In this document: positions 1 to 55,805 of the stretch, piece after piece | How the letters are laid out: each line of letters opens with the position of its first letter | How positions within the stretch are numbered: the first letter of the stretch is position 1 | Source of the DNA: Ignavibacteriales bacterium | Lineage (GTDB): Bacteria; Bacteroidota; Ignavibacteria; T3Sed10-11 | Length of the DNA: 55,805 bases | Direction of reading: 5' to 3' | Assembly: GCA_003562775.1 (NCBI GenBank) | Contig: PWTU01000501.1 | Coordinates: 1 to 55,805 of the forward strand | Notes under the pieces: model-generated | Told to the model about the DNA's origin: nothing | Seen by the model: the letters and a program-made list of their open reading frames with translations, nothing else | Database searches by the model: none | Made by a program: the position numbers and the translations under genes

Positions 1-1400
1 CCTTCATCGCTGTCATAGGGGAGACCACGGGCCATTAAAAGTGCGCCGAGATTTGCGTAGCCGAGTCCGAGCGGGCGATAGTCGTGTGAGTTCTTTTCGA
101 TTTTCTCGGTGGGGTAGCTGGCATTACCGACGATGATTTCCATTGCGGTGATAACAATATCTACCGCTTTTTTAAATCGTTCGATATCGAATTCGCCGTC
201 CTGCCGGCGAAACTTCATAAGATTGAGCGAGCCGAGATTGCAGGACGAATTATCAAGGAACATATATTCACTGCACGGATTCGATGCGTTAATCGGTGCG
301 GTATTCGGGCAGGTATGCCAGTTATTAACGGTTGTATGGAACTGCATCCCCGGGTCGCCGCAAATCCATGCAGACTCTACAATTTCGTTCATAAGATCGC
401 GTGCTCTATAGGTATCGACCGGTTTGCCGTTCCGAACGGTTTTCGTTGTCCACTCTTTATCTTCGAGAATTGCGCGCATAAAATCGTCGGTTACCCGTAC
501 CGAGTGATTTGCATTTTGATAGGCAACGGAATCATACGCGCCGCCGGGAACATTAAACCCCGGGTCGTACCCGGATTCGATCAACGCCCATGCTTTTTTT
601 TCTTCATCGGCTTTGCAGTTTATAAAATCCCTGATGTCAGGATGATCGGCGTTTAATATAACCATCTTTGCAGCGCGTCGTGTTTTACCACCCGATTTTA
701 TAACACCGGCGAATGCATCATAACCTTTCATAAACGAAACGGGACCCGATGCGGTGCCGCCGCCTGAGAGTTTTTCTTTTGAAGACCGAAGCGTAGATAG
801 ATTCGATCCGGTTCCCGACCCCCATTTAAATAACCGGCCTTCCGTGCGGGCAAGCTCAAGGATAGATTCCATTGTATCGTCTACCGAGTTGATGAAGCAG
901 GCAGAACATTGCGGTTTCTCTTCGATCCCGCAGTTAAACCAGACCGGGCTGTTAAATGAATAGTGCTGATGAACCAACAAATAACATAATTCATGGTAGA
1001 ATGCTTCCGCATCTTCATCGGTATTAAAGTAATCGCCCTGCTTACCCCATTCAGTAATGGTACGAGCAACGCGATCGACGAGCTGACGAACACTTGTTTC
1101 ACGTTCCGGCGTCCCGAGTTGACCGTGGAAATATTTTGAAACAACGACATTGGTTGCAGTCATCGACCATGACTTTGGAACCTCTACATCCTTTTGTTCG
1201 AATATGATTTCACTGCGCTCGTTTGTAATTGAGGCGGTTCGATACTCCCATTCCATCTCGTCAAAAGGATGTTTTCCTTTTTTTGTAAAATACCGTTGGA
1301 TGGTTAAGCCAACCCCTTTACGGTTACTCTCGAGACGGTCGACAGTGCTCTGATCGGTCCTATCCGATACGGTGCGGGTGGTATTTTTGGTGTTCCCCAT
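1..1400 (-). CDS. nrdJ: Vitamin B12-dependent (class II) ribonucleotide reductase, N-terminal part; truncated by window start
   Basis: Open minus-strand frame from ATG at 1400 to the window edge: MGNTKNTTRTVSDRTDQ...HPFDEMEWEYRTASI...SFNSPVWFNCG...PQCSACFINSVDD...KWGSGTGSNLSTLRSS...SNPCSEYMFLDNSSCNLGSLNL; class II RNR motifs. Absent from the ORF track because it has no stop in the window. Confidence 0.93.
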   Translation of the reverse strand, partial: MGNTKNTTRTVSDRTDQSTVDRLESNRKGVGLTIQRYFTKKGKHPFDEMEWEYRTASITNERSEIIFEQKDVEVPKSWSMTATNVVVSKYFHGQLGTPERETSVRQLVDRVARTITEWGKQGDYFNTDEDAEAFYHELCYLLVHQHYSFNSPVWFNCGIEEKPQCSACFINSVDDTMESILELARTEGRLFKWGSGTGSNLSTLRSSKEKLSGGGTASGPVSFMKGYDAFAGVIKSGGKTRRAAKMVILNADHPDIRDFINCKADEEKKAWALIESGYDPGFNVPGGAYDSVAYQNANHSVRVTDDFMRAILEDKEWTTKTVRNGKPVDTYRARDLMNEIVESAWICGDPGMQFHTTVNNWHTCPNTAPINASNPCSEYMFLDNSSCNLGSLNLMKFRRQDGEFDIERFKKAVDIVITAMEIIVGNASYPTEKIEKNSHDYRPLGLGYANLGALLMARGLPYDSDE

Positions 1401-1532
1401 AAGAAAAGCCCTCCGGTTATGTTATCAATGAGTAATTATGATCGTCGGGAATTACTAAATTGTGTTTTTGGTTCATTTTTGAGGATTTTTTTATTTTTAC
1501 TTTCCGATAACAATGTTAGACATAGGACTTTG

Positions 1533-1561
1533 AGTATATATATTTTTTAAATAGGAGTCAA
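1533..1561 (-). promoter_or_regulatory. Candidate sigma70-like promoter for nrdJ
   Basis: Minus strand TTGACT - 17 nt - TATACT. Confidence 0.55.
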
Positions 1562-1835
1562 GAGTTTTTTAAAAAATTTTTCCACATTTTATTAACTCAT
1601 ATACAGGTATGCAAGTTCCTTGAGAAAAAAAATAATCAAATTGATGTAACCCCTTTATTCGTTTATACTTAGGCAAAAATCTAATATTTTCATGTTTTCA
1701 AAGAAATTATCGAAGTCTGAAATTAAAAAGTTGCAGGATGGAACATTTCCCGGCTGTATCACGTCACAAAAGAGTTCACCTGTTTGTTATACGTTTATGA
1801 TGTTAATTTTTATCGGGGAAAAATCTTAATTTCTC

Positions 1836-1864
1836 TTGATTTATAAAAATTCTCGTATTAAATT
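1836..1864 (+). promoter_or_regulatory. Candidate sigma70-like promoter for the TPR-TonB operon
   Basis: TTGATT - 17 nt - TAAATT, about 60 nt upstream of the 1924 start. Confidence 0.4.
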
Positions 1865-1923
1865 TAAACAGGTTATATTATCCGTCTAAGAAAAAACTTT
1901 AAGTACTGACGAAGGAGCGTAAT

Positions 1924-4900
1924 ATGCAATGGAGGGCTGTTCTATCCCTTCTACTCTGTCTGATATTTCTCATTCCTGTATTAGCACAAACCGATAGGCG
2001 TTCAATTGAAGAAGAGCAGGATTATGCATTTGCGGTAGGTTTGTTCAGGGATAGAATGTATCGAATGGCGCATGACGAGTTCAGAAAATTTGTGCGGAAT
2101 TACCCGAACAGTGCCAAGGTGATGAATGCACGATATCTTTCTATCGAGTCGTTATTTTTTCTCGAGAACTACAGCGAAGCAGAACGACAATATTCCCAAT
2201 TTATAAGAGATTATCCAAATAGTCCATATCTTGCCGATGCCTATTTCCGGCTTGGTGAAATAGCATTCCGTGATGACCGTTACCGCGTTGCGATTAGTGC
2301 ATTCCGGACCGTCCTTGAATCCGAACCATCAGAAGACCTGGCAGGAGAAGCTGCATATTGGATCGGTGAATCATATTTAAAAACCGAGGACTACGATAAT
2401 GCGCTTCGCTTTTATCAAATGACTTATGAACATTTTCCGCAAAGCCGTTTACGGGACTATGCGCTTTACTCGATGGGATGGGTGAATGAACGACGAAACA
2501 GGCATGCACTTGCGATTGAATCATATCAAAGATTATTGAGAGAATTTCCCGACAGCCCGTTATATTCCGCCGCATTTGTTCGGGTTGGAGAAAATTATTT
2601 CAACATTCAGGATTACAATCAATCTATTAATTGGTTAAAAGATTCACTTGAAAAGATTACCGACGATCAAAAGCGAGCGGAAGCGGAATACCTTATCGGT
2701 GAATCTTACTACAAACTCGGAAATTACGATGAAGCCCGTGCTGTTTACGAATCATTTCTCACCAGCTACGGAAACCACTGGCTTGCCCGTGAGGTTCGGT
2801 ATGCGCTGGGATGGACATTTGTTGAACTGAGGGATTATGCAAAAGCGGCGGAAGCATTCGAACCACTTATCCGGGGTGATGACGACATAGCAAAAGCTGC
2901 GTCGCTGCGCTACGGTCTGACCTTGAAATATTCAAACAGGCGCGATCGTGCGCGGGAAATACTGCAGCAAACCGCTGCTCGATTTCCGGATTCCCGGTAT
3001 GCTGCAGAAGCGAAGTATGAATTGGGCATGATTTATTATGAGGACAAAGATTACGAAGAAGCTAAGAACGCATTCGAGATAGTCTCGACGAGGTATAGTG
3101 AAAGCAGCATACTGCCGCAGGCAACGCGTATGCTCGGTGAATCGTATATTGCTTTGGGCGATTATCAATCCGCACGTACTGCGTTTGCATCGATAGCCGT
3201 GATGTCGGGCATAACGGATGAACTCAAAAGTGAAGCGATGTATCAGGAAGCGTGGACGCTCTACCGGCAACAACAGTTCCGGCAAGCGGTCGAAAAATTC
3301 GATCCATTCCTTCAGGCATTCCCGAATCATGCGAGAGCCATTGATGCCAATTTCTGGTTAGGTGAATCGCATTATCAGCTTGAAAATTACCGTGAAGCGG
3401 TTTCGAGATATCAGCAGGTAACCGCGGCCGGCACCCAACATCCACGGTACCGTGAGGGATTGTACGGATTAGGTTGGGCGAATTTACGTGCCCAAAGATT
3501 TAATGAAGCTGCTGCGGCGTTCGATGAGTTTGTACGACGGTACCCGCGGTCTGAGTATATCGTTGATGTGCGTCTGCGGCTTGCCGACAGCTACATGGCC
3601 CTCGGTAGATATGTCGAAGCCGTATCCAATTATAGAAGCGTTGTTCAAAACCATCCCGATACACAGGAAATCGATTATGCTCAATTTCAACTCGGACAGG
3701 CGTTGTACCGTTCGGGAAATCGACAGGAAGCGCGAAATGAATTCCGCAGACTTGTGGAAAATAAACCCAATTCCGACTTAGCTCCCGAAGCACAATATGC
3801 GATCGGATGGACTTTTTTCCAGGCGCAGGATTATGATCGCGCGATCGAAGAATTACGGAGAACGATCGACCTGTTTCCCGGAAGAGTCATCGTGCCGAGG
3901 GCGCATTACAGTATCGGCGATGCATATTACAACAAAGGTCAATACGACGAAGCAATACGGGCATACAGACAGGTACTTGAACGTCATCCGCGCAGTCAAT
4001 ACGTTCCCGATGCTATTACCGGAATTCAATATTCATACACAATGCAAAACAATATGCAGGGTGCTATCAATGTGATCGACGATTTCCTGCGTCAGAATCC
4101 GGGTAGTGAGATGGCAGACCGGCTGATGTTCAAAAAGGGAGACCTCTATTTCAGTCAACAGGAATTTCGCGATGCGATCACGGAGTGGCGGAATTTTATA
4201 AACCGGTATTCCAACAGCGAGCTCGTGCCGGATGCACACTACTGGATCGGTCGCGCTAATCTGATGCTCGTAAACAATAATGAGGCGCTGCAGGCATTCA
4301 ATACCGTGATAAATAATTTTGCGAATAGTTCCGTTGCTCCGAAGGCGTTGTTCGAGATCGGCAGCGTTCACTTGAGTCGGGGGGCATATAATGAAGCGAT
4401 AGCGGCATTCGATCGGCTTGAGCGTAACTACGGCGCCTCGGATCCGGCTATTGAAGGCGCGTATAAAAAAGGAATGGCTCTTAAAGGGATGAACAGAAAC
4501 GAAGATGCACGGATGCAATTTGAGAAAGTTAGGAATGAACATCCCGATTCACGATTTGCATATCTCGGCACTACCGGTATTGCCCGAATTTTGCAGCAGG
4601 AGGGGGCCGTTGCCGAAGCTATACAAATGCTGCGCACCGTCGTATCGGCGCGCTCGGATGATGTCGGCGCAGAAGCTCAATATCTGATTGGAAGGTATGA
4701 GTTACAACGCGGTAATTATCAGGATGCGATCACTCAGCTATTACGCGTGCGTTATGTATTTCCGGGCGCCACGGAATGGGTAGCTCGTTCATACCTCGGT
4801 TTGGGTGAAGCATACGAAGCGACAAACCAAACCGCACGTGCCCGCGAAGCATATCAAACGCTTATTCAACAACACCAGGAAACCGAATTTGCACGTGAAG

Positions 4901-4935
4901 CAGAGACGAAATTGCGGAGGCTTGGAAGTTCATGA
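1924..4935 (+). CDS. Large tetratricopeptide (Tol-Pal/YbgF-like) repeat protein, exported
   Basis: 1003 aa, signal peptide (LLLCLIFLIPVLAQT), many reiterated units such as GESYYKLGNYDEARAVYESFLTSY. Confidence 0.9.
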   Translation: MQWRAVLSLLLCLIFLIPVLAQTDRRSIEEEQDYAFAVGLFRDRMYRMAHDEFRKFVRNYPNSAKVMNARYLSIESLFFLENYSEAERQYSQFIRDYPNSPYLADAYFRLGEIAFRDDRYRVAISAFRTVLESEPSEDLAGEAAYWIGESYLKTEDYDNALRFYQMTYEHFPQSRLRDYALYSMGWVNERRNRHALAIESYQRLLREFPDSPLYSAAFVRVGENYFNIQDYNQSINWLKDSLEKITDDQKRAEAEYLIGESYYKLGNYDEARAVYESFLTSYGNHWLAREVRYALGWTFVELRDYAKAAEAFEPLIRGDDDIAKAASLRYGLTLKYSNRRDRAREILQQTAARFPDSRYAAEAKYELGMIYYEDKDYEEAKNAFEIVSTRYSESSILPQATRMLGESYIALGDYQSARTAFASIAVMSGITDELKSEAMYQEAWTLYRQQQFRQAVEKFDPFLQAFPNHARAIDANFWLGESHYQLENYREAVSRYQQVTAAGTQHPRYREGLYGLGWANLRAQRFNEAAAAFDEFVRRYPRSEYIVDVRLRLADSYMALGRYVEAVSNYRSVVQNHPDTQEIDYAQFQLGQALYRSGNRQEARNEFRRLVENKPNSDLAPEAQYAIGWTFFQAQDYDRAIEELRRTIDLFPGRVIVPRAHYSIGDAYYNKGQYDEAIRAYRQVLERHPRSQYVPDAITGIQYSYTMQNNMQGAINVIDDFLRQNPGSEMADRLMFKKGDLYFSQQEFRDAITEWRNFINRYSNSELVPDAHYWIGRANLMLVNNNEALQAFNTVINNFANSSVAPKALFEIGSVHLSRGAYNEAIAAFDRLERNYGASDPAIEGAYKKGMALKGMNRNEDARMQFEKVRNEHPDSRFAYLGTTGIARILQQEGAVAEAIQMLRTVVSARSDDVGAEAQYLIGRYELQRGNYQDAITQLLRVRYVFPGATEWVARSYLGLGEAYEATNQTARAREAYQTLIQQHQETEFAREAETKLRRLGSS

Positions 4936-6746
4936 GAATGATTTTTGTAATATTCACAGTTTTTATACTATTGGTATCTAATGATGCCCCGGCACAGGAA
5001 CAGGAGCGTCCGGTGCCGCCGCCGAGAGAACCACAAGTTCCGGCGACAGATAGAATCGAACGGGAAGAACCGCAGCGCGAACGCTTACCCGAATTTGAAT
5101 TGCCCGAATATATAATTACCGGACGGGCGGTTTTCAGATTACCTTATGTCCAGAAACCGAAATTCAGCGAGCAAAATGTTTACATAGCAGAAGTATCCGA
5201 AACGATGACCGGTGTAGACCGCGGCATCGATACCTCGCCGATAGATGTTCCGACAAAATCCTTCGGTGAATTTACCGATATCCCTTCTATGCAACACGGT
5301 CAGGTAAGGATCGGATTCGGTCTATTCAATACACCGGTGTTCTCCGGATGGACAAATTTAAGAACCGCTGCCTGGGATGTCTCGGGACGTTTATCTTATA
5401 TGAATACCGAAGGATATGAACCATTTGCGAAGGGATACGACGTCGACGGATCCTTCCAGTTTGGCTACCGCATTCCTCAGAATGCACCGGCGTTTTTCCG
5501 CGGCGGACGTCCGTATCTCGCAATCGGTTTTGAGGGATTTAAATACGGATTATTCACCTCGATGGTAGCCGATACCTCACAACCCGTTAATGGATTTCCA
5601 ATGATCCCCGGTGGAACGGATTTACGGGACCGAACCTTCCGATCCAATTTATCTGAAATCGGTTTTCAATCGGGACCGGATGCGCCGTTTGATTATGATT
5701 TATCATTCGCCTGGAGGGGATCGACTATCGAAGACGAACGAGGTCCTGTTCCGCAATTAAATGATGATGAATTACAACTACGTTTATCCACACTCGGGTA
5801 TATTGGTCCGGTGCGATTTCGATCCGATATCAACTATATAGCTAATAATCTCGATTTTGAGATTGATAGATCAATCAACGACCCTCGTTTCTTCAAGGGT
5901 TCAGTGAAAGCATTATTCCCGGTATTGAGCAATTTTTTATCGATAGAGTTGGGCGGCAGCTATTATTCTTTCAATGACACGCATTCCGATTCTGAAACAT
6001 CGGTAAAGCCATTTGTTGAAATGCGCGTTATGCCGGGGAGAACTTTAACACTTTACGGTCGTTTTGCACCGGAGATTATTCATCGCTCATTGTATTCGCT
6101 GCAAACGTCTCATCCGTATATATCTTGGGGTGATGTGGTTTTTACGTTTCCTCCGGTCACACATGAATTTGCTATAGTGCCAACGGATGAGAAAATTAAT
6201 GTAACTGCGGGAACCGAGTACACACCTCACCGGCGATTAACGGTGAATGCCTTCGCGCAGTATCGTGAAATAGATGCGTATCCGGGATTTCATTTAACAG
6301 ATCATTACGGCACAAACCCGATAACATATTTGGGAACATCAACGTTGTTCTCTGTTAATGCCGATATCCGTTATGCGATAAGCGACCGCGATATTATTAC
6401 AACGCAAACGACTCTTAATTACTCGAAAAATGATTTCTTTGACAAAACGGTCCCGTATATTGCCCCGGTTGAAATTGCCGCGATGTATACTCGCGATTTC
6501 CCGTTTGGTTTGAGAGCGACTGCAGGATTCGAGTATCTCTCTGCACGCCGTGCTTCGTATCTTGGCAGCAGTCCGGAATCTCATCGCACATTAGTCAATC
6601 TCAGTCTTGACCTTCAATATCAATTTCATAATATTATGGGTATGTACATAAAACTTGATAATATATTGGATCAATCGTATGAAAGGTACTATACATATCC
6701 GGCGAGACCGTTTTACATTGAAGGCGGTATACAGATATCATTTTAA
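4932..6746 (+). CDS. TonB-dependent-receptor-like outer-membrane beta-barrel, apparently without a classical plug
   Basis: 604 aa; overlaps the upstream stop (ATGA); LPEYIITGRAVF near N-terminus; barrel-like strands; C-terminus LDNILDQSYERYYTYPARPFYIEGGIQISF. Confidence 0.72.
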   Translation: MRMIFVIFTVFILLVSNDAPAQEQERPVPPPREPQVPATDRIEREEPQRERLPEFELPEYIITGRAVFRLPYVQKPKFSEQNVYIAEVSETMTGVDRGIDTSPIDVPTKSFGEFTDIPSMQHGQVRIGFGLFNTPVFSGWTNLRTAAWDVSGRLSYMNTEGYEPFAKGYDVDGSFQFGYRIPQNAPAFFRGGRPYLAIGFEGFKYGLFTSMVADTSQPVNGFPMIPGGTDLRDRTFRSNLSEIGFQSGPDAPFDYDLSFAWRGSTIEDERGPVPQLNDDELQLRLSTLGYIGPVRFRSDINYIANNLDFEIDRSINDPRFFKGSVKALFPVLSNFLSIELGGSYYSFNDTHSDSETSVKPFVEMRVMPGRTLTLYGRFAPEIIHRSLYSLQTSHPYISWGDVVFTFPPVTHEFAIVPTDEKINVTAGTEYTPHRRLTVNAFAQYREIDAYPGFHLTDHYGTNPITYLGTSTLFSVNADIRYAISDRDIITTQTTLNYSKNDFFDKTVPYIAPVEIAAMYTRDFPFGLRATAGFEYLSARRASYLGSSPESHRTLVNLSLDLQYQFHNIMGMYIKLDNILDQSYERYYTYPARPFYIEGGIQISF

Positions 6747-6774
6747 AATCATTCAATAACTGGAGGGAATAATA

Positions 6775-7428
6775 ATGCCCGATCTCAATTTAAAAGATGA
6801 AGAAGAGTTTTCGGATGAGAATCAGAACTATGAGAAGAAGCCCCGTAAGGCGCGATTCCATGGAAGCGGCAGAGGAGGGGGGAACACGGATAAAATCCTA
6901 ATAATCGCGACGATTGTGATATTGCTTATTCTCGGCGCGGTGATGTTGAACCAGTTCGGTGTTGTTAATCTGTGGGGAACAGGCGATACACGGGTAACGG
7001 TTGCATTACCTCCGCTCGAAGATGAAGTCGTCGAACCGGTCCCGGAACCGCGAGAACCGACATTAACGCCGGCGCCGGAAATAAGAGAACCCGAACCGGA
7101 AGATCCACCGCGTCAGGAACCGGCGACTCGCCCGGCTCGTGAGCCGGAACCCGAACGCGAGACTCCACGGGAAATCCGGCCCTCCGGTACAGGTCAATAT
7201 TCCGTGCAGGTGTCATCATGGAGAAGCAGGCAAAATGCCGATCGGCAAGCTCAACAATTAAGAGATGTGGGAAAAGATGCGTTCGTATCACAGGGTACGG
7301 TAAACGGAACGACATGGTACCGTGTTCAAATAGGACGCTATCAGACAATAGAAGAAGCGGAAAGAGCCGCAGAAAATTTCCAGCTTGTACTTGAGGCAGG
7401 TTGGGTGGTTGTTCGAATTGATAATTAA
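6775..7428 (+). CDS. SPOR-domain membrane protein
   Basis: 217 aa; one TM helix, Pro/Glu-rich linker, C-terminal SPOR domain (YSVQVSSWRSRQNADRQAQQLRDVGKDAFVSQGTVNGTTWYRVQIGRY). Confidence 0.88.
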   Translation: MPDLNLKDEEEFSDENQNYEKKPRKARFHGSGRGGGNTDKILIIATIVILLILGAVMLNQFGVVNLWGTGDTRVTVALPPLEDEVVEPVPEPREPTLTPAPEIREPEPEDPPRQEPATRPAREPEPERETPREIRPSGTGQYSVQVSSWRSRQNADRQAQQLRDVGKDAFVSQGTVNGTTWYRVQIGRYQTIEEAERAAENFQLVLEAGWVVVRIDN

Positions 7429-7467
7429 TGTTTACTAAAGCTGGGAATAATATTTAAAGGAGTTATT

Positions 7468-8175
7468 ATGGATTATCTTTCGATAGTTGCACGCGGCGGT
7501 TGGTTGATGCTGCCGATTTTTATTTGTTCTTTAATTGCGGTTTTTATTATTATTGAGCGCTTTCTTGTTTTGCGCCGTGCTCGTATGGATGTGGGACAAT
7601 TTATGCTCAAAATTAAAAGCATTTTACACCGGGGAGATGTGGAAGGCGTCAGAAGTTTTTGTTCTCAAAAAGAATCACCGCTTGCACACATATTGAAAAA
7701 AGCCATCTCAAAGTACGAAGAGGGGTGGGATAAGGTGCGTGAAGCAATTGAGAATCAGGGCAAGATAGAAATATATAATCTTGAGAAGCGCCTCAACATT
7801 CTCGCAACCGTTGCGGGCATCGCTCCTCTAATCGGTTTTCTCGGAACGGTGACCGGGATGATTCTTGCTTTTATGCGGATTGAAAGTCTGGGTGGAAATG
7901 TAAATCCTTCCGATCTTGCCGGCGGTATATGGCAGGCATTGCTGACAACGGCATTCGGCCTATCGGTCGGTATTATTGCGTATGGTTTTTATAATTATTT
8001 CGTTACCCGTGTTGCCCGGTTTGTTCATGAACTTGAGATGACTTCAACCGAGTTTCTTGAAATATTAAAAGGCGGAGGCGACCGGCGCCGGAGTGGAGAG
8101 CAACAGCGCGGTCAACGACAAGCGTCGAGAACGGTATATGAAGAGGATTATTTTAAAGAAAAAGAGGGATCGTGA
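7468..8175 (+). CDS. MotA/TolQ/ExbB proton channel family protein
   Basis: 235 aa; VAGIAPLIGFLGTVTGMILAF and LLTTAFGLSVGIIAYGFYNYF. Confidence 0.93.
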   Translation: MDYLSIVARGGWLMLPIFICSLIAVFIIIERFLVLRRARMDVGQFMLKIKSILHRGDVEGVRSFCSQKESPLAHILKKAISKYEEGWDKVREAIENQGKIEIYNLEKRLNILATVAGIAPLIGFLGTVTGMILAFMRIESLGGNVNPSDLAGGIWQALLTTAFGLSVGIIAYGFYNYFVTRVARFVHELEMTSTEFLEILKGGGDRRRSGEQQRGQRQASRTVYEEDYFKEKEGS

Positions 8176-8579
8176 TGAAGTTCAAAACTGAAAATAAATT
8201 ACTTGCAATGTTCAGTTATGCATCGCTGACCGACATTGTGTTCTTACTTCTGATATTTTTCCTGCTCTCTTCGTCGTTTGTTATTCAGCCGGGAATTAAG
8301 GTACAACTCCCGCATGCAGAAACAGGAGAGCCGCAGACGGAACGCCAGGTGATCATAACGGTAACCGAGGCCGGCGATATATTTTTCAATAACGAGCAGA
8401 TATCAATCGGTGATCTGGGAGCGCGAATGCTTCCGGTGATGGAACGCGACCCCGATAATGTTGTTATAATACAGGCAGACCGCACGGTGAGTTTACAAAA
8501 TACAATAGAAGTTATCGACATCGCCAAAGCGGTCGGGGCGACCCGGTTTAATATTGCAACCGAACCTTTGAGACGATAG
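8172..8579 (+). CDS. ExbD/TolR family biopolymer transport protein
   Basis: 135 aa; SLTDIVFLLLIFFLLSSSFV and periplasmic ExbD domain; overlaps exbB stop. Confidence 0.92.
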   Translation: MMKFKTENKLLAMFSYASLTDIVFLLLIFFLLSSSFVIQPGIKVQLPHAETGEPQTERQVIITVTEAGDIFFNNEQISIGDLGARMLPVMERDPDNVVIIQADRTVSLQNTIEVIDIAKAVGATRFNIATEPLRR

Positions 8580-8589
8580 GAGGTTTTCT

Positions 8590-9375
8590 GTGGAGAAAGA
8601 TAAATTAAATGGGTGGATCGGAACTATAGTGATTCACGGCATTCTTATAGTGTTGTTCGCGATAATGCGTGTATCGTTGGATGCAGAATTGCCCGAATTT
8701 GTGGAGGTGTCGTGGGGAACTATGGCGCAGCAGCAACCGGCCCGTGCACAGCAGCCGCCCGAGGTAACGCGCGCCGAAAGGCAGCCGGTCGTCGCTGAAC
8801 GCCGTGAAGCGCCCGCGGTTCAACGGCCGGTCGATTTGCCGGAACGCAGGGAATTGCAACAGGACGATGATATAATTCGACTGCCTGAACGAGATCGTGT
8901 GGATGTGGCACAACGGATAGCGGATGATAGTGAGCAGACGGAAGAGGAGATGCGTGTCCACCGGGAACGGGATGCCGGCGCTATTCTCGGAGAACGTGAA
9001 AGGTTCCAATTTCCGATGCCGGAGGATGTACGGGACGATTCACGTGTTGCAGCCGGGACATCACCCGACAGACGGGAAACGGACAGTGATATATCGTATG
9101 CACTTGAGTGGGTAGGCGATGTTACAAGAAAAAAAGTAAGCGGCACCCTTCCCGAGTATCCGCCGGGAGTAAACGTCGAAGCGGTTATCCGGTTACGGGC
9201 GACAGTATTTCCGGACGGTACAATAAAGTCAGTACATCCCGTGCAGCGCGGTAACCCACGGCTCGAAGAAACCGCACAGGCGGCTGTGCGATATTGGCGA
9301 TTTGAACCGCTCAGCAGAACACAACCACAGGTTGAACAGGATTGTTTTATCACATTTCATTTCACGCTGCAGTAA
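8590..9375 (+). CDS. TonB family protein
   Basis: 261 aa, GTG start; N-terminal TM, Pro/Arg/Glu-rich linker, C-terminal TonB domain (GVNVEAVIRLRATVFPDGTIKSVHPVQRG...AVRYWRFEPL). Confidence 0.88.
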   Translation: MEKDKLNGWIGTIVIHGILIVLFAIMRVSLDAELPEFVEVSWGTMAQQQPARAQQPPEVTRAERQPVVAERREAPAVQRPVDLPERRELQQDDDIIRLPERDRVDVAQRIADDSEQTEEEMRVHRERDAGAILGERERFQFPMPEDVRDDSRVAAGTSPDRRETDSDISYALEWVGDVTRKKVSGTLPEYPPGVNVEAVIRLRATVFPDGTIKSVHPVQRGNPRLEETAQAAVRYWRFEPLSRTQPQVEQDCFITFHFTLQ

Positions 9376-9392
9376 ATATTTACCGCTCGTTA

Positions 9393-9980
9393 TTATCCAA
9401 ACAGTTTCTCTTCTACAAGCTGGCAGATGATATGTGCAGCAGTGATCTGCCCTTCCTGAATTCGCTGTGTGTCGTCTGACGGTACAACAACGGAATGATT
9501 ACACAGTGAAAGTATCTTACCGCCGTGAGCGCCGAGTAAACCGAGTGTAAGGAGTTTCCGATCATTCGCAAGTTGAACTGCATTAATAATGTTCGGCGAA
9601 TTGCCGCTTGTGCTGATGGCGATCAGAATATCGTTTTCTCTCCCGAGCGCTTCGACGGCGCGGGAAAAAACGTTTTCGTATCCGAGATCGTTCGCACCGG
9701 CTGTGAGATATGAGGTATCGGTTGTCAGAGCAATAGCCGGGAGGGCCGGACGTATTTTTTCCCGGCTGAGCCGTATAACAAATTCAGCGGCGATATGTTG
9801 TGCATCTGCAGCGCTGCCCCCGTTTCCGCAAAGCAGCAGTTTGTTGCCCTTCGAAAAACATGAAGCTATCAACTCCGCAGACTTTACTATATCATCACTA
9901 CACGCGTCGATCATTTTTTTCTTTAGTTCGGCACTTGCAATTAGACTTCTTGTAATTAAATCGCGGTCGGACAAAGACAT
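9393..9980 (-). CDS. gmhA: Phosphoheptose isomerase (SIS domain)
   Basis: 195 aa; LLLCGNGGSAADAQHIAAEFVIRL, DILIAISTSGNSPNIINA. Confidence 0.92.
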   Translation of the reverse strand: MSLSDRDLITRSLIASAELKKKMIDACSDDIVKSAELIASCFSKGNKLLLCGNGGSAADAQHIAAEFVIRLSREKIRPALPAIALTTDTSYLTAGANDLGYENVFSRAVEALGRENDILIAISTSGNSPNIINAVQLANDRKLLTLGLLGAHGGKILSLCNHSVVVPSDDTQRIQEGQITAAHIICQLVEEKLFG

Positions 9981-9985
9981 AGTAT

Positions 9986-10468
9986 TTACCAGATCATTGT
10001 TATGAGAAATAACAGAATTCCAGCATAGATCCCTGCTGCAACATCATCGAGCATAATTCCCCATCCGTTTGGAATTGCTTCGAACTGCCGGGCAGGGGGA
10101 GGTTTTATGATATCGAATATTCTGAATAATAAAAATCCTGCTCCAAGATTGAGCCAGGTGATCGGTACAAACAGCATTGTAATCCACATCCCTACGGCTT
10201 CATCGATGACGACTACCCGGGGATCGTCGCCGTATACCATTTCATATTTTTTTGAAACAAAAACGCCGATGGAGAATCCGATGACGATCATTACCAATAA
10301 AGTGAAAATTGGAATTCCCGGGAAAATGATGAGCGGAATCAGAGCGACTAAGGAACCTGCGGTTCCCGGTGCGACCGGTGAGTAACCGGAGAAAAAAACC
10401 GTTGCGATGCATCTGGTGATGAATGACGGGTCGTTAGTACGGTTCGGTTGTTTTACGGCTGTTGACAT
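9986..10468 (-). CDS. pgpA: Phosphatidylglycerophosphatase A
   Basis: 160 aa; FFSGYSPVAPGTAGSL, DDPRVVVIDEAVGMWI, FRIFDIIKPPPARQFE. Confidence 0.92.
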   Translation of the reverse strand: MSTAVKQPNRTNDPSFITRCIATVFFSGYSPVAPGTAGSLVALIPLIIFPGIPIFTLLVMIVIGFSIGVFVSKKYEMVYGDDPRVVVIDEAVGMWITMLFVPITWLNLGAGFLLFRIFDIIKPPPARQFEAIPNGWGIMLDDVAAGIYAGILLFLITMIW

Positions 10469-11048
10469 AGAGATCGGCGATTAATTTTCGATTTTCGAAA
10501 ACATACACAATACCTGTCCACACTGTAAGAATGGTTACGATGAGCATAAACACATAAACTACTATAGAATGGAGCATTATATCGAAAGTTTCCGGAATTA
10601 TATTATATATTTTAGGTGAGCTCTGTGCAACGTATACGACAAGCAAATAATATAACACAATCATTTGAACGGTCGTTTTAATTTTTGCCCCTTTCGAAGG
10701 GTAAAAAGCTTTTCCTTTAAATTCGCAGTAACCCCTGAGTATTGTGATCGCGATATCACGAATGACGATGAGTATAACCATCCAGAGTTGTGCCAACCCG
10801 ATAACCACAAAACCGATAAAAGCAGCGGAGGTAAGTATTTTATCGGCAAGCGGATCAAGGAAACGCCCCCATTCGCTTTGATAGCCGAATTTCCGTGCGA
10901 TCATACCGTCGTACCAATCGGTAAGTGCGGCGACAAGAAATACGGCGAGTGCGATTTGCTTTGACCCGGACGAATCCTGAAAAAGAAAATACAGAAATAC
11001 GGGCGTTAGTATTATTCGTAATGTAGTTAACTGATTCGGTATTGTCAT
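10434..11048 (-). CDS. pgsA: CDP-diacylglycerol--glycerol-3-phosphate 3-phosphatidyltransferase
   Basis: 204 aa; MTIPNQLTTLRIILTPVF, CDP-alcohol phosphotransferase motif DWYDGMIARKFGYQSEWGRFLDPLADK. Confidence 0.92.
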   Translation of the reverse strand: MTIPNQLTTLRIILTPVFLYFLFQDSSGSKQIALAVFLVAALTDWYDGMIARKFGYQSEWGRFLDPLADKILTSAAFIGFVVIGLAQLWMVILIVIRDIAITILRGYCEFKGKAFYPSKGAKIKTTVQMIVLYYLLVVYVAQSSPKIYNIIPETFDIMLHSIVVYVFMLIVTILTVWTGIVYVFENRKLIADLYVNSRKTTEPY

Positions 11049-11142
11049 AATCGAGTCTTGTTCATCGCAGCGAACGTGTACTGATTGGTTTTAAATCAAT
11101 ACAAGGTACAATGAAAAAACAAGATGTGCAAGTATAAGAAAA

Positions 11143-11574
11143 TTATACACGATCTGTTTTAAAGAATCGGTCACAAGAGTAACGACCTGCCCCCCGGAGA
11201 AGGATATAAAATGAAATTAATAAAAATAATGCTGCAAGTTCGTACCGCATATCGCTGATTAAATGACGGTATACTGCGACGCTCATATTGATAACTATGA
11301 ATACCGCCACGTAACGGGTATACAAACCTGCTGCAAACATAAGTCCACCGATGAATTCTGTTAATGTCGATAACGCTGCGAAAAAAAACGGGATAGGGAA
11401 ACCAATGGAGGCAACCGAATTGGGAAATCCCCAATCATCACCTTTGAAAAGATATCCCCACAGACCTGTCATTTTCCCCCATCCATGGAGAAAAGCGAGA
11501 AATAATCCGCCTCCAACACGGAGCAAGAGCAGACCGAATTGTTCAAATGCCGAGAGTCGGGAGAGTTTTGACAT
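11143..11574 (-). CDS. DoxX family membrane protein
   Basis: 143 aa; LLLLRVGGGLFLAFLHGWGKM, EFIGGLMFAAGLYTRYVA. Confidence 0.8.
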   Translation of the reverse strand: MSKLSRLSAFEQFGLLLLRVGGGLFLAFLHGWGKMTGLWGYLFKGDDWGFPNSVASIGFPIPFFFAALSTLTEFIGGLMFAAGLYTRYVAVFIVINMSVAVYRHLISDMRYELAALFLLISFYILLRGAGRYSCDRFFKTDRV

Positions 11575-11579
11575 AAAAT

Positions 11580-11771
11580 TTACGCGGCTTTTTTTACTTT
11601 ACCTGATTTCAGGCAGGATGTGCAGACTTTTATTCTCTTTACACTTCCGTTAACGATGGCCCGGACTCGCTGCAAATTCGGCAACCAGCGCCGGCGTGTT
11701 TTGTTGTTTGCATGGCTAATGTTATTACCGCTAACGGGACCTTTTCCACATATATCACAAAATCGTGCCAT
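11580..11771 (-). CDS. rpmB: 50S ribosomal protein L28
   Basis: 63 aa; [37 protein letters not shown]. Confidence 0.96.
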
Positions 11772-11966
11772 GATACTTCCTTGAAAAATATGTTATTAAC
11801 TAATGATTATAGAAACAATAAATTTACAAAATTTTATTAAAATTAGCAATACATGTAGGTATTTCGAAAAATTTCCGAAATAATTTCAATCTCCTATTGA
11901 CTTTAATTATAAAATGTATCACACTTTGTATTACAAATGATGGTAAATTTAGGAGGCGATTAGTGA

Positions 11967-12215
11967 ATGACGTCAATTAGATTAAATAAGGAATTAGAAG
12001 GAAAAATCGAAAAGATTGCTGCTGCAAAAAAAATAACTAAATCTCAACTTATTCGTGAAGCAGTTGCAGAGTACATAGCTGCTCAAGAAAAAGAAATATC
12101 ACCGTTTATGGTCGGTGAAAAATTATTTGGAAGGTATGGCAGCGGCAAAGGTGATCTATCAACTACCTATAAAACCGTTCTGAAAGAGAAGTTCAATGAA
12201 AAGAACACTCGTTGA
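11967..12215 (+). CDS. Ribbon-helix-helix (CopG/VapB-like) antitoxin
   Basis: 82 aa; TSIRLNKELEGKIEKIAAAKKITKSQLIREAVAEYIAAQEKE; overlaps the downstream PIN gene. Confidence 0.85.
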   Translation: MTSIRLNKELEGKIEKIAAAKKITKSQLIREAVAEYIAAQEKEISPFMVGEKLFGRYGSGKGDLSTTYKTVLKEKFNEKNTR

Positions 12216-12615
12216 TGCGGGACCGCTTATAGCTTTGTTCGATAAGGACGATCAATACCATATCAAAACAGTGGAATTTCTACGGGGGTATCGCGGGAGG
12301 TTTGTAACAACGTGGCCGGTTATCACCGAAACTACTCATATGCTGGATTTCAGCGCGTCGGCGCAAATCGATTTTTTTAAATGGGTAGAACAAGAGGGAG
12401 TTCACATATTTCAATTAGAGCGCAGCCATCTTGATCGTCTCATATATTTGTGGGAGAAATACTCCGATCTGCCTATGGACCTTGCCGACGCTACTTTGCT
12501 CATTACGGCTGAATTGACGGGGATACGCACCATCGTTTCCATTGACCGGGATTTTAATATTTATAGAATTGGTAAAAATCTCCAATTCAGAAACATATTT
12601 ATTCAGTTTAATTGA
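12196..12615 (+). CDS. PIN-domain toxin (VapC-like)
   Basis: 139 aa; VDAGPLIALFDKDDQYH...PVITETTHML...DLPMDLADATLLITAELTGIRTIVSIDRDFNIYR. Confidence 0.9.
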   Translation: MKRTLVDAGPLIALFDKDDQYHIKTVEFLRGYRGRFVTTWPVITETTHMLDFSASAQIDFFKWVEQEGVHIFQLERSHLDRLIYLWEKYSDLPMDLADATLLITAELTGIRTIVSIDRDFNIYRIGKNLQFRNIFIQFN

Positions 12616-12660
12616 AATAGTCTGTAACTTATCGTATATTTATATCAATAAAATAAGTAA

Positions 12661-12692
12661 CCCTTTAATCCAATCCTGCGAGATGGAAAGGG
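12661..12692 (+). promoter_or_regulatory. PyrR-binding-loop-like RNA hairpin in the pyrR leader
   Basis: CCCTTT AAT CCA A TC CTGCGA GA TGG AAAGGG: outer stem CCCTTT/AAAGGG, inner CCA/TGG with bulged A, hexaloop CTGCGA fitting CNGNGA; 113 nt upstream of pyrR. Confidence 0.72.
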
Positions 12693-12777
12693 ATCCTATG
12701 ATCCAGAAAAATTTGGTCGACATATCATTCCCGGAAGATTACTTCCTGTCAATTCAGGTAAATTTAATACCATTTAA

Positions 12778-13347
<570 letters not shown>

Positions 13348-13387
13348 GTAGTTGAAAATTGTAAACATTTTATTCGCGGAGGAAATT

Positions 13388-16300
13388 ATGTATAAATTAA
13401 TCGGCTTTGTTATTCTCTCTCTTATATGTATTACTGGCTTGAGTGCATGGGAAGAAGATTGGAAGATTGACGGCGAACAATGGGAACAATGGCCCACGGA
13501 TGTTATTACTTTTGAAACTGATGAAGGAACCTGGATAAATCTCGACGTCAGTCCCGACGGACAATGGATAGTATTCGATTTGCTCGGGAACATTTATCGT
13601 ATTCCGATTGAGGGAGGAGAGGCAGAGTTGCTCTCCGGTGGAGTAGCATTTGAGCAGCAGCCCCGGTATAGTCCGGATGGAATGAAGATTGCATTTACGA
13701 GCGATCGCAGCGGCGCCGATAATATCTGGGTGATGAATGCCGACGGCAGCAATCCACGGCAAATTACGAGAGAGACTGAACGGTTGCCAAGTTCGGCATA
13801 CTGGACACCGGATGGTGAATACATTGTTATGAAAAAACATTTTCGTTACATTCGATCTCTCGGCGGCGGTGAGATATGGATGCATCATATTAAAGGAGGT
13901 GCCGGGGTGCAATTGGTCGAGCGTTTGACCTGGCAGGCGGATCAAAATGAACCGGCGGTATCACCCGACGGCAAATGGGTGTATTACTCATTTTTTACAG
14001 GGAACTTCGATTATAATCGCGATCCACACGAGGGTATTTATCAGATCAATCGCTATGACCGGGAATCAGGTCGTATCGAACCCGTAACACGGGACCCCGG
14101 AGGCGCTGTTCGACCAACACCATCGCCTGATGGAACAAAGCTTGCGTTCGTTAGACGTGTCGGCACAAATACGGTTTTGTTTGTTCGCGATTTAACCACA
14201 GGTGCTGAACGTGCAGTTTTTGACGGCCTTGACCCCGATCAACAGGAAACATGGGCTATTCAGGGTGTTTATCCGGCTTTTGCATGGTTGCCGGATAGCC
14301 GGAACATCGTCATTACTTTTAATGGAAAAATAAATAAAATCGAAGTAGATTCGGGCGACGTGCACAATATTCCTTTTGCTGCAAAAGTAGAACAGAAAAT
14401 AGCCGATGCAGTTCATTTTGAATATCGTGTGCCGGAGGAGCATTTCACTTCACGAATGATACGGTGGGCTTCGCTCACTCCGGATAACCGGACGCTTGTA
14501 TTTCAGGCGGCGGGACATATTTATAAAATGTCGATGCCCGACGGAGACCCACAGCGTATTACCAATCAGGATCGATATCTCGAGTATGCACCGGCAGTTT
14601 CACCCGACGGTAGATGGGTGGCATATACAACATGGAACGATAACGACGGCGGCGGTCATCTGTATAAAGCCCGGCTTGACAGGCGGGGAGATCCCGTGAG
14701 ATTGACACAGATACATGATCAATATGCAAATCCTTCCTGGTCTCCCGATGGTGACTGGATTGCATTTCTGCAGGGAAGCGGGATTGTTCATCGGGGCAAC
14801 AATCTGAGCGGGGAATTTTTCCTGAACATTCGATATATATCGGCGAATGGTGGTGAAATAAAACACGTGACCGAAGCATCAAACAGGGGGGCGAACAGGA
14901 GAATGCCCCGGATCACATGGAGTTCTGACGGATCACGCTTATATTTCCACGAAAACTATGAGGGGAATACGGTGCTCACATCCGTTCAACTCAATGGCAC
15001 AGATAAACGCAGGCATATGAAAAATGAATATGCCGAGGAGATCATTCTTTCCCCCGATGGAAGCCGGGTTGCATTTAAAGAATTGCACAATGTATATGTA
15101 TCCCCATTTCCGAAAGCGGGAGGCGAGCCGCACGAGATTAAGCGTACCGGTTCGGGAGTTCCCGTAAAACAACTAACACAGTACGGCGGTGATTGGATAT
15201 CCTGGACGCCGGATTCGCGATATGTAACGTTTACTCTCGGTAATGCATTCTACAAACAGAACGTTGAAAAAGCTTATGCAGATAAAGAAAACGAAGAAAC
15301 AGAGGAGGAACAGAAGCATTGGGTAGAATCAAATGTTCTGAATCGACCCGAAATTACCGAGATTGGGCTTACATTGCCGCGTTATCGTCCCGATGGAATT
15401 ATTGCATTCACAAATGCCCGTATTATTACAATGAACGGTGACGAGGTAATCGATAACGGAACAATCGTTGTTCAGCGGGACAGAATCATACAGGTCGGTC
15501 AGGTCGATGAAGTGACCATACCGCGCGGTGCGCGCATATTTGATGCGGCAGGAAAAACAATAATTCCCGGATTGGTTGATGTACACGCGCATGCCGGCTA
15601 CACGGCGCTTGACATTACTCCCGATAGATTATGGGAGTATGAAGCGCAACTGGCGTATGGTGTGACAACAACCCACGATCCCTCAGCAAGCACGCAAATG
15701 GTGTATGCTCTGTCTGAACAGGTCGAGGCGGGGAGAATGATCGGTCCGAGAATTTACTCGACAGGGTATATTTTATATGGTGCGGAGAACCCGAACAAAG
15801 CGGTTGTAGAAAATCTTGATGACGCACGGGCACATCTACGCCGGCATAAGGCGCAGGGTGGATTTTCGGTAAAGAGTTATAATTATCTCCGGCGTGATGT
15901 ACGGCAGTGGGTATTGCAAGCTGCGCGTGAAGAGGAGATGCTCGTTTATCCAGAAGGCGGTTCGATGATCCAACAGAATCTGAATCAGATTATAGACGGC
16001 CATACCGGGATAGAACATGCGCTGCCGATAGCGCCGATTTATAAGGATGTGATTACTTTGTTCGGTCAATCGAATGTGGGATATACACCGACGCTCGTTG
16101 TGGGGTACGGTGGTGTCTGGGGAGAAAATTACTGGTATCAGGTCCATGATGTATATAAAAACGAGCGCTTACGTCAGTTCGTGCCGGGAGGATGGCTTGA
16201 TGCACGTGCACGCCGCCGTATGCTTGTACCGGACGACGAATTCCATCACTTCAGAATTGCGGAAGCTGCAAAACAAATTCTCGATGCCGGAGGGCAAGTG

Positions 16301-16624
16301 CAACTTGGTGCTCACGGACAATTACAAGGTCTTGCCGCACATTGGGAACTGTGGATGTTTGTACAGGGCGGCATGTCGGAAATGGAAGCGATACGCGCAG
16401 CAACCTTACACGGAGCGAGGTATATCGGTTTTGAACAAGATCTCGGCTCCATCGAAACCGGTAAACTGGCCGACTTTGTCATACTGAACAGTAACCCGCT
16501 CGATAATATAAAAAATAGTGAAGATATATATATGATCATAAAAAATGGACAGGTATGGGATTCGGAATTAAACGAACTTCACCCTGTTGAACGTGAACGA
16601 AAGCCATACAGGTTTCAGCAATAA
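13388..16624 (+). CDS. Exported PD40/TolB-like beta-propeller plus amidohydrolase fusion protein
   Basis: ATG at 13388 after GGAGG-like RBS (ORF track extends to TTG 13352); signal peptide MYKLIGFVILSLICITGLSA; repeated SPDG motifs; amidohydrolase half IIPGLVDVHAHAGYT...TIEGKLADFVILNSNPL-type C-terminus (read as SIETGKLADFVILNSNPL). Confidence 0.88.
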   Translation: MYKLIGFVILSLICITGLSAWEEDWKIDGEQWEQWPTDVITFETDEGTWINLDVSPDGQWIVFDLLGNIYRIPIEGGEAELLSGGVAFEQQPRYSPDGMKIAFTSDRSGADNIWVMNADGSNPRQITRETERLPSSAYWTPDGEYIVMKKHFRYIRSLGGGEIWMHHIKGGAGVQLVERLTWQADQNEPAVSPDGKWVYYSFFTGNFDYNRDPHEGIYQINRYDRESGRIEPVTRDPGGAVRPTPSPDGTKLAFVRRVGTNTVLFVRDLTTGAERAVFDGLDPDQQETWAIQGVYPAFAWLPDSRNIVITFNGKINKIEVDSGDVHNIPFAAKVEQKIADAVHFEYRVPEEHFTSRMIRWASLTPDNRTLVFQAAGHIYKMSMPDGDPQRITNQDRYLEYAPAVSPDGRWVAYTTWNDNDGGGHLYKARLDRRGDPVRLTQIHDQYANPSWSPDGDWIAFLQGSGIVHRGNNLSGEFFLNIRYISANGGEIKHVTEASNRGANRRMPRITWSSDGSRLYFHENYEGNTVLTSVQLNGTDKRRHMKNEYAEEIILSPDGSRVAFKELHNVYVSPFPKAGGEPHEIKRTGSGVPVKQLTQYGGDWISWTPDSRYVTFTLGNAFYKQNVEKAYADKENEETEEEQKHWVESNVLNRPEITEIGLTLPRYRPDGIIAFTNARIITMNGDEVIDNGTIVVQRDRIIQVGQVDEVTIPRGARIFDAAGKTIIPGLVDVHAHAGYTALDITPDRLWEYEAQLAYGVTTTHDPSASTQMVYALSEQVEAGRMIGPRIYSTGYILYGAENPNKAVVENLDDARAHLRRHKAQGGFSVKSYNYLRRDVRQWVLQAAREEEMLVYPEGGSMIQQNLNQIIDGHTGIEHALPIAPIYKDVITLFGQSNVGYTPTLVVGYGGVWGENYWYQVHDVYKNERLRQFVPGGWLDARARRRMLVPDDEFHHFRIAEAAKQILDAGGQVQLGAHGQLQGLAAHWELWMFVQGGMSEMEAIRAATLHGARYIGFEQDLGSIETGKLADFVILNSNPLDNIKNSEDIYMIIKNGQVWDSELNELHPVERERKPYRFQQ

Positions 16625-16636
16625 GGAAAAGTATTC

Positions 16637-17554
16637 ATGTCATTAACATCGCGTCATTTATTGGGACTTGACGGTGTTCCAAAAGAAGATATTGTGAAAA
16701 TAATGGACTCGGCCGTGTCGTTCAAAGAAGTACTTGATCGACCGATAAAAAAGGTGCCGACGTTGCAAGGCAAGACAATTGTCAATTTGTTTTTCGAAAG
16801 CTCGACGCGAACCCGCATATCATTCGAACTTGCCCAGCGACGTTTATCTGCCGATATTGTGAATTTTGCGGCAAGTACAAGTTCATTGTCAAAAGGTGAG
16901 ACATTTAAAGATACAGCACGAAACATCGAAGCAATGAAGATCGATATGGTTGTGGTTCGTCATCAGAGTGCAGGCGCTCCGCATTTTTTGAGCCGTATTG
17001 TTGATGCGAATATTATTAATGCGGGAGACGGAAGACACGAACATCCCACCCAGGCGTTGCTTGATATATTTACACTTCGCGAAAAGTTCGGCAATCTTGA
17101 GGGATTACATATTTGTATTGTCGGCGATATACTGCATAGTCGTGTTGCACTCTCGAATATTTATGGTTTAAAAGCAATGGGAGCGAACGTATCAATCTGC
17201 GGCCCGGCCACGATGATTCCCCGTGAGATCGAAAAGCTCGGTGTGGATGTGTATCATCAGATCGACGATGTTATACCGACCGTCGATGCACTCAATGTGC
17301 TGCGCATTCAGCTCGAGCGGCAGGAGGGCGGGCTTTTTCCGTCATTGCGGGAATATCATAATTATTTCGGAGTGACCCGGGAACGTCTTGAAAAAGCCGG
17401 CAAACCGATTACGATACTTCACCCGGGACCGATTAACCGTGATGTCGAACTTTCGGCAGATGTCGCAGACAGTGAGCACTCGGTTATTCTTCAACAGGTG
17501 TTGAATGGCGTTGCCGTGCGTATGGCGGTGCTTTATCTTTTATCTCAGTCATAA
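16637..17554 (+). CDS. pyrB: Aspartate carbamoyltransferase catalytic subunit (copy 1)
   Basis: 305 aa; NLFFESSTRTRISFELAQRRL, GDGRHEHPTQALLDIFT, ILHPGPINRDVELS. Confidence 0.95.
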   Translation: MSLTSRHLLGLDGVPKEDIVKIMDSAVSFKEVLDRPIKKVPTLQGKTIVNLFFESSTRTRISFELAQRRLSADIVNFAASTSSLSKGETFKDTARNIEAMKIDMVVVRHQSAGAPHFLSRIVDANIINAGDGRHEHPTQALLDIFTLREKFGNLEGLHICIVGDILHSRVALSNIYGLKAMGANVSICGPATMIPREIEKLGVDVYHQIDDVIPTVDALNVLRIQLERQEGGLFPSLREYHNYFGVTRERLEKAGKPITILHPGPINRDVELSADVADSEHSVILQQVLNGVAVRMAVLYLLSQS

Positions 17555-17582
17555 TCCCAAACAAAAAACGGAAATTAACATA

Positions 17583-18866
17583 ATGAAACCGACTATTTTA
17601 AAAAATGCGCACATTATAGATCCATTGGAAAAACTTGATAAGAAATCAGATATTCTGATCGAGAACGGGAAAATAAAAAAAATCGCCCCGCAGATTCGAT
17701 CAAAGGAAAATGAAGAAGTGGTTGATCTCAAAGATGCCGTTGTTGCACCCGGATTTATCGATATGCACGTACATTTACGGGAACCGGGATTTGAACATAA
17801 AGCAACAATAGCCACCGAACTTGCATCGGCAGCCGCAGGTGGTTTTGTAGGAGTTGCATGTATGCCTAATACCAATCCGGCAATAGATGATAGTTCTATA
17901 GTACGGTATATAAAGGAGCAAGCCGCAAAGACATTAAACGGAATGATCGACGTATATCCGATAGCTGCTGTTACGGCTAATCGTGAAGGGAAACAAATCT
18001 CCGAGATGGCTGAGCTTTCGGATGCCGGCGTCGTTGGATTTTCGGATGACGGTAATCCGGTCGAGAGTGCACAAATCATGCGTATTGCCCTCGAATATTC
18101 AAAGATGTTTCATAAACCGATTATTCAACACGCGGAGGAGAAATCCCTTACTCACGATGGCGTCATGAATGAAGGATTTGTATCAACAACGTTAGGATTA
18201 CCGGGCATTCCGACCATAGCCGAGGCGCTGATGATTCAACGCGATATAATGTTGACGGTCTACTGCGGCGGTAAATATCATGTTGCACATCTCAGTACAA
18301 AGCGCGGTCTCGAATTGATTCGCGAAGCAAAACGAAACGGTTTGCCCGTGACATGCGAAGTCACACCGCATCATTTTACTTTGACCGATGAAGTAGTGCG
18401 TTCTTATGATACGAATACCAAAATGCATCCCCCGCTTCGAACGCAGGATGACGTTGACGCTATGAAGGAAGGATTAGTCGACGGGACTATCGACGTGATC
18501 GCTACCGATCATGCACCTCATTCCTACGATGAAAAACAAGTGGAGTATCTTTACGCCCCCTTCGGTATCGTGGGACTTGAAACAGCGATCGGTTTATCAA
18601 TATCTGAATTGGTTAAACCGGGCTTACTCACAATCTCCCAGATGATTGAAAAATTCACCGTGAATCCACGACGCATTTTAAATTTACCCCAGATTAGAAT
18701 TAAAGAAGGCGAGAATGCCTGTTTAACAATTTTCAATCCCGCAGAAGAGTGGATAGTCGATATTCAAAAATTCAAATCGAAATCGAAAAATTCACCGTTT
18801 CATAGCCGGAAACTTTTCGGGAAACCGGTAGGCGTAATTAACAACGGTATGATAATGCTGAGTTAA
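17583..18866 (+). CDS. pyrC: Dihydroorotase
   Basis: Likely start MKPTILKNAHIIDPLEK at 17583 (ORF track extends to 17505); APGFIDMHVHLREPGFEHKATI, ATDHAPHSYDEKQVEY. Confidence 0.94.
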   Translation: MKPTILKNAHIIDPLEKLDKKSDILIENGKIKKIAPQIRSKENEEVVDLKDAVVAPGFIDMHVHLREPGFEHKATIATELASAAAGGFVGVACMPNTNPAIDDSSIVRYIKEQAAKTLNGMIDVYPIAAVTANREGKQISEMAELSDAGVVGFSDDGNPVESAQIMRIALEYSKMFHKPIIQHAEEKSLTHDGVMNEGFVSTTLGLPGIPTIAEALMIQRDIMLTVYCGGKYHVAHLSTKRGLELIREAKRNGLPVTCEVTPHHFTLTDEVVRSYDTNTKMHPPLRTQDDVDAMKEGLVDGTIDVIATDHAPHSYDEKQVEYLYAPFGIVGLETAIGLSISELVKPGLLTISQMIEKFTVNPRRILNLPQIRIKEGENACLTIFNPAEEWIVDIQKFKSKSKNSPFHSRKLFGKPVGVINNGMIMLS

Positions 18867-19121
18867 TTAAGGGCACTTATCTTTAATTCCATTACGGCTC
18901 ATTTGTAACATATCTTTAATACACTTCGTATTATAATTAAAAAAGGTAATACAAATTTATATCTTATAATAAAGTGTCTATTATTTTGTACGGTGATAAG
19001 GTAATAGATTTATTTCTGTGAATCGTTATATTATTGATTATATTGAATTTAAAAGACTTGAAATATTTGGCACAGTAATTGAGATATCATTAATTAGAAC
19101 ATCAAAAAAGAGGAAACTAAA

Positions 19122-19952
19122 ATGAAAAAGCTCGGTCTGTATTTGATACTCTTTTTTGCGGGGTTGATTGGAGTAGGTGCCGGAATTTCAGGTTGCCAGG
19201 TTAATGTGGCTCCCGACGACAGGATTGTGATTGATCCTCCGAGAAATGTTGTTGTAGTGCCGGGAGATAATTTGGTTGAGATCTTCTGGGATCATCACAG
19301 GAGCAGAAAGATTATCGGATATAGGGTATACCGGAGCAGGAGTTATGACGGAAGATTTACATATCTTGGATCTACAGGAATGGATTATTTTGTAGACTAT
19401 ACGGCGAATAACGGTAACCTCTATTATTATGCCGTATCGGGATACGATGCAAGAGGCAATGAAACGGATCTCTCAAACGAATCGGCTTTCACAATTCCGC
19501 GGCCCGAAGGTTATGATGTTTTAATGAGAGATTTCCGGGTTCAACCGAATCGATCGGGTTTTGAATTTTCTACTGCAACGCTCGGACCGTATGATGATGA
19601 GTATACCGATATCTTCTACGATTTTGATAACGGTTATCATTATATGAATGTTTGGGATGATACCGATATAAAGGATATGGGGTATACCTATTCCATAAAA
19701 GATATTCGTTATGCTCCTGCGTCAGGGTGGTCACCAACGAAAGACGTGTTGTTGCGAGTCGGACATACGTATGTTGTATGGACTTTCGATAATCACTTTG
19801 CGAAATTCAGGGTTGTTGAGTTGGGTCCCGGGTATGTTATATTTGACTGGGCGTATCAAACGTTGGAAGGGGAGCCGATGTTGAAGCGTGAGGTACCTGC
19901 AAAGGGTGAAAGAAAATTGCGGAGTAAAAAGTATAATATCGGTTACGATTAG
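19122..19952 (+). CDS. Lipoprotein with fibronectin type III-like domain
   Basis: 276 aa; lipobox GISGC; PPRNVVVVPGDNLVEIFWDHHRSRKIIGYRVYRSRSYDGRFTYLG. Confidence 0.7.
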   Translation: MKKLGLYLILFFAGLIGVGAGISGCQVNVAPDDRIVIDPPRNVVVVPGDNLVEIFWDHHRSRKIIGYRVYRSRSYDGRFTYLGSTGMDYFVDYTANNGNLYYYAVSGYDARGNETDLSNESAFTIPRPEGYDVLMRDFRVQPNRSGFEFSTATLGPYDDEYTDIFYDFDNGYHYMNVWDDTDIKDMGYTYSIKDIRYAPASGWSPTKDVLLRVGHTYVVWTFDNHFAKFRVVELGPGYVIFDWAYQTLEGEPMLKREVPAKGERKLRSKKYNIGYD

Positions 19953-19994
19953 AAACTTTTTTAAGAGATGTTGGGTTAAAGATAATAAAGGGGT

Positions 19995-20234
19995 GGACCG
20001 GCGGCGATGAGGGGTTGATGTGATGTGAGGAAAGAAGAAGCCACGTGAGATAACTCCTTCTGAGTGATGGTTGAGATTGATGTCGCCGGTCCGATAATGT
20101 AAAATCAAATGGGAGTGATGGGGGTGACGAAGGAAGAGGGGTTGATGTGAGGTGGACCATTTGATTTGTGTGAAACGGGGTATCGATGGCGCGTGTTGGG
20201 CCGGGAACGTGTTAATTCGATACCCCATTCACAC
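19995..20234. ncRNA. Candidate structured intergenic element with three serial long stems
   Basis: Stem 1 GGACCGGCG (19995-20003) / CGCCGGTCC (20084-20092); stem 2 AAATCAAATGG (20102-20112) / CCATTTGATTT (20157-20167); stem 3 GTGTGAA-n-GGGGTATCGA (20168-20186) / TCGATACCCC-n-TTCACAC (20217-20234); internal repeat GAGGGGTTGATGTGA twice. Strand not established. Confidence 0.45.
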
Positions 20235-20262
20235 GTTTATAACGTAATAAGGCAGATAGTAT

Positions 20263-20829
20263 ATGAAATATATATTGATAATTCCCGGTGTTTGTCTATT
20301 CTTCATCACTTCCTGTTTTTCACAGAACTTTAGTGCATTCCCCGAAGAAACACCGCGTCGATGGGGGGGGGCAGGGATAATTATTCCGGATGTTGGAATT
20401 TCACTCCAGGTATATCCTCGCGCAGTTCCCCTTTTGCTTCGCCCTCAGCTTGATTTCGGAATTTTTCAAAACCATGGACATCCGGTAACCGGTGGTAAGG
20501 TTACTATTGCATATGTAACACCGTTTACAACCCTGGGTGTCGGACGTGCATACATCGGAGGTATTGTGGGTCATAATGTGGACAGGATAAGTGACAGGCA
20601 GCGGGTAAACGATCATCGTGTTCTTGAGGAAGATAAAATATTCCTTTGGGGAGGCGTTTTAGGGGAAAAAATAGAATTGCTTGATAATCTTTATTTGTCC
20701 GGAGAGATAAGATTTCTTAATAAACAAATCGAGACGACTGCTATAGATCCGGAAAATTTTTTCGATAAACAGACTGTAGAACGATTCCGAACGACGTGGA
20801 TGATCGGTTTACAATATTATTTTTGGTAA
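20263..20829 (+). CDS. Hypothetical exported/outer-membrane protein
   Basis: 188 aa; signal peptide; barrel-like pattern ending in YYFW. Confidence 0.65.
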   Translation: MKYILIIPGVCLFFITSCFSQNFSAFPEETPRRWGGAGIIIPDVGISLQVYPRAVPLLLRPQLDFGIFQNHGHPVTGGKVTIAYVTPFTTLGVGRAYIGGIVGHNVDRISDRQRVNDHRVLEEDKIFLWGGVLGEKIELLDNLYLSGEIRFLNKQIETTAIDPENFFDKQTVERFRTTWMIGLQYYFW

Positions 20830-20880
20830 GTATCTTCAGGCAGTTGATTTTAAAAGAGAATGAAAGTATTTTAAATTATT

Positions 20881-21378
20881 ATGAGATTATTATTGGCAGT
20901 GGTGGTTGGGTTATTTGTAATACAGGAGGTGTTGATCTCACAAACGGATCAGCACGGGCAGAATACTCCCTCAACCGTTATTTCGCTGGTTTTTGAACCT
21001 CCATACCTGCAACCGGATCATTTGATTGCACAATATACCGGCGGAGAAGAGGTATTTCAATCGGTTCAACGGGGCATTGTCGATGGCGATATAGAGGAAC
21101 TAACCCGGAATTTTGGCAGACATATATATCTGAACATACGAAGCATCGAAAGCGGATATTACAGTGCAAATCAGGCGCAGTTTGTTGTGCAAAACTTTTT
21201 TAATACGAATAAAATTTTATCGTTTTCATTTACTACATACGGTGAATCGGGTGGCGCTCCATACGCGACCGGCCGCGGCAGCATTAATGTGAAAGGAAAC
21301 AGGGAATACATTCAGATATATGTATCATTGATGAAGCAAAAAGACAGATGGGTTATATCTCAATTTAATATTTACTAA
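20881..21378 (+). CDS. DUF4783-like exported protein
   Basis: 165 aa; signal peptide; VQRGIVDGDIEELTRNFGRHIYLNI...AQFVVQNFF...KDRWVISQFNIY. Confidence 0.65.
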   Translation: MRLLLAVVVGLFVIQEVLISQTDQHGQNTPSTVISLVFEPPYLQPDHLIAQYTGGEEVFQSVQRGIVDGDIEELTRNFGRHIYLNIRSIESGYYSANQAQFVVQNFFNTNKILSFSFTTYGESGGAPYATGRGSINVKGNREYIQIYVSLMKQKDRWVISQFNIY

Positions 21379-21410
21379 GAACGAATAATTGCTTTTCCTC
21401 TTTTAGTGTT

Positions 21411-24400
21411 ATGACTCTTTCCCGATTAGGTATATCGGTATCAATGTGGGTTCGAAAAAGGCGATATTATTATATCGTCTTTTTTATTATTCTGTCACTT
21501 CTGGTTTTGGAAGGAGCCCGCGTTTTTATTTTATCCGGTATCGAGAACGAATGGGAGGTAATCCGTGACGAGCGGGCAATAAAGGAAGCGCAAATTATAC
21601 AATCTGCTTTTGAAAAAATACAGGACCGCGTTCACAGAATTGCCACACGGACTGCCGTCCTGATCGCCGATACAGAGTGCAATCTTTCTCCGGTGGTTTG
21701 CTTTTCTATTCTTAGTAAGGTAAATATTGATGAATTACAGGGAATAGAGTTATACGACAGACGTGGCGAATTAATTGCATGGTGGGGTCGGGTACCCGCT
21801 GAGGGTGTTCAAATGGTAGAAATAAACGATTCATATACCACCGTGATGCAAGGGGCAGTTTTTACTACAATATCAGTGGTAGAACCAATTCGTGATATTG
21901 ACGGGGACATTCAAGCAGTCGTCGTCGCCTATGAAGCGTTCGATGTGCAATACTCGCTCAGCCCTCGATTCATCAGAATGCAGGGACTTCAACACGATTT
22001 ACGGGAAGCGCTCGGGAAACCGGTACAATTGCAATTCGGAGATGATCGGTACGAGACCGACGAGTTACAAGTACCATTATACGGTGTAGATAAATCATTG
22101 TTAGGAGTTGCAATATTTTCCCCCCCCACTCTGGAGGGATATATGGCCGAGGTGGAAGGCACGATACATATCGTACGCAGTTTTTTAATCATTGTATTAT
22201 CAGTTTTTCTCATTGCAGGGACCATTCGATGGCTGCGTAATAAACAATTCCCATTTTTTGCATTACTTATTTCTCTGATTTTTCTGTGGGGAATACGATA
22301 TCTGTGGATGGTATTCGATATACCGGGTGCTGTTATCGGCGGACCGCCCTTTGATCCGGCATATTATGCATCGCCACACGGTGGAGGTATAGTGGCATCT
22401 CCGGGTGATTTGCTCCTCACGGCACTGTTTCTGATATTTACCGGGCTTTTACTTTTTCACTCGATCGTTATAAACAATAGTCTTGGTATTCCGAAGAAAT
22501 TAACCGGTGCTCGGAAAATATGGACGGTTCTTGTATCATCGATTGTCATGGTGCTCTATATGGGGTTGGTGAGATCGTATGCCGCATCGGTCCGTAGTCT
22601 TGTTTTCGATTCGTCGGTACGGTTTACGGAACCTGCTTCGTTGCTGCCATCTCCTATGCTCGCATTAATGCAATTTAATCTCTTGCTGCTCACCGCTGCG
22701 TTTGTTTTACTGGGAACCGTTTTAGGATATATTGCACTGAGATTTGTACAAGCAGGTTTTCACCGGTCTTTATTACAATCGAGCGGTATATTGTTGTTAA
22801 TTATATTGGTTGCAGCTATATGTTATTATTTCCCGCAGAGTAACCCTCTCGTCCCGTTATGGTATTATTTCAGCGTCCCGATTGTTCTTATTACAATATC
22901 CTTGCTCGTTCAGATGGGTTTCCTACAATCGTTTAGACTCTATAAGATTCGCTCTGTATTGTTTCTCACAGGAGTGTCGGTGGTTTTTGCTGCCCCTGTT
23001 CTTGACCGAAAAATTCACGAGTTCGACCGGGAACAGATACAATTTATAGCGAATAATATCATTCGACCTACAGATGCCTGGAAAGAGTTTATTCTTCATC
23101 AATCTTTACAGGAATTCAGCACTGATGCTGAATTGGTTAAATTGTTGGGTGAAGATGATCACGAAGCGATACGTCAAAAAGCGTTTCATTTGTGGGCAGG
23201 CAGTATGCTCGGCAGGGAGGGGTATAATACGACAATCTTTATATATGATAGAAATGATAATCCGATAACTCGGTTCGGCATCGGTTTTCAACCTCCGGAC
23301 GACGGGGTGTTGCAACAATTTATTGATGAACGGATGTATGAGGAAACGATGATCCGGGATGTTGAGACCATATACGGCAATGCGACATTGTATGCGGCGC
23401 AAGCTCCGATTTTCGATAACGACGGAGAGCAAGCCGGTACGATTATAGTAAATGTTATGACCGGTCCGGGAACATTGTTTCGGGGACATGGCCCGGATAT
23501 CCTGCGAACTCAAATTTCTCCCGACATCGCTGCCCGTTACGGTCAGCTTATAATTTCTGAATTCAAAGGTGAACAATTAGTGTCCACCTCGGCCTTAAAT
23601 CTTCCGTCCACTCATACGATACCCGAAACGGTGCTTGAAGCTCTAAGAGAAGATGAGCAAGAGTTTATATGGCACCGGGAACGGATCAATAATCAGATGT
23701 TCGATACCGCATATTTCCACGATACCGGCGATACCCCGGATGCCTATCTTGCTATCAGTGTATCGTACCTCGATTTCCGGTGGCACATATTTTATGCCCT
23801 TAAATTAGTATTCTTTGCTCTTGCGGTAAGCAGTGTATTGTTGTTGGGGGCAGGTGTTATTTTCTATGCGCAAGGCAAACGATATCAGCCGACGTTTAAA
23901 GAAAAAATACTGATTGGTTTACTTTCGCTCTCACTTATTCCAATTATTATCGTTGCGTATCTCAACCGGGATTTCACGATAGATAGGATGACTGAAAACA
24001 TATCACAGCAGTTGTATGAAGAGGCGAAGCGTGTTTCACTCCAGATTCAACGGTATGATCAATTCGGTGAAAGCACGGATCCTTCTGTAATCTCGCAGTT
24101 AGTGGCTGAACGAATCGCAGGTGAGTTGGCTATCGACTTCATCGTTTATGTTGACGGCTATATGAATGTTACAAGCCGGATGGAGATGTTCGAAGCCGAG
24201 CTTATGGACAAAAGATTGAGCGGTTTTGCATATTCGAGTATAGTACTGGAAGGAAAGAATTTTGTAACACGGGAAGAGGCAATCGGACAATCGTCATATT
24301 TAGTTGGCTATATGCCTCTCGCAAACGAGGATGGTAATCTGACATCTGTCATTGCAGTTCCCGCAATATATCGCCAGACGGAAATTGACGAAGAATTAGC

Positions 24401-25316
24401 ACGTCGCGATGCGTTTCTATTCGGAATTTACGCGCTTGTAATGCTCGGTGTCATTATTACCGGACTTGTTGTTGCAAATAAGGTATCAAAACCGATTGAG
24501 GAACTGACCGATGCAACGCAAAAGGTCGCGGGCGGTGAACTTGACATTCATCTTCCGAGTAAAGGCGAATCGGAAATAAGTAACCTGATGCGTTCATTTA
24601 ATGTTATGACCAGACGTCTGAAAGAGAGCAGGGAAGAACTTGCGCGTGTCGAAAGAGAATTGGCCTGGCGTGAGATGGCGCGCCAGGTTGCGCATGAAAT
24701 AAAAAACCCGTTGACACCGATGAAGCTTTCGATTCAGCAGTTACGAGAGGCACGGAAAGATAAATGGCAGGATTTTGATAAATCGTTCGACGTTATTACC
24801 CGGATGTTGCTCGAACAAATCGATACGCTTGATAGAATTGCCTCGGAATTTTCCCGCTTCGCCCGTATGCCGGAAGCACACTACGTACCGGTCAATGTAA
24901 ACGACGTGTTGCAACGAGCATTAAATATTTTTCCGGATAAAAATGGAATTGATTTTCATACAATATTTGACGATACTATTCCGACGATCATTGCCGATCC
25001 GGAAGAATTACAACGTGCGTTTGTTAACATTTTTCGCAATAGTATACAGGCGATGCCGGATGGGGGAGCGCTTAAAGTTGTTACCGAATTAAAAAACAGA
25101 TCGATTAATATAACAATTACAGATGACGGGACGGGCATACCCCCTGAAGTTCGCTCCCGTTTATTTGAACCGAATTTTTCAACCAAAACCGACGGAATGG
25201 GACTGGGACTTGCTATTGTAAAAAAAACAATAGAAGAACTAAACGGAACCATAAAGATAATAAGCGAAGAGCAAGCCGGAACCACCGTCTCAATTACATT
25301 ACCAATCAGAACATAA
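21411..25316 (+). CDS. Large multi-TM sensor histidine kinase (NtrY-like HAMP-HisKA-HATPase)
   Basis: 1301 aa; many TM segments; HAMP; MARQVAHEIKNPLTPMKLSIQQL H-box; ITDDGTGIPPEVRSRLFEPNFSTKTDGMGLGLAIVKK. Confidence 0.9.
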   Translation: MTLSRLGISVSMWVRKRRYYYIVFFIILSLLVLEGARVFILSGIENEWEVIRDERAIKEAQIIQSAFEKIQDRVHRIATRTAVLIADTECNLSPVVCFSILSKVNIDELQGIELYDRRGELIAWWGRVPAEGVQMVEINDSYTTVMQGAVFTTISVVEPIRDIDGDIQAVVVAYEAFDVQYSLSPRFIRMQGLQHDLREALGKPVQLQFGDDRYETDELQVPLYGVDKSLLGVAIFSPPTLEGYMAEVEGTIHIVRSFLIIVLSVFLIAGTIRWLRNKQFPFFALLISLIFLWGIRYLWMVFDIPGAVIGGPPFDPAYYASPHGGGIVASPGDLLLTALFLIFTGLLLFHSIVINNSLGIPKKLTGARKIWTVLVSSIVMVLYMGLVRSYAASVRSLVFDSSVRFTEPASLLPSPMLALMQFNLLLLTAAFVLLGTVLGYIALRFVQAGFHRSLLQSSGILLLIILVAAICYYFPQSNPLVPLWYYFSVPIVLITISLLVQMGFLQSFRLYKIRSVLFLTGVSVVFAAPVLDRKIHEFDREQIQFIANNIIRPTDAWKEFILHQSLQEFSTDAELVKLLGEDDHEAIRQKAFHLWAGSMLGREGYNTTIFIYDRNDNPITRFGIGFQPPDDGVLQQFIDERMYEETMIRDVETIYGNATLYAAQAPIFDNDGEQAGTIIVNVMTGPGTLFRGHGPDILRTQISPDIAARYGQLIISEFKGEQLVSTSALNLPSTHTIPETVLEALREDEQEFIWHRERINNQMFDTAYFHDTGDTPDAYLAISVSYLDFRWHIFYALKLVFFALAVSSVLLLGAGVIFYAQGKRYQPTFKEKILIGLLSLSLIPIIIVAYLNRDFTIDRMTENISQQLYEEAKRVSLQIQRYDQFGESTDPSVISQLVAERIAGELAIDFIVYVDGYMNVTSRMEMFEAELMDKRLSGFAYSSIVLEGKNFVTREEAIGQSSYLVGYMPLANEDGNLTSVIAVPAIYRQTEIDEELARRDAFLFGIYALVMLGVIITGLVVANKVSKPIEELTDATQKVAGGELDIHLPSKGESEISNLMRSFNVMTRRLKESREELARVERELAWREMARQVAHEIKNPLTPMKLSIQQLREARKDKWQDFDKSFDVITRMLLEQIDTLDRIASEFSRFARMPEAHYVPVNVNDVLQRALNIFPDKNGIDFHTIFDDTIPTIIADPEELQRAFVNIFRNSIQAMPDGGALKVVTELKNRSINITITDDGTGIPPEVRSRLFEPNFSTKTDGMGLGLAIVKKTIEELNGTIKIISEEQAGTTVSITLPIRT

Positions 25317-25345
25317 CGTGATGGTAATTTCAAAAAGGAGTCAAC

Positions 25346-26674
25346 ATGAGCAAGAAAGAACGTGAAATCAGAGAAAAACGTTATTCAATGGAATCCAATC
25401 TCATTTACGGCAGATCGTATACACCGAAATGGGATTTCAAACATCATCTCATTCCACCTATTTCATCATCCGCAACATTCCGCCTTGATAATGTTCAACG
25501 CGGTGCACAGGGATTTTTGGAATTTGCCCAATCCAACCAGTTTATAGACCTGGATTCCAAAGAACCTATTTATATTTATGACCGTCTGGGAGAACCAAAC
25601 AAGGATATACTCGAAGAGAACCTGTCATTTGCCGAGCGCGGTGATACGGCAGTCACGTTTGCAACTGGAATGGGTGCAATCTCGGCTATCTTTGGGATTT
25701 TAACATTAACTGGTGATGAGATCGTTGCACATTCAATTCTTTATGGGTGTACATATTCGCTCCTTAAAAATTGGTATCCAAGATACAATATCAACGTCAA
25801 ATTCGTTAATATGGTCGATCCCCAGGAAGTCAAAAAGGCGATCTCACCGCACACGAAAGTTGTATATTTTGAAACGCCGATTAACCCGACCCTGGAGTTA
25901 ATTGACATACAGGAAATCGTCAATATTGTACAAGAAGCCAATGAGGAGAGAAACCGGGATAATAAAATCTATGTCGTAATCGACAACACCTTCGCAACGC
26001 CGTTCTGCCAACGACCATTGGAACTTGGAGCGGATTTTGTTGTTCATTCGTTAACAAAAAATATCGGCGGATACGGCACCGATATGGGAGGCGCTGTAGT
26101 TGGACCGGCGTGGAGCCGTGATTGGTTATTGCTGTATCGGAAAGATTTTGGAGCAGCTCTCGGACCGAAAAGCGCCTGGAACATTTTGGTCTACGGACTT
26201 CCGACTCTCCCATTGAGAATGCGACGGCAACAGGAGACTGCGAAAGTGATTGCGGAGTTCCTTTGTAATTATGATGATGTCAACTATGTCAATTATCCGG
26301 GAGCAAAATGCTTTACTCAAACAGAAATAGCAGAAAAGCAGATGATCGATTACGACGGCAACCCGGCGCCGGGTTCGATGATCTATTTCGGCATTAAAGG
26401 CGAAACTCCCGAAGAACGACGCCAACGTGGTGAAGAGTTTATTAATTACCTTGCAGAACATGCTTATACTATATCCCTTGCAGTCAGTCTCGGCAATATC
26501 CGCACGCTGATCGAACATCCCGGTTCTATGACACATTCGGCTATTCCTGCTGAAGAACAAGTAAAGGAGGGAATGGATCCCGGTGGAATTCGTCTGTCGG
26601 TCGGTTTGGAAAAACCGGAAGATATCATCACGGATTTAAAGTCGGCATTCGAGACTATTAAAGTTGCGGTATGA
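25346..26674 (+). CDS. PLP-dependent Cys/Met metabolism family enzyme
   Basis: 442 aa; VVYFETPINPTLELIDI, VIDNTFATPFCQRPLELGADFVVHSLTKNIGGYGTDMGGAVVG. Confidence 0.88.
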   Translation: MSKKEREIREKRYSMESNLIYGRSYTPKWDFKHHLIPPISSSATFRLDNVQRGAQGFLEFAQSNQFIDLDSKEPIYIYDRLGEPNKDILEENLSFAERGDTAVTFATGMGAISAIFGILTLTGDEIVAHSILYGCTYSLLKNWYPRYNINVKFVNMVDPQEVKKAISPHTKVVYFETPINPTLELIDIQEIVNIVQEANEERNRDNKIYVVIDNTFATPFCQRPLELGADFVVHSLTKNIGGYGTDMGGAVVGPAWSRDWLLLYRKDFGAALGPKSAWNILVYGLPTLPLRMRRQQETAKVIAEFLCNYDDVNYVNYPGAKCFTQTEIAEKQMIDYDGNPAPGSMIYFGIKGETPEERRQRGEEFINYLAEHAYTISLAVSLGNIRTLIEHPGSMTHSAIPAEEQVKEGMDPGGIRLSVGLEKPEDIITDLKSAFETIKVAV

Positions 26675-27426
26675 TGGAGATACTTCGCTCCAAACATTTT
26701 TCGCAATTTCCACATGTAGTGTTCGGTATGAGTACCAAAAACGGGGGAGTGAGTGCTCCCCCGTATTTGCTCAATCTTTCTATGAGTGTCGGCGACGATC
26801 CTGAAAATGTCCGGCAGAATAGAAATCTATTTTTTGATGCTCTTAATATCGACAGCACCCGCCTGGCATTTCCGCTTCAGGTTCATTCTTCTTATGTCCA
26901 ATATGCTCCAACGCCCGCGCGATACGATAACACCGACGGCTTAGCAACCGATAAGAAAGAGATATATCTTCTTGTTTCCGTTGCCGATTGTCTCCCTGTC
27001 TTTTTATTCGATCCGGTTCATAATGCAATTGCGGGTGTTCATGCCGGGTGGAGGGGAACCTATCAAAAAATAACGATACGGATGTTACAGTTAATGAACG
27101 AGCGATGGCAAACCGCTCCGTCGGGAATCATTGCGTATCTCGGACCTTCGGCAGGTGTATGTTGTTACGAAGTGGGACAAGAAGTAGCGGATCTGTTCCC
27201 ACCGAAATTCAAAGTATCAAAATCGAACGGTAAATTTAATCTCGATATTCCGGCGATAAACAAAGAGCAACTTATATCGGCAGGAATAAAATCAGAAAAT
27301 ATCGAACATGAAAACTCCTGTACAATTTGTTCCGAAGATCGTTTCCACTCTTACCGCCGTGACGGACATAAAAGTGGAAGAATGATGGGGGTTATCGGTT
27401 TAAAAAGGTATACGAAAAAAATATAG
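26671..27426 (+). CDS. pgeF: Peptidoglycan editing factor / purine nucleoside phosphorylase YfiH family
   Basis: 251 aa; NGGVSAPPYLLNLSMSVGDDPENVRQNR, VSVADCLPVFLFDP, AGVHAGWRGTYQKI, CTICSEDRFHSYRRDGHKSGRMMGVIGL. Confidence 0.9.
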   Translation: MMEILRSKHFSQFPHVVFGMSTKNGGVSAPPYLLNLSMSVGDDPENVRQNRNLFFDALNIDSTRLAFPLQVHSSYVQYAPTPARYDNTDGLATDKKEIYLLVSVADCLPVFLFDPVHNAIAGVHAGWRGTYQKITIRMLQLMNERWQTAPSGIIAYLGPSAGVCCYEVGQEVADLFPPKFKVSKSNGKFNLDIPAINKEQLISAGIKSENIEHENSCTICSEDRFHSYRRDGHKSGRMMGVIGLKRYTKKI

Positions 27427-27433
27427 AAAAGAC

Positions 27434-27472
27434 TTGACATCAAAGGAGAGAATGTATATATTTATCATATAC
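27434..27472 (+). promoter_or_regulatory. brnTA promoter with overlapping palindromic operator
   Basis: TTGACA (27434-27439) - 17 nt - TATATT (27457-27462); inverted repeat GTATAT-N7-ATATAC at 27454-27472 overlapping the -10. Confidence 0.7.
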
Positions 27473-27483
27473 AAAAAGGATAT

Positions 27484-27798
27484 ATGGAAAAGATAGAAGG
27501 TTTTGATTGGGATTCCGGCAATAGCAATAAAAATTGGAAAAAGCATAAAGTCGCGAACACCGAAGCTGAAGAAGTCTTTTTTAATCATCCGAGATATATA
27601 TATCCCGTGCGGGAAGAATTATCGGGAGGTGAGAAACGATTTTATCTTCTTGGGAAGACAAATTCGGGAAGACAATTATTTATAGTATTCACCGTCAGGA
27701 AAGAATTAATTCGGGTAATATCAGCAAGAGATATGTCAAAAAAAGAAAGGAGGCGTTATGAAGAGAGAGTTAAAAAAGATCCCAAAGTTCAAAAATGA
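27484..27798 (+). CDS. brnT: BrnT family toxin
   Basis: 104 aa; FDWDSGNSNKNWKKHKVANTEAEEVFFNHP...[32 protein letters not shown]. Confidence 0.92.
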   Translation: MEKIEGFDWDSGNSNKNWKKHKVANTEAEEVFFNHPRYIYPVREELSGGEKRFYLLGKTNSGRQLFIVFTVRKELIRVISARDMSKKERRRYEERVKKDPKVQK

Positions 27799-28045
27799 AG
27801 ATGAAGAGCGGGCATTCTGGAGCAAGCACGATGCAACCGAGTACATTGATTGGGATAAAGCGGAACAGATAGATTTTCCCAACCTTAAACCGTCGGTAAA
27901 ATCTATCTCAATTCGTCTGCCCGAATCTTTGCTAAACGATCTGAAAACACTCGCAAACAAGAAAGACGTACCGTATCAATCACTGATGAAGGTGTACCTT
28001 GCCTCAAAAGTAAGCGAAGAAATGTCGTCATATAAGAAAAAATAA
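27758..28045 (+). CDS. brnA: BrnA/CopG-type antitoxin
   Basis: 95 aa; [22 protein letters not shown]...[37 protein letters not shown]; overlaps brnT. Confidence 0.9.
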
Positions 28046-28046
28046 T

Positions 28047-29588
28047 ATGCATCACGCAGAATTAGTACTTATACTCGACTTCGGCTCTCAGTATACACAG
28101 CTCATTGCGCGGCGTGTACGGGAGTGCGGCGTATATTCGGAAATACATCCGTACAATACTTCTTTCGAAAAGATCAAAAAGATAAATCCCGATGCGATTA
28201 TTTTTTCCGGAGGGCCTTCGAGTGTGTACGATCCCGAAGCCCCGCTGCCGGACGACCGGATTTTTTCGTTGGAGAAGCCGATCCTCGGTATTTGTTACGG
28301 CTTGCAGGTAATCGCTTATAAGTTTGGCGGTGCGGTCGATCGTTCGGCGAAGCGTGAATACGGGCGCGCGGAGCTAACGGTGAAAACCCCCTCTCCATTA
28401 CTTCCGGAAAATCACGAACCTGTATCTGTTTGGATGAGTCACGGGGATGCGCTGCAATCGCTGCCGGAAGGATTCGAAGTATTGGCTGCTTCGCCGAATT
28501 CCCCTATCTGTGCTATTGGGAATATGGAAAACAAAATATATGGTGTACAATTCCATCCTGAGGTTGTTCATACTCCGCGAGGGAAAGAAATCCTTCATAA
28601 TTTTTTATATAATGTGGCGGGATGTAAAGGTGGTTGGAACGCCGGATCATTTATCGAACAGAAAATACAAAATATTCAAAATGAAGTTGGCGATGAGCGC
28701 GTCATTCTTGCTTTAAGCGGCGGGGTTGATTCCTCGGTCGCAGCGGTGCTGCTGCACAAAGCGATTGGCGATAATTTGTATTGTTTTCATATAGACACGG
28801 GATTGATGCGTAAAGGTGAGAGCAATGAGGTTGTGCGCAGGTTCAGTGATCATTATAAGATAAATTTAGATTTTATCGATGCCACCGATACTTTTTTATC
28901 TCGATTAACCGGTATAGAGGATCCCGAACAAAAAAGAAAAATCATCGGAAATACATTTATAGAAATATTTGAGGAAGAAGCAAGAAAATTGGGTAATATC
29001 GGTTATCTTGCTCAGGGTACTCTTTATCCCGATGTTATTGAATCCGTTTCGTTTAAAGGTCCTTCACATACGATTAAAACTCATCATAACGTGGGTGGAT
29101 TACCCCACCGGATGAATTTAAAATTAATTGAACCGTTCAGGGAATTGTTTAAAGATGAAGTTCGTGAGGTCGGAAAAGAATTGGGATTGCCCGAGCGATT
29201 ACTTAAACGGCACCCCTTTCCGGGGCCCGGCCTTGCGGTTCGAATTCTCGGAAAAATTACGAAAAAGAATATAAAGCTATTACAGGAAGCCGATGCTATT
29301 TTTATCGAGGAACTTGAGAAATCAGGATGGTATGATAAAGTGTGGCAGGCATTTACCGTATTGCTGCCCGTTCGTTCGGTTGGAGTGATGGGAGATCAGC
29401 GGACATACGAGCAGGTTGCGGCAATACGCGCCGTCACAAGCATAGACGGTATGACCGCCGATTTCGCCGGGTTGCCTCTCGATCTTCTCGGGAAAATATC
29501 CACGAGGATCATCAATGAAGTGCGGGGTATTAACCGCGTCGTTTACGATGTTAGTTCCAAACCACCTTCTACTATTGAGTGGGAGTAA
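28047..29588 (+). CDS. guaA: GMP synthase (glutamine-hydrolysing)
   Basis: 513 aa; [47 protein letters not shown]-terminal [13 protein letters not shown]. Confidence 0.97.
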
Positions 29589-29592
29589 TGTT

Positions 29593-30432
29593 TTACTCCA
29601 GATATTGATGCAAGAATATAAACATCTGCTCCCATGCTCGTTTTGTAGCATTTAGATTTGCACCTTCCCGTCCGTCTTGCTGGCGAACAAAACCATGCCC
29701 GGCATCCGGATAGATATAATACTCGAATGATTTATCCAGTTGTTCCATTTCTTGCGCTGCAGGTTCAATGGTTACGTTCACCCGTGCATCATCTTCGGCG
29801 TATAAGCCGAGCACCGGTGCGTGTATCGAACTTAACAGTTCTGTTTCCGGAGAGGAGCCGTAAAAAATTACCGCTGCATGAAGTTCGGGTTGCGCAGTTG
29901 CATAATAAAAGCTCATCGTACCTCCCCAGCAAAAACCGATGGTTGCTATTTTCTCGGTCGCTGCTGCGATAGTTAATGCATAGTCGCGAACCGCATCAAG
30001 CCGGTTTATGACATCCTCCGGGGTGAGATTTCGGATTGTTCTGACGATATCGTCGCGCGTTTCGAAGGATTCTGTTCCGCCGCCATCCGGGCCGAAACCC
30101 GAAATAAAATCGGGTGCGATTGCAAGATACCCTTCTCGTGCAAGATCATCGGCGATTGCGCGAATCCAGTCGGTAAGACCAAATATTTCATGGATAACAA
30201 TTACCACGGGAGCGCGTGTCGGACGTTCCGGATATACAACCCACGTTTTGATCGGATGTTCTCCATCCGGGAAGACGATGTCGACAAATTCACCGTGTCT
30301 CGGTGATTGATCGAGCGCTTCCTGAGCGGTTTCATTCGAAGGCGGTAGAGACCGGCTTTGGATCGGCGCCGCCCAAAGGATGATGAGCGCTGACAAAACG
30401 ATTATTACTGTGCGCATTGTTTCTCCTCGCAT
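29593..30432 (-). CDS. Exported dienelactone hydrolase family protein
   Basis: 279 aa; signal peptide; VVIVIHEIFGLTDWIRAIADDLAREGYLAIAPD, IGFCWGGTMSFYYA, YPDAGHGF. Confidence 0.88.
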   Translation of the reverse strand: MRGETMRTVIIVLSALIILWAAPIQSRSLPPSNETAQEALDQSPRHGEFVDIVFPDGEHPIKTWVVYPERPTRAPVVIVIHEIFGLTDWIRAIADDLAREGYLAIAPDFISGFGPDGGGTESFETRDDIVRTIRNLTPEDVINRLDAVRDYALTIAAATEKIATIGFCWGGTMSFYYATAQPELHAAVIFYGSSPETELLSSIHAPVLGLYAEDDARVNVTIEPAAQEMEQLDKSFEYYIYPDAGHGFVRQQDGREGANLNATKRAWEQMFIFLHQYLE

Positions 30433-30489
30433 ATTTTAAAAGGGAATTTATTAACATATTGCAAAGTTATACAATAATACAGATATTTT

Positions 30490-31068
30490 ATGAAAATTAA
30501 AACTTCTATGGATATCGAACAAATATATTATCGATTTCGAGGGCAAATCAAGGATTTTATCCTTAAACGAGTACGCGATAATCAAATTGCTGAGGATATT
30601 GTTCAGGATGTATTCTTAAAAATACATAATAGAATCGAATCTCTCAGGGATAAAGGAAAACTTGAAAGCTGGGTATATCAGATTGCCCGCAATGCAATAA
30701 ACGATCATTTTAGGCAGGCGAAAACTTTACCATTAGCGGATGATAATATCCCGGAAGATATTTCCGACAAAGATGATGAAATATTTCATAACATTGCTCA
30801 AGGTCTCGAACCAATGATAGATGCATTACCCGATCATTATCGTGAAGCAATATTACTTACCGAATTCAGAGGATTGACTCAAAAAGAAATGGCGGATGAG
30901 CTTGGAATTTCACTCTCCGGTGCGAAATCTCGAGTTCAGCGAGCGCGACACATGCTTAAACACGCGCTTCTGCGATGCTGTCATTTTGAATTCGATAGGT
31001 TCGGCAAGATAATCGATTATTATCCGGTAGCATGCCCGTGTTGTCCGGATGATAAAGAAGAGATTTAA
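30490..31068 (+). CDS. sigZ: RNA polymerase sigma factor SigZ-like (ECF)
   Basis: 192 aa; region 2 AEDIVQDVFLKIHNRI, region 4 YREAILLTEFRGLTQKEMADELGISLSGAKSRVQRAR; Cys-rich tail LLRCCHFEFDRFGKIIDYYPVACPCCPDD. Confidence 0.85.
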   Translation: MKIKTSMDIEQIYYRFRGQIKDFILKRVRDNQIAEDIVQDVFLKIHNRIESLRDKGKLESWVYQIARNAINDHFRQAKTLPLADDNIPEDISDKDDEIFHNIAQGLEPMIDALPDHYREAILLTEFRGLTQKEMADELGISLSGAKSRVQRARHMLKHALLRCCHFEFDRFGKIIDYYPVACPCCPDDKEEI

Positions 31069-31164
31069 TAGATATGTTTTTCCACAACGTGCGTCCTTTT
31101 TCTATTTTTTCCGTCTATATTGTAAACAAGATTTTATAACAAACAATATATAAAGGGAAAAAAT

Positions 31165-32580
31165 ATGAGATCGAATAAGAAGAATCCAAAGAAATCCATT
31201 CGGGAAGTGTACGGATCCATCGGCAGCGGAGAAGTGCGGTCCTGCTGCGGCAATTTAGGAGGCCGGTATAGTACAACATTAAAGCTTGGATATTCACCGG
31301 ATGTGCTAACAAATATACCGGAAGGCGCCAATCTCGGGCTCGGTTGCGGAAATCCGACCGGTCTTGCTTCGCTAAGGAAAGGAGAAGTAGTTCTCGATTT
31401 AGGCAGCGGAGGGGGAATCGATAGCTTTATTGCGGCTCATGCCGTAGGCGATGAGGGTAGAGTCATCGGTGTTGACATGACGCCCGAGATGATCGAAAAA
31501 GCACGACAGAATGCACGAGATGCAGGTATAAACAATGTCGAGTTCTATCAAGGTGAAATTGAAAACCTGCCTGTTGAGAATAATTCCGTCGATGTGGTTA
31601 TATCAAATTGTGTTATCAATCTATCGGTCGATAAGCAAACGGCGTATCGTGAGATTTTTCGTGTATTAAAACCCGGCGGACGAATAGCTATTTCGGATAT
31701 TGTTGCACGTGCACCGCTCCCCGTTGAATTTACGCATGATGAAAGATTAATAACCGGATGTGTAGGGGGTGCAATTCCCGTTGACGAGTTATATCCTATC
31801 TTAGAAAAAGCAGGTTTTACGGATATTTCGATCATGGCAAAAAGTAACAGCGATGAAATTATATCCGGATGGCAGCCGGGCAATGATATTGAAGACTATA
31901 TATTTTCTGCATATATTTTCGCAATAAAACCGACTACGATCGAAGGGGACAACCATTTGAGTAGTAAAAAGTATTTTGAGGAAGTAGCACAAACGTGGGA
32001 TGAGATGCGGCAAAGCTTCTTTCCCGACTCGGTTCGTGACGCTGCATATAAAGCGGCAGATATTAAATCCGGTCAAATCGCGGCAGATATCGGTGCAGGT
32101 ACCGGATTTGTAACCGAGGGATTATTAAATCGCGGTGTTAAGGTGATTACCGTTGATCAGTCTCCCGCAATGCTTGAAAGAATGAAGGCGAAATTCGGTT
32201 CCGATAAAAATATTAGATATCTTGAAGGAGATTCGTCGGATCTCCCGGTAGAAAATGATTCGGTCGATGCAGTTTTCGCGAATATGTACTTACACCATGT
32301 CGAATCGCCGCCGGATGCAGTCAAAGAAATGTTCCGTATTCTCAAACCCGGAGGCATACTTGTCATTACCGATCTGGATCAACATTCGCATGACTTTCTC
32401 GTCACAGAACAACACGATAGATGGATGGGATTTGAACGGGATGATGTGAAAACCTGGTTCGAGGGCGCAGGTTTTCGGCAGATAAGGGTCGATTGTGTCG
32501 GCGAAAGTTGCTGTGCGAAATCAAAAACGGCAGAAAATGAGGCAAATATAAGTATTTTTATTGCCACGGGGAGAAAATGA
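31165..32580 (+). CDS. arsM: Arsenite S-adenosylmethyltransferase (ArsM-like) fused to a second SAM methyltransferase
   Basis: 471 aa; ArsM half NLGLGCGNPTGLASLRKGEVVLDLGSGGGIDSFIAA...ITGCVGGAIPVDELYPIL; second Rossmann MTase IAADIGAGTGFVTEGLLNRGVKVITVDQSPAMLERM; C-terminal GESCCAKSK. Confidence 0.85.
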   Translation: MRSNKKNPKKSIREVYGSIGSGEVRSCCGNLGGRYSTTLKLGYSPDVLTNIPEGANLGLGCGNPTGLASLRKGEVVLDLGSGGGIDSFIAAHAVGDEGRVIGVDMTPEMIEKARQNARDAGINNVEFYQGEIENLPVENNSVDVVISNCVINLSVDKQTAYREIFRVLKPGGRIAISDIVARAPLPVEFTHDERLITGCVGGAIPVDELYPILEKAGFTDISIMAKSNSDEIISGWQPGNDIEDYIFSAYIFAIKPTTIEGDNHLSSKKYFEEVAQTWDEMRQSFFPDSVRDAAYKAADIKSGQIAADIGAGTGFVTEGLLNRGVKVITVDQSPAMLERMKAKFGSDKNIRYLEGDSSDLPVENDSVDAVFANMYLHHVESPPDAVKEMFRILKPGGILVITDLDQHSHDFLVTEQHDRWMGFERDDVKTWFEGAGFRQIRVDCVGESCCAKSKTAENEANISIFIATGRK

Positions 32581-32680
32581 TATTGAGGTAAATCACAGCT
32601 TTCCATTTAAGAACTTATTAGATTAAAGCAACTACTCTGTTCCTTGTAAGTGAGGCAGAACAAATCATATTTATACTCTG

Positions 32681-33121
32681 ATGGGTTCAAAAATAATTCT
32701 CGTAGCTGACAGCGATGTGTACTACAGAACGTTGATAGCAGCATCGTTGCAAATGATTACCGGCATATCAGATATTCTGAAGGCTGCAACACTCGACGCA
32801 GCGATAGGTATTATAAAACGTCACCGACCGGATATTGTATTTCTTTCGACTGATTTATTGCAAACGTGTCCTTTGTGTTATACAGAAGTTTTACGGAAGC
32901 AAAAAATTGACGGGTGTCTTATCATAATGACAGAAGAGGGCGATGACCATTATCGTGATACAAAAATTGAGTCTCCTGAGGATATATTTTTCCCGAAAGA
33001 TAAACTACTACGACCAATTAAACGTACTGCGGATACGATACTCTGGATTCTGGCGGATCGGTTAGCATCTGCCAGGTCACTGAGAACACCGGCATACGAT
33101 TCTACTCTTCATACACTTTAA
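32681..33121 (+). CDS. Degenerate response-regulator receiver-domain protein
   Basis: 146 aa CheY-like fold pattern (KIILVADSDVYYRTLI...RPDIVFLSTDL...LIIMTEE...FFPKDKLL) with Ser at the phospho-acceptor position and a CPLC motif. Confidence 0.6.
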   Translation: MGSKIILVADSDVYYRTLIAASLQMITGISDILKAATLDAAIGIIKRHRPDIVFLSTDLLQTCPLCYTEVLRKQKIDGCLIIMTEEGDDHYRDTKIESPEDIFFPKDKLLRPIKRTADTILWILADRLASARSLRTPAYDSTLHTL

Positions 33122-34028
33122 ATATGAATTGTGGGTGCCCGGTTTTTTCTTTCAAAATTTTCTTCCTTAAATTTTTAATATCCGGGAGAATTTTTTCCGT
33201 TGCGTGAACCCCTTTTTCTATAAGCTCGTTATAGCGTGAAAATTTTACCCAGGAATATTCCTGAACCGCCGGTTGAATAATAACGTCCGCCTGTTCGACG
33301 AGCAACCGGTTTAAATTAACCTGCGTTATTTCACCTGCACGGAGGAGCATTCCAAGTCCCCGTGACGGAAGTTTTTGGTGGGTAACAGTTTTCCAAACAT
33401 CGACCGCTACTACCGGATTATTGCTAATCCTTTTGGCGGGGAGAACGGGAGTTATGCACGCAGCTCCACCATCAATAAGAAGTCGATTGTTTATTTCGAT
33501 CGGTGTTGTCAATGCAGGTATTGATGTACTCGCTGCGACGGCGGTTGTCAATGACCCGGTTCTGATTATCACTACGTCGCCGTTCCGAATATCGGTTGCA
33601 ACGGCGCCAAACGGAATCCGGCATTTGGTTATATCCATATCATCAATGAGATATGATAATGCTTCATGCAGTACCTTCTCAGGCAATGCGCTTTCACCGG
33701 TAATAGAACGTGATAGTATGTAATTGCGCTTTGCTTTATTAATCCATTGATCGAGAAAGTTATGGCGGTCGACGTAATCTTCGAGAACAAAGAAATCCAG
33801 TCCGATTTTTGTGAAAAAATCGGATTTGAATAACTTTTTTATTTTTTCCTCGCAAATCTTTGTGTCAAGTGTTTGCGCATACATCCCGCCGATTATAGCG
33901 CCAATGCTTGTTCCGATAATCAAATCGGGTTGGATTCTCTCGCGTTCAAGGACACGGAGAACGCCGAGATGAGAGATCCCCCTTGCTCCGCCTCCTCCAA
34001 GAACCAGTGTAAATGGAATATTCTTCAT
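33102..34028 (-). CDS. Patatin-like phospholipase (RssA-like)
   Basis: Start at MKNIPFTLVLGGGGARG (34028; ORF track extends to 34094); GTSIGAIIGGMYA GxSxG, LLIDGGAACITPV DGG. Confidence 0.9.
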   Translation of the reverse strand: MKNIPFTLVLGGGGARGISHLGVLRVLERERIQPDLIIGTSIGAIIGGMYAQTLDTKICEEKIKKLFKSDFFTKIGLDFFVLEDYVDRHNFLDQWINKAKRNYILSRSITGESALPEKVLHEALSYLIDDMDITKCRIPFGAVATDIRNGDVVIIRTGSLTTAVAASTSIPALTTPIEINNRLLIDGGAACITPVLPAKRISNNPVVAVDVWKTVTHQKLPSRGLGMLLRAGEITQVNLNRLLVEQADVIIQPAVQEYSWVKFSRYNELIEKGVHATEKILPDIKNLRKKILKEKTGHPQFIFKVYEE

Positions 34029-34174
34029 TGCAATTTCAGGTCGGTTGTGAATGTGACATAGATCATATTTAAAGATACTAAAAATATGATACAATGTGGT
34101 AAAATTGATTTTTTTGTCTAAATTATATATCTTTTTCTAACTTCTTCATTTTAAAACATTTAGGGGATTAATTT

Positions 34175-36007
34175 ATGTGTGGAATCGTCGGTTACATCGG
34201 AAAGCAAAAAGCATTACCGATTATTATCGAAGGATTAAAACGGCTGGAGTACCGGGGATACGACTCGGCCGGTCTCGCTACAATAGGAGACAATGAGATA
34301 CTCATTACTCGAATGAGCGGCAAAGTCGCAGAGTTGGAGAAAGCTCTTCCCGCTGACATCGATAACGGGTCGTTAGCGCTGGGCCATACACGCTGGGCTA
34401 CACATGGAGAACCGACCGAACGAAATGCACATCCACACAAAGATTGTGAACATAAAATCGCATTGGTTCATAACGGTATAATTGAAAATTTTCAAGCCAT
34501 ACGAACCAAACTTGAACAGGTTGGTCATAAATTTACCTCCGATACCGACACCGAGGTCTTGGCGCATCTTATTGAAGAAATGTTCAAATACACGGGTGAT
34601 TTGGTTGACTCGGTTCGTCTTGCCCTCAAAGAGGTCGATGGCGCATACGGTATTGCTGTTATCAGCGTTCACGAGCCCGACTATATTATTGTTGCACGTA
34701 AAGGAAGCCCACTTGTTATCGGCATCGGCGACGGCGAGCATTTTGTGGCAAGTGATGCCGCTGCACTGGTGAGACATACACGTAATGTCGTGTATCTTGA
34801 AGATGGAGAAGTTGCGGTATTGACCCGTGATAATTTTACAACAACGACGATTGATAATGTGGAAGTTGAGAAAACCGTCCATGAAATAACGTTTGATATC
34901 GAGCAGATTGAAAAAGCGGGCTACCCTCATTTTATGCTCAAAGAAATTCATGAACAACCGGATACCATATCGGATGCGCTTCGCGGTCGGATTTTATTTG
35001 AAGAAGGGGATGTGAAACTCGGCGGCTTGAGCGACGTTATTGACGATTTGCGGAATGCAAAAAGATTTATCATCACTGCGTGCGGTACGTCGTGGCATGC
35101 CGGTCTTGTCGGGGAATATATGATAGAACAATACGCACGCGTACCGGTTGAGATAGAATATGCGTCGGAGTTTCGCTATAGCAATCCCATTATTACTGAA
35201 AATGATATTGTCTGGGCGATAAGTCAGAGCGGTGAAACCGCAGATACGCTTGCCGCCGTCCGGGAAGCAAAATTACGCGGCGCCAAAGTATTCGGAATAG
35301 TCAATGTGGTGGGCAGTTCGATTGCGCGGGAAACCGACGGGGGGGTATATATTCACGCCGGTCCGGAAATCGGCGTTGCATCGACGAAAGCGTTTACATC
35401 GCAGTTAACGGTGATATCGCTTATTACCGTGATGATGGCGCGCTTGCGAGGTATGTCGATAACAGACGGTTATAAAATTTTAAGTGATTTAAAAAGTATA
35501 CCCGAAAAAGTGAAAGGAATTCTGGATCAATCGGAGTATATAAAGGATATAGCCGAGCGATTCTCATTTGCCAGGAATTTTCTCTATCTTGGCAGAGGAT
35601 ATAATTTCCCTGTTGCTCTTGAAGGTGCATTAAAGCTTAAGGAAATTTCGTATATTCATGCAGAGGGGTATCCGGCGGCGGAGATGAAGCACGGTCCGAT
35701 TGCATTGATCGATGAAAATATGCCGGTCGTTGTTATTGCGACGCACGACGCTTCGTATGATAAGGTTATGAGCAATATTCAGGAAGTAAAAGCCCGGCGG
35801 GGCAAGATCATTGCAATTGCAAACGATAACGATTCGGAGATCGATCGATATGCAAATTATGTGATCCGGGTCCCGGAGACGCTCGATCTTTTTTCTCCGA
35901 TTATTTCAAGTATCCCTCTTCAACTTCTCGCGTACTATATTGCTGTCTATCGTGGTTGTAACGTAGACCAACCGAGAAATCTTGCCAAGAGCGTGACCGT
36001 CGAATAA
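34175..36007 (+). CDS. glmS: Glutamine--fructose-6-phosphate aminotransferase (isomerizing)
   Basis: 610 aa; MCGIVGYIGKQKALPIIIEGLKRLEYRGYDSAG, tandem SIS domains, C-terminal PRNLAKSVTVE. Confidence 0.97.
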   Translation: MCGIVGYIGKQKALPIIIEGLKRLEYRGYDSAGLATIGDNEILITRMSGKVAELEKALPADIDNGSLALGHTRWATHGEPTERNAHPHKDCEHKIALVHNGIIENFQAIRTKLEQVGHKFTSDTDTEVLAHLIEEMFKYTGDLVDSVRLALKEVDGAYGIAVISVHEPDYIIVARKGSPLVIGIGDGEHFVASDAAALVRHTRNVVYLEDGEVAVLTRDNFTTTTIDNVEVEKTVHEITFDIEQIEKAGYPHFMLKEIHEQPDTISDALRGRILFEEGDVKLGGLSDVIDDLRNAKRFIITACGTSWHAGLVGEYMIEQYARVPVEIEYASEFRYSNPIITENDIVWAISQSGETADTLAAVREAKLRGAKVFGIVNVVGSSIARETDGGVYIHAGPEIGVASTKAFTSQLTVISLITVMMARLRGMSITDGYKILSDLKSIPEKVKGILDQSEYIKDIAERFSFARNFLYLGRGYNFPVALEGALKLKEISYIHAEGYPAAEMKHGPIALIDENMPVVVIATHDASYDKVMSNIQEVKARRGKIIAIANDNDSEIDRYANYVIRVPETLDLFSPIISSIPLQLLAYYIAVYRGCNVDQPRNLAKSVTVE

Positions 36008-36153
36008 ACAATCGTATTGTTTGGCTCATTTACTGGCAGTAAACCGAAAAACTATCTGTATGAATTGATTTTACACATCAAAGCGAAGCGGTTTTCCGTA
36101 TCCGGTACGGAACGCTGATTTGTATCTATATCGATTAATCTTATGGAGGCACT

Positions 36154-37470
36154 ATGTCGAAACGTAAAGTAATTATTATGGGAGCAGCGGGAAGAGACTT
36201 CCACAATTTCAACGTATTTTATCGAGATAACGATGCATATGAAGTCGTTGCATTCACCGCGACACAAATCCCCAATATTGAAGGAAGGAAATATCCGGCT
36301 GAATTAGCAGGAACGTTATACTCAAACGGTATTCCTATTCATCCTGAAGAAGAACTTGTCAATCTCATAAAGAAACATGAAATTAACGACGTCGTCTTTG
36401 CATATTCTGATGTCTCTCATCAATATGTGATGAATAAGGCGTCGATCGCAATGGCTGCGGGAGCAAATTTTAAATTGCTCGGTGCGCGGGAAACCATGCT
36501 TAAATCGAAAGTACCGGTCGTTGCAGTGGTTGCCGTTCGCACCGGCGCGGGAAAGAGCCAAACATCGCGCCGCGTTTGTGAATTGCTTCGTGATAAAGGA
36601 AAGAAACTAGTGGTGGTGCGCCATCCGATGCCGTATGGCGATCTCGTAAAGCAAAAAGTACAGCGATTTGAAACGGAAGAAGATTTCAAAAAACATGATT
36701 GCACTATCGAAGAGATTGAGGAGTATGAACATCACATTAACGAAGGGACGATAGTGTATGCAGGGGTCGATTATGAGGCGATTCTCCGGCAAGCGGAACA
36801 AGAAGCCGATGTTATAATCTGGGACGGCGGCAATAACGATATGCCGTTTTATAAACCGACTGTCACCATAACGATAGCCGATCCCCACAGACCGGGACAC
36901 GAGTTAAGTTACTATCCGGGTGAAGTGAATCTCCGCATTGCAGATGCTGTGGTAATTAATAAAATAGATTCGGCATACCCGGAAAATATCGATACCGTAC
37001 GAAATAACATTGCAAATGCAAATCCAAAAGCAATGGTTATTGAAGCGGCATCGCCGATATCTGTCGACGATCCCGCGGTGATTCGCGGTAAACGCGTCCT
37101 GGTTGTCGAAGACGGGCCGACGCTTACACACGGCGATATGACTTTTGGAGCGGGAACGATCGCTGCGAGGAAATTCGGTGCATTGGAAATTGTCGATCCA
37201 CGACCCTTTACCGTCGGATCGATAAAAGAGACTTTTAAAAAATATCCCAAAATGGGTATCCTTCTGCCCGCTATGGGCTACGGCGATAAACAAAAGAAGG
37301 ATCTTGAAGAAACAATCAATAAAACAAATTGCGATGCGGTCATTATCGGGACGCCGATAGATCTGCGAAAGATCATAGATATTAAAAAACCGAACGTTCG
37401 TGTTCGATATGATCTCAGTGAGATCGGCAGGCCGAATCTGGCCGACGCATTGAAACCTGTATTAAAATAA
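36154..37470 (+). CDS. Cyclic 2,3-diphosphoglycerate synthetase-like P-loop protein
   Basis: 438 aa; MGAAGRDFHNFNVFYRDN, P-loop VRTGAGKSQTSRRVCELL, DGGNNDMPFYKPTVTITIADPHRPGHE, DAVVINKID. Confidence 0.8.
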   Translation: MSKRKVIIMGAAGRDFHNFNVFYRDNDAYEVVAFTATQIPNIEGRKYPAELAGTLYSNGIPIHPEEELVNLIKKHEINDVVFAYSDVSHQYVMNKASIAMAAGANFKLLGARETMLKSKVPVVAVVAVRTGAGKSQTSRRVCELLRDKGKKLVVVRHPMPYGDLVKQKVQRFETEEDFKKHDCTIEEIEEYEHHINEGTIVYAGVDYEAILRQAEQEADVIIWDGGNNDMPFYKPTVTITIADPHRPGHELSYYPGEVNLRIADAVVINKIDSAYPENIDTVRNNIANANPKAMVIEAASPISVDDPAVIRGKRVLVVEDGPTLTHGDMTFGAGTIAARKFGALEIVDPRPFTVGSIKETFKKYPKMGILLPAMGYGDKQKKDLEETINKTNCDAVIIGTPIDLRKIIDIKKPNVRVRYDLSEIGRPNLADALKPVLK

Positions 37471-37493
37471 AAATAAATTGAAAAGGAGACGAT

Positions 37494-38411
37494 GTGAAAG
37501 CGAATGATTTTATATCCGCTCAGGATATTACTACAGACGAATTACATGCTTTATTTGAATTGGCAAAAGATATGAAGGCGGACAGAAAAAAATACCTCCG
37601 TTCGTGTGAAGGTATGTCGCTGGCGATGATATTCGAAAAGCCGTCGCTGCGGACGCGCGTTACGTTCGATGTCGGTATACAACAACTCGGCGGTAACGGC
37701 CTTTTTCTCGGTCCGAGCGACATTAATCTCGGTAAACGTGAATCGGTGTTCGATGTTGCGAAAAACCTCGAGCGAATGGTCGATATTATTATGATCCGTA
37801 CTTTTGCCCACTCCATCTGTACCGATATGGCCGACTATGCGAAGATACCGATCATTAACGGTCTTACCGATCACGAGCATCCGTGTCAGGCGCTTGCCGA
37901 CTATTTTACTATGTGGGAAATAAAAGGCGAATTAAAGGGTAAAAAGCTCGCGTATGTAGGCGATGGTAATAACGTAGCGCATTCACTGCTGCTGATGGGC
38001 GCACGCCTCGGTGTTAGTGTATCAGTTGGTACGCCGGAAGGATATGAACCCGATCCGGCCGTTGTTGAAAAAGCAAAGAAAGACGCACAGGCATTTGGGG
38101 CCGTGATCGAAGTAACGAACAACGCCGCCGTTGCAGTATCCGGCGCCGATGCGGTATATACCGATGTGTGGGCAAGTATGGGACAGGAATCGGAAGCTGA
38201 AGAACGAAAAATGATATTCACGCCATATCAGGTCAACAGTGCTTTGATGGCAAAAGCAAACGACGATGCTATCTTTTTGCATTGTCTACCTGCACACCGC
38301 GGCGAAGAGGTTACCGACGAGGTGATCGATTCGAAACAATCGGTGGTATTTCAAGAAGCCGAAAACCGGCTTCACGTACAAAAAGCATTAATGCACGAGC
38401 TGTTGCGATGA
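37494..38411 (+). CDS. argF: Ornithine carbamoyltransferase
   Basis: 305 aa; FEKPSLRTRVTFDVG, HEHPCQALADYFT, DVWASMGQE, FLHCLPAHRGEEVTDEVID. Confidence 0.92.
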   Translation: MKANDFISAQDITTDELHALFELAKDMKADRKKYLRSCEGMSLAMIFEKPSLRTRVTFDVGIQQLGGNGLFLGPSDINLGKRESVFDVAKNLERMVDIIMIRTFAHSICTDMADYAKIPIINGLTDHEHPCQALADYFTMWEIKGELKGKKLAYVGDGNNVAHSLLLMGARLGVSVSVGTPEGYEPDPAVVEKAKKDAQAFGAVIEVTNNAAVAVSGADAVYTDVWASMGQESEAEERKMIFTPYQVNSALMAKANDDAIFLHCLPAHRGEEVTDEVIDSKQSVVFQEAENRLHVQKALMHELLR

Positions 38412-39358
38412 GTGAACGACCAAAGTTAGCGTTGATCGCGATCGGCGGCAATTCCATCATTAAATCCGGACAACGAGGTACGATTAAGGAACAGTTCGAC
38501 AATATCGAAGAAACTTGCCGCTCGATTGTACAACTTGTTTTGCGGGGATACAGAATCATCGTGACCCATGGAAATGGTCCGCAAGTCGGAGCGCAACTAT
38601 TGCGCTCCGAACTTGCATCACATCAGGTATATACACACTCACTTGATGTATGCGTGGCCGATACACAGGGTTCGATGGGATATATGATTCAGAATTCTCT
38701 GCAACGCGCGCTTGATGACAATAACCGCAATGATGAAGTAGGCAGCGTAGTAACACAAGTTGTTGTAGATGAAAACGATCCTGCTTTTAAAAATCCGACC
38801 AAACCGGTGGGACCGTTTTATACCGAAGAAGAAGCGAAGGAAAAAGAGAACAAACTCGGCTGGGCAATAGTTGAAGATGCCGCCCGTGGATACAGACGTG
38901 TCGTTCCGTCTCCAATACCGCTCGAAATTGTCGAAGACAGGCTAATCAAAGCAGCGGTTGAAGACGGTATCATCGTGATTGCAGTCGGAGGCGGCGGTGT
39001 ACCGGTTGTGCGGCGAAATGATCGCCTGTACGGAGTTGAGGCGGTTATCGATAAAGATCGTGCATCGTCTATCCTTGCGCAATCGTTGAAAGCCGACCTG
39101 TTCATCATTTCCACCGATGCGGAAAAAGTATATTTAAATTTTAAAAAGCCGGATCAGACAGAACTCGACCGCGTGACTATCGAAGAGGCGAAGCAGTATA
39201 TGGCGACTGGACATTTTCCACCGGGAAACATGGGGCCGAAAGTTGAAGCGGTTATTAATTACCTCGAAGCCGGAGGAGAACACGCAATAATTACTTCACC
39301 GGAGAATCTCGGGACTGCGGTTGACGGTAAAACCGGCACTCATTTTTTAAGAAAATAA
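38408..39358 (+). CDS. arcC: Carbamate kinase
   Basis: Start MSERPKLALIAIGGNSI at 38408 overlapping the argF stop (ORF track extends to 38282); VTHGNGPQVGAQLLRSE, AVGGGGVPVVRR, GNMGPKVEAVINYL. Confidence 0.93.
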   Translation: MSERPKLALIAIGGNSIIKSGQRGTIKEQFDNIEETCRSIVQLVLRGYRIIVTHGNGPQVGAQLLRSELASHQVYTHSLDVCVADTQGSMGYMIQNSLQRALDDNNRNDEVGSVVTQVVVDENDPAFKNPTKPVGPFYTEEEAKEKENKLGWAIVEDAARGYRRVVPSPIPLEIVEDRLIKAAVEDGIIVIAVGGGGVPVVRRNDRLYGVEAVIDKDRASSILAQSLKADLFIISTDAEKVYLNFKKPDQTELDRVTIEEAKQYMATGHFPPGNMGPKVEAVINYLEAGGEHAIITSPENLGTAVDGKTGTHFLRK

Positions 39359-39411
39359 TAATGAGTTACTTTTAATATTTTCAAATTGAATTTTTTATAG
39401 GTAAAAAACCG

Positions 39412-40332
39412 ATGAAATTAAAACATATTCTCGAGTCCCAACAGTTTACCAGACCTTTGCTTAACGAACTGTTTACGGTTGCCGATCAAATGGATCGGGT
39501 GTTCCTGCGCGGAGGAACACAGGATTATAATAACAAAATAATGGCGACATTGTTTTATGAACCATCGACACGCACACGATTTTCGTTTGAAGCTGCTATG
39601 CACCGTCTTGGCGGAAGGGTAATTTCTACGGAAAACGCACGGGATTTCTCATCCGGCGCCGCCGGCGAGAGTCTTGAAGATACAATCAATGTCCTGAACA
39701 ACTATACGGATGTCATTGTCTTACGGCACAATGAAATTGACGGATCGAAACGTGCGGCGGAGGTTTCACAGGTGCCGATTATTAATGCAGGCGACGGCAA
39801 GGGAGGACAGCACCCGACGCAGGCATTACTTGATCTCTATACAATTTACAAGGAGCGCGAATCTATCGAAGGTTTGAAGATAGCATTTGTCGGCGATCTT
39901 GCAAACGGCAGGACGGTACGGTCTCTCTCGTATTTACTCGGAAAGTTTGAACGTGTGAAGCTGTACTTCGTTGCACCGGAGGTTATTCAGATGAAAAATG
40001 ATATACTCGAATATCTCGATAAGCACGAGATATGGTACGATACCGTGGAAAACTTAACATCTGTTATTCCAGAAGTTGATGTTGTATATCAAACCCGTAT
40101 CGAGAAAGAGCGGCTCGGTGAGCAAGCCGGAGAATATGGAAAATTCGTAAAAGAATACTATATTGACAGGAATGTCTTGCAAAGTATGGCGAAACATGCT
40201 ATTATAATGCATCCGTTACCGCGGTTGAAGGAAATTTCACCCGAGGTGGACTCTGATCCGCGCGCTGCATATTTTAGACAGGCACGTAACGGGATACTGG
40301 TAAGAATGGCGTTGTTGTCGATGTTGTTTTGA
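39412..40332 (+). CDS. pyrB: Aspartate carbamoyltransferase-like catalytic subunit (copy 2)
   Basis: 306 aa; MATLFYEPSTRTRFSFEAAMHRLGG, GDGKGGQHPTQALLDLYTIYKE, IIMHPLPRLKEISPEVDSDPRAAYFRQARNG; clearly diverged from copy 1. Confidence 0.9.
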   Translation: MKLKHILESQQFTRPLLNELFTVADQMDRVFLRGGTQDYNNKIMATLFYEPSTRTRFSFEAAMHRLGGRVISTENARDFSSGAAGESLEDTINVLNNYTDVIVLRHNEIDGSKRAAEVSQVPIINAGDGKGGQHPTQALLDLYTIYKERESIEGLKIAFVGDLANGRTVRSLSYLLGKFERVKLYFVAPEVIQMKNDILEYLDKHEIWYDTVENLTSVIPEVDVVYQTRIEKERLGEQAGEYGKFVKEYYIDRNVLQSMAKHAIIMHPLPRLKEISPEVDSDPRAAYFRQARNGILVRMALLSMLF

Positions 40333-40452
40333 TTACCGGAGAAAGATTGAATGGCGGCGTTACGAATAAAAGGTAAGAGCAACACCCATTCTATCGGTAG
40401 CTTAGATATAAGGATATCGTAAACAACACAATACAAATCGGAAATAGAAATG

Positions 40453-40474
40453 TAATGTACAGTTAATGTACAGT
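40453..40474 (+). promoter_or_regulatory. Tandem 11-bp direct repeat TAATGTACAGT x2, candidate operator
   Basis: Perfect tandem repeat immediately upstream of the acyl-CoA dehydrogenase; 9-mer core recurs inverted at 42574-42582. Confidence 0.4.
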
Positions 40475-40487
40475 TATGGAGATTATT

Positions 40488-41645
40488 ATGTTAGATTATT
40501 GTTTAACAGAACATCATAGTATGATTAAAGATCTGGCGAGGACAGTCGCTGAAAATAAAATTAAGCCGTTTTCAAAACAATGGGATGAAAAGGGGGAATA
40601 TCCCACTTCGGCAATTGAAGCATTGGCGCAGTCCGATCTTTTTGCTATCTGGATTCCGGAAAAGTACAACGGATTAGGCGGCGGGGTTTATGATCTTTGT
40701 TTGGCGGTTGAAGAAATAGCCCGCATAGACGGCGGTGTGGCGACGGCATATGCTGCAACATTTTTAGGAATGGCGCCGATATTGATACATGGAACGGAGG
40801 AACAAAAAGAAAAGTATCTAACGCAGATCGCATCCGGTGAAGCACAAGCCGCATTCGGACTTACCGAACCTGCAGCGGGCTCAGATGCTTCGAAATTAAG
40901 AACAACCGCTGTCAAAGACGGAGATTATTATGTGCTGAACGGATTAAAGCATTTTATAACAAACGGCGGTGAAGCTGCGATTTATGCCGTTATTGCGCTT
41001 ACGGATAAAGCACGAGGAGCGAGAGGCATGTCCTGTTTTATTGTAGAGAAAGGTACACCGGGATTTTCTTTCGGTAAAAAAGAAGATAAACTTGGAATAA
41101 GATGTTCTACCACCAGTGAATTAATTTTTGAGGATTGCAGGGTACATAAAGATAATTTACTTGGCGGAAGAGAAGGTCTGGGATTTATTGCAACAATGAA
41201 AACGTTCGATTATACCCGCCCGGGTGTCGGAGCGCAGGCAGTAGGAATTGCTCAGGGCGCCATGGAGTTAGCGGTAAAATATGCACATACAAGAGAACAG
41301 TTCGGTCAGAAAATAACATCATTCCAGGGTATCCAATGGATGATTGCGGATATGGGCTCGAAAATTGAAGCAGCAAGGGCGTTGGTATATGCATCAGCGA
41401 AAGCTGCCGATGAAGGGAAGGGGAATGTAGGAGGGGCGTCTGCTGCGGCAAAATTAATCGCGTCCGACGTTGCAATGGAGGTTGCAACGAATGCACTGCA
41501 GCTATACGGCGGATACGGATATATGAAGGAGTATCCAATTGAGAAATTCTTGAGAGATGCAAAGATTACACAGATTTATGAAGGAACTAACCAGATACAA
41601 AAAAGTATAGTGGCTCATCAATTAATAAAGATGTTCACGAACTGA
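40488..41645 (+). CDS. Acyl-CoA dehydrogenase
   Basis: ATG at 40488 after GGAG (in-frame ATG at 40476 also possible); AAFGLTEPAAGSDASKLRTTA, YAHTREQFGQKITSFQGIQW, IYEGTNQIQKSIVAHQL. Confidence 0.94.
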   Translation: MLDYCLTEHHSMIKDLARTVAENKIKPFSKQWDEKGEYPTSAIEALAQSDLFAIWIPEKYNGLGGGVYDLCLAVEEIARIDGGVATAYAATFLGMAPILIHGTEEQKEKYLTQIASGEAQAAFGLTEPAAGSDASKLRTTAVKDGDYYVLNGLKHFITNGGEAAIYAVIALTDKARGARGMSCFIVEKGTPGFSFGKKEDKLGIRCSTTSELIFEDCRVHKDNLLGGREGLGFIATMKTFDYTRPGVGAQAVGIAQGAMELAVKYAHTREQFGQKITSFQGIQWMIADMGSKIEAARALVYASAKAADEGKGNVGGASAAAKLIASDVAMEVATNALQLYGGYGYMKEYPIEKFLRDAKITQIYEGTNQIQKSIVAHQLIKMFTN

Positions 41646-41742
41646 AATTTATAGTGCATAATTTCAGGCCTCAAATTGAATAGGACATTTAAGAATTCCA
41701 AGAATTAATAGCTGTTCATCTCTATGAATGGAGTGCAACTCT

Positions 41743-42504
41743 ATGTTATTACGTAACAAAGTGGGGGTTATATTAGGTGTGGCAAATGCTCATTCTATTG
41801 CGTGGGGATGTGCCCTGCATACACATAAGGAAGGAGCGGAGCTCATTCTCTCTTATTTGAATGATAAAATAAGGCCGAGAGTGGCGCCGTTGGCTGAATC
41901 GATTAGTGCCGATTTTATGGAACTTGATGTTACGGATGATGAATCATTTAAAGTTTTTTTTAAATTCATTAAAAAAAAGTACGGCAAAATTGACTTTCTT
42001 ATACATTCTATAGCATTCGCTAATAAAGAATACTTACGGGGTAAATATGTAAATACCTCCCGTGAAGGTTTTTCTTTGGCATTAAATATTTCTACCTTTT
42101 CACTGGTTGAGGCAGCGAAATATGCACCTGATATCATGAGTGACGGGGGATCGATTATCGCGATGACCTATATGGGATCTGAAAAAGTGGTGGGATCGTA
42201 TAATGTGATGGGAGTTGCAAAAGCAGCACTGGAAGCAAGCGTCAGATATTTAGCGAAAGATTTAGGTGAACATAATATCAGAGTGAATGCCATATCAGCC
42301 GGTCCTATAAACACATTGGCAGCAAGAGGCATCGGAGGATTTTCTAAAGTATTGGATATCGTAAAAGAAAAAGCTCCTCTTAAACGAAATATTTCAATTG
42401 ACGAAGTAGGGAAAACAGCATGTTTCTTAGCTTCGGATTATGCTTCGGGTATAACTGGCGAGGTTCTTCATGTCGATGCAGGGTTTAATATAATCGGCGT
42501 ATGA
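41743..42504 (+). CDS. fabI: Enoyl-[acyl-carrier-protein] reductase FabI
   Basis: Likely start MLLRNKVGVILGVANAHSIAWGCA (track start 41728); YNVMGVAKAALEASVRYLAKDLGEHNIRVNAISAGPINTLAARGI. Confidence 0.92.
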   Translation: MLLRNKVGVILGVANAHSIAWGCALHTHKEGAELILSYLNDKIRPRVAPLAESISADFMELDVTDDESFKVFFKFIKKKYGKIDFLIHSIAFANKEYLRGKYVNTSREGFSLALNISTFSLVEAAKYAPDIMSDGGSIIAMTYMGSEKVVGSYNVMGVAKAALEASVRYLAKDLGEHNIRVNAISAGPINTLAARGIGGFSKVLDIVKEKAPLKRNISIDEVGKTACFLASDYASGITGEVLHVDAGFNIIGV

Positions 42505-42600
42505 CTATCCGAATTAATCTTACATGAACGTATTTGAGATACATGTTGTTTGTTCAAGGATATTTAATCAATTACTGTACATCAAAATAAGGAGGGTGAT

Positions 42601-43446
42601 TTGAGTAAAACCATTACATTCAATAAGGGAGATTGGGCGCTTATTTTAGGTGCTTCAAGCGGGTTTGGTGGGGCGACGGCAAAGGAATTGGCGAAGTGCG
42701 GGATGAATATAGTCGGAGTCCACTTTGACCGTGCGGCAACCATGCCGAAGGTTGAAGAAATTAAAAAAGAAATAACCGACGCGGGCATGAAAGCTCTGTT
42801 TTTTAATATTAATGCTTCCGATGAAAATAAGCGCAATGAGGTATTGAACGAAGTGAAAGCAGAATTTGAAAAGGACAGCGATTCGAACCTGAAGGTTCTT
42901 ATGCATTCGCTCGCCTTCGGGAGTTTGCGACCGCTGATATCGGATGATCCGAATGAGATGATTACGCAGCGTCAGATGGATGTAACAATAGATGTTATGG
43001 CAACATCGCTTATATACTGGGTGCAGGGTGTATTTACCCGTGGATTAATGAAAAATGGAGGACGGATCTATGCAATGACCAGTTCAGGCGGTCACTCTGT
43101 TTTGATGAATTACGGGGCTGTATCTGCGGCAAAAGCAGCACTTGAATCAATCATTCGTCAACTTGCTATGGAGCTTGGACCGTACGGTATTACGGCAAAT
43201 GCTATCCTTGCGGGGGTTACCGATACACCGGCGTTGCGTAAAATACCGGGGGCAATGAAAATGATTGAGGTTGCGAAGGCAACAAATCCTCAAATGAGAA
43301 CAACGACTCCCGAGGATATTGCCAAGGCAATAGCGCTTTTATCCCATGAGAATGCCTATTTCATATCCGGCAATGTCATCGGTGTAGACGGTGGAGAGGA
43401 TATTGTGAATTATATCGGTCAAAAGAACGTAAAAGAGCTTGAATGA
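42601..43446 (+). CDS. Second SDR-family enoyl-ACP-reductase-like / short-chain dehydrogenase
   Basis: 281 aa, TTG start after AAGGAGG; LILGASSGFGGATAKELA; Y-x6-K (YGAVSAAK); GNVIGVDGGEDIV. Confidence 0.8.
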   Translation: MSKTITFNKGDWALILGASSGFGGATAKELAKCGMNIVGVHFDRAATMPKVEEIKKEITDAGMKALFFNINASDENKRNEVLNEVKAEFEKDSDSNLKVLMHSLAFGSLRPLISDDPNEMITQRQMDVTIDVMATSLIYWVQGVFTRGLMKNGGRIYAMTSSGGHSVLMNYGAVSAAKAALESIIRQLAMELGPYGITANAILAGVTDTPALRKIPGAMKMIEVAKATNPQMRTTTPEDIAKAIALLSHENAYFISGNVIGVDGGEDIVNYIGQKNVKELE

Positions 43447-43458
43447 GGGAGAAAATCT

Positions 43459-43619
43459 GAAATCAGAAATTAGAAATCAGAAAAAAAGCAGTTTACTTGA
43501 AAAAAAAACGAATTGTTTGTATATTTAATATTCGGAATTCAGCAATGATGAAATCGTGGATTAATGGAAGAAGCAGAGTAGAATAATTTTCATATTTCCG
43601 ATCTCCTATTTCTGATTTC
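43459..43619. repeat. Inverted-repeat-bounded intergenic element (E) immediately upstream of tRNA-Phe
   Basis: Left GAAATCAGAAATTAGAAATCAGAAA; right arm reverse complement GAAATCAGAAATAGGAGATCGGAAA (about 21/25 identical); ends 4 nt before the tRNA 5' end. Confidence 0.6.
43497..43525 (+). promoter_or_regulatory. Candidate promoter for tRNA-Phe inside element E
   Basis: TTGAAA (43497-43502) - 17 nt - TATATT (43520-43525). Confidence 0.5.
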
Positions 43620-43623
43620 GCAA

Positions 43624-43696
43624 GGACAGGTAGCTCAGTTGGTAGAGCAATGGACTGAAAATCCATGTGTCGGCGGTTCAATTCCGCCCCTGTCCA
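43624..43696 (+). tRNA. tRNA-Phe (anticodon GAA)
   Basis: Acceptor GGACAGG/CCTGTCC, D-arm GCTCAGTTGGTAGAGC, anticodon arm ATGGA-CTGAAAA-TCCAT, T-arm GGCGG-TTCAATT-CCGCC. Confidence 0.97.
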
Positions 43697-43985
43697 CTGC
43701 ACTACACGTGTTATTACCGATACCATTTTAGTATGGCACAAATCCTTTATTTTCCACGGCGGAATCACTGCAAGTCATTCCGCCCCTGTCCACTGTAGTG
43801 CACGTCTAAGTTACAGACAATCATAAATTTACCACAAATCGTTTATACTTCCCGGCGGAATCACTGGAAGTCATTCCGCCCCTGTCCACAGCAGTACACT
43901 TCTAATTTACGAACAATCACAAATTTACCACAAATCGTTTATACTTCCCGGCGGAATCACTGCAAGTAATTCCGCCCCTGTCCAC
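43681..43985 (+). repeat. 96-bp-period tandem array derived from the tRNA-Phe 3' end (17-nt ATTCCGCCCCTGTCCAC x4 including the tRNA copy)
   Basis: Copies start at 43681, 43777, 43873, 43969; copies 2-4 each lie in a perfect 8-bp hairpin GGCGGAAT-N11-ATTCCGCC (43758-43784, 43854-43880, 43950-43976). Confidence 0.9.
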
Positions 43986-44047
43986 AGCAGTACACTCCTA
44001 TGTTGTGTGTTATTTTCAACCTATTATCAGAAATAAATTGAAAATAA

Positions 44048-44132
44048 AACCACAAGTCACTAAGTCTCTAAGTTTTTGATTAATAATATTTTACAATCAG
44101 TGTTTTCTTTGAGTCTTTGAGTCTTGGTGGTT
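44048..44132. repeat. Short inverted-repeat element (A), MITE-like
   Basis: Left AACCACAAGTCACTAAGTCTCTAAG; right arm reverse complement AACCACCAAGACTCAAAGACTCAAAG. Confidence 0.55.
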
Positions 44133-44430
44133 AATGTGGAATCACTGGAAGTAATTCTGATTTGGTGGAATAAAATGTCCTCTTCATTAACATGGCCCGT
44201 CCATAGTTAGTAGTATCCTTTCCTTGAGCCAAAAGTGATATTGGTCAAAGCAAAATTTTTTCCCCTTACTTATTGAAAGAATTAAATCGTAAGACTATAT
44301 TGAAAAACCGCCTGATTTTGATGAATTTTTGAACTCCCGTATATCATCGGGTTGTGGGGATTGGTTTTATTTGAACAACCGGGATAATTTTATTGTTGAA
44401 AATGACAACTAATAATAGCAGGAAATTCAA

Positions 44431-47121
44431 ATGGATCCCAAATCGCCATTACGTATTCTCATAGTTGAAGATCTACCGAGCGATGTCGAGTTAGCAGAAA
44501 GAGAATTGAATAACGAAGGCATTGAGTATATACTCAAGCACGTAGATACGAAGGAAGACTACCTTAAAGCACTCGATGAGTTTTATCCTGATATCGTAGT
44601 TTCGGATTATTCTATGCCGAATTTTGACGGTATGCAGGCACTGGAGCTTGCCAGAGAGAAAGACTCTTCATTACCTTTTATTATTTTAACCGGATCGATG
44701 AATGAAGAAACTGCTGTTGAATGTATGAAAGCGGGTGCGTGGGATTATGTTGTTAAAGAATTTATAAAGCGCTTACCATTTGCGATTAAAGAGGCAATCG
44801 AGAGAAAAGATACAATGAGTGCGAGGGAAGAAGCTGAACGGGCACTCGTAGAAAGTGAGAATCTCTTCAAGTCGTTATTTAATACAATGCTCAATCCTGC
44901 ACTCATTCTCGATTGGGATGGAACAATAATATTTGCCAATGCAGCGGCTGCAAAAATAGGAGAGTATGACAATTTACACGATATTATCGGGAAAAATGTT
45001 ATCGATTTTACACCGTATGAAGGCACCGAACAAATTTTAAGCGATCTAAAACGGGTGCAAGAAGAGGGAGGGGGATTCCTGCGGGATTATAAAATTATTG
45101 TACCCTCCGGTAAAGAACGATGGGTACAAGCGTTGGGAACAAGAATTATTTTTAAAGGTAAAGATGCGGATTTAGTTACATTGGCGGATATTACCGAACG
45201 TAAAAATGCGGAACTGGCACTGGAAAAACGTACCCACGAACTTGCTGAAAGAATAAAGGAACTTCATTGTGTCTATTCCATAGCAAAATTAATCGAAGAA
45301 CGCGGAAAGGCGCCGGAGATCATAGTGCGGGAAGCGGTCGATTTAATAGTACAGGCAATGCAGTATCCGGAACTATCGTGCGTACGTATTACAGTAGGAA
45401 ACCAAATATATACAACCGACAGATTTATAGCAACCGAACGAAAAATGATATCGGATATAATTATAGATGATAATGAGAAAATTGGAAGTGTGGAAGTTTT
45501 CTATATCGGTAACGAATCGGTTTTTCTGAAGGAAGAACACCTCTTACTTGAGAACATTGCCCATCACTTTGGAAATTATTTCAAACGTATGAAGGCGGAG
45601 GAGGAAAGAGAAAAACTTCACATTCTTCTCAAAGAAACACAGGAGATATCGAGGATCGGAGGATGGGAGTATGACATAATAACCGACACGATCGCTTGGA
45701 CTGATGAGGTATATAAAATTTACGGTGTAGATTTCTCATCTGATCCGAACGAATATTCAAGAAGTATGGAATTTTATGCACCTGACAGCGCTCCTGTGAT
45801 AGAAGAAGCATTTCGACGGGCGGTGGAAGATCGGGAGCCGTTCGATCTGGAACTGGAGTTTATCAACGCAAATGGAAAACATCTCTGGGTAAGAACTATC
45901 GGAAAACCTGTAATTGAAGACGGCAAACCGGTGCGGGTGGTCGGTAATATTATGGACATTACCGAACGAAAAAACCTCGAGCAACAAATTCTTCGCTCTC
46001 AAAAACTTGAAAGTATCGGTCAGCTTGCAGGCGGCGTCGCACACGATCTCAATAATGTACTTGGAGCTATATTGGGCCATGCCGATCTTGGAAGAAGCGA
46101 AGCCACATCCGATGACCCCGTGTATGATCGATTATCAAAGATATTGGATCTGACCGAGCGTGGTGCACGGATTACACAGCAGCTTCTCGCATTCTCACGA
46201 CAGCAGCCAGTCGAAACAAAGAAAATAGATCTCAACAGATCATTACCCGATTTGATTAAACTTTTAAGCAAAATATTAGGCGAACATATTACCATTGCCT
46301 TTAACCCGGGGGCCGGGCTTTCTACGGTTAATGTCGATCCCGGACAAATCGATCAGGTGATTATGAATCTTTGCATCAATGCGCGGGATGCTATGCCCGA
46401 TGGAGGGGAACTGGTAATCAACACCCGTAATGTGACCATAGATAAATTAGAAGCCGAGCATTTTGTCAATACAGAACCGGGAAATTATGTATTAATCTCA
46501 GTACAGGATAACGGTACAGGCATTAAACCGGAGCACATCGACCGTATTTTTGATCCGTTTTTTACAACAAAAGAAATTGGAAAAGGCACCGGACTGGGAT
46601 TATCGGTTGCACATGGAATAATCGGAAAACATAAAGGATTCATAGATGTTCAGAGTGAGATCAATAAAGGGACGACCTTTAATATTTATTTGCCGGGAGT
46701 GGAAGAAGAACCGGACGAATTAGTTCCGCCCGGTAGAAGAAAAATCCAAAGAGGTGCCGGCACCATATTGATCGTGGAAGATGATAAAAGTCTCAGAAGT
46801 ATGATAAAAGCAATTCTGGATCATAATGGATATACCACTATAGTTGCGGAAAATGGAGAGGATGGGTTTGATCAGTTTATGAGGAATAGAGAAAAAATCG
46901 ATCTGGTTGTGTCCGATGTGGTAATGCCGAAAGCATCGGGGAAAGAACTCTATGAGCGGCTTTGTGCGATAAAACCGGATATAAGATTTTTGTTCATAAG
47001 CGGGTATACAGCAGATATCATAGGTCAGCATCTTATGACGAACGAAGATATTGATTTTATTCCGAAGCCGTTTAGTCCGTACAAGTTTACTGAAAAGATT
47101 GCCGAAATACTAAATCGATAG
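44431..47121 (+). CDS. Hybrid sensor histidine kinase (receiver-PAS-GAF-like-PAS-HisKA-HATPase-receiver)
   Basis: 896 aa; N-terminal receiver ILIVEDLPSDVELAERELN...DIVVSDYSMPNFDG; PAS domains; GGVAHDLNNVLGAILGHADL H-box; C-terminal receiver ILIVEDDKSLRSMIKAIL. Confidence 0.93.
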   Translation: MDPKSPLRILIVEDLPSDVELAERELNNEGIEYILKHVDTKEDYLKALDEFYPDIVVSDYSMPNFDGMQALELAREKDSSLPFIILTGSMNEETAVECMKAGAWDYVVKEFIKRLPFAIKEAIERKDTMSAREEAERALVESENLFKSLFNTMLNPALILDWDGTIIFANAAAAKIGEYDNLHDIIGKNVIDFTPYEGTEQILSDLKRVQEEGGGFLRDYKIIVPSGKERWVQALGTRIIFKGKDADLVTLADITERKNAELALEKRTHELAERIKELHCVYSIAKLIEERGKAPEIIVREAVDLIVQAMQYPELSCVRITVGNQIYTTDRFIATERKMISDIIIDDNEKIGSVEVFYIGNESVFLKEEHLLLENIAHHFGNYFKRMKAEEEREKLHILLKETQEISRIGGWEYDIITDTIAWTDEVYKIYGVDFSSDPNEYSRSMEFYAPDSAPVIEEAFRRAVEDREPFDLELEFINANGKHLWVRTIGKPVIEDGKPVRVVGNIMDITERKNLEQQILRSQKLESIGQLAGGVAHDLNNVLGAILGHADLGRSEATSDDPVYDRLSKILDLTERGARITQQLLAFSRQQPVETKKIDLNRSLPDLIKLLSKILGEHITIAFNPGAGLSTVNVDPGQIDQVIMNLCINARDAMPDGGELVINTRNVTIDKLEAEHFVNTEPGNYVLISVQDNGTGIKPEHIDRIFDPFFTTKEIGKGTGLGLSVAHGIIGKHKGFIDVQSEINKGTTFNIYLPGVEEEPDELVPPGRRKIQRGAGTILIVEDDKSLRSMIKAILDHNGYTTIVAENGEDGFDQFMRNREKIDLVVSDVVMPKASGKELYERLCAIKPDIRFLFISGYTADIIGQHLMTNEDIDFIPKPFSPYKFTEKIAEILNR

Positions 47122-47224
47122 ACGTTTTTTTCATCCACAAAAATAATACTCATAAGAACCTTTCTACATCGTTCCACCCCCGTCCGTTTGACTCTGGTTT
47201 CGTTATTATGTAAATTTTATAGAT

Positions 47225-48787
47225 ATGCACAACGGGAAAAAATTACTCTGGGTTGACGACGAGATCGATTTGCTGAAACCACACATCCGGTTTCTGACCG
47301 ATAAGGGATATAACGTCGATACCGCGACAAACGGTGAGGATGCCATCTCCATGGTTAGGGAACGGAATTACGATCTTGTATTTATCGATGAGATGATGCC
47401 CGGTATGGGGGGGCTAAAAACGCTTTCTGAAATAAAAGAGATTCAACCCGCATTGCCGATAATCATGGTTACCAAAAATGAGGCCGAATCCCTAATGGAA
47501 GAAGCTATCGGCGCTCAAATAAACGATTATCTGATAAAACCAGTCAGCCCGAGTCAGGTCTTGTTGAGTTGTAAAAAATTTCTCGAAGGCAAACGGATCG
47601 AGCAGGAGCACGTGTCGCGAGATTATGTGCAGGAGTTCGGCGCAATCGCAAGCTCGCTTATGAGTCGAATGAGCACAGACGACTGGATTTCCCTCTATCA
47701 AAAAATAGTCGGATGGGACCTCGAGTTGGATCGGCACCGGGAGACCGGTCTTCAGGATATGTTGTCGGAACAGAAACGCGATACAAATAACGCATTCGGA
47801 AAGTATATTGAAGACAATTATCAGGATTGGATTCACAACGGTAAGGAAAAACCGGTGCTCTCAACAGAGGTTATAAGGGAGTTTGTACTGCCGGAGATTG
47901 ACGACAAAAAATCCGTATTCTTTTTCGTGATCGATTGCCTGCGATATGATCAGTGGCTCTTGATGGAAAAACTGCTCACACCGGACTATACAGTTTCGAG
48001 AAAATGGTATTACGGGATACTGCCGACCGCTACTCCGTATTCGCGGAATGCTATTTTCAGCGGTTTACATCCCTCAGAGATTGAAAAACAATATCCTGAA
48101 ATCTGGTCGAAGGGACAGGATGATGATAACAGCAGAAACCGCTTCGAGAAGGAATTGCTCGATGTGCAGTTGAAGCGATTGGGTGTTGGATTAAAGCCGG
48201 AGCCGAAATATATTAAGATTCTCGATCCGGAATTTGGCCGTGCAACCGAGCAGAATATTTCGTCGCTTTCTTCTGCCCGCCTCGTTTCGGTAGTTGTTAA
48301 CTTTATTGATATGCTTGCACATAGCAGGTCCGATTCGGATATTTTACGTGAAATTGCGCCGAACGAGCCGGCCTACCGTACACTTACACAATCCTGGTTT
48401 CAACACTCGTGGTTGTTGCGAATGTTTCAAACGATTGCAAAACAACGAGATGTCACCGTCATTGTTACAACCGATCACGGCAGTATTTTAAGTTCCCGGG
48501 GCGCAAAAGTTCTGGGCGACCGGGAAGCATCGACAAGTTTACGATATAAATACGGACGGAATTTGAAAGTCGAAGATAAATATGCATGGTTTATTAAAAA
48601 TCCGGCTGATTTGAAACTCCCGAATCGCGGCATTACTGCAAACTATATCATAGCCAAGGAAGATTTTTATTTCGTATATCCGACAGAATATCATAAATAT
48701 TTGAATCAGTATAAAAACACTTTCCAGCACGGCGGTATGTCGATGGAGGAAATGATATTACCTGTAGTAATTTTAAAACCGAGATAA
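47225..48787 (+). CDS. porX: Response regulator / PglZ (alkaline phosphatase superfamily) fusion, PorX-like
   Basis: 520 aa; receiver KLLWVDDEIDLLKPHIRFLTDKGYNV...FIDEMMPGMGGL; PglZ half FFFVIDCLRYDQWLLMEKLL...TPYSRNAIFSGLHPSEI...VIVTTDHGSI. Confidence 0.9.
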   Translation: MHNGKKLLWVDDEIDLLKPHIRFLTDKGYNVDTATNGEDAISMVRERNYDLVFIDEMMPGMGGLKTLSEIKEIQPALPIIMVTKNEAESLMEEAIGAQINDYLIKPVSPSQVLLSCKKFLEGKRIEQEHVSRDYVQEFGAIASSLMSRMSTDDWISLYQKIVGWDLELDRHRETGLQDMLSEQKRDTNNAFGKYIEDNYQDWIHNGKEKPVLSTEVIREFVLPEIDDKKSVFFFVIDCLRYDQWLLMEKLLTPDYTVSRKWYYGILPTATPYSRNAIFSGLHPSEIEKQYPEIWSKGQDDDNSRNRFEKELLDVQLKRLGVGLKPEPKYIKILDPEFGRATEQNISSLSSARLVSVVVNFIDMLAHSRSDSDILREIAPNEPAYRTLTQSWFQHSWLLRMFQTIAKQRDVTVIVTTDHGSILSSRGAKVLGDREASTSLRYKYGRNLKVEDKYAWFIKNPADLKLPNRGITANYIIAKEDFYFVYPTEYHKYLNQYKNTFQHGGMSMEEMILPVVILKPR

Positions 48788-48791
48788 GGTA

Positions 48792-49283
48792 ATGCCGGCT
48801 ATAGAATTAAATATTCCATGCGTTGTTGTATCAGGATCGGAAAAAGAGACGCGACTCATTGGTAAACAATTAGCCCAAAAATTGACAGCGGGAGATATAG
48901 TTGCATTATTTGGAGATCTCGGAAGCGGAAAAACGCGATTTGTACAGGGAATCTGTAGCGGTCTTGGGGTTGATGAACCGGTTCTCAGCCCGACATTTAC
49001 AATTATTAATCACTATGCCGGAGAGAACGGTGTTCAAAAAACGATTCCGGTTTATCACATCGATTGTTACCGGTTGAAGGAAACGGGAGAATTAATCGAT
49101 ATTGGCGTGGATGAGATTTTGTCATCCGATGGAATTAGCATGATAGAATGGCCAGAATTGGCGTTGCCGCTGATCAGGGGAAATTATTGGAAGGTTATTA
49201 TCGATGCCGGTGATAATCAAGAGCAAAGAATTATTCATCTAAGTCGGGCATATACGGATGGGAATGACGGTACTGGGAATTGA
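48792..49283 (+). CDS. tsaE: tRNA threonylcarbamoyladenosine biosynthesis ATPase TsaE
   Basis: 163 aa; GDIVALFGDLGSGKTRFVQGICSGLG, SPTFTIINHY. Confidence 0.95.
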   Translation: MPAIELNIPCVVVSGSEKETRLIGKQLAQKLTAGDIVALFGDLGSGKTRFVQGICSGLGVDEPVLSPTFTIINHYAGENGVQKTIPVYHIDCYRLKETGELIDIGVDEILSSDGISMIEWPELALPLIRGNYWKVIIDAGDNQEQRIIHLSRAYTDGNDGTGN

Positions 49284-49968
49284 TACCGCAACCCGGGTTT
49301 GTTCGGCAGCCATTGTCAGGGACGGAGAAATAATAGCCGAGCGATCGGAAACTGCCCCGCAGAGTCATGCCGAACTGTTGCTGCCGTTTATCGGGGAAGT
49401 TATGTCCCAGGCGAAGATGCAGCCCGCCGATTTAAACGCGGTTGCAGTGTCTATAGGCCCGGGATCGTTTACCGGATTGCGAATCGGTCTCAGTGTCGCC
49501 AAAGGCATTTCTGTCGGTGTGGAAATACCAATCATTCCTGTACCGGCCCCTGATGCAGCAGCATATCACGTTTTCAGCTCGGATACCGATTGTGAAGATG
49601 TTGTTATCGTTCTCCCGGCTCGGAGAGATGAATATTATTTCGGTCGCTACCGGCGGAGTGAAAATATACCCGGGCTTATCTCCGGCATTAATGTATATAC
49701 AACAAAAACACTGGTTGAGGTCCTTAATGAAAAAGTTCCCGATATCATAGCCGGTGAGGGAATCGAACGGTTATTAGGCGAGCTTGACAATTCCTCACCT
49801 GAAACCGGGGGATTGATAGCGAAAATTAGAAATTCATATGATAACACATTACATGTTGTAACTGCCGCGACGACCGGTTTGATGAGTCGATATTACGATT
49901 CGGCGGATGTAGCTACACTACAGCCGCTCTATGTGAAGGATTTTGAAAGCGGCTCGATAAAAAAATGA
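49258..49968 (+). CDS. tsaB: tRNA threonylcarbamoyladenosine biosynthesis protein TsaB
   Basis: 236 aa; [37 protein letters not shown]; real start may be 49264. Confidence 0.93.
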
Positions 49969-49978
49969 GGAGCACACT

Positions 49979-50821
49979 ATGGCGTGGTTCAGACGATCAA
50001 AAGAGAACATCGAAACAAGCGGAGTTAAAAAAGATATTCCAGGTGGATTATGGAGTAAGTGTGATAAGTGCGGAGAAATTATCCATCACAAACAATTGGT
50101 GTCGAATTATTATACGTGCATAAAATGCGATTATCATTTTCGAATCGGCAGCGAAGAATACATTCCGATATTGATTGATAAAGGATCCTTCCGCGAGACC
50201 GACGGCAAGATGAAGTCGGGGGATCCCTTGAAGTTCGTCGATTCAAAAAAATATACCGATCGTGTGAACGAAGCGATCAAAAAAACCGGTTTGAACGATG
50301 CTGTGCGAACCGGTTTCGGTAAAATTGACGGGAGGGATGTAGTTGTCGCGTGTATGGATTTTAAATTTATCGGCGGCAGTATGGGAACCGTTGTCGGTGA
50401 AAAAATCGCGCGATCGATTGAACGGGCGTTAAAAAATAAACGACCGTTGATTATCGTTTCATCAAGCGGCGGCGCCCGGATGATGGAGGGAGCTCTCTCG
50501 CTTATGCAGCTCGCAAAAACGAGCGCGCGGCTTGCACAACTGGATAAAGCAGGGGGCCCATATATTTCGATTCTCACCGATCCCACGACGGGTGGAGTGA
50601 CGGCAAGCTATGCAATGCTTGGCGATGTGAATATTGCCGAACCCGGAGCACTTATAGGATTTGCCGGGCCTCGTGTTATCAAGCAAACGATCGGTAAAGA
50701 TTTGCCGGAAGGATTCCAACGTTCGGAATTTTTGCTTGAACATGGATTTATCGATCTGATCGTCCATCGTAAGGAGATGAAGCAATCGGTATCGAAGTTA
50801 TTAAACCATCTGTGCGATTGA
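49979..50821 (+). CDS. accD: Acetyl-CoA carboxylase carboxyltransferase subunit beta
   Basis: 280 aa; zinc ribbon [51 protein letters not shown]. Confidence 0.97.
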
Positions 50822-50827
50822 CGGTTT

Positions 50828-51673
50828 ATGATCGAGATTGCAAATCCCGAGGAAATGCAGGAGACGATTATCGGATTGAAGAAATCGGGGAAACGTATCG
50901 GCGTTGTACCGACAATGGGATACCTGCACGAAGGACATAGGGCGTTGATCCGTGATGCGCGTAAAGAGAATGAACTTGTTGTTCTAACAATTTTTGTAAA
51001 CCCTGCTCAGTTCGGTCAAGGCGAAGATTTTGATCGCTATCCCCGTGATATAGAACGAGATCGGCAAGCAGCAATCGATGAACAAGTCGATTATATTTTT
51101 CACCCGTCGATTGGTGATATGTATCCCGAAGGGTATGCAACGTACGTCGATGTTGAAAATATAACCGAGACACTCGAAGGGGAGTGGCGTCCGGGGCACT
51201 TCAGAGGTGTGACTACTATTGTTTTGAAATTGTTTCAGATCACGCAGCCCGACAATGCTTACTTCGGCCAGAAGGATGCACAACAACTGATGGTGATTAA
51301 AAAAATGGTTAGCGATTTACACATTCCGGTAAAGATCAAACGGGTGCCGACGGTGAGGGAAAAGGACGGTTTGGCATTGAGTTCCCGGAATGTTTATCTG
51401 TCTCCCGGAGAACGGCAACAAGCCGCGGTCTTATATCGCGCATTACAGCGAGCCGAAGTAGATATCCGCCGGGGTGAACGCTCACGGGATATTATTGTTG
51501 GTATGATCAGGGATATGATAAAGGCGGTCGGCAATATTTCGATAGATTATGTTGAAATTGTCGACCCGGTCACATTCCGTAAGGTTCAATTTCTGGAAAA
51601 CAACCGCGAGCATTGCATTGCGCTTGCGGTTAGAATTGGTAAAGTACGTTTAATTGATAATATATTTGTATGA
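50828..51673 (+). CDS. panC: Pantothenate synthetase
   Basis: 281 aa; VPTMGYLHEGHRALIRDARKEN, NPAQFGQGEDFDRYPRD, GQKDAQQLMVI. Confidence 0.97.
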   Translation: MIEIANPEEMQETIIGLKKSGKRIGVVPTMGYLHEGHRALIRDARKENELVVLTIFVNPAQFGQGEDFDRYPRDIERDRQAAIDEQVDYIFHPSIGDMYPEGYATYVDVENITETLEGEWRPGHFRGVTTIVLKLFQITQPDNAYFGQKDAQQLMVIKKMVSDLHIPVKIKRVPTVREKDGLALSSRNVYLSPGERQQAAVLYRALQRAEVDIRRGERSRDIIVGMIRDMIKAVGNISIDYVEIVDPVTFRKVQFLENNREHCIALAVRIGKVRLIDNIFV

Positions 51674-51708
51674 AGAACATAACTTCGTAAATTGATTAAG
51701 AGAATTAT

Positions 51709-51810
51709 GCCACCAAAACACTAAAAACACTAAATTCCACAAAAGTTTAAATCAACTGTTTTAATTAAAATATTATTTGGTGAAATTTGGTGGTTTGGTG
51801 TTTTGGTGGC
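51709..51810. repeat. Short inverted-repeat element (B), MITE-like, between panC and panD
   Basis: Perfect 13-bp termini GCCACCAAAACAC (51709-51721) / GTGTTTTGGTGGC (51798-51810), with further imperfect pairing inward. Confidence 0.65.
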
Positions 51811-51860
51811 GAAAAAAAATCAAATTCCAATACAATATAATAAATCAGGGAGGTTTTTAC

Positions 51861-52244
51861 GTGTTACGTATGTATTGTAAGTCGAAACTTCATCACGCAC
51901 GGGTGACGCAGGCGGATTTGCATTATGAGGGAAGTCTGACGGTAGATGAAGAGTTGCTCGAAGCTGCGGATATTGCTCCGTACGAGAAGGTGCATGTTGT
52001 AAATATCAATAACGGCGCCCGGTTTGAAACATATACTATCATCGGCAAGCGGGGATCGCGTGTGGTTTGTCTGAACGGACCGGCAGCGCGGCTCGGCCAG
52101 GTGGGCGATCAGATCATCATTATAACGTATGCAATGCTGGATGAAAAAGAAGTGAGCGATCACAAACCGCGCGTTGTTATTCTCGATGAACACAATAACA
52201 TTAAAGATATAGTAATGGGACAAAGTATGGAGGTACCCGGCTGA
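51861..52244 (+). CDS. panD: Aspartate 1-decarboxylase
   Basis: GTG start at 51861 after GGGAGG (track start 51777 lies upstream in element B); LRMYCKSKLHHARVTQADLHYEGSLTVDEELL with the Gly-Ser self-processing site. Confidence 0.95.
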   Translation: MLRMYCKSKLHHARVTQADLHYEGSLTVDEELLEAADIAPYEKVHVVNINNGARFETYTIIGKRGSRVVCLNGPAARLGQVGDQIIIITYAMLDEKEVSDHKPRVVILDEHNNIKDIVMGQSMEVPG

Positions 52245-53005
52245 TGAAACAACATACGAACAATTTTGCTGCGATTATCATGGCTGCCGGACAGGGAAAA
52301 CGAATGAAAAATCCGGATATAGCCAAAGTATTGTATGAAGTAGGAAACAAACCGATGATCGGTCATGTCGTTGATCTTGCAAATTCAACACAAGCGTCGC
52401 CGGTCGTCGTTGTTATCGGTCACAAACGTGAATCGGTGCGCGCATATCTAAATATATTAGATGGTGATATTGTGACATGTGTTCAGGAACCGCAGCGCGG
52501 AACAGGACACGCGGTAATGCAGGCGGAGGAATCCCTCGGAGGGTATGACGGAGATGTAATCGTTCTGTCGGGGGACGTTCCACTGCTTCGAAAATCAACT
52601 GTTGAGAATTTATTGGACGTTCATCGTATTACCCGCGCATCGGTTACCGTGTTGACGGCGGAGATGCCCGATCCGACCGGATACGGGCGTGTGGTCAGAC
52701 GGGACGATGGATCGGTTGAGAAAATAGTTGAACACCGTGATGCCAGCGAGCAAGAGCGCCGGGTCTGCGAAATTAATTCAGGTATATACGTTTTTAATGC
52801 AAAAGATTTGTTTGATGCCTTGCGCAAGGTAAAACCGGATAATTCACAGGCGGAATACTATTTGACCGATGTGTTCGCAATCTTCAGGCGGGAAGGAAAG
52901 CGCATTTCCGCTGTGACGGCAGACGATCCGGAAGAGATAAACGGGGTTAACACGGTCGATCAGCTTCAACTGGTGAATGAACGCTATTTGAAGCGAACCT
53001 ATTGA
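52244..53005 (+). CDS. NTP transferase / GlmU N-terminal-like nucleotidyltransferase
   Basis: 253 aa; AAIIMAAGQGKRMKNPDIAKVLYEVGNKPMIGHV, QEPQRGTGHAVMQAEESL, LSGDVPLL; no C-terminal left-handed beta-helix. Confidence 0.9.
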   Translation: MKQHTNNFAAIIMAAGQGKRMKNPDIAKVLYEVGNKPMIGHVVDLANSTQASPVVVVIGHKRESVRAYLNILDGDIVTCVQEPQRGTGHAVMQAEESLGGYDGDVIVLSGDVPLLRKSTVENLLDVHRITRASVTVLTAEMPDPTGYGRVVRRDDGSVEKIVEHRDASEQERRVCEINSGIYVFNAKDLFDALRKVKPDNSQAEYYLTDVFAIFRREGKRISAVTADDPEEINGVNTVDQLQLVNERYLKRTY

Positions 53006-53080
53006 CTTTTCGCTCTGTTATTACTAATATATGGATATAATGTAATTTTCACGTATGTGCCATAAAGCAGTGAGGATACT

Positions 53081-53575
53081 ATGAAGAGATTTTCGATAAC
53101 AGCCGGAATTTTAATCCTGTTCTTTACAATTGTGACGGCGCAGGCAGATGCACAATTCCGCGGACAGGAGTCGGGCGCACCGCGTGTTGCCGGGTCTATG
53201 GTACAAGGCGGCGAGGGATCCTCGATCTTCAGCTTTTTTAATGCTGAAAATTTCAGGATGAATCACTCGTACTCTATGTCGTTTATGACAATGGGGGGAA
53301 GTAGCATGTCGCTCGGAATGTATACAAGCAGTATGTTCTATCAAATCTCCGATCCGCTTGATGTTCGGCTTGATGTAAGCATGGCGCACTCGCCGCATAA
53401 TTCGTTCAATAATAATATGAGCGATTTCTCGGGAGTGTTTATTTCAAGGGCTGAAGTAAATTATCAACCGTCTGAGAATTTCAGAGTACAGTTTCAATAC
53501 CGGCAGGTTCCGTACGGCACATACGGTTACGGATCGCCGTTATATAATCCCTGGCATTATCGATACGGGTATTGA
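53081..53575 (+). CDS. Hypothetical exported protein (Met/Ser-rich)
   Basis: 164 aa; signal peptide ILILFFTIVTAQADA; MNHSYSMSFMTMGGSSMSLGMYTSSMFYQISDPLDVRLDVSMAHSPH. Confidence 0.65.
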   Translation: MKRFSITAGILILFFTIVTAQADAQFRGQESGAPRVAGSMVQGGEGSSIFSFFNAENFRMNHSYSMSFMTMGGSSMSLGMYTSSMFYQISDPLDVRLDVSMAHSPHNSFNNNMSDFSGVFISRAEVNYQPSENFRVQFQYRQVPYGTYGYGSPLYNPWHYRYGY

Positions 53576-53610
53576 TGGTTTGTGACAGACATTAAAAAAT
53601 TTTAATGAAG

Positions 53611-53652
53611 ACCGGATAGGTATCGCAGTGCGCGATCGTATCCGGTTTTTTA
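53611..53652 (+). terminator. Rho-independent terminator
   Basis: Outer stem ACCGGATA (53611-53618) / TATCCGGT (53639-53646), inner stem ATCGC/GCGAT, then TTTTTTATTTTAT. Confidence 0.85.
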
Positions 53653-53667
53653 TTTTATATATCAATC

Positions 53668-54128
53668 TGCCACAAAGACACAAAGTCACAAAGTAAGATG
53701 GGTGTATGAAATATAAGCCCCTCACGAAACGTGAAGAAGAAATAGCAAAAGCTATTGTAGAAGCAGCATACAGAGTCCATAGGAGTTTGGGACCTGGATT
53801 GCTGGAAAGAATCTATGAGGTGTGTTTATGCCATGAATTAATGAAAATGGGATTTCATCCCCAACGTCAAATAGATCTTCCCATAAAATATGATGGGATT
53901 TTATTTGATGAGGGACTTCGGCTTGATGTTTTAGTAGACGATCTTGTAATATGTGAGATTAAAGCAGTGGATGAAGTAAATCCAGTGTGGAAGGCGCAGA
54001 TTCTCAGTCATCTCAAATTGACGGATAAACGTTTAGGGTTTCTTATTAATTTCAATGTTCCCATAATCAAAGAGGGAATCAGACGCTTTATTATCTAATA
54101 TACATAGTGTCTTAGTGTCTTGGTGGCA
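53668..54128. mobile_element. Candidate inverted-repeat-bounded element (C) carrying a GxxExxY ORF
   Basis: Left TGCCACAAAGACACAAAGTCACAA; right arm reverse complement TGCCACCAAGACACTAAGACACTA (20/24); the ORF fills most of the 461-bp interval. Confidence 0.6.
53706..54098 (+). CDS. GxxExxY family protein (PD-(D/E)XK-like)
   Basis: 130 aa; REEEIAKAIVEAAYRVHRSLGPGLLERIYEVCLCHELMKMGFHPQRQIDLPIKYDG...RLDVLVDDLVICEIKAVDEVNPVWKAQILSHLKLTDKRLGFLINFNV. Confidence 0.93.
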   Translation: MKYKPLTKREEEIAKAIVEAAYRVHRSLGPGLLERIYEVCLCHELMKMGFHPQRQIDLPIKYDGILFDEGLRLDVLVDDLVICEIKAVDEVNPVWKAQILSHLKLTDKRLGFLINFNVPIIKEGIRRFII

Positions 54129-54176
54129 TAAAAATTATGAATTGTGTTTAACTGAAAGGAGAGTTCGACTCGTCCC

Positions 54177-54620
54177 TTGCTCTTAAAAAGGTTGCCTTCA
54201 CTCCTTCTTAACGGCGGTATTTTATTGCTGATAGTAACTGCGTCTTTGCTTATCTATTCGCTTATAATGCGAACAACCGTTCGTCCTCCGGTGGATCCTA
54301 CAAAAAAAGTTAATGAATCGGTCGAAATTATTCAGATCGATGTACTAAATGGGTGCGGTGTTGCAGGTGTTGCAGGTACATTTACAAATTATTTACGATC
54401 ACGGGGGTACGATGTTGTTGAGATTGGAAATTACCGCACTTTCGATGTGCCGGAATCGATAGTGATCGACCGGATTGGTAATCTTGAAAATGCGAGAAAA
54501 GTAGCATATGCGCTTGGAATCAAGGAGGGCAACGTTATACAACAGATTAATCCCGATTATTTCCTCGATGCTACGGTAATTATCGGAAAGGATTTTAAGA
54601 AACTTCGTCCCATGCAGTAA
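54177..54620 (+). CDS. LytR C-terminal-domain protein
   Basis: 147 aa; TM segment; IDVLNGCGVAGVAGTFTNYLRSRGYDVVEIGNY...ESIVIDRIGNLENARKVAYALGI; start codon uncertain (TTG). Confidence 0.82.
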   Translation: MLLKRLPSLLLNGGILLLIVTASLLIYSLIMRTTVRPPVDPTKKVNESVEIIQIDVLNGCGVAGVAGTFTNYLRSRGYDVVEIGNYRTFDVPESIVIDRIGNLENARKVAYALGIKEGNVIQQINPDYFLDATVIIGKDFKKLRPMQ

Positions 54621-54643
54621 TAATCACGAGTAATCTCATAATG

Positions 54644-54721
54644 GAACACCGAACAACACCGAATATCACCGATCAATTATTCATTGTTAAATTCAGTGTT
54701 CTTCGGTGTTATTCGGTGTTC
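54644..54721. repeat. Short inverted-repeat element (D) upstream of rsfS
   Basis: Left GAACACCGAACAACACCGAATATCACCGA; right arm reverse complement GAACACCGAATAACACCGAAGAACACTGA. Confidence 0.65.
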
Positions 54722-54737
54722 AAAAAAGGATACACTA

Positions 54738-55136
54738 TTGACTACACGACAATTTGCATTGAAAGCAGCACAGTACTGTCTTGACGTTAAAGCCCAGGAT
54801 GTGCTTATACTAAACTTAAAAAAGCTTACCACAGTAGCGGATTATTTTGTTATCTGTACCGGTGATTCGGACGTTCAGGTGAAAGCAATTGCAGATAAGG
54901 TAAAAGAACAATTTAAAAAAGCCGGAATAAATGTCTGGCACGATGAAGGATATGAAAACCGTACCTGGATACTTCTCGATTATGTCGATGTCGTGGTACA
55001 TATCTTTCACCGTGAAGCGCGGATGTTTTATAACCTCGAAAAATTGTGGGGTGATGCGAAGATCGAGCACGTGAAAGACGTGGAAGCATCTGTAAATAAA
55101 ACTCCGGGAAAGAGCAAGAAAACGGCGCGAAAATGA
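54738..55136 (+). CDS. rsfS: Ribosome silencing factor RsfS
   Basis: Likely TTG start at 54738 (track start 54684 lies in element D); ALKAAQYCLDVKAQDVLILNLKKLTTVADYFVICTGDSDVQVKAIADKV...WILLDYVDVVVHIFHREARMFYNLEKLWGDA. Confidence 0.94.
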   Translation: MTTRQFALKAAQYCLDVKAQDVLILNLKKLTTVADYFVICTGDSDVQVKAIADKVKEQFKKAGINVWHDEGYENRTWILLDYVDVVVHIFHREARMFYNLEKLWGDAKIEHVKDVEASVNKTPGKSKKTARK

Positions 55137-55805
55137 AGCAGTACGTTCTACAACTCGTATACGATGCACTGAAAGAGCTGCGGTATCCCGTTCCTGAATC
55201 AATTCAATGTGATTATCCCAAATTAGAAGCGCACGGTGATATATCCACCAACGTTGCGATGCTTTTAACCAAAGAACTCAAGCAGCCGCCGAGAAAAATT
55301 GCCGAATCGATCGTTGAGAGCATCAAGGGAACGGCACGTGATATCCGCGAAATACAGATAGCCGGCCCCGGTTTTATAAACTTCTTTTTTAACGATCCGT
55401 ATTTTATCCGGCATATTAAGACGATAATGGAAAAAGGTGAACAATACGGGCGTATTGGAATCCTGAAAAACAAAAGGGCCAATGTTGAATTTGTGAGCGC
55501 GAACCCCACTGGACCTCTCACCGTCGGTCATGGCCGCAATGCCGTGCTTGGCGATACGATTGCAAATTTCCTCGAATGGTCGGGTTGTGAAAAAGTAGAC
55601 CGTGAATATTACTTCAACAACGCGGGACGCCAGATGCGTATACTCGGCGATTCCGTCCGGTTGCGATACCTTGAACTGTTAGGAAATCCTGTTGACTTTC
55701 CCGAAGACTATTATCAGGGTCATTACATAAGAGATATTGCACAATCATTGATCAATGAATTTGGCGATTCTATTCGGGACGAACCCGCTGAAGGAGTATT
55801 TAAAG
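55133..55805 (+). CDS. argS: Arginyl-tRNA synthetase, N-terminal part; truncated by window end
   Basis: ATG at 55133 overlapping the rsfS stop; MKQYVLQLVYDALKELRYPVPES...ANVEFVSANPTGPLTVGHGRNAVLGDTIANFLEWSG. Absent from the ORF track because it has no stop in the window. Confidence 0.95.
   Translation, partial: MKQYVLQLVYDALKELRYPVPESIQCDYPKLEAHGDISTNVAMLLTKELKQPPRKIAESIVESIKGTARDIREIQIAGPGFINFFFNDPYFIRHIKTIMEKGEQYGRIGILKNKRANVEFVSANPTGPLTVGHGRNAVLGDTIANFLEWSGCEKVDREYYFNNAGRQMRILGDSVRLRYLELLGNPVDFPEDYYQGHYIRDIAQSLINEFGDSIRDEPAEGVFK

Follow-up and report, generated by a model that had tools for sequence, protein, structure and literature searches.

A tandem array of hairpin-armed tRNA-Phe 3′ ends in an Ignavibacteriales bacterium, probably an ORF-less relative of GIY-YIG nuclease elements at tRNA genes

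No landing sites of integrase islands are better known than tRNA genes. Shorter repeats are also found behind stable RNA genes: the 178-bp repeats of Escherichia coli tyrT (rtT RNA, tpr) and the repeats downstream of rnpB are arranged in tandem, each with the 3′ end of the upstream stable RNA. SegB of phage T6 is a GIY-YIG enzyme that cleaves within tRNA genes, preferring the motif RAWTSGAAC, and causes the tRNA-segB locus to amplify in tandem through homologous recombination (PMC13096335). In fungal mitochondria, mORFs (Allomyces atp6; Glomus atp6, atp9, cox2 and nad3) are endonuclease ORFs inserted together with a new gene 3′ end; the upstream gene stays whole and its native 3′ end is displaced downstream (PMC3630166). 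Here, we describe an array behind a tRNA-Phe gene in a window of 55,805 nucleotides (the whole stretch of DNA that was analysed) from an Ignavibacteriales bacterium. We put the probability at about 0.66 that this array is an ORF-less member, amplified in tandem, of a GIY-YIG-nuclease-associated selfish family located at the 3′ ends of tRNA genes and, in one case, a tmRNA gene.

The array consists of three 96-bp units 3′ of tRNA-Phe, each closed by the exact last 17 nt of the tRNA. This 17-mer, ATTCCGCCCCTGTCCAC, starts at 43681, 43777, 43873 and 43969, spaced exactly 96 bp apart; these are the starts given in an earlier sequence-only reading, and TRF called an array at 43737-44004 with a period of 96 and 2.8 copies. 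Exact 17-mers at a fixed spacing cannot be chance. The tRNA-Phe gene itself encodes the first C of CCA, the rest of CCA not being encoded. The features of the array are as follows.

43624..43697, + strand: intact tRNA-Phe (GAA), the upstream boundary of the array (ARAGORN, Rfam RF00005)
43698..43757, + strand: spacer 1, 60 bp, with neither an ORF nor a GIY-YIG remnant
43758..43784, + strand: hairpin 1, GGCGGAAT-C-ACT-GCA-AGT-C-ATTCCGCC, in place of the T-loop in the tRNA copy
43777..43793, + strand: tRNA-Phe 3′ end copy 1, 17 nt, exact; overlaps the hairpin 3′ arm, then acceptor 3′ strand CCTGTCCA plus C
43794..43853, + strand: spacer 2, 60 bp
43854..43880, + strand: hairpin 2, loop GGA
43873..43889, + strand: tRNA-Phe 3′ end copy 2
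43890..43949, + strand: spacer 3, 60 bp
43950..43976, + strand: hairpin 3, loop GCA, C-A mismatch
43969..43985, + strand: tRNA-Phe 3′ end copy 3
44135..44161, + strand: degenerate fourth hairpin GGAATCACTGGAAGTAATTC, without an acceptor strand

The 27-nt hairpins share the consensus GGCGGAAT-C-ACY-GNA-RGT-N-ATTCCGCC. The sequence-only reading had seen them as perfect hairpins with an enlarged, T-arm-like loop. The hairpins are real, and that description can be refined. The loop is itself structured: next to an unpaired C, it has a 3-bp inner stem (ACT/AGT) that is closed by a GNA triloop. The 5′ arm is complementary to tRNA positions 58-65 rather than being a plain copy of the T-arm, and the third copy has an A instead of a C opposite the unpaired C. 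A search for the hairpin pattern with three or fewer mismatches returned 4 matches in the window, compared with 0.33 expected by chance. The degenerate hairpin at 44135-44161 is probably a decayed unit. The spacers of one array are copies of each other, not different sequences, and we rejected a CRISPR array on this ground. No GIY-YIG ORF or remnant was present in the window's own units, and the tRNA gave the only Rfam match above threshold. The four genes nearest to the array encode an acyl-CoA dehydrogenase, two SDRs and a histidine kinase.

Two other repeats lie close by. Repeats of the AAATCAGAAATTAGAAATCAGAAA type flank tRNA-Phe as an imperfect inverted repeat (43453-43480 and 43595-43619), and such repeats also occur upstream of tRNA-Phe in a second genome, G001 (L017). 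An element of the form CACTAAGTCTCTAAG ... TTTGAGTCTTTGAGTCTTGGTGG (44050-44137) separates the array from the degenerate hairpin, and a similar element lies 3′ of a tRNA-Pro(ggg) unit (L013).

To place the array in context, we compared six species of the genus, one genome each (G000-G005). These are Ignavibacteriales MAGs of 68-94% completeness, which limits absence calls; they were published under the names Ignavibacteriales or Bacteroidetes bacterium (CSSed and T3Sed isolates) and come from what we take to be soda-lake sediments. Hairpin units were present in all six. We surveyed 180 tRNA genes that were followed by 100 bp or more of sequence; 28 of them, belonging to 14 tRNA species, had an exact or one-mismatch copy of their own 3′ end within the next 400 bp, at distances of 78-392 bp; shuffled downstream sequence gave none. 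Units followed tRNA-Phe in every genome that could be read past the gene (three copies in G000, two in G004 and three in G005); in G001 the contig ends precisely where tRNA-Phe does, and G002 and G003 had no readable tRNA-Phe. Among the ways in which it might fail, the sequence-only reading had named absence of the unit beside tRNA-Phe in all close relatives and an assembly artefact. The result was the opposite in both respects: every readable relative (G004 and G005) had the unit, and these independent assemblies carry their two and three copies behind the same tRNA. Arrays of tRNA ends may themselves break assemblies, the G001 contig end being one example. Other contigs also have an end no more than about 100 bp from a tRNA gene (G001:C143, G000:C268, C442, C457, C509, C556 and others), in line with breakage at tRNA-end repeats.

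The units are not confined to tRNA-Phe. Searching the window's own genome with the hairpin pattern yielded further matches, two of them behind tRNA-Pro(cgg) and tRNA-Pro(ggg), with stems matching those tRNAs and not tRNA-Phe; a BLAST search of the same genome with the 96-bp unit found only the window and one short match, the tRNA-Pro(cgg) unit. At other tRNA sites, including Ser-gga, Trp and Thr-tgt, a unit was present or absent depending on the species. Outside the genus, the loop-motif pattern gave no real matches: those among 294 genomes of the class were chance matches in coding sequence, and the search of GTDB species added four chance matches. No unit was found behind tRNA-Phe in other families of the class, and among 43 tRNAs from three other class genomes there was a single match, with two mismatches, at a tRNA-Gly in a tRNA cluster. 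ORF-less arrays do occur in another family of the class, behind tRNA-Ile: two tRNA-Ile(tat) loci (L378, G046:C2; L424, G028:C4) have units of ~71-76 bp in which the anticodon arm is replaced by TCCCGCC-GCA-GGCGGGA. Viral contigs had no tRNA-end hairpin; their matches, none beside a tRNA, look like chance. Two strains of Ruminococcus flavefaciens (L103, L111) share a GGCATGACCGNAAGTTATGCC hairpin that appears intergenic and is not beside a tRNA; it is either a chance pattern match or another repeat.

Further comparison revealed that the hairpin and the spacer behave differently. In the genus, each hairpin stem matches the T-stem of the unit's own tRNA. The compensatory changes that the sequence-only reading had proposed to look for are present in the stems: in a set of 21 distinct hairpins representing five tRNA species (including two, with a stem like that of tRNA-Pro, taken from the end of a G004 contig), the covariation score was 0.429, compared with 0.154 for shuffled sequences and at most 0.075 for slid partners, although part of this signal reflects the different tRNAs. 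In this set, 96.5% of cells were paired and 6 of 11 pairs had changes on both sides. The inner closing pair also changed from T-A to C-G between species at the same locus (Phe, Pro-cgg). In almost every Phe, Pro and Ser unit, 60-63 bp separated the tRNA end from the hairpin (the Pro-tgg spacer of G005 measured 69 as cut, the hairpin being longer there), but orthologous spacers mostly aligned no better than shuffled spacers. By contrast, the 19 nt of the hairpin 5′ arm and loop were mostly 79-100% identical between species in alignment rows that were in register; certain Ser and Pro rows, shifted in register, were left out of this comparison. A hairpin that is conserved while the spacers are not, and that is absent from any tRNA, must be either constrained or newly formed at each site.

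These observations bear on the possibility that the array arose by plain tandem duplication and decay of tRNA genes, the 3′ ends being homogenised by unequal crossing-over or gene conversion with no selfish element involved. Concerted evolution within arrays agrees with such an origin (units are identical in G004 and about 97% identical in G005), as do the copies at Trp, Arg and Gln that begin in the D or anticodon arm. We nevertheless regard it as improbable, because the conserved hairpin 5′ arm and loop occur in no tRNA, and because of the association with GIY-YIG genes and the tRNA-specific nuclease clades described below.

Some units of the genus contain a gene. In G004, small GIY-YIG proteins are encoded between the tRNA gene and its copy at tRNA-Cys (copy 392 bp downstream; PF01541, 63.6 bits) and at tRNA-Gln (copy 320 bp downstream; PF01541, 55.9 bits); degenerate GIY-YIG reading frames also lie 3′ of tRNA-Ser genes in G002. 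The genus has 24 PF01541 matches in total, 3 of UvrC size and 21 small, and 9 of the 21 small ORFs begin immediately behind a tRNA gene of the same orientation. The same was true of 12 of the best 28 GIY-YIG loci of the class, where we estimate that tRNA density would give well under one. Outside the class, one of 19 GIY-YIG ORF loci was linked to a tRNA (L401). For roughly half of the small ORFs, the stretch examined contained no tRNA; some of these are at contig ends and others are probably unrelated. At one locus (L354, G015:C72), a Group I intron (RF00028) adjoins a GIY-YIG ORF, which is an ordinary intron-homing arrangement.

Most of the tRNA-adjacent ORFs have a hairpin-bearing tRNA copy behind them. 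In this copy the 5′ acceptor strand is missing and a stable hairpin stands in for one of the arms (anticodon, T or D); the tRNA 3′ end is exact. We observed this architecture at tRNA-Ala, Val, Lys, Met, Asp, Pro, Asn and others. The hairpin takes the place of the anticodon arm in most class elements and sits at the T-loop in this genus. ORF-bearing units also form arrays: behind tRNA-Leu(cag) of a single-contig genome, there are five 450-bp units, each an ORF plus a hairpin copy, that match the first at 443-450 of 450 positions (L411, G164:C1:119500-122800). In another genome, two GIY-YIG ORFs stand in tandem behind a tmRNA gene, with a spacing of about 390 bp (L413/L370, G031:C44:92300-94300), with no exact tmRNA copy found between them.

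The association with a nuclease gene affects the interpretation of the array as RNA. The sequence-only reading had likened it to tyrT and suggested a role in tRNA-Phe 3′ maturation, termination or release of a small RNA; hairpin copies transcribed behind the tRNA might also offer alternative acceptor pairing. The parallel of tandemly repeated tRNA 3′ ends stands, since the array is real and structured. Folded as RNA, the region was far more stable than shuffled sequence (z -6.2), and the hairpin alone, folded as single-stranded DNA, gave z of about -3 to -5.5. The strength of the hairpins, the covariation, the GNA-type triloop and the invariable retention of the acceptor 3′ strand all speak for a function as RNA. 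So does the lack of a terminator between tRNA-Phe and the array: the scan found no T-run terminator at 43450-44430, spacers included, although it missed or misread terminators with loops over 8 nt. Judged by eye, however, terminator-like sequences lie between the tRNA and the copy at Pro(ggg) of G005, at Cys of G000 and G005 and at several ORF-bearing loci, which would normally leave the copy outside the tRNA transcript. In addition, the same kind of unit stands behind many different tRNAs and is absent from orthologous tRNAs of sister species, and elsewhere the unit is occupied by a nuclease gene, which points to a selfish element acting at the DNA level. An RNA-level role is thus unlikely in our judgement, and the suggested part in tRNA-Phe processing was not supported.

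Comparison of orthologous sites revealed different states of the same locus. The tRNA-Gln site is empty in G001, holds an ORF-bearing insert in G004 and holds an ORF-less remnant in G005, whose hairpin CCCCGCTTGAGCGGGG matches the G004 hairpin CCCCGCTTGGCGGGG; here, the ORF-less form most likely derives from the ORF-bearing one. At tRNA-Cys, G004 has the ORF-bearing form, and the units of G000, G001 and G005 are without an ORF. Both forms thus exist at one locus within the genus.

Occupied and empty sites, copies ending exactly at the tRNA end and the classic use of tRNA 3′ ends as att sites would also suit relics of site-specific integration by a tyrosine recombinase at the tRNA T-loop, the copies being attR sites of decayed or miniature islands. 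We consider this very unlikely, as the T-loop sequence needed for crossover is not kept in the copies, the elements measure only 78-450 bp, their sole recurring gene encodes a GIY-YIG protein, and none of the four genes nearest to the array has an integrase domain.

A tree of 32 nuclease domains, in which some forks are weak given the shortness of the proteins, required 13 changes of tRNA label; the minimum is 11, shuffled labels averaged 23.8, and none of 200 shuffles was as low. Five ORFs at tRNA-Asp from four host families formed a clade (support 97/89), and tRNA-Leu ORFs from inside and outside the class paired (98/88). The tree needed 15 changes by tRNA species and 18 by host family. Nuclease lineages in this tree follow the tRNA and not the host family. 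The elements share several features with homing elements: an endonuclease gene in the element (absent from the window's own units), a target-specific lineage, and occupied and empty sites.

Taking the array as an ORF-less member of a nuclease-associated family, we propose the following course. The complete form is an intact tRNA, then a GIY-YIG ORF of about 85-100 aa, then a 5′-truncated tRNA copy with one arm made into a hairpin and an exact 3′ end. The nuclease would cut the tRNA gene, and repair of the break by recombination through the duplicated tRNA 3′ end would insert or multiply the unit while leaving the upstream tRNA intact. The hairpin may shield the displaced copy from cutting or prevent it from adopting the fold of a competing tRNA. 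ORF loss would have left most of the Phe, Pro, Ser and Cys units of this genus at ~96-120 bp; such units would be maintained either by mobilisation in trans or by expansion through recombination between tRNA-end repeats. By our own reading, RAWTSGAAC is the reverse complement of the T-loop GTTCSAWTY; the window's tRNA-Phe has this motif as GTTCAATTC, with the S position relaxed, and the three copies lack it. We saw no ORF-bearing element at tRNA-Phe, and we infer the nuclease link to the ORF-less Phe units from their architecture and from the Cys and Gln loci.

Several observations sit less easily with this proposal. The T-arms of the frequently filled Phe, Pro, Ser and Cys tRNAs were identical in filled and empty genomes, and T-arm variation at Gln, Val and Met did not follow filling; recoding of the T-arm in filled alleles thus showed no consistent association with filling. 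With the upstream tRNA intact and not visibly recoded, a filled site would stay cuttable, which may account for the tandem arrays but makes a simple homing model less convincing. The proposal accounts for neither the fixed ~60-bp spacer nor the exact retention of the acceptor strand, and the difference in hairpin arm (T-loop in this genus, mostly anticodon elsewhere) does not fit. In a more specific version, a nuclease with its gene elsewhere in the genome would multiply the 96-bp units in trans; the units might be non-autonomous miniature relatives of a bacterial GIY-YIG tRNA-homing family, with hairpin arms adapted to each tRNA and with the ~60-bp spacer and GNA-looped hairpin needed for mobilisation. 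We advance it tentatively, as a possibility on the doubtful side.

Free-standing homing endonucleases and mobile ORFs that duplicate gene ends are already known. In the literature that we searched (open-licence papers), we found no report of bacterial elements combining tRNA, GIY-YIG gene and hairpin, and the chromosomal, tRNA-specific form that leaves a hairpin and has ORF-less tandem derivatives appears to be new. A minimal nuclease of ~90 residues seems to exploit tRNA genes in another way than integrase islands, leaving the tRNA whole and a hairpin-armed relic behind. If this is true, it would explain a large set of small GIY-YIG genes in Ignavibacteria and provide a natural series (empty, complete, ORF-less and tandem) for testing how homing elements live in essential RNA genes.

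Among the described systems, the tyrT and rnpB repeats are single loci that, to our knowledge, have no hairpin-replaced arm and no link to a nuclease. We rejected the array as a tyrT-type repeat, as its unit is 96 bp and not 178 bp, has no tpr-like ORF and has no Rfam match above threshold besides tRNA. Tandem genomic islands at tRNA genes likewise repeat tRNA 3′ ends, whereas the present units span 78-450 bp and have no integrase. The mORFs, with an endonuclease ORF and a duplicated gene 3′ end, are the architectural model; however, they reside in mitochondrial protein genes, their inserted 3′ end is diverged and foreign, and they have neither hairpins nor ORF-less tandem arrays. SegB and the other Seg free-standing GIY-YIG homing endonucleases of T-even phages resemble the present elements in having a nuclease gene beside tRNA genes. 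They belong to phages, whereas the present elements are chromosomal and comprise many lineages, each tied to one tRNA, and neither a hairpin-armed tRNA copy nor an ORF-less array is known to us from the work on SegB (PMC13096335). By analogy, SegB is the nearest experimental model for the proposed mechanism, and the elements described here, if our reading is true, would be its chromosomal counterpart.
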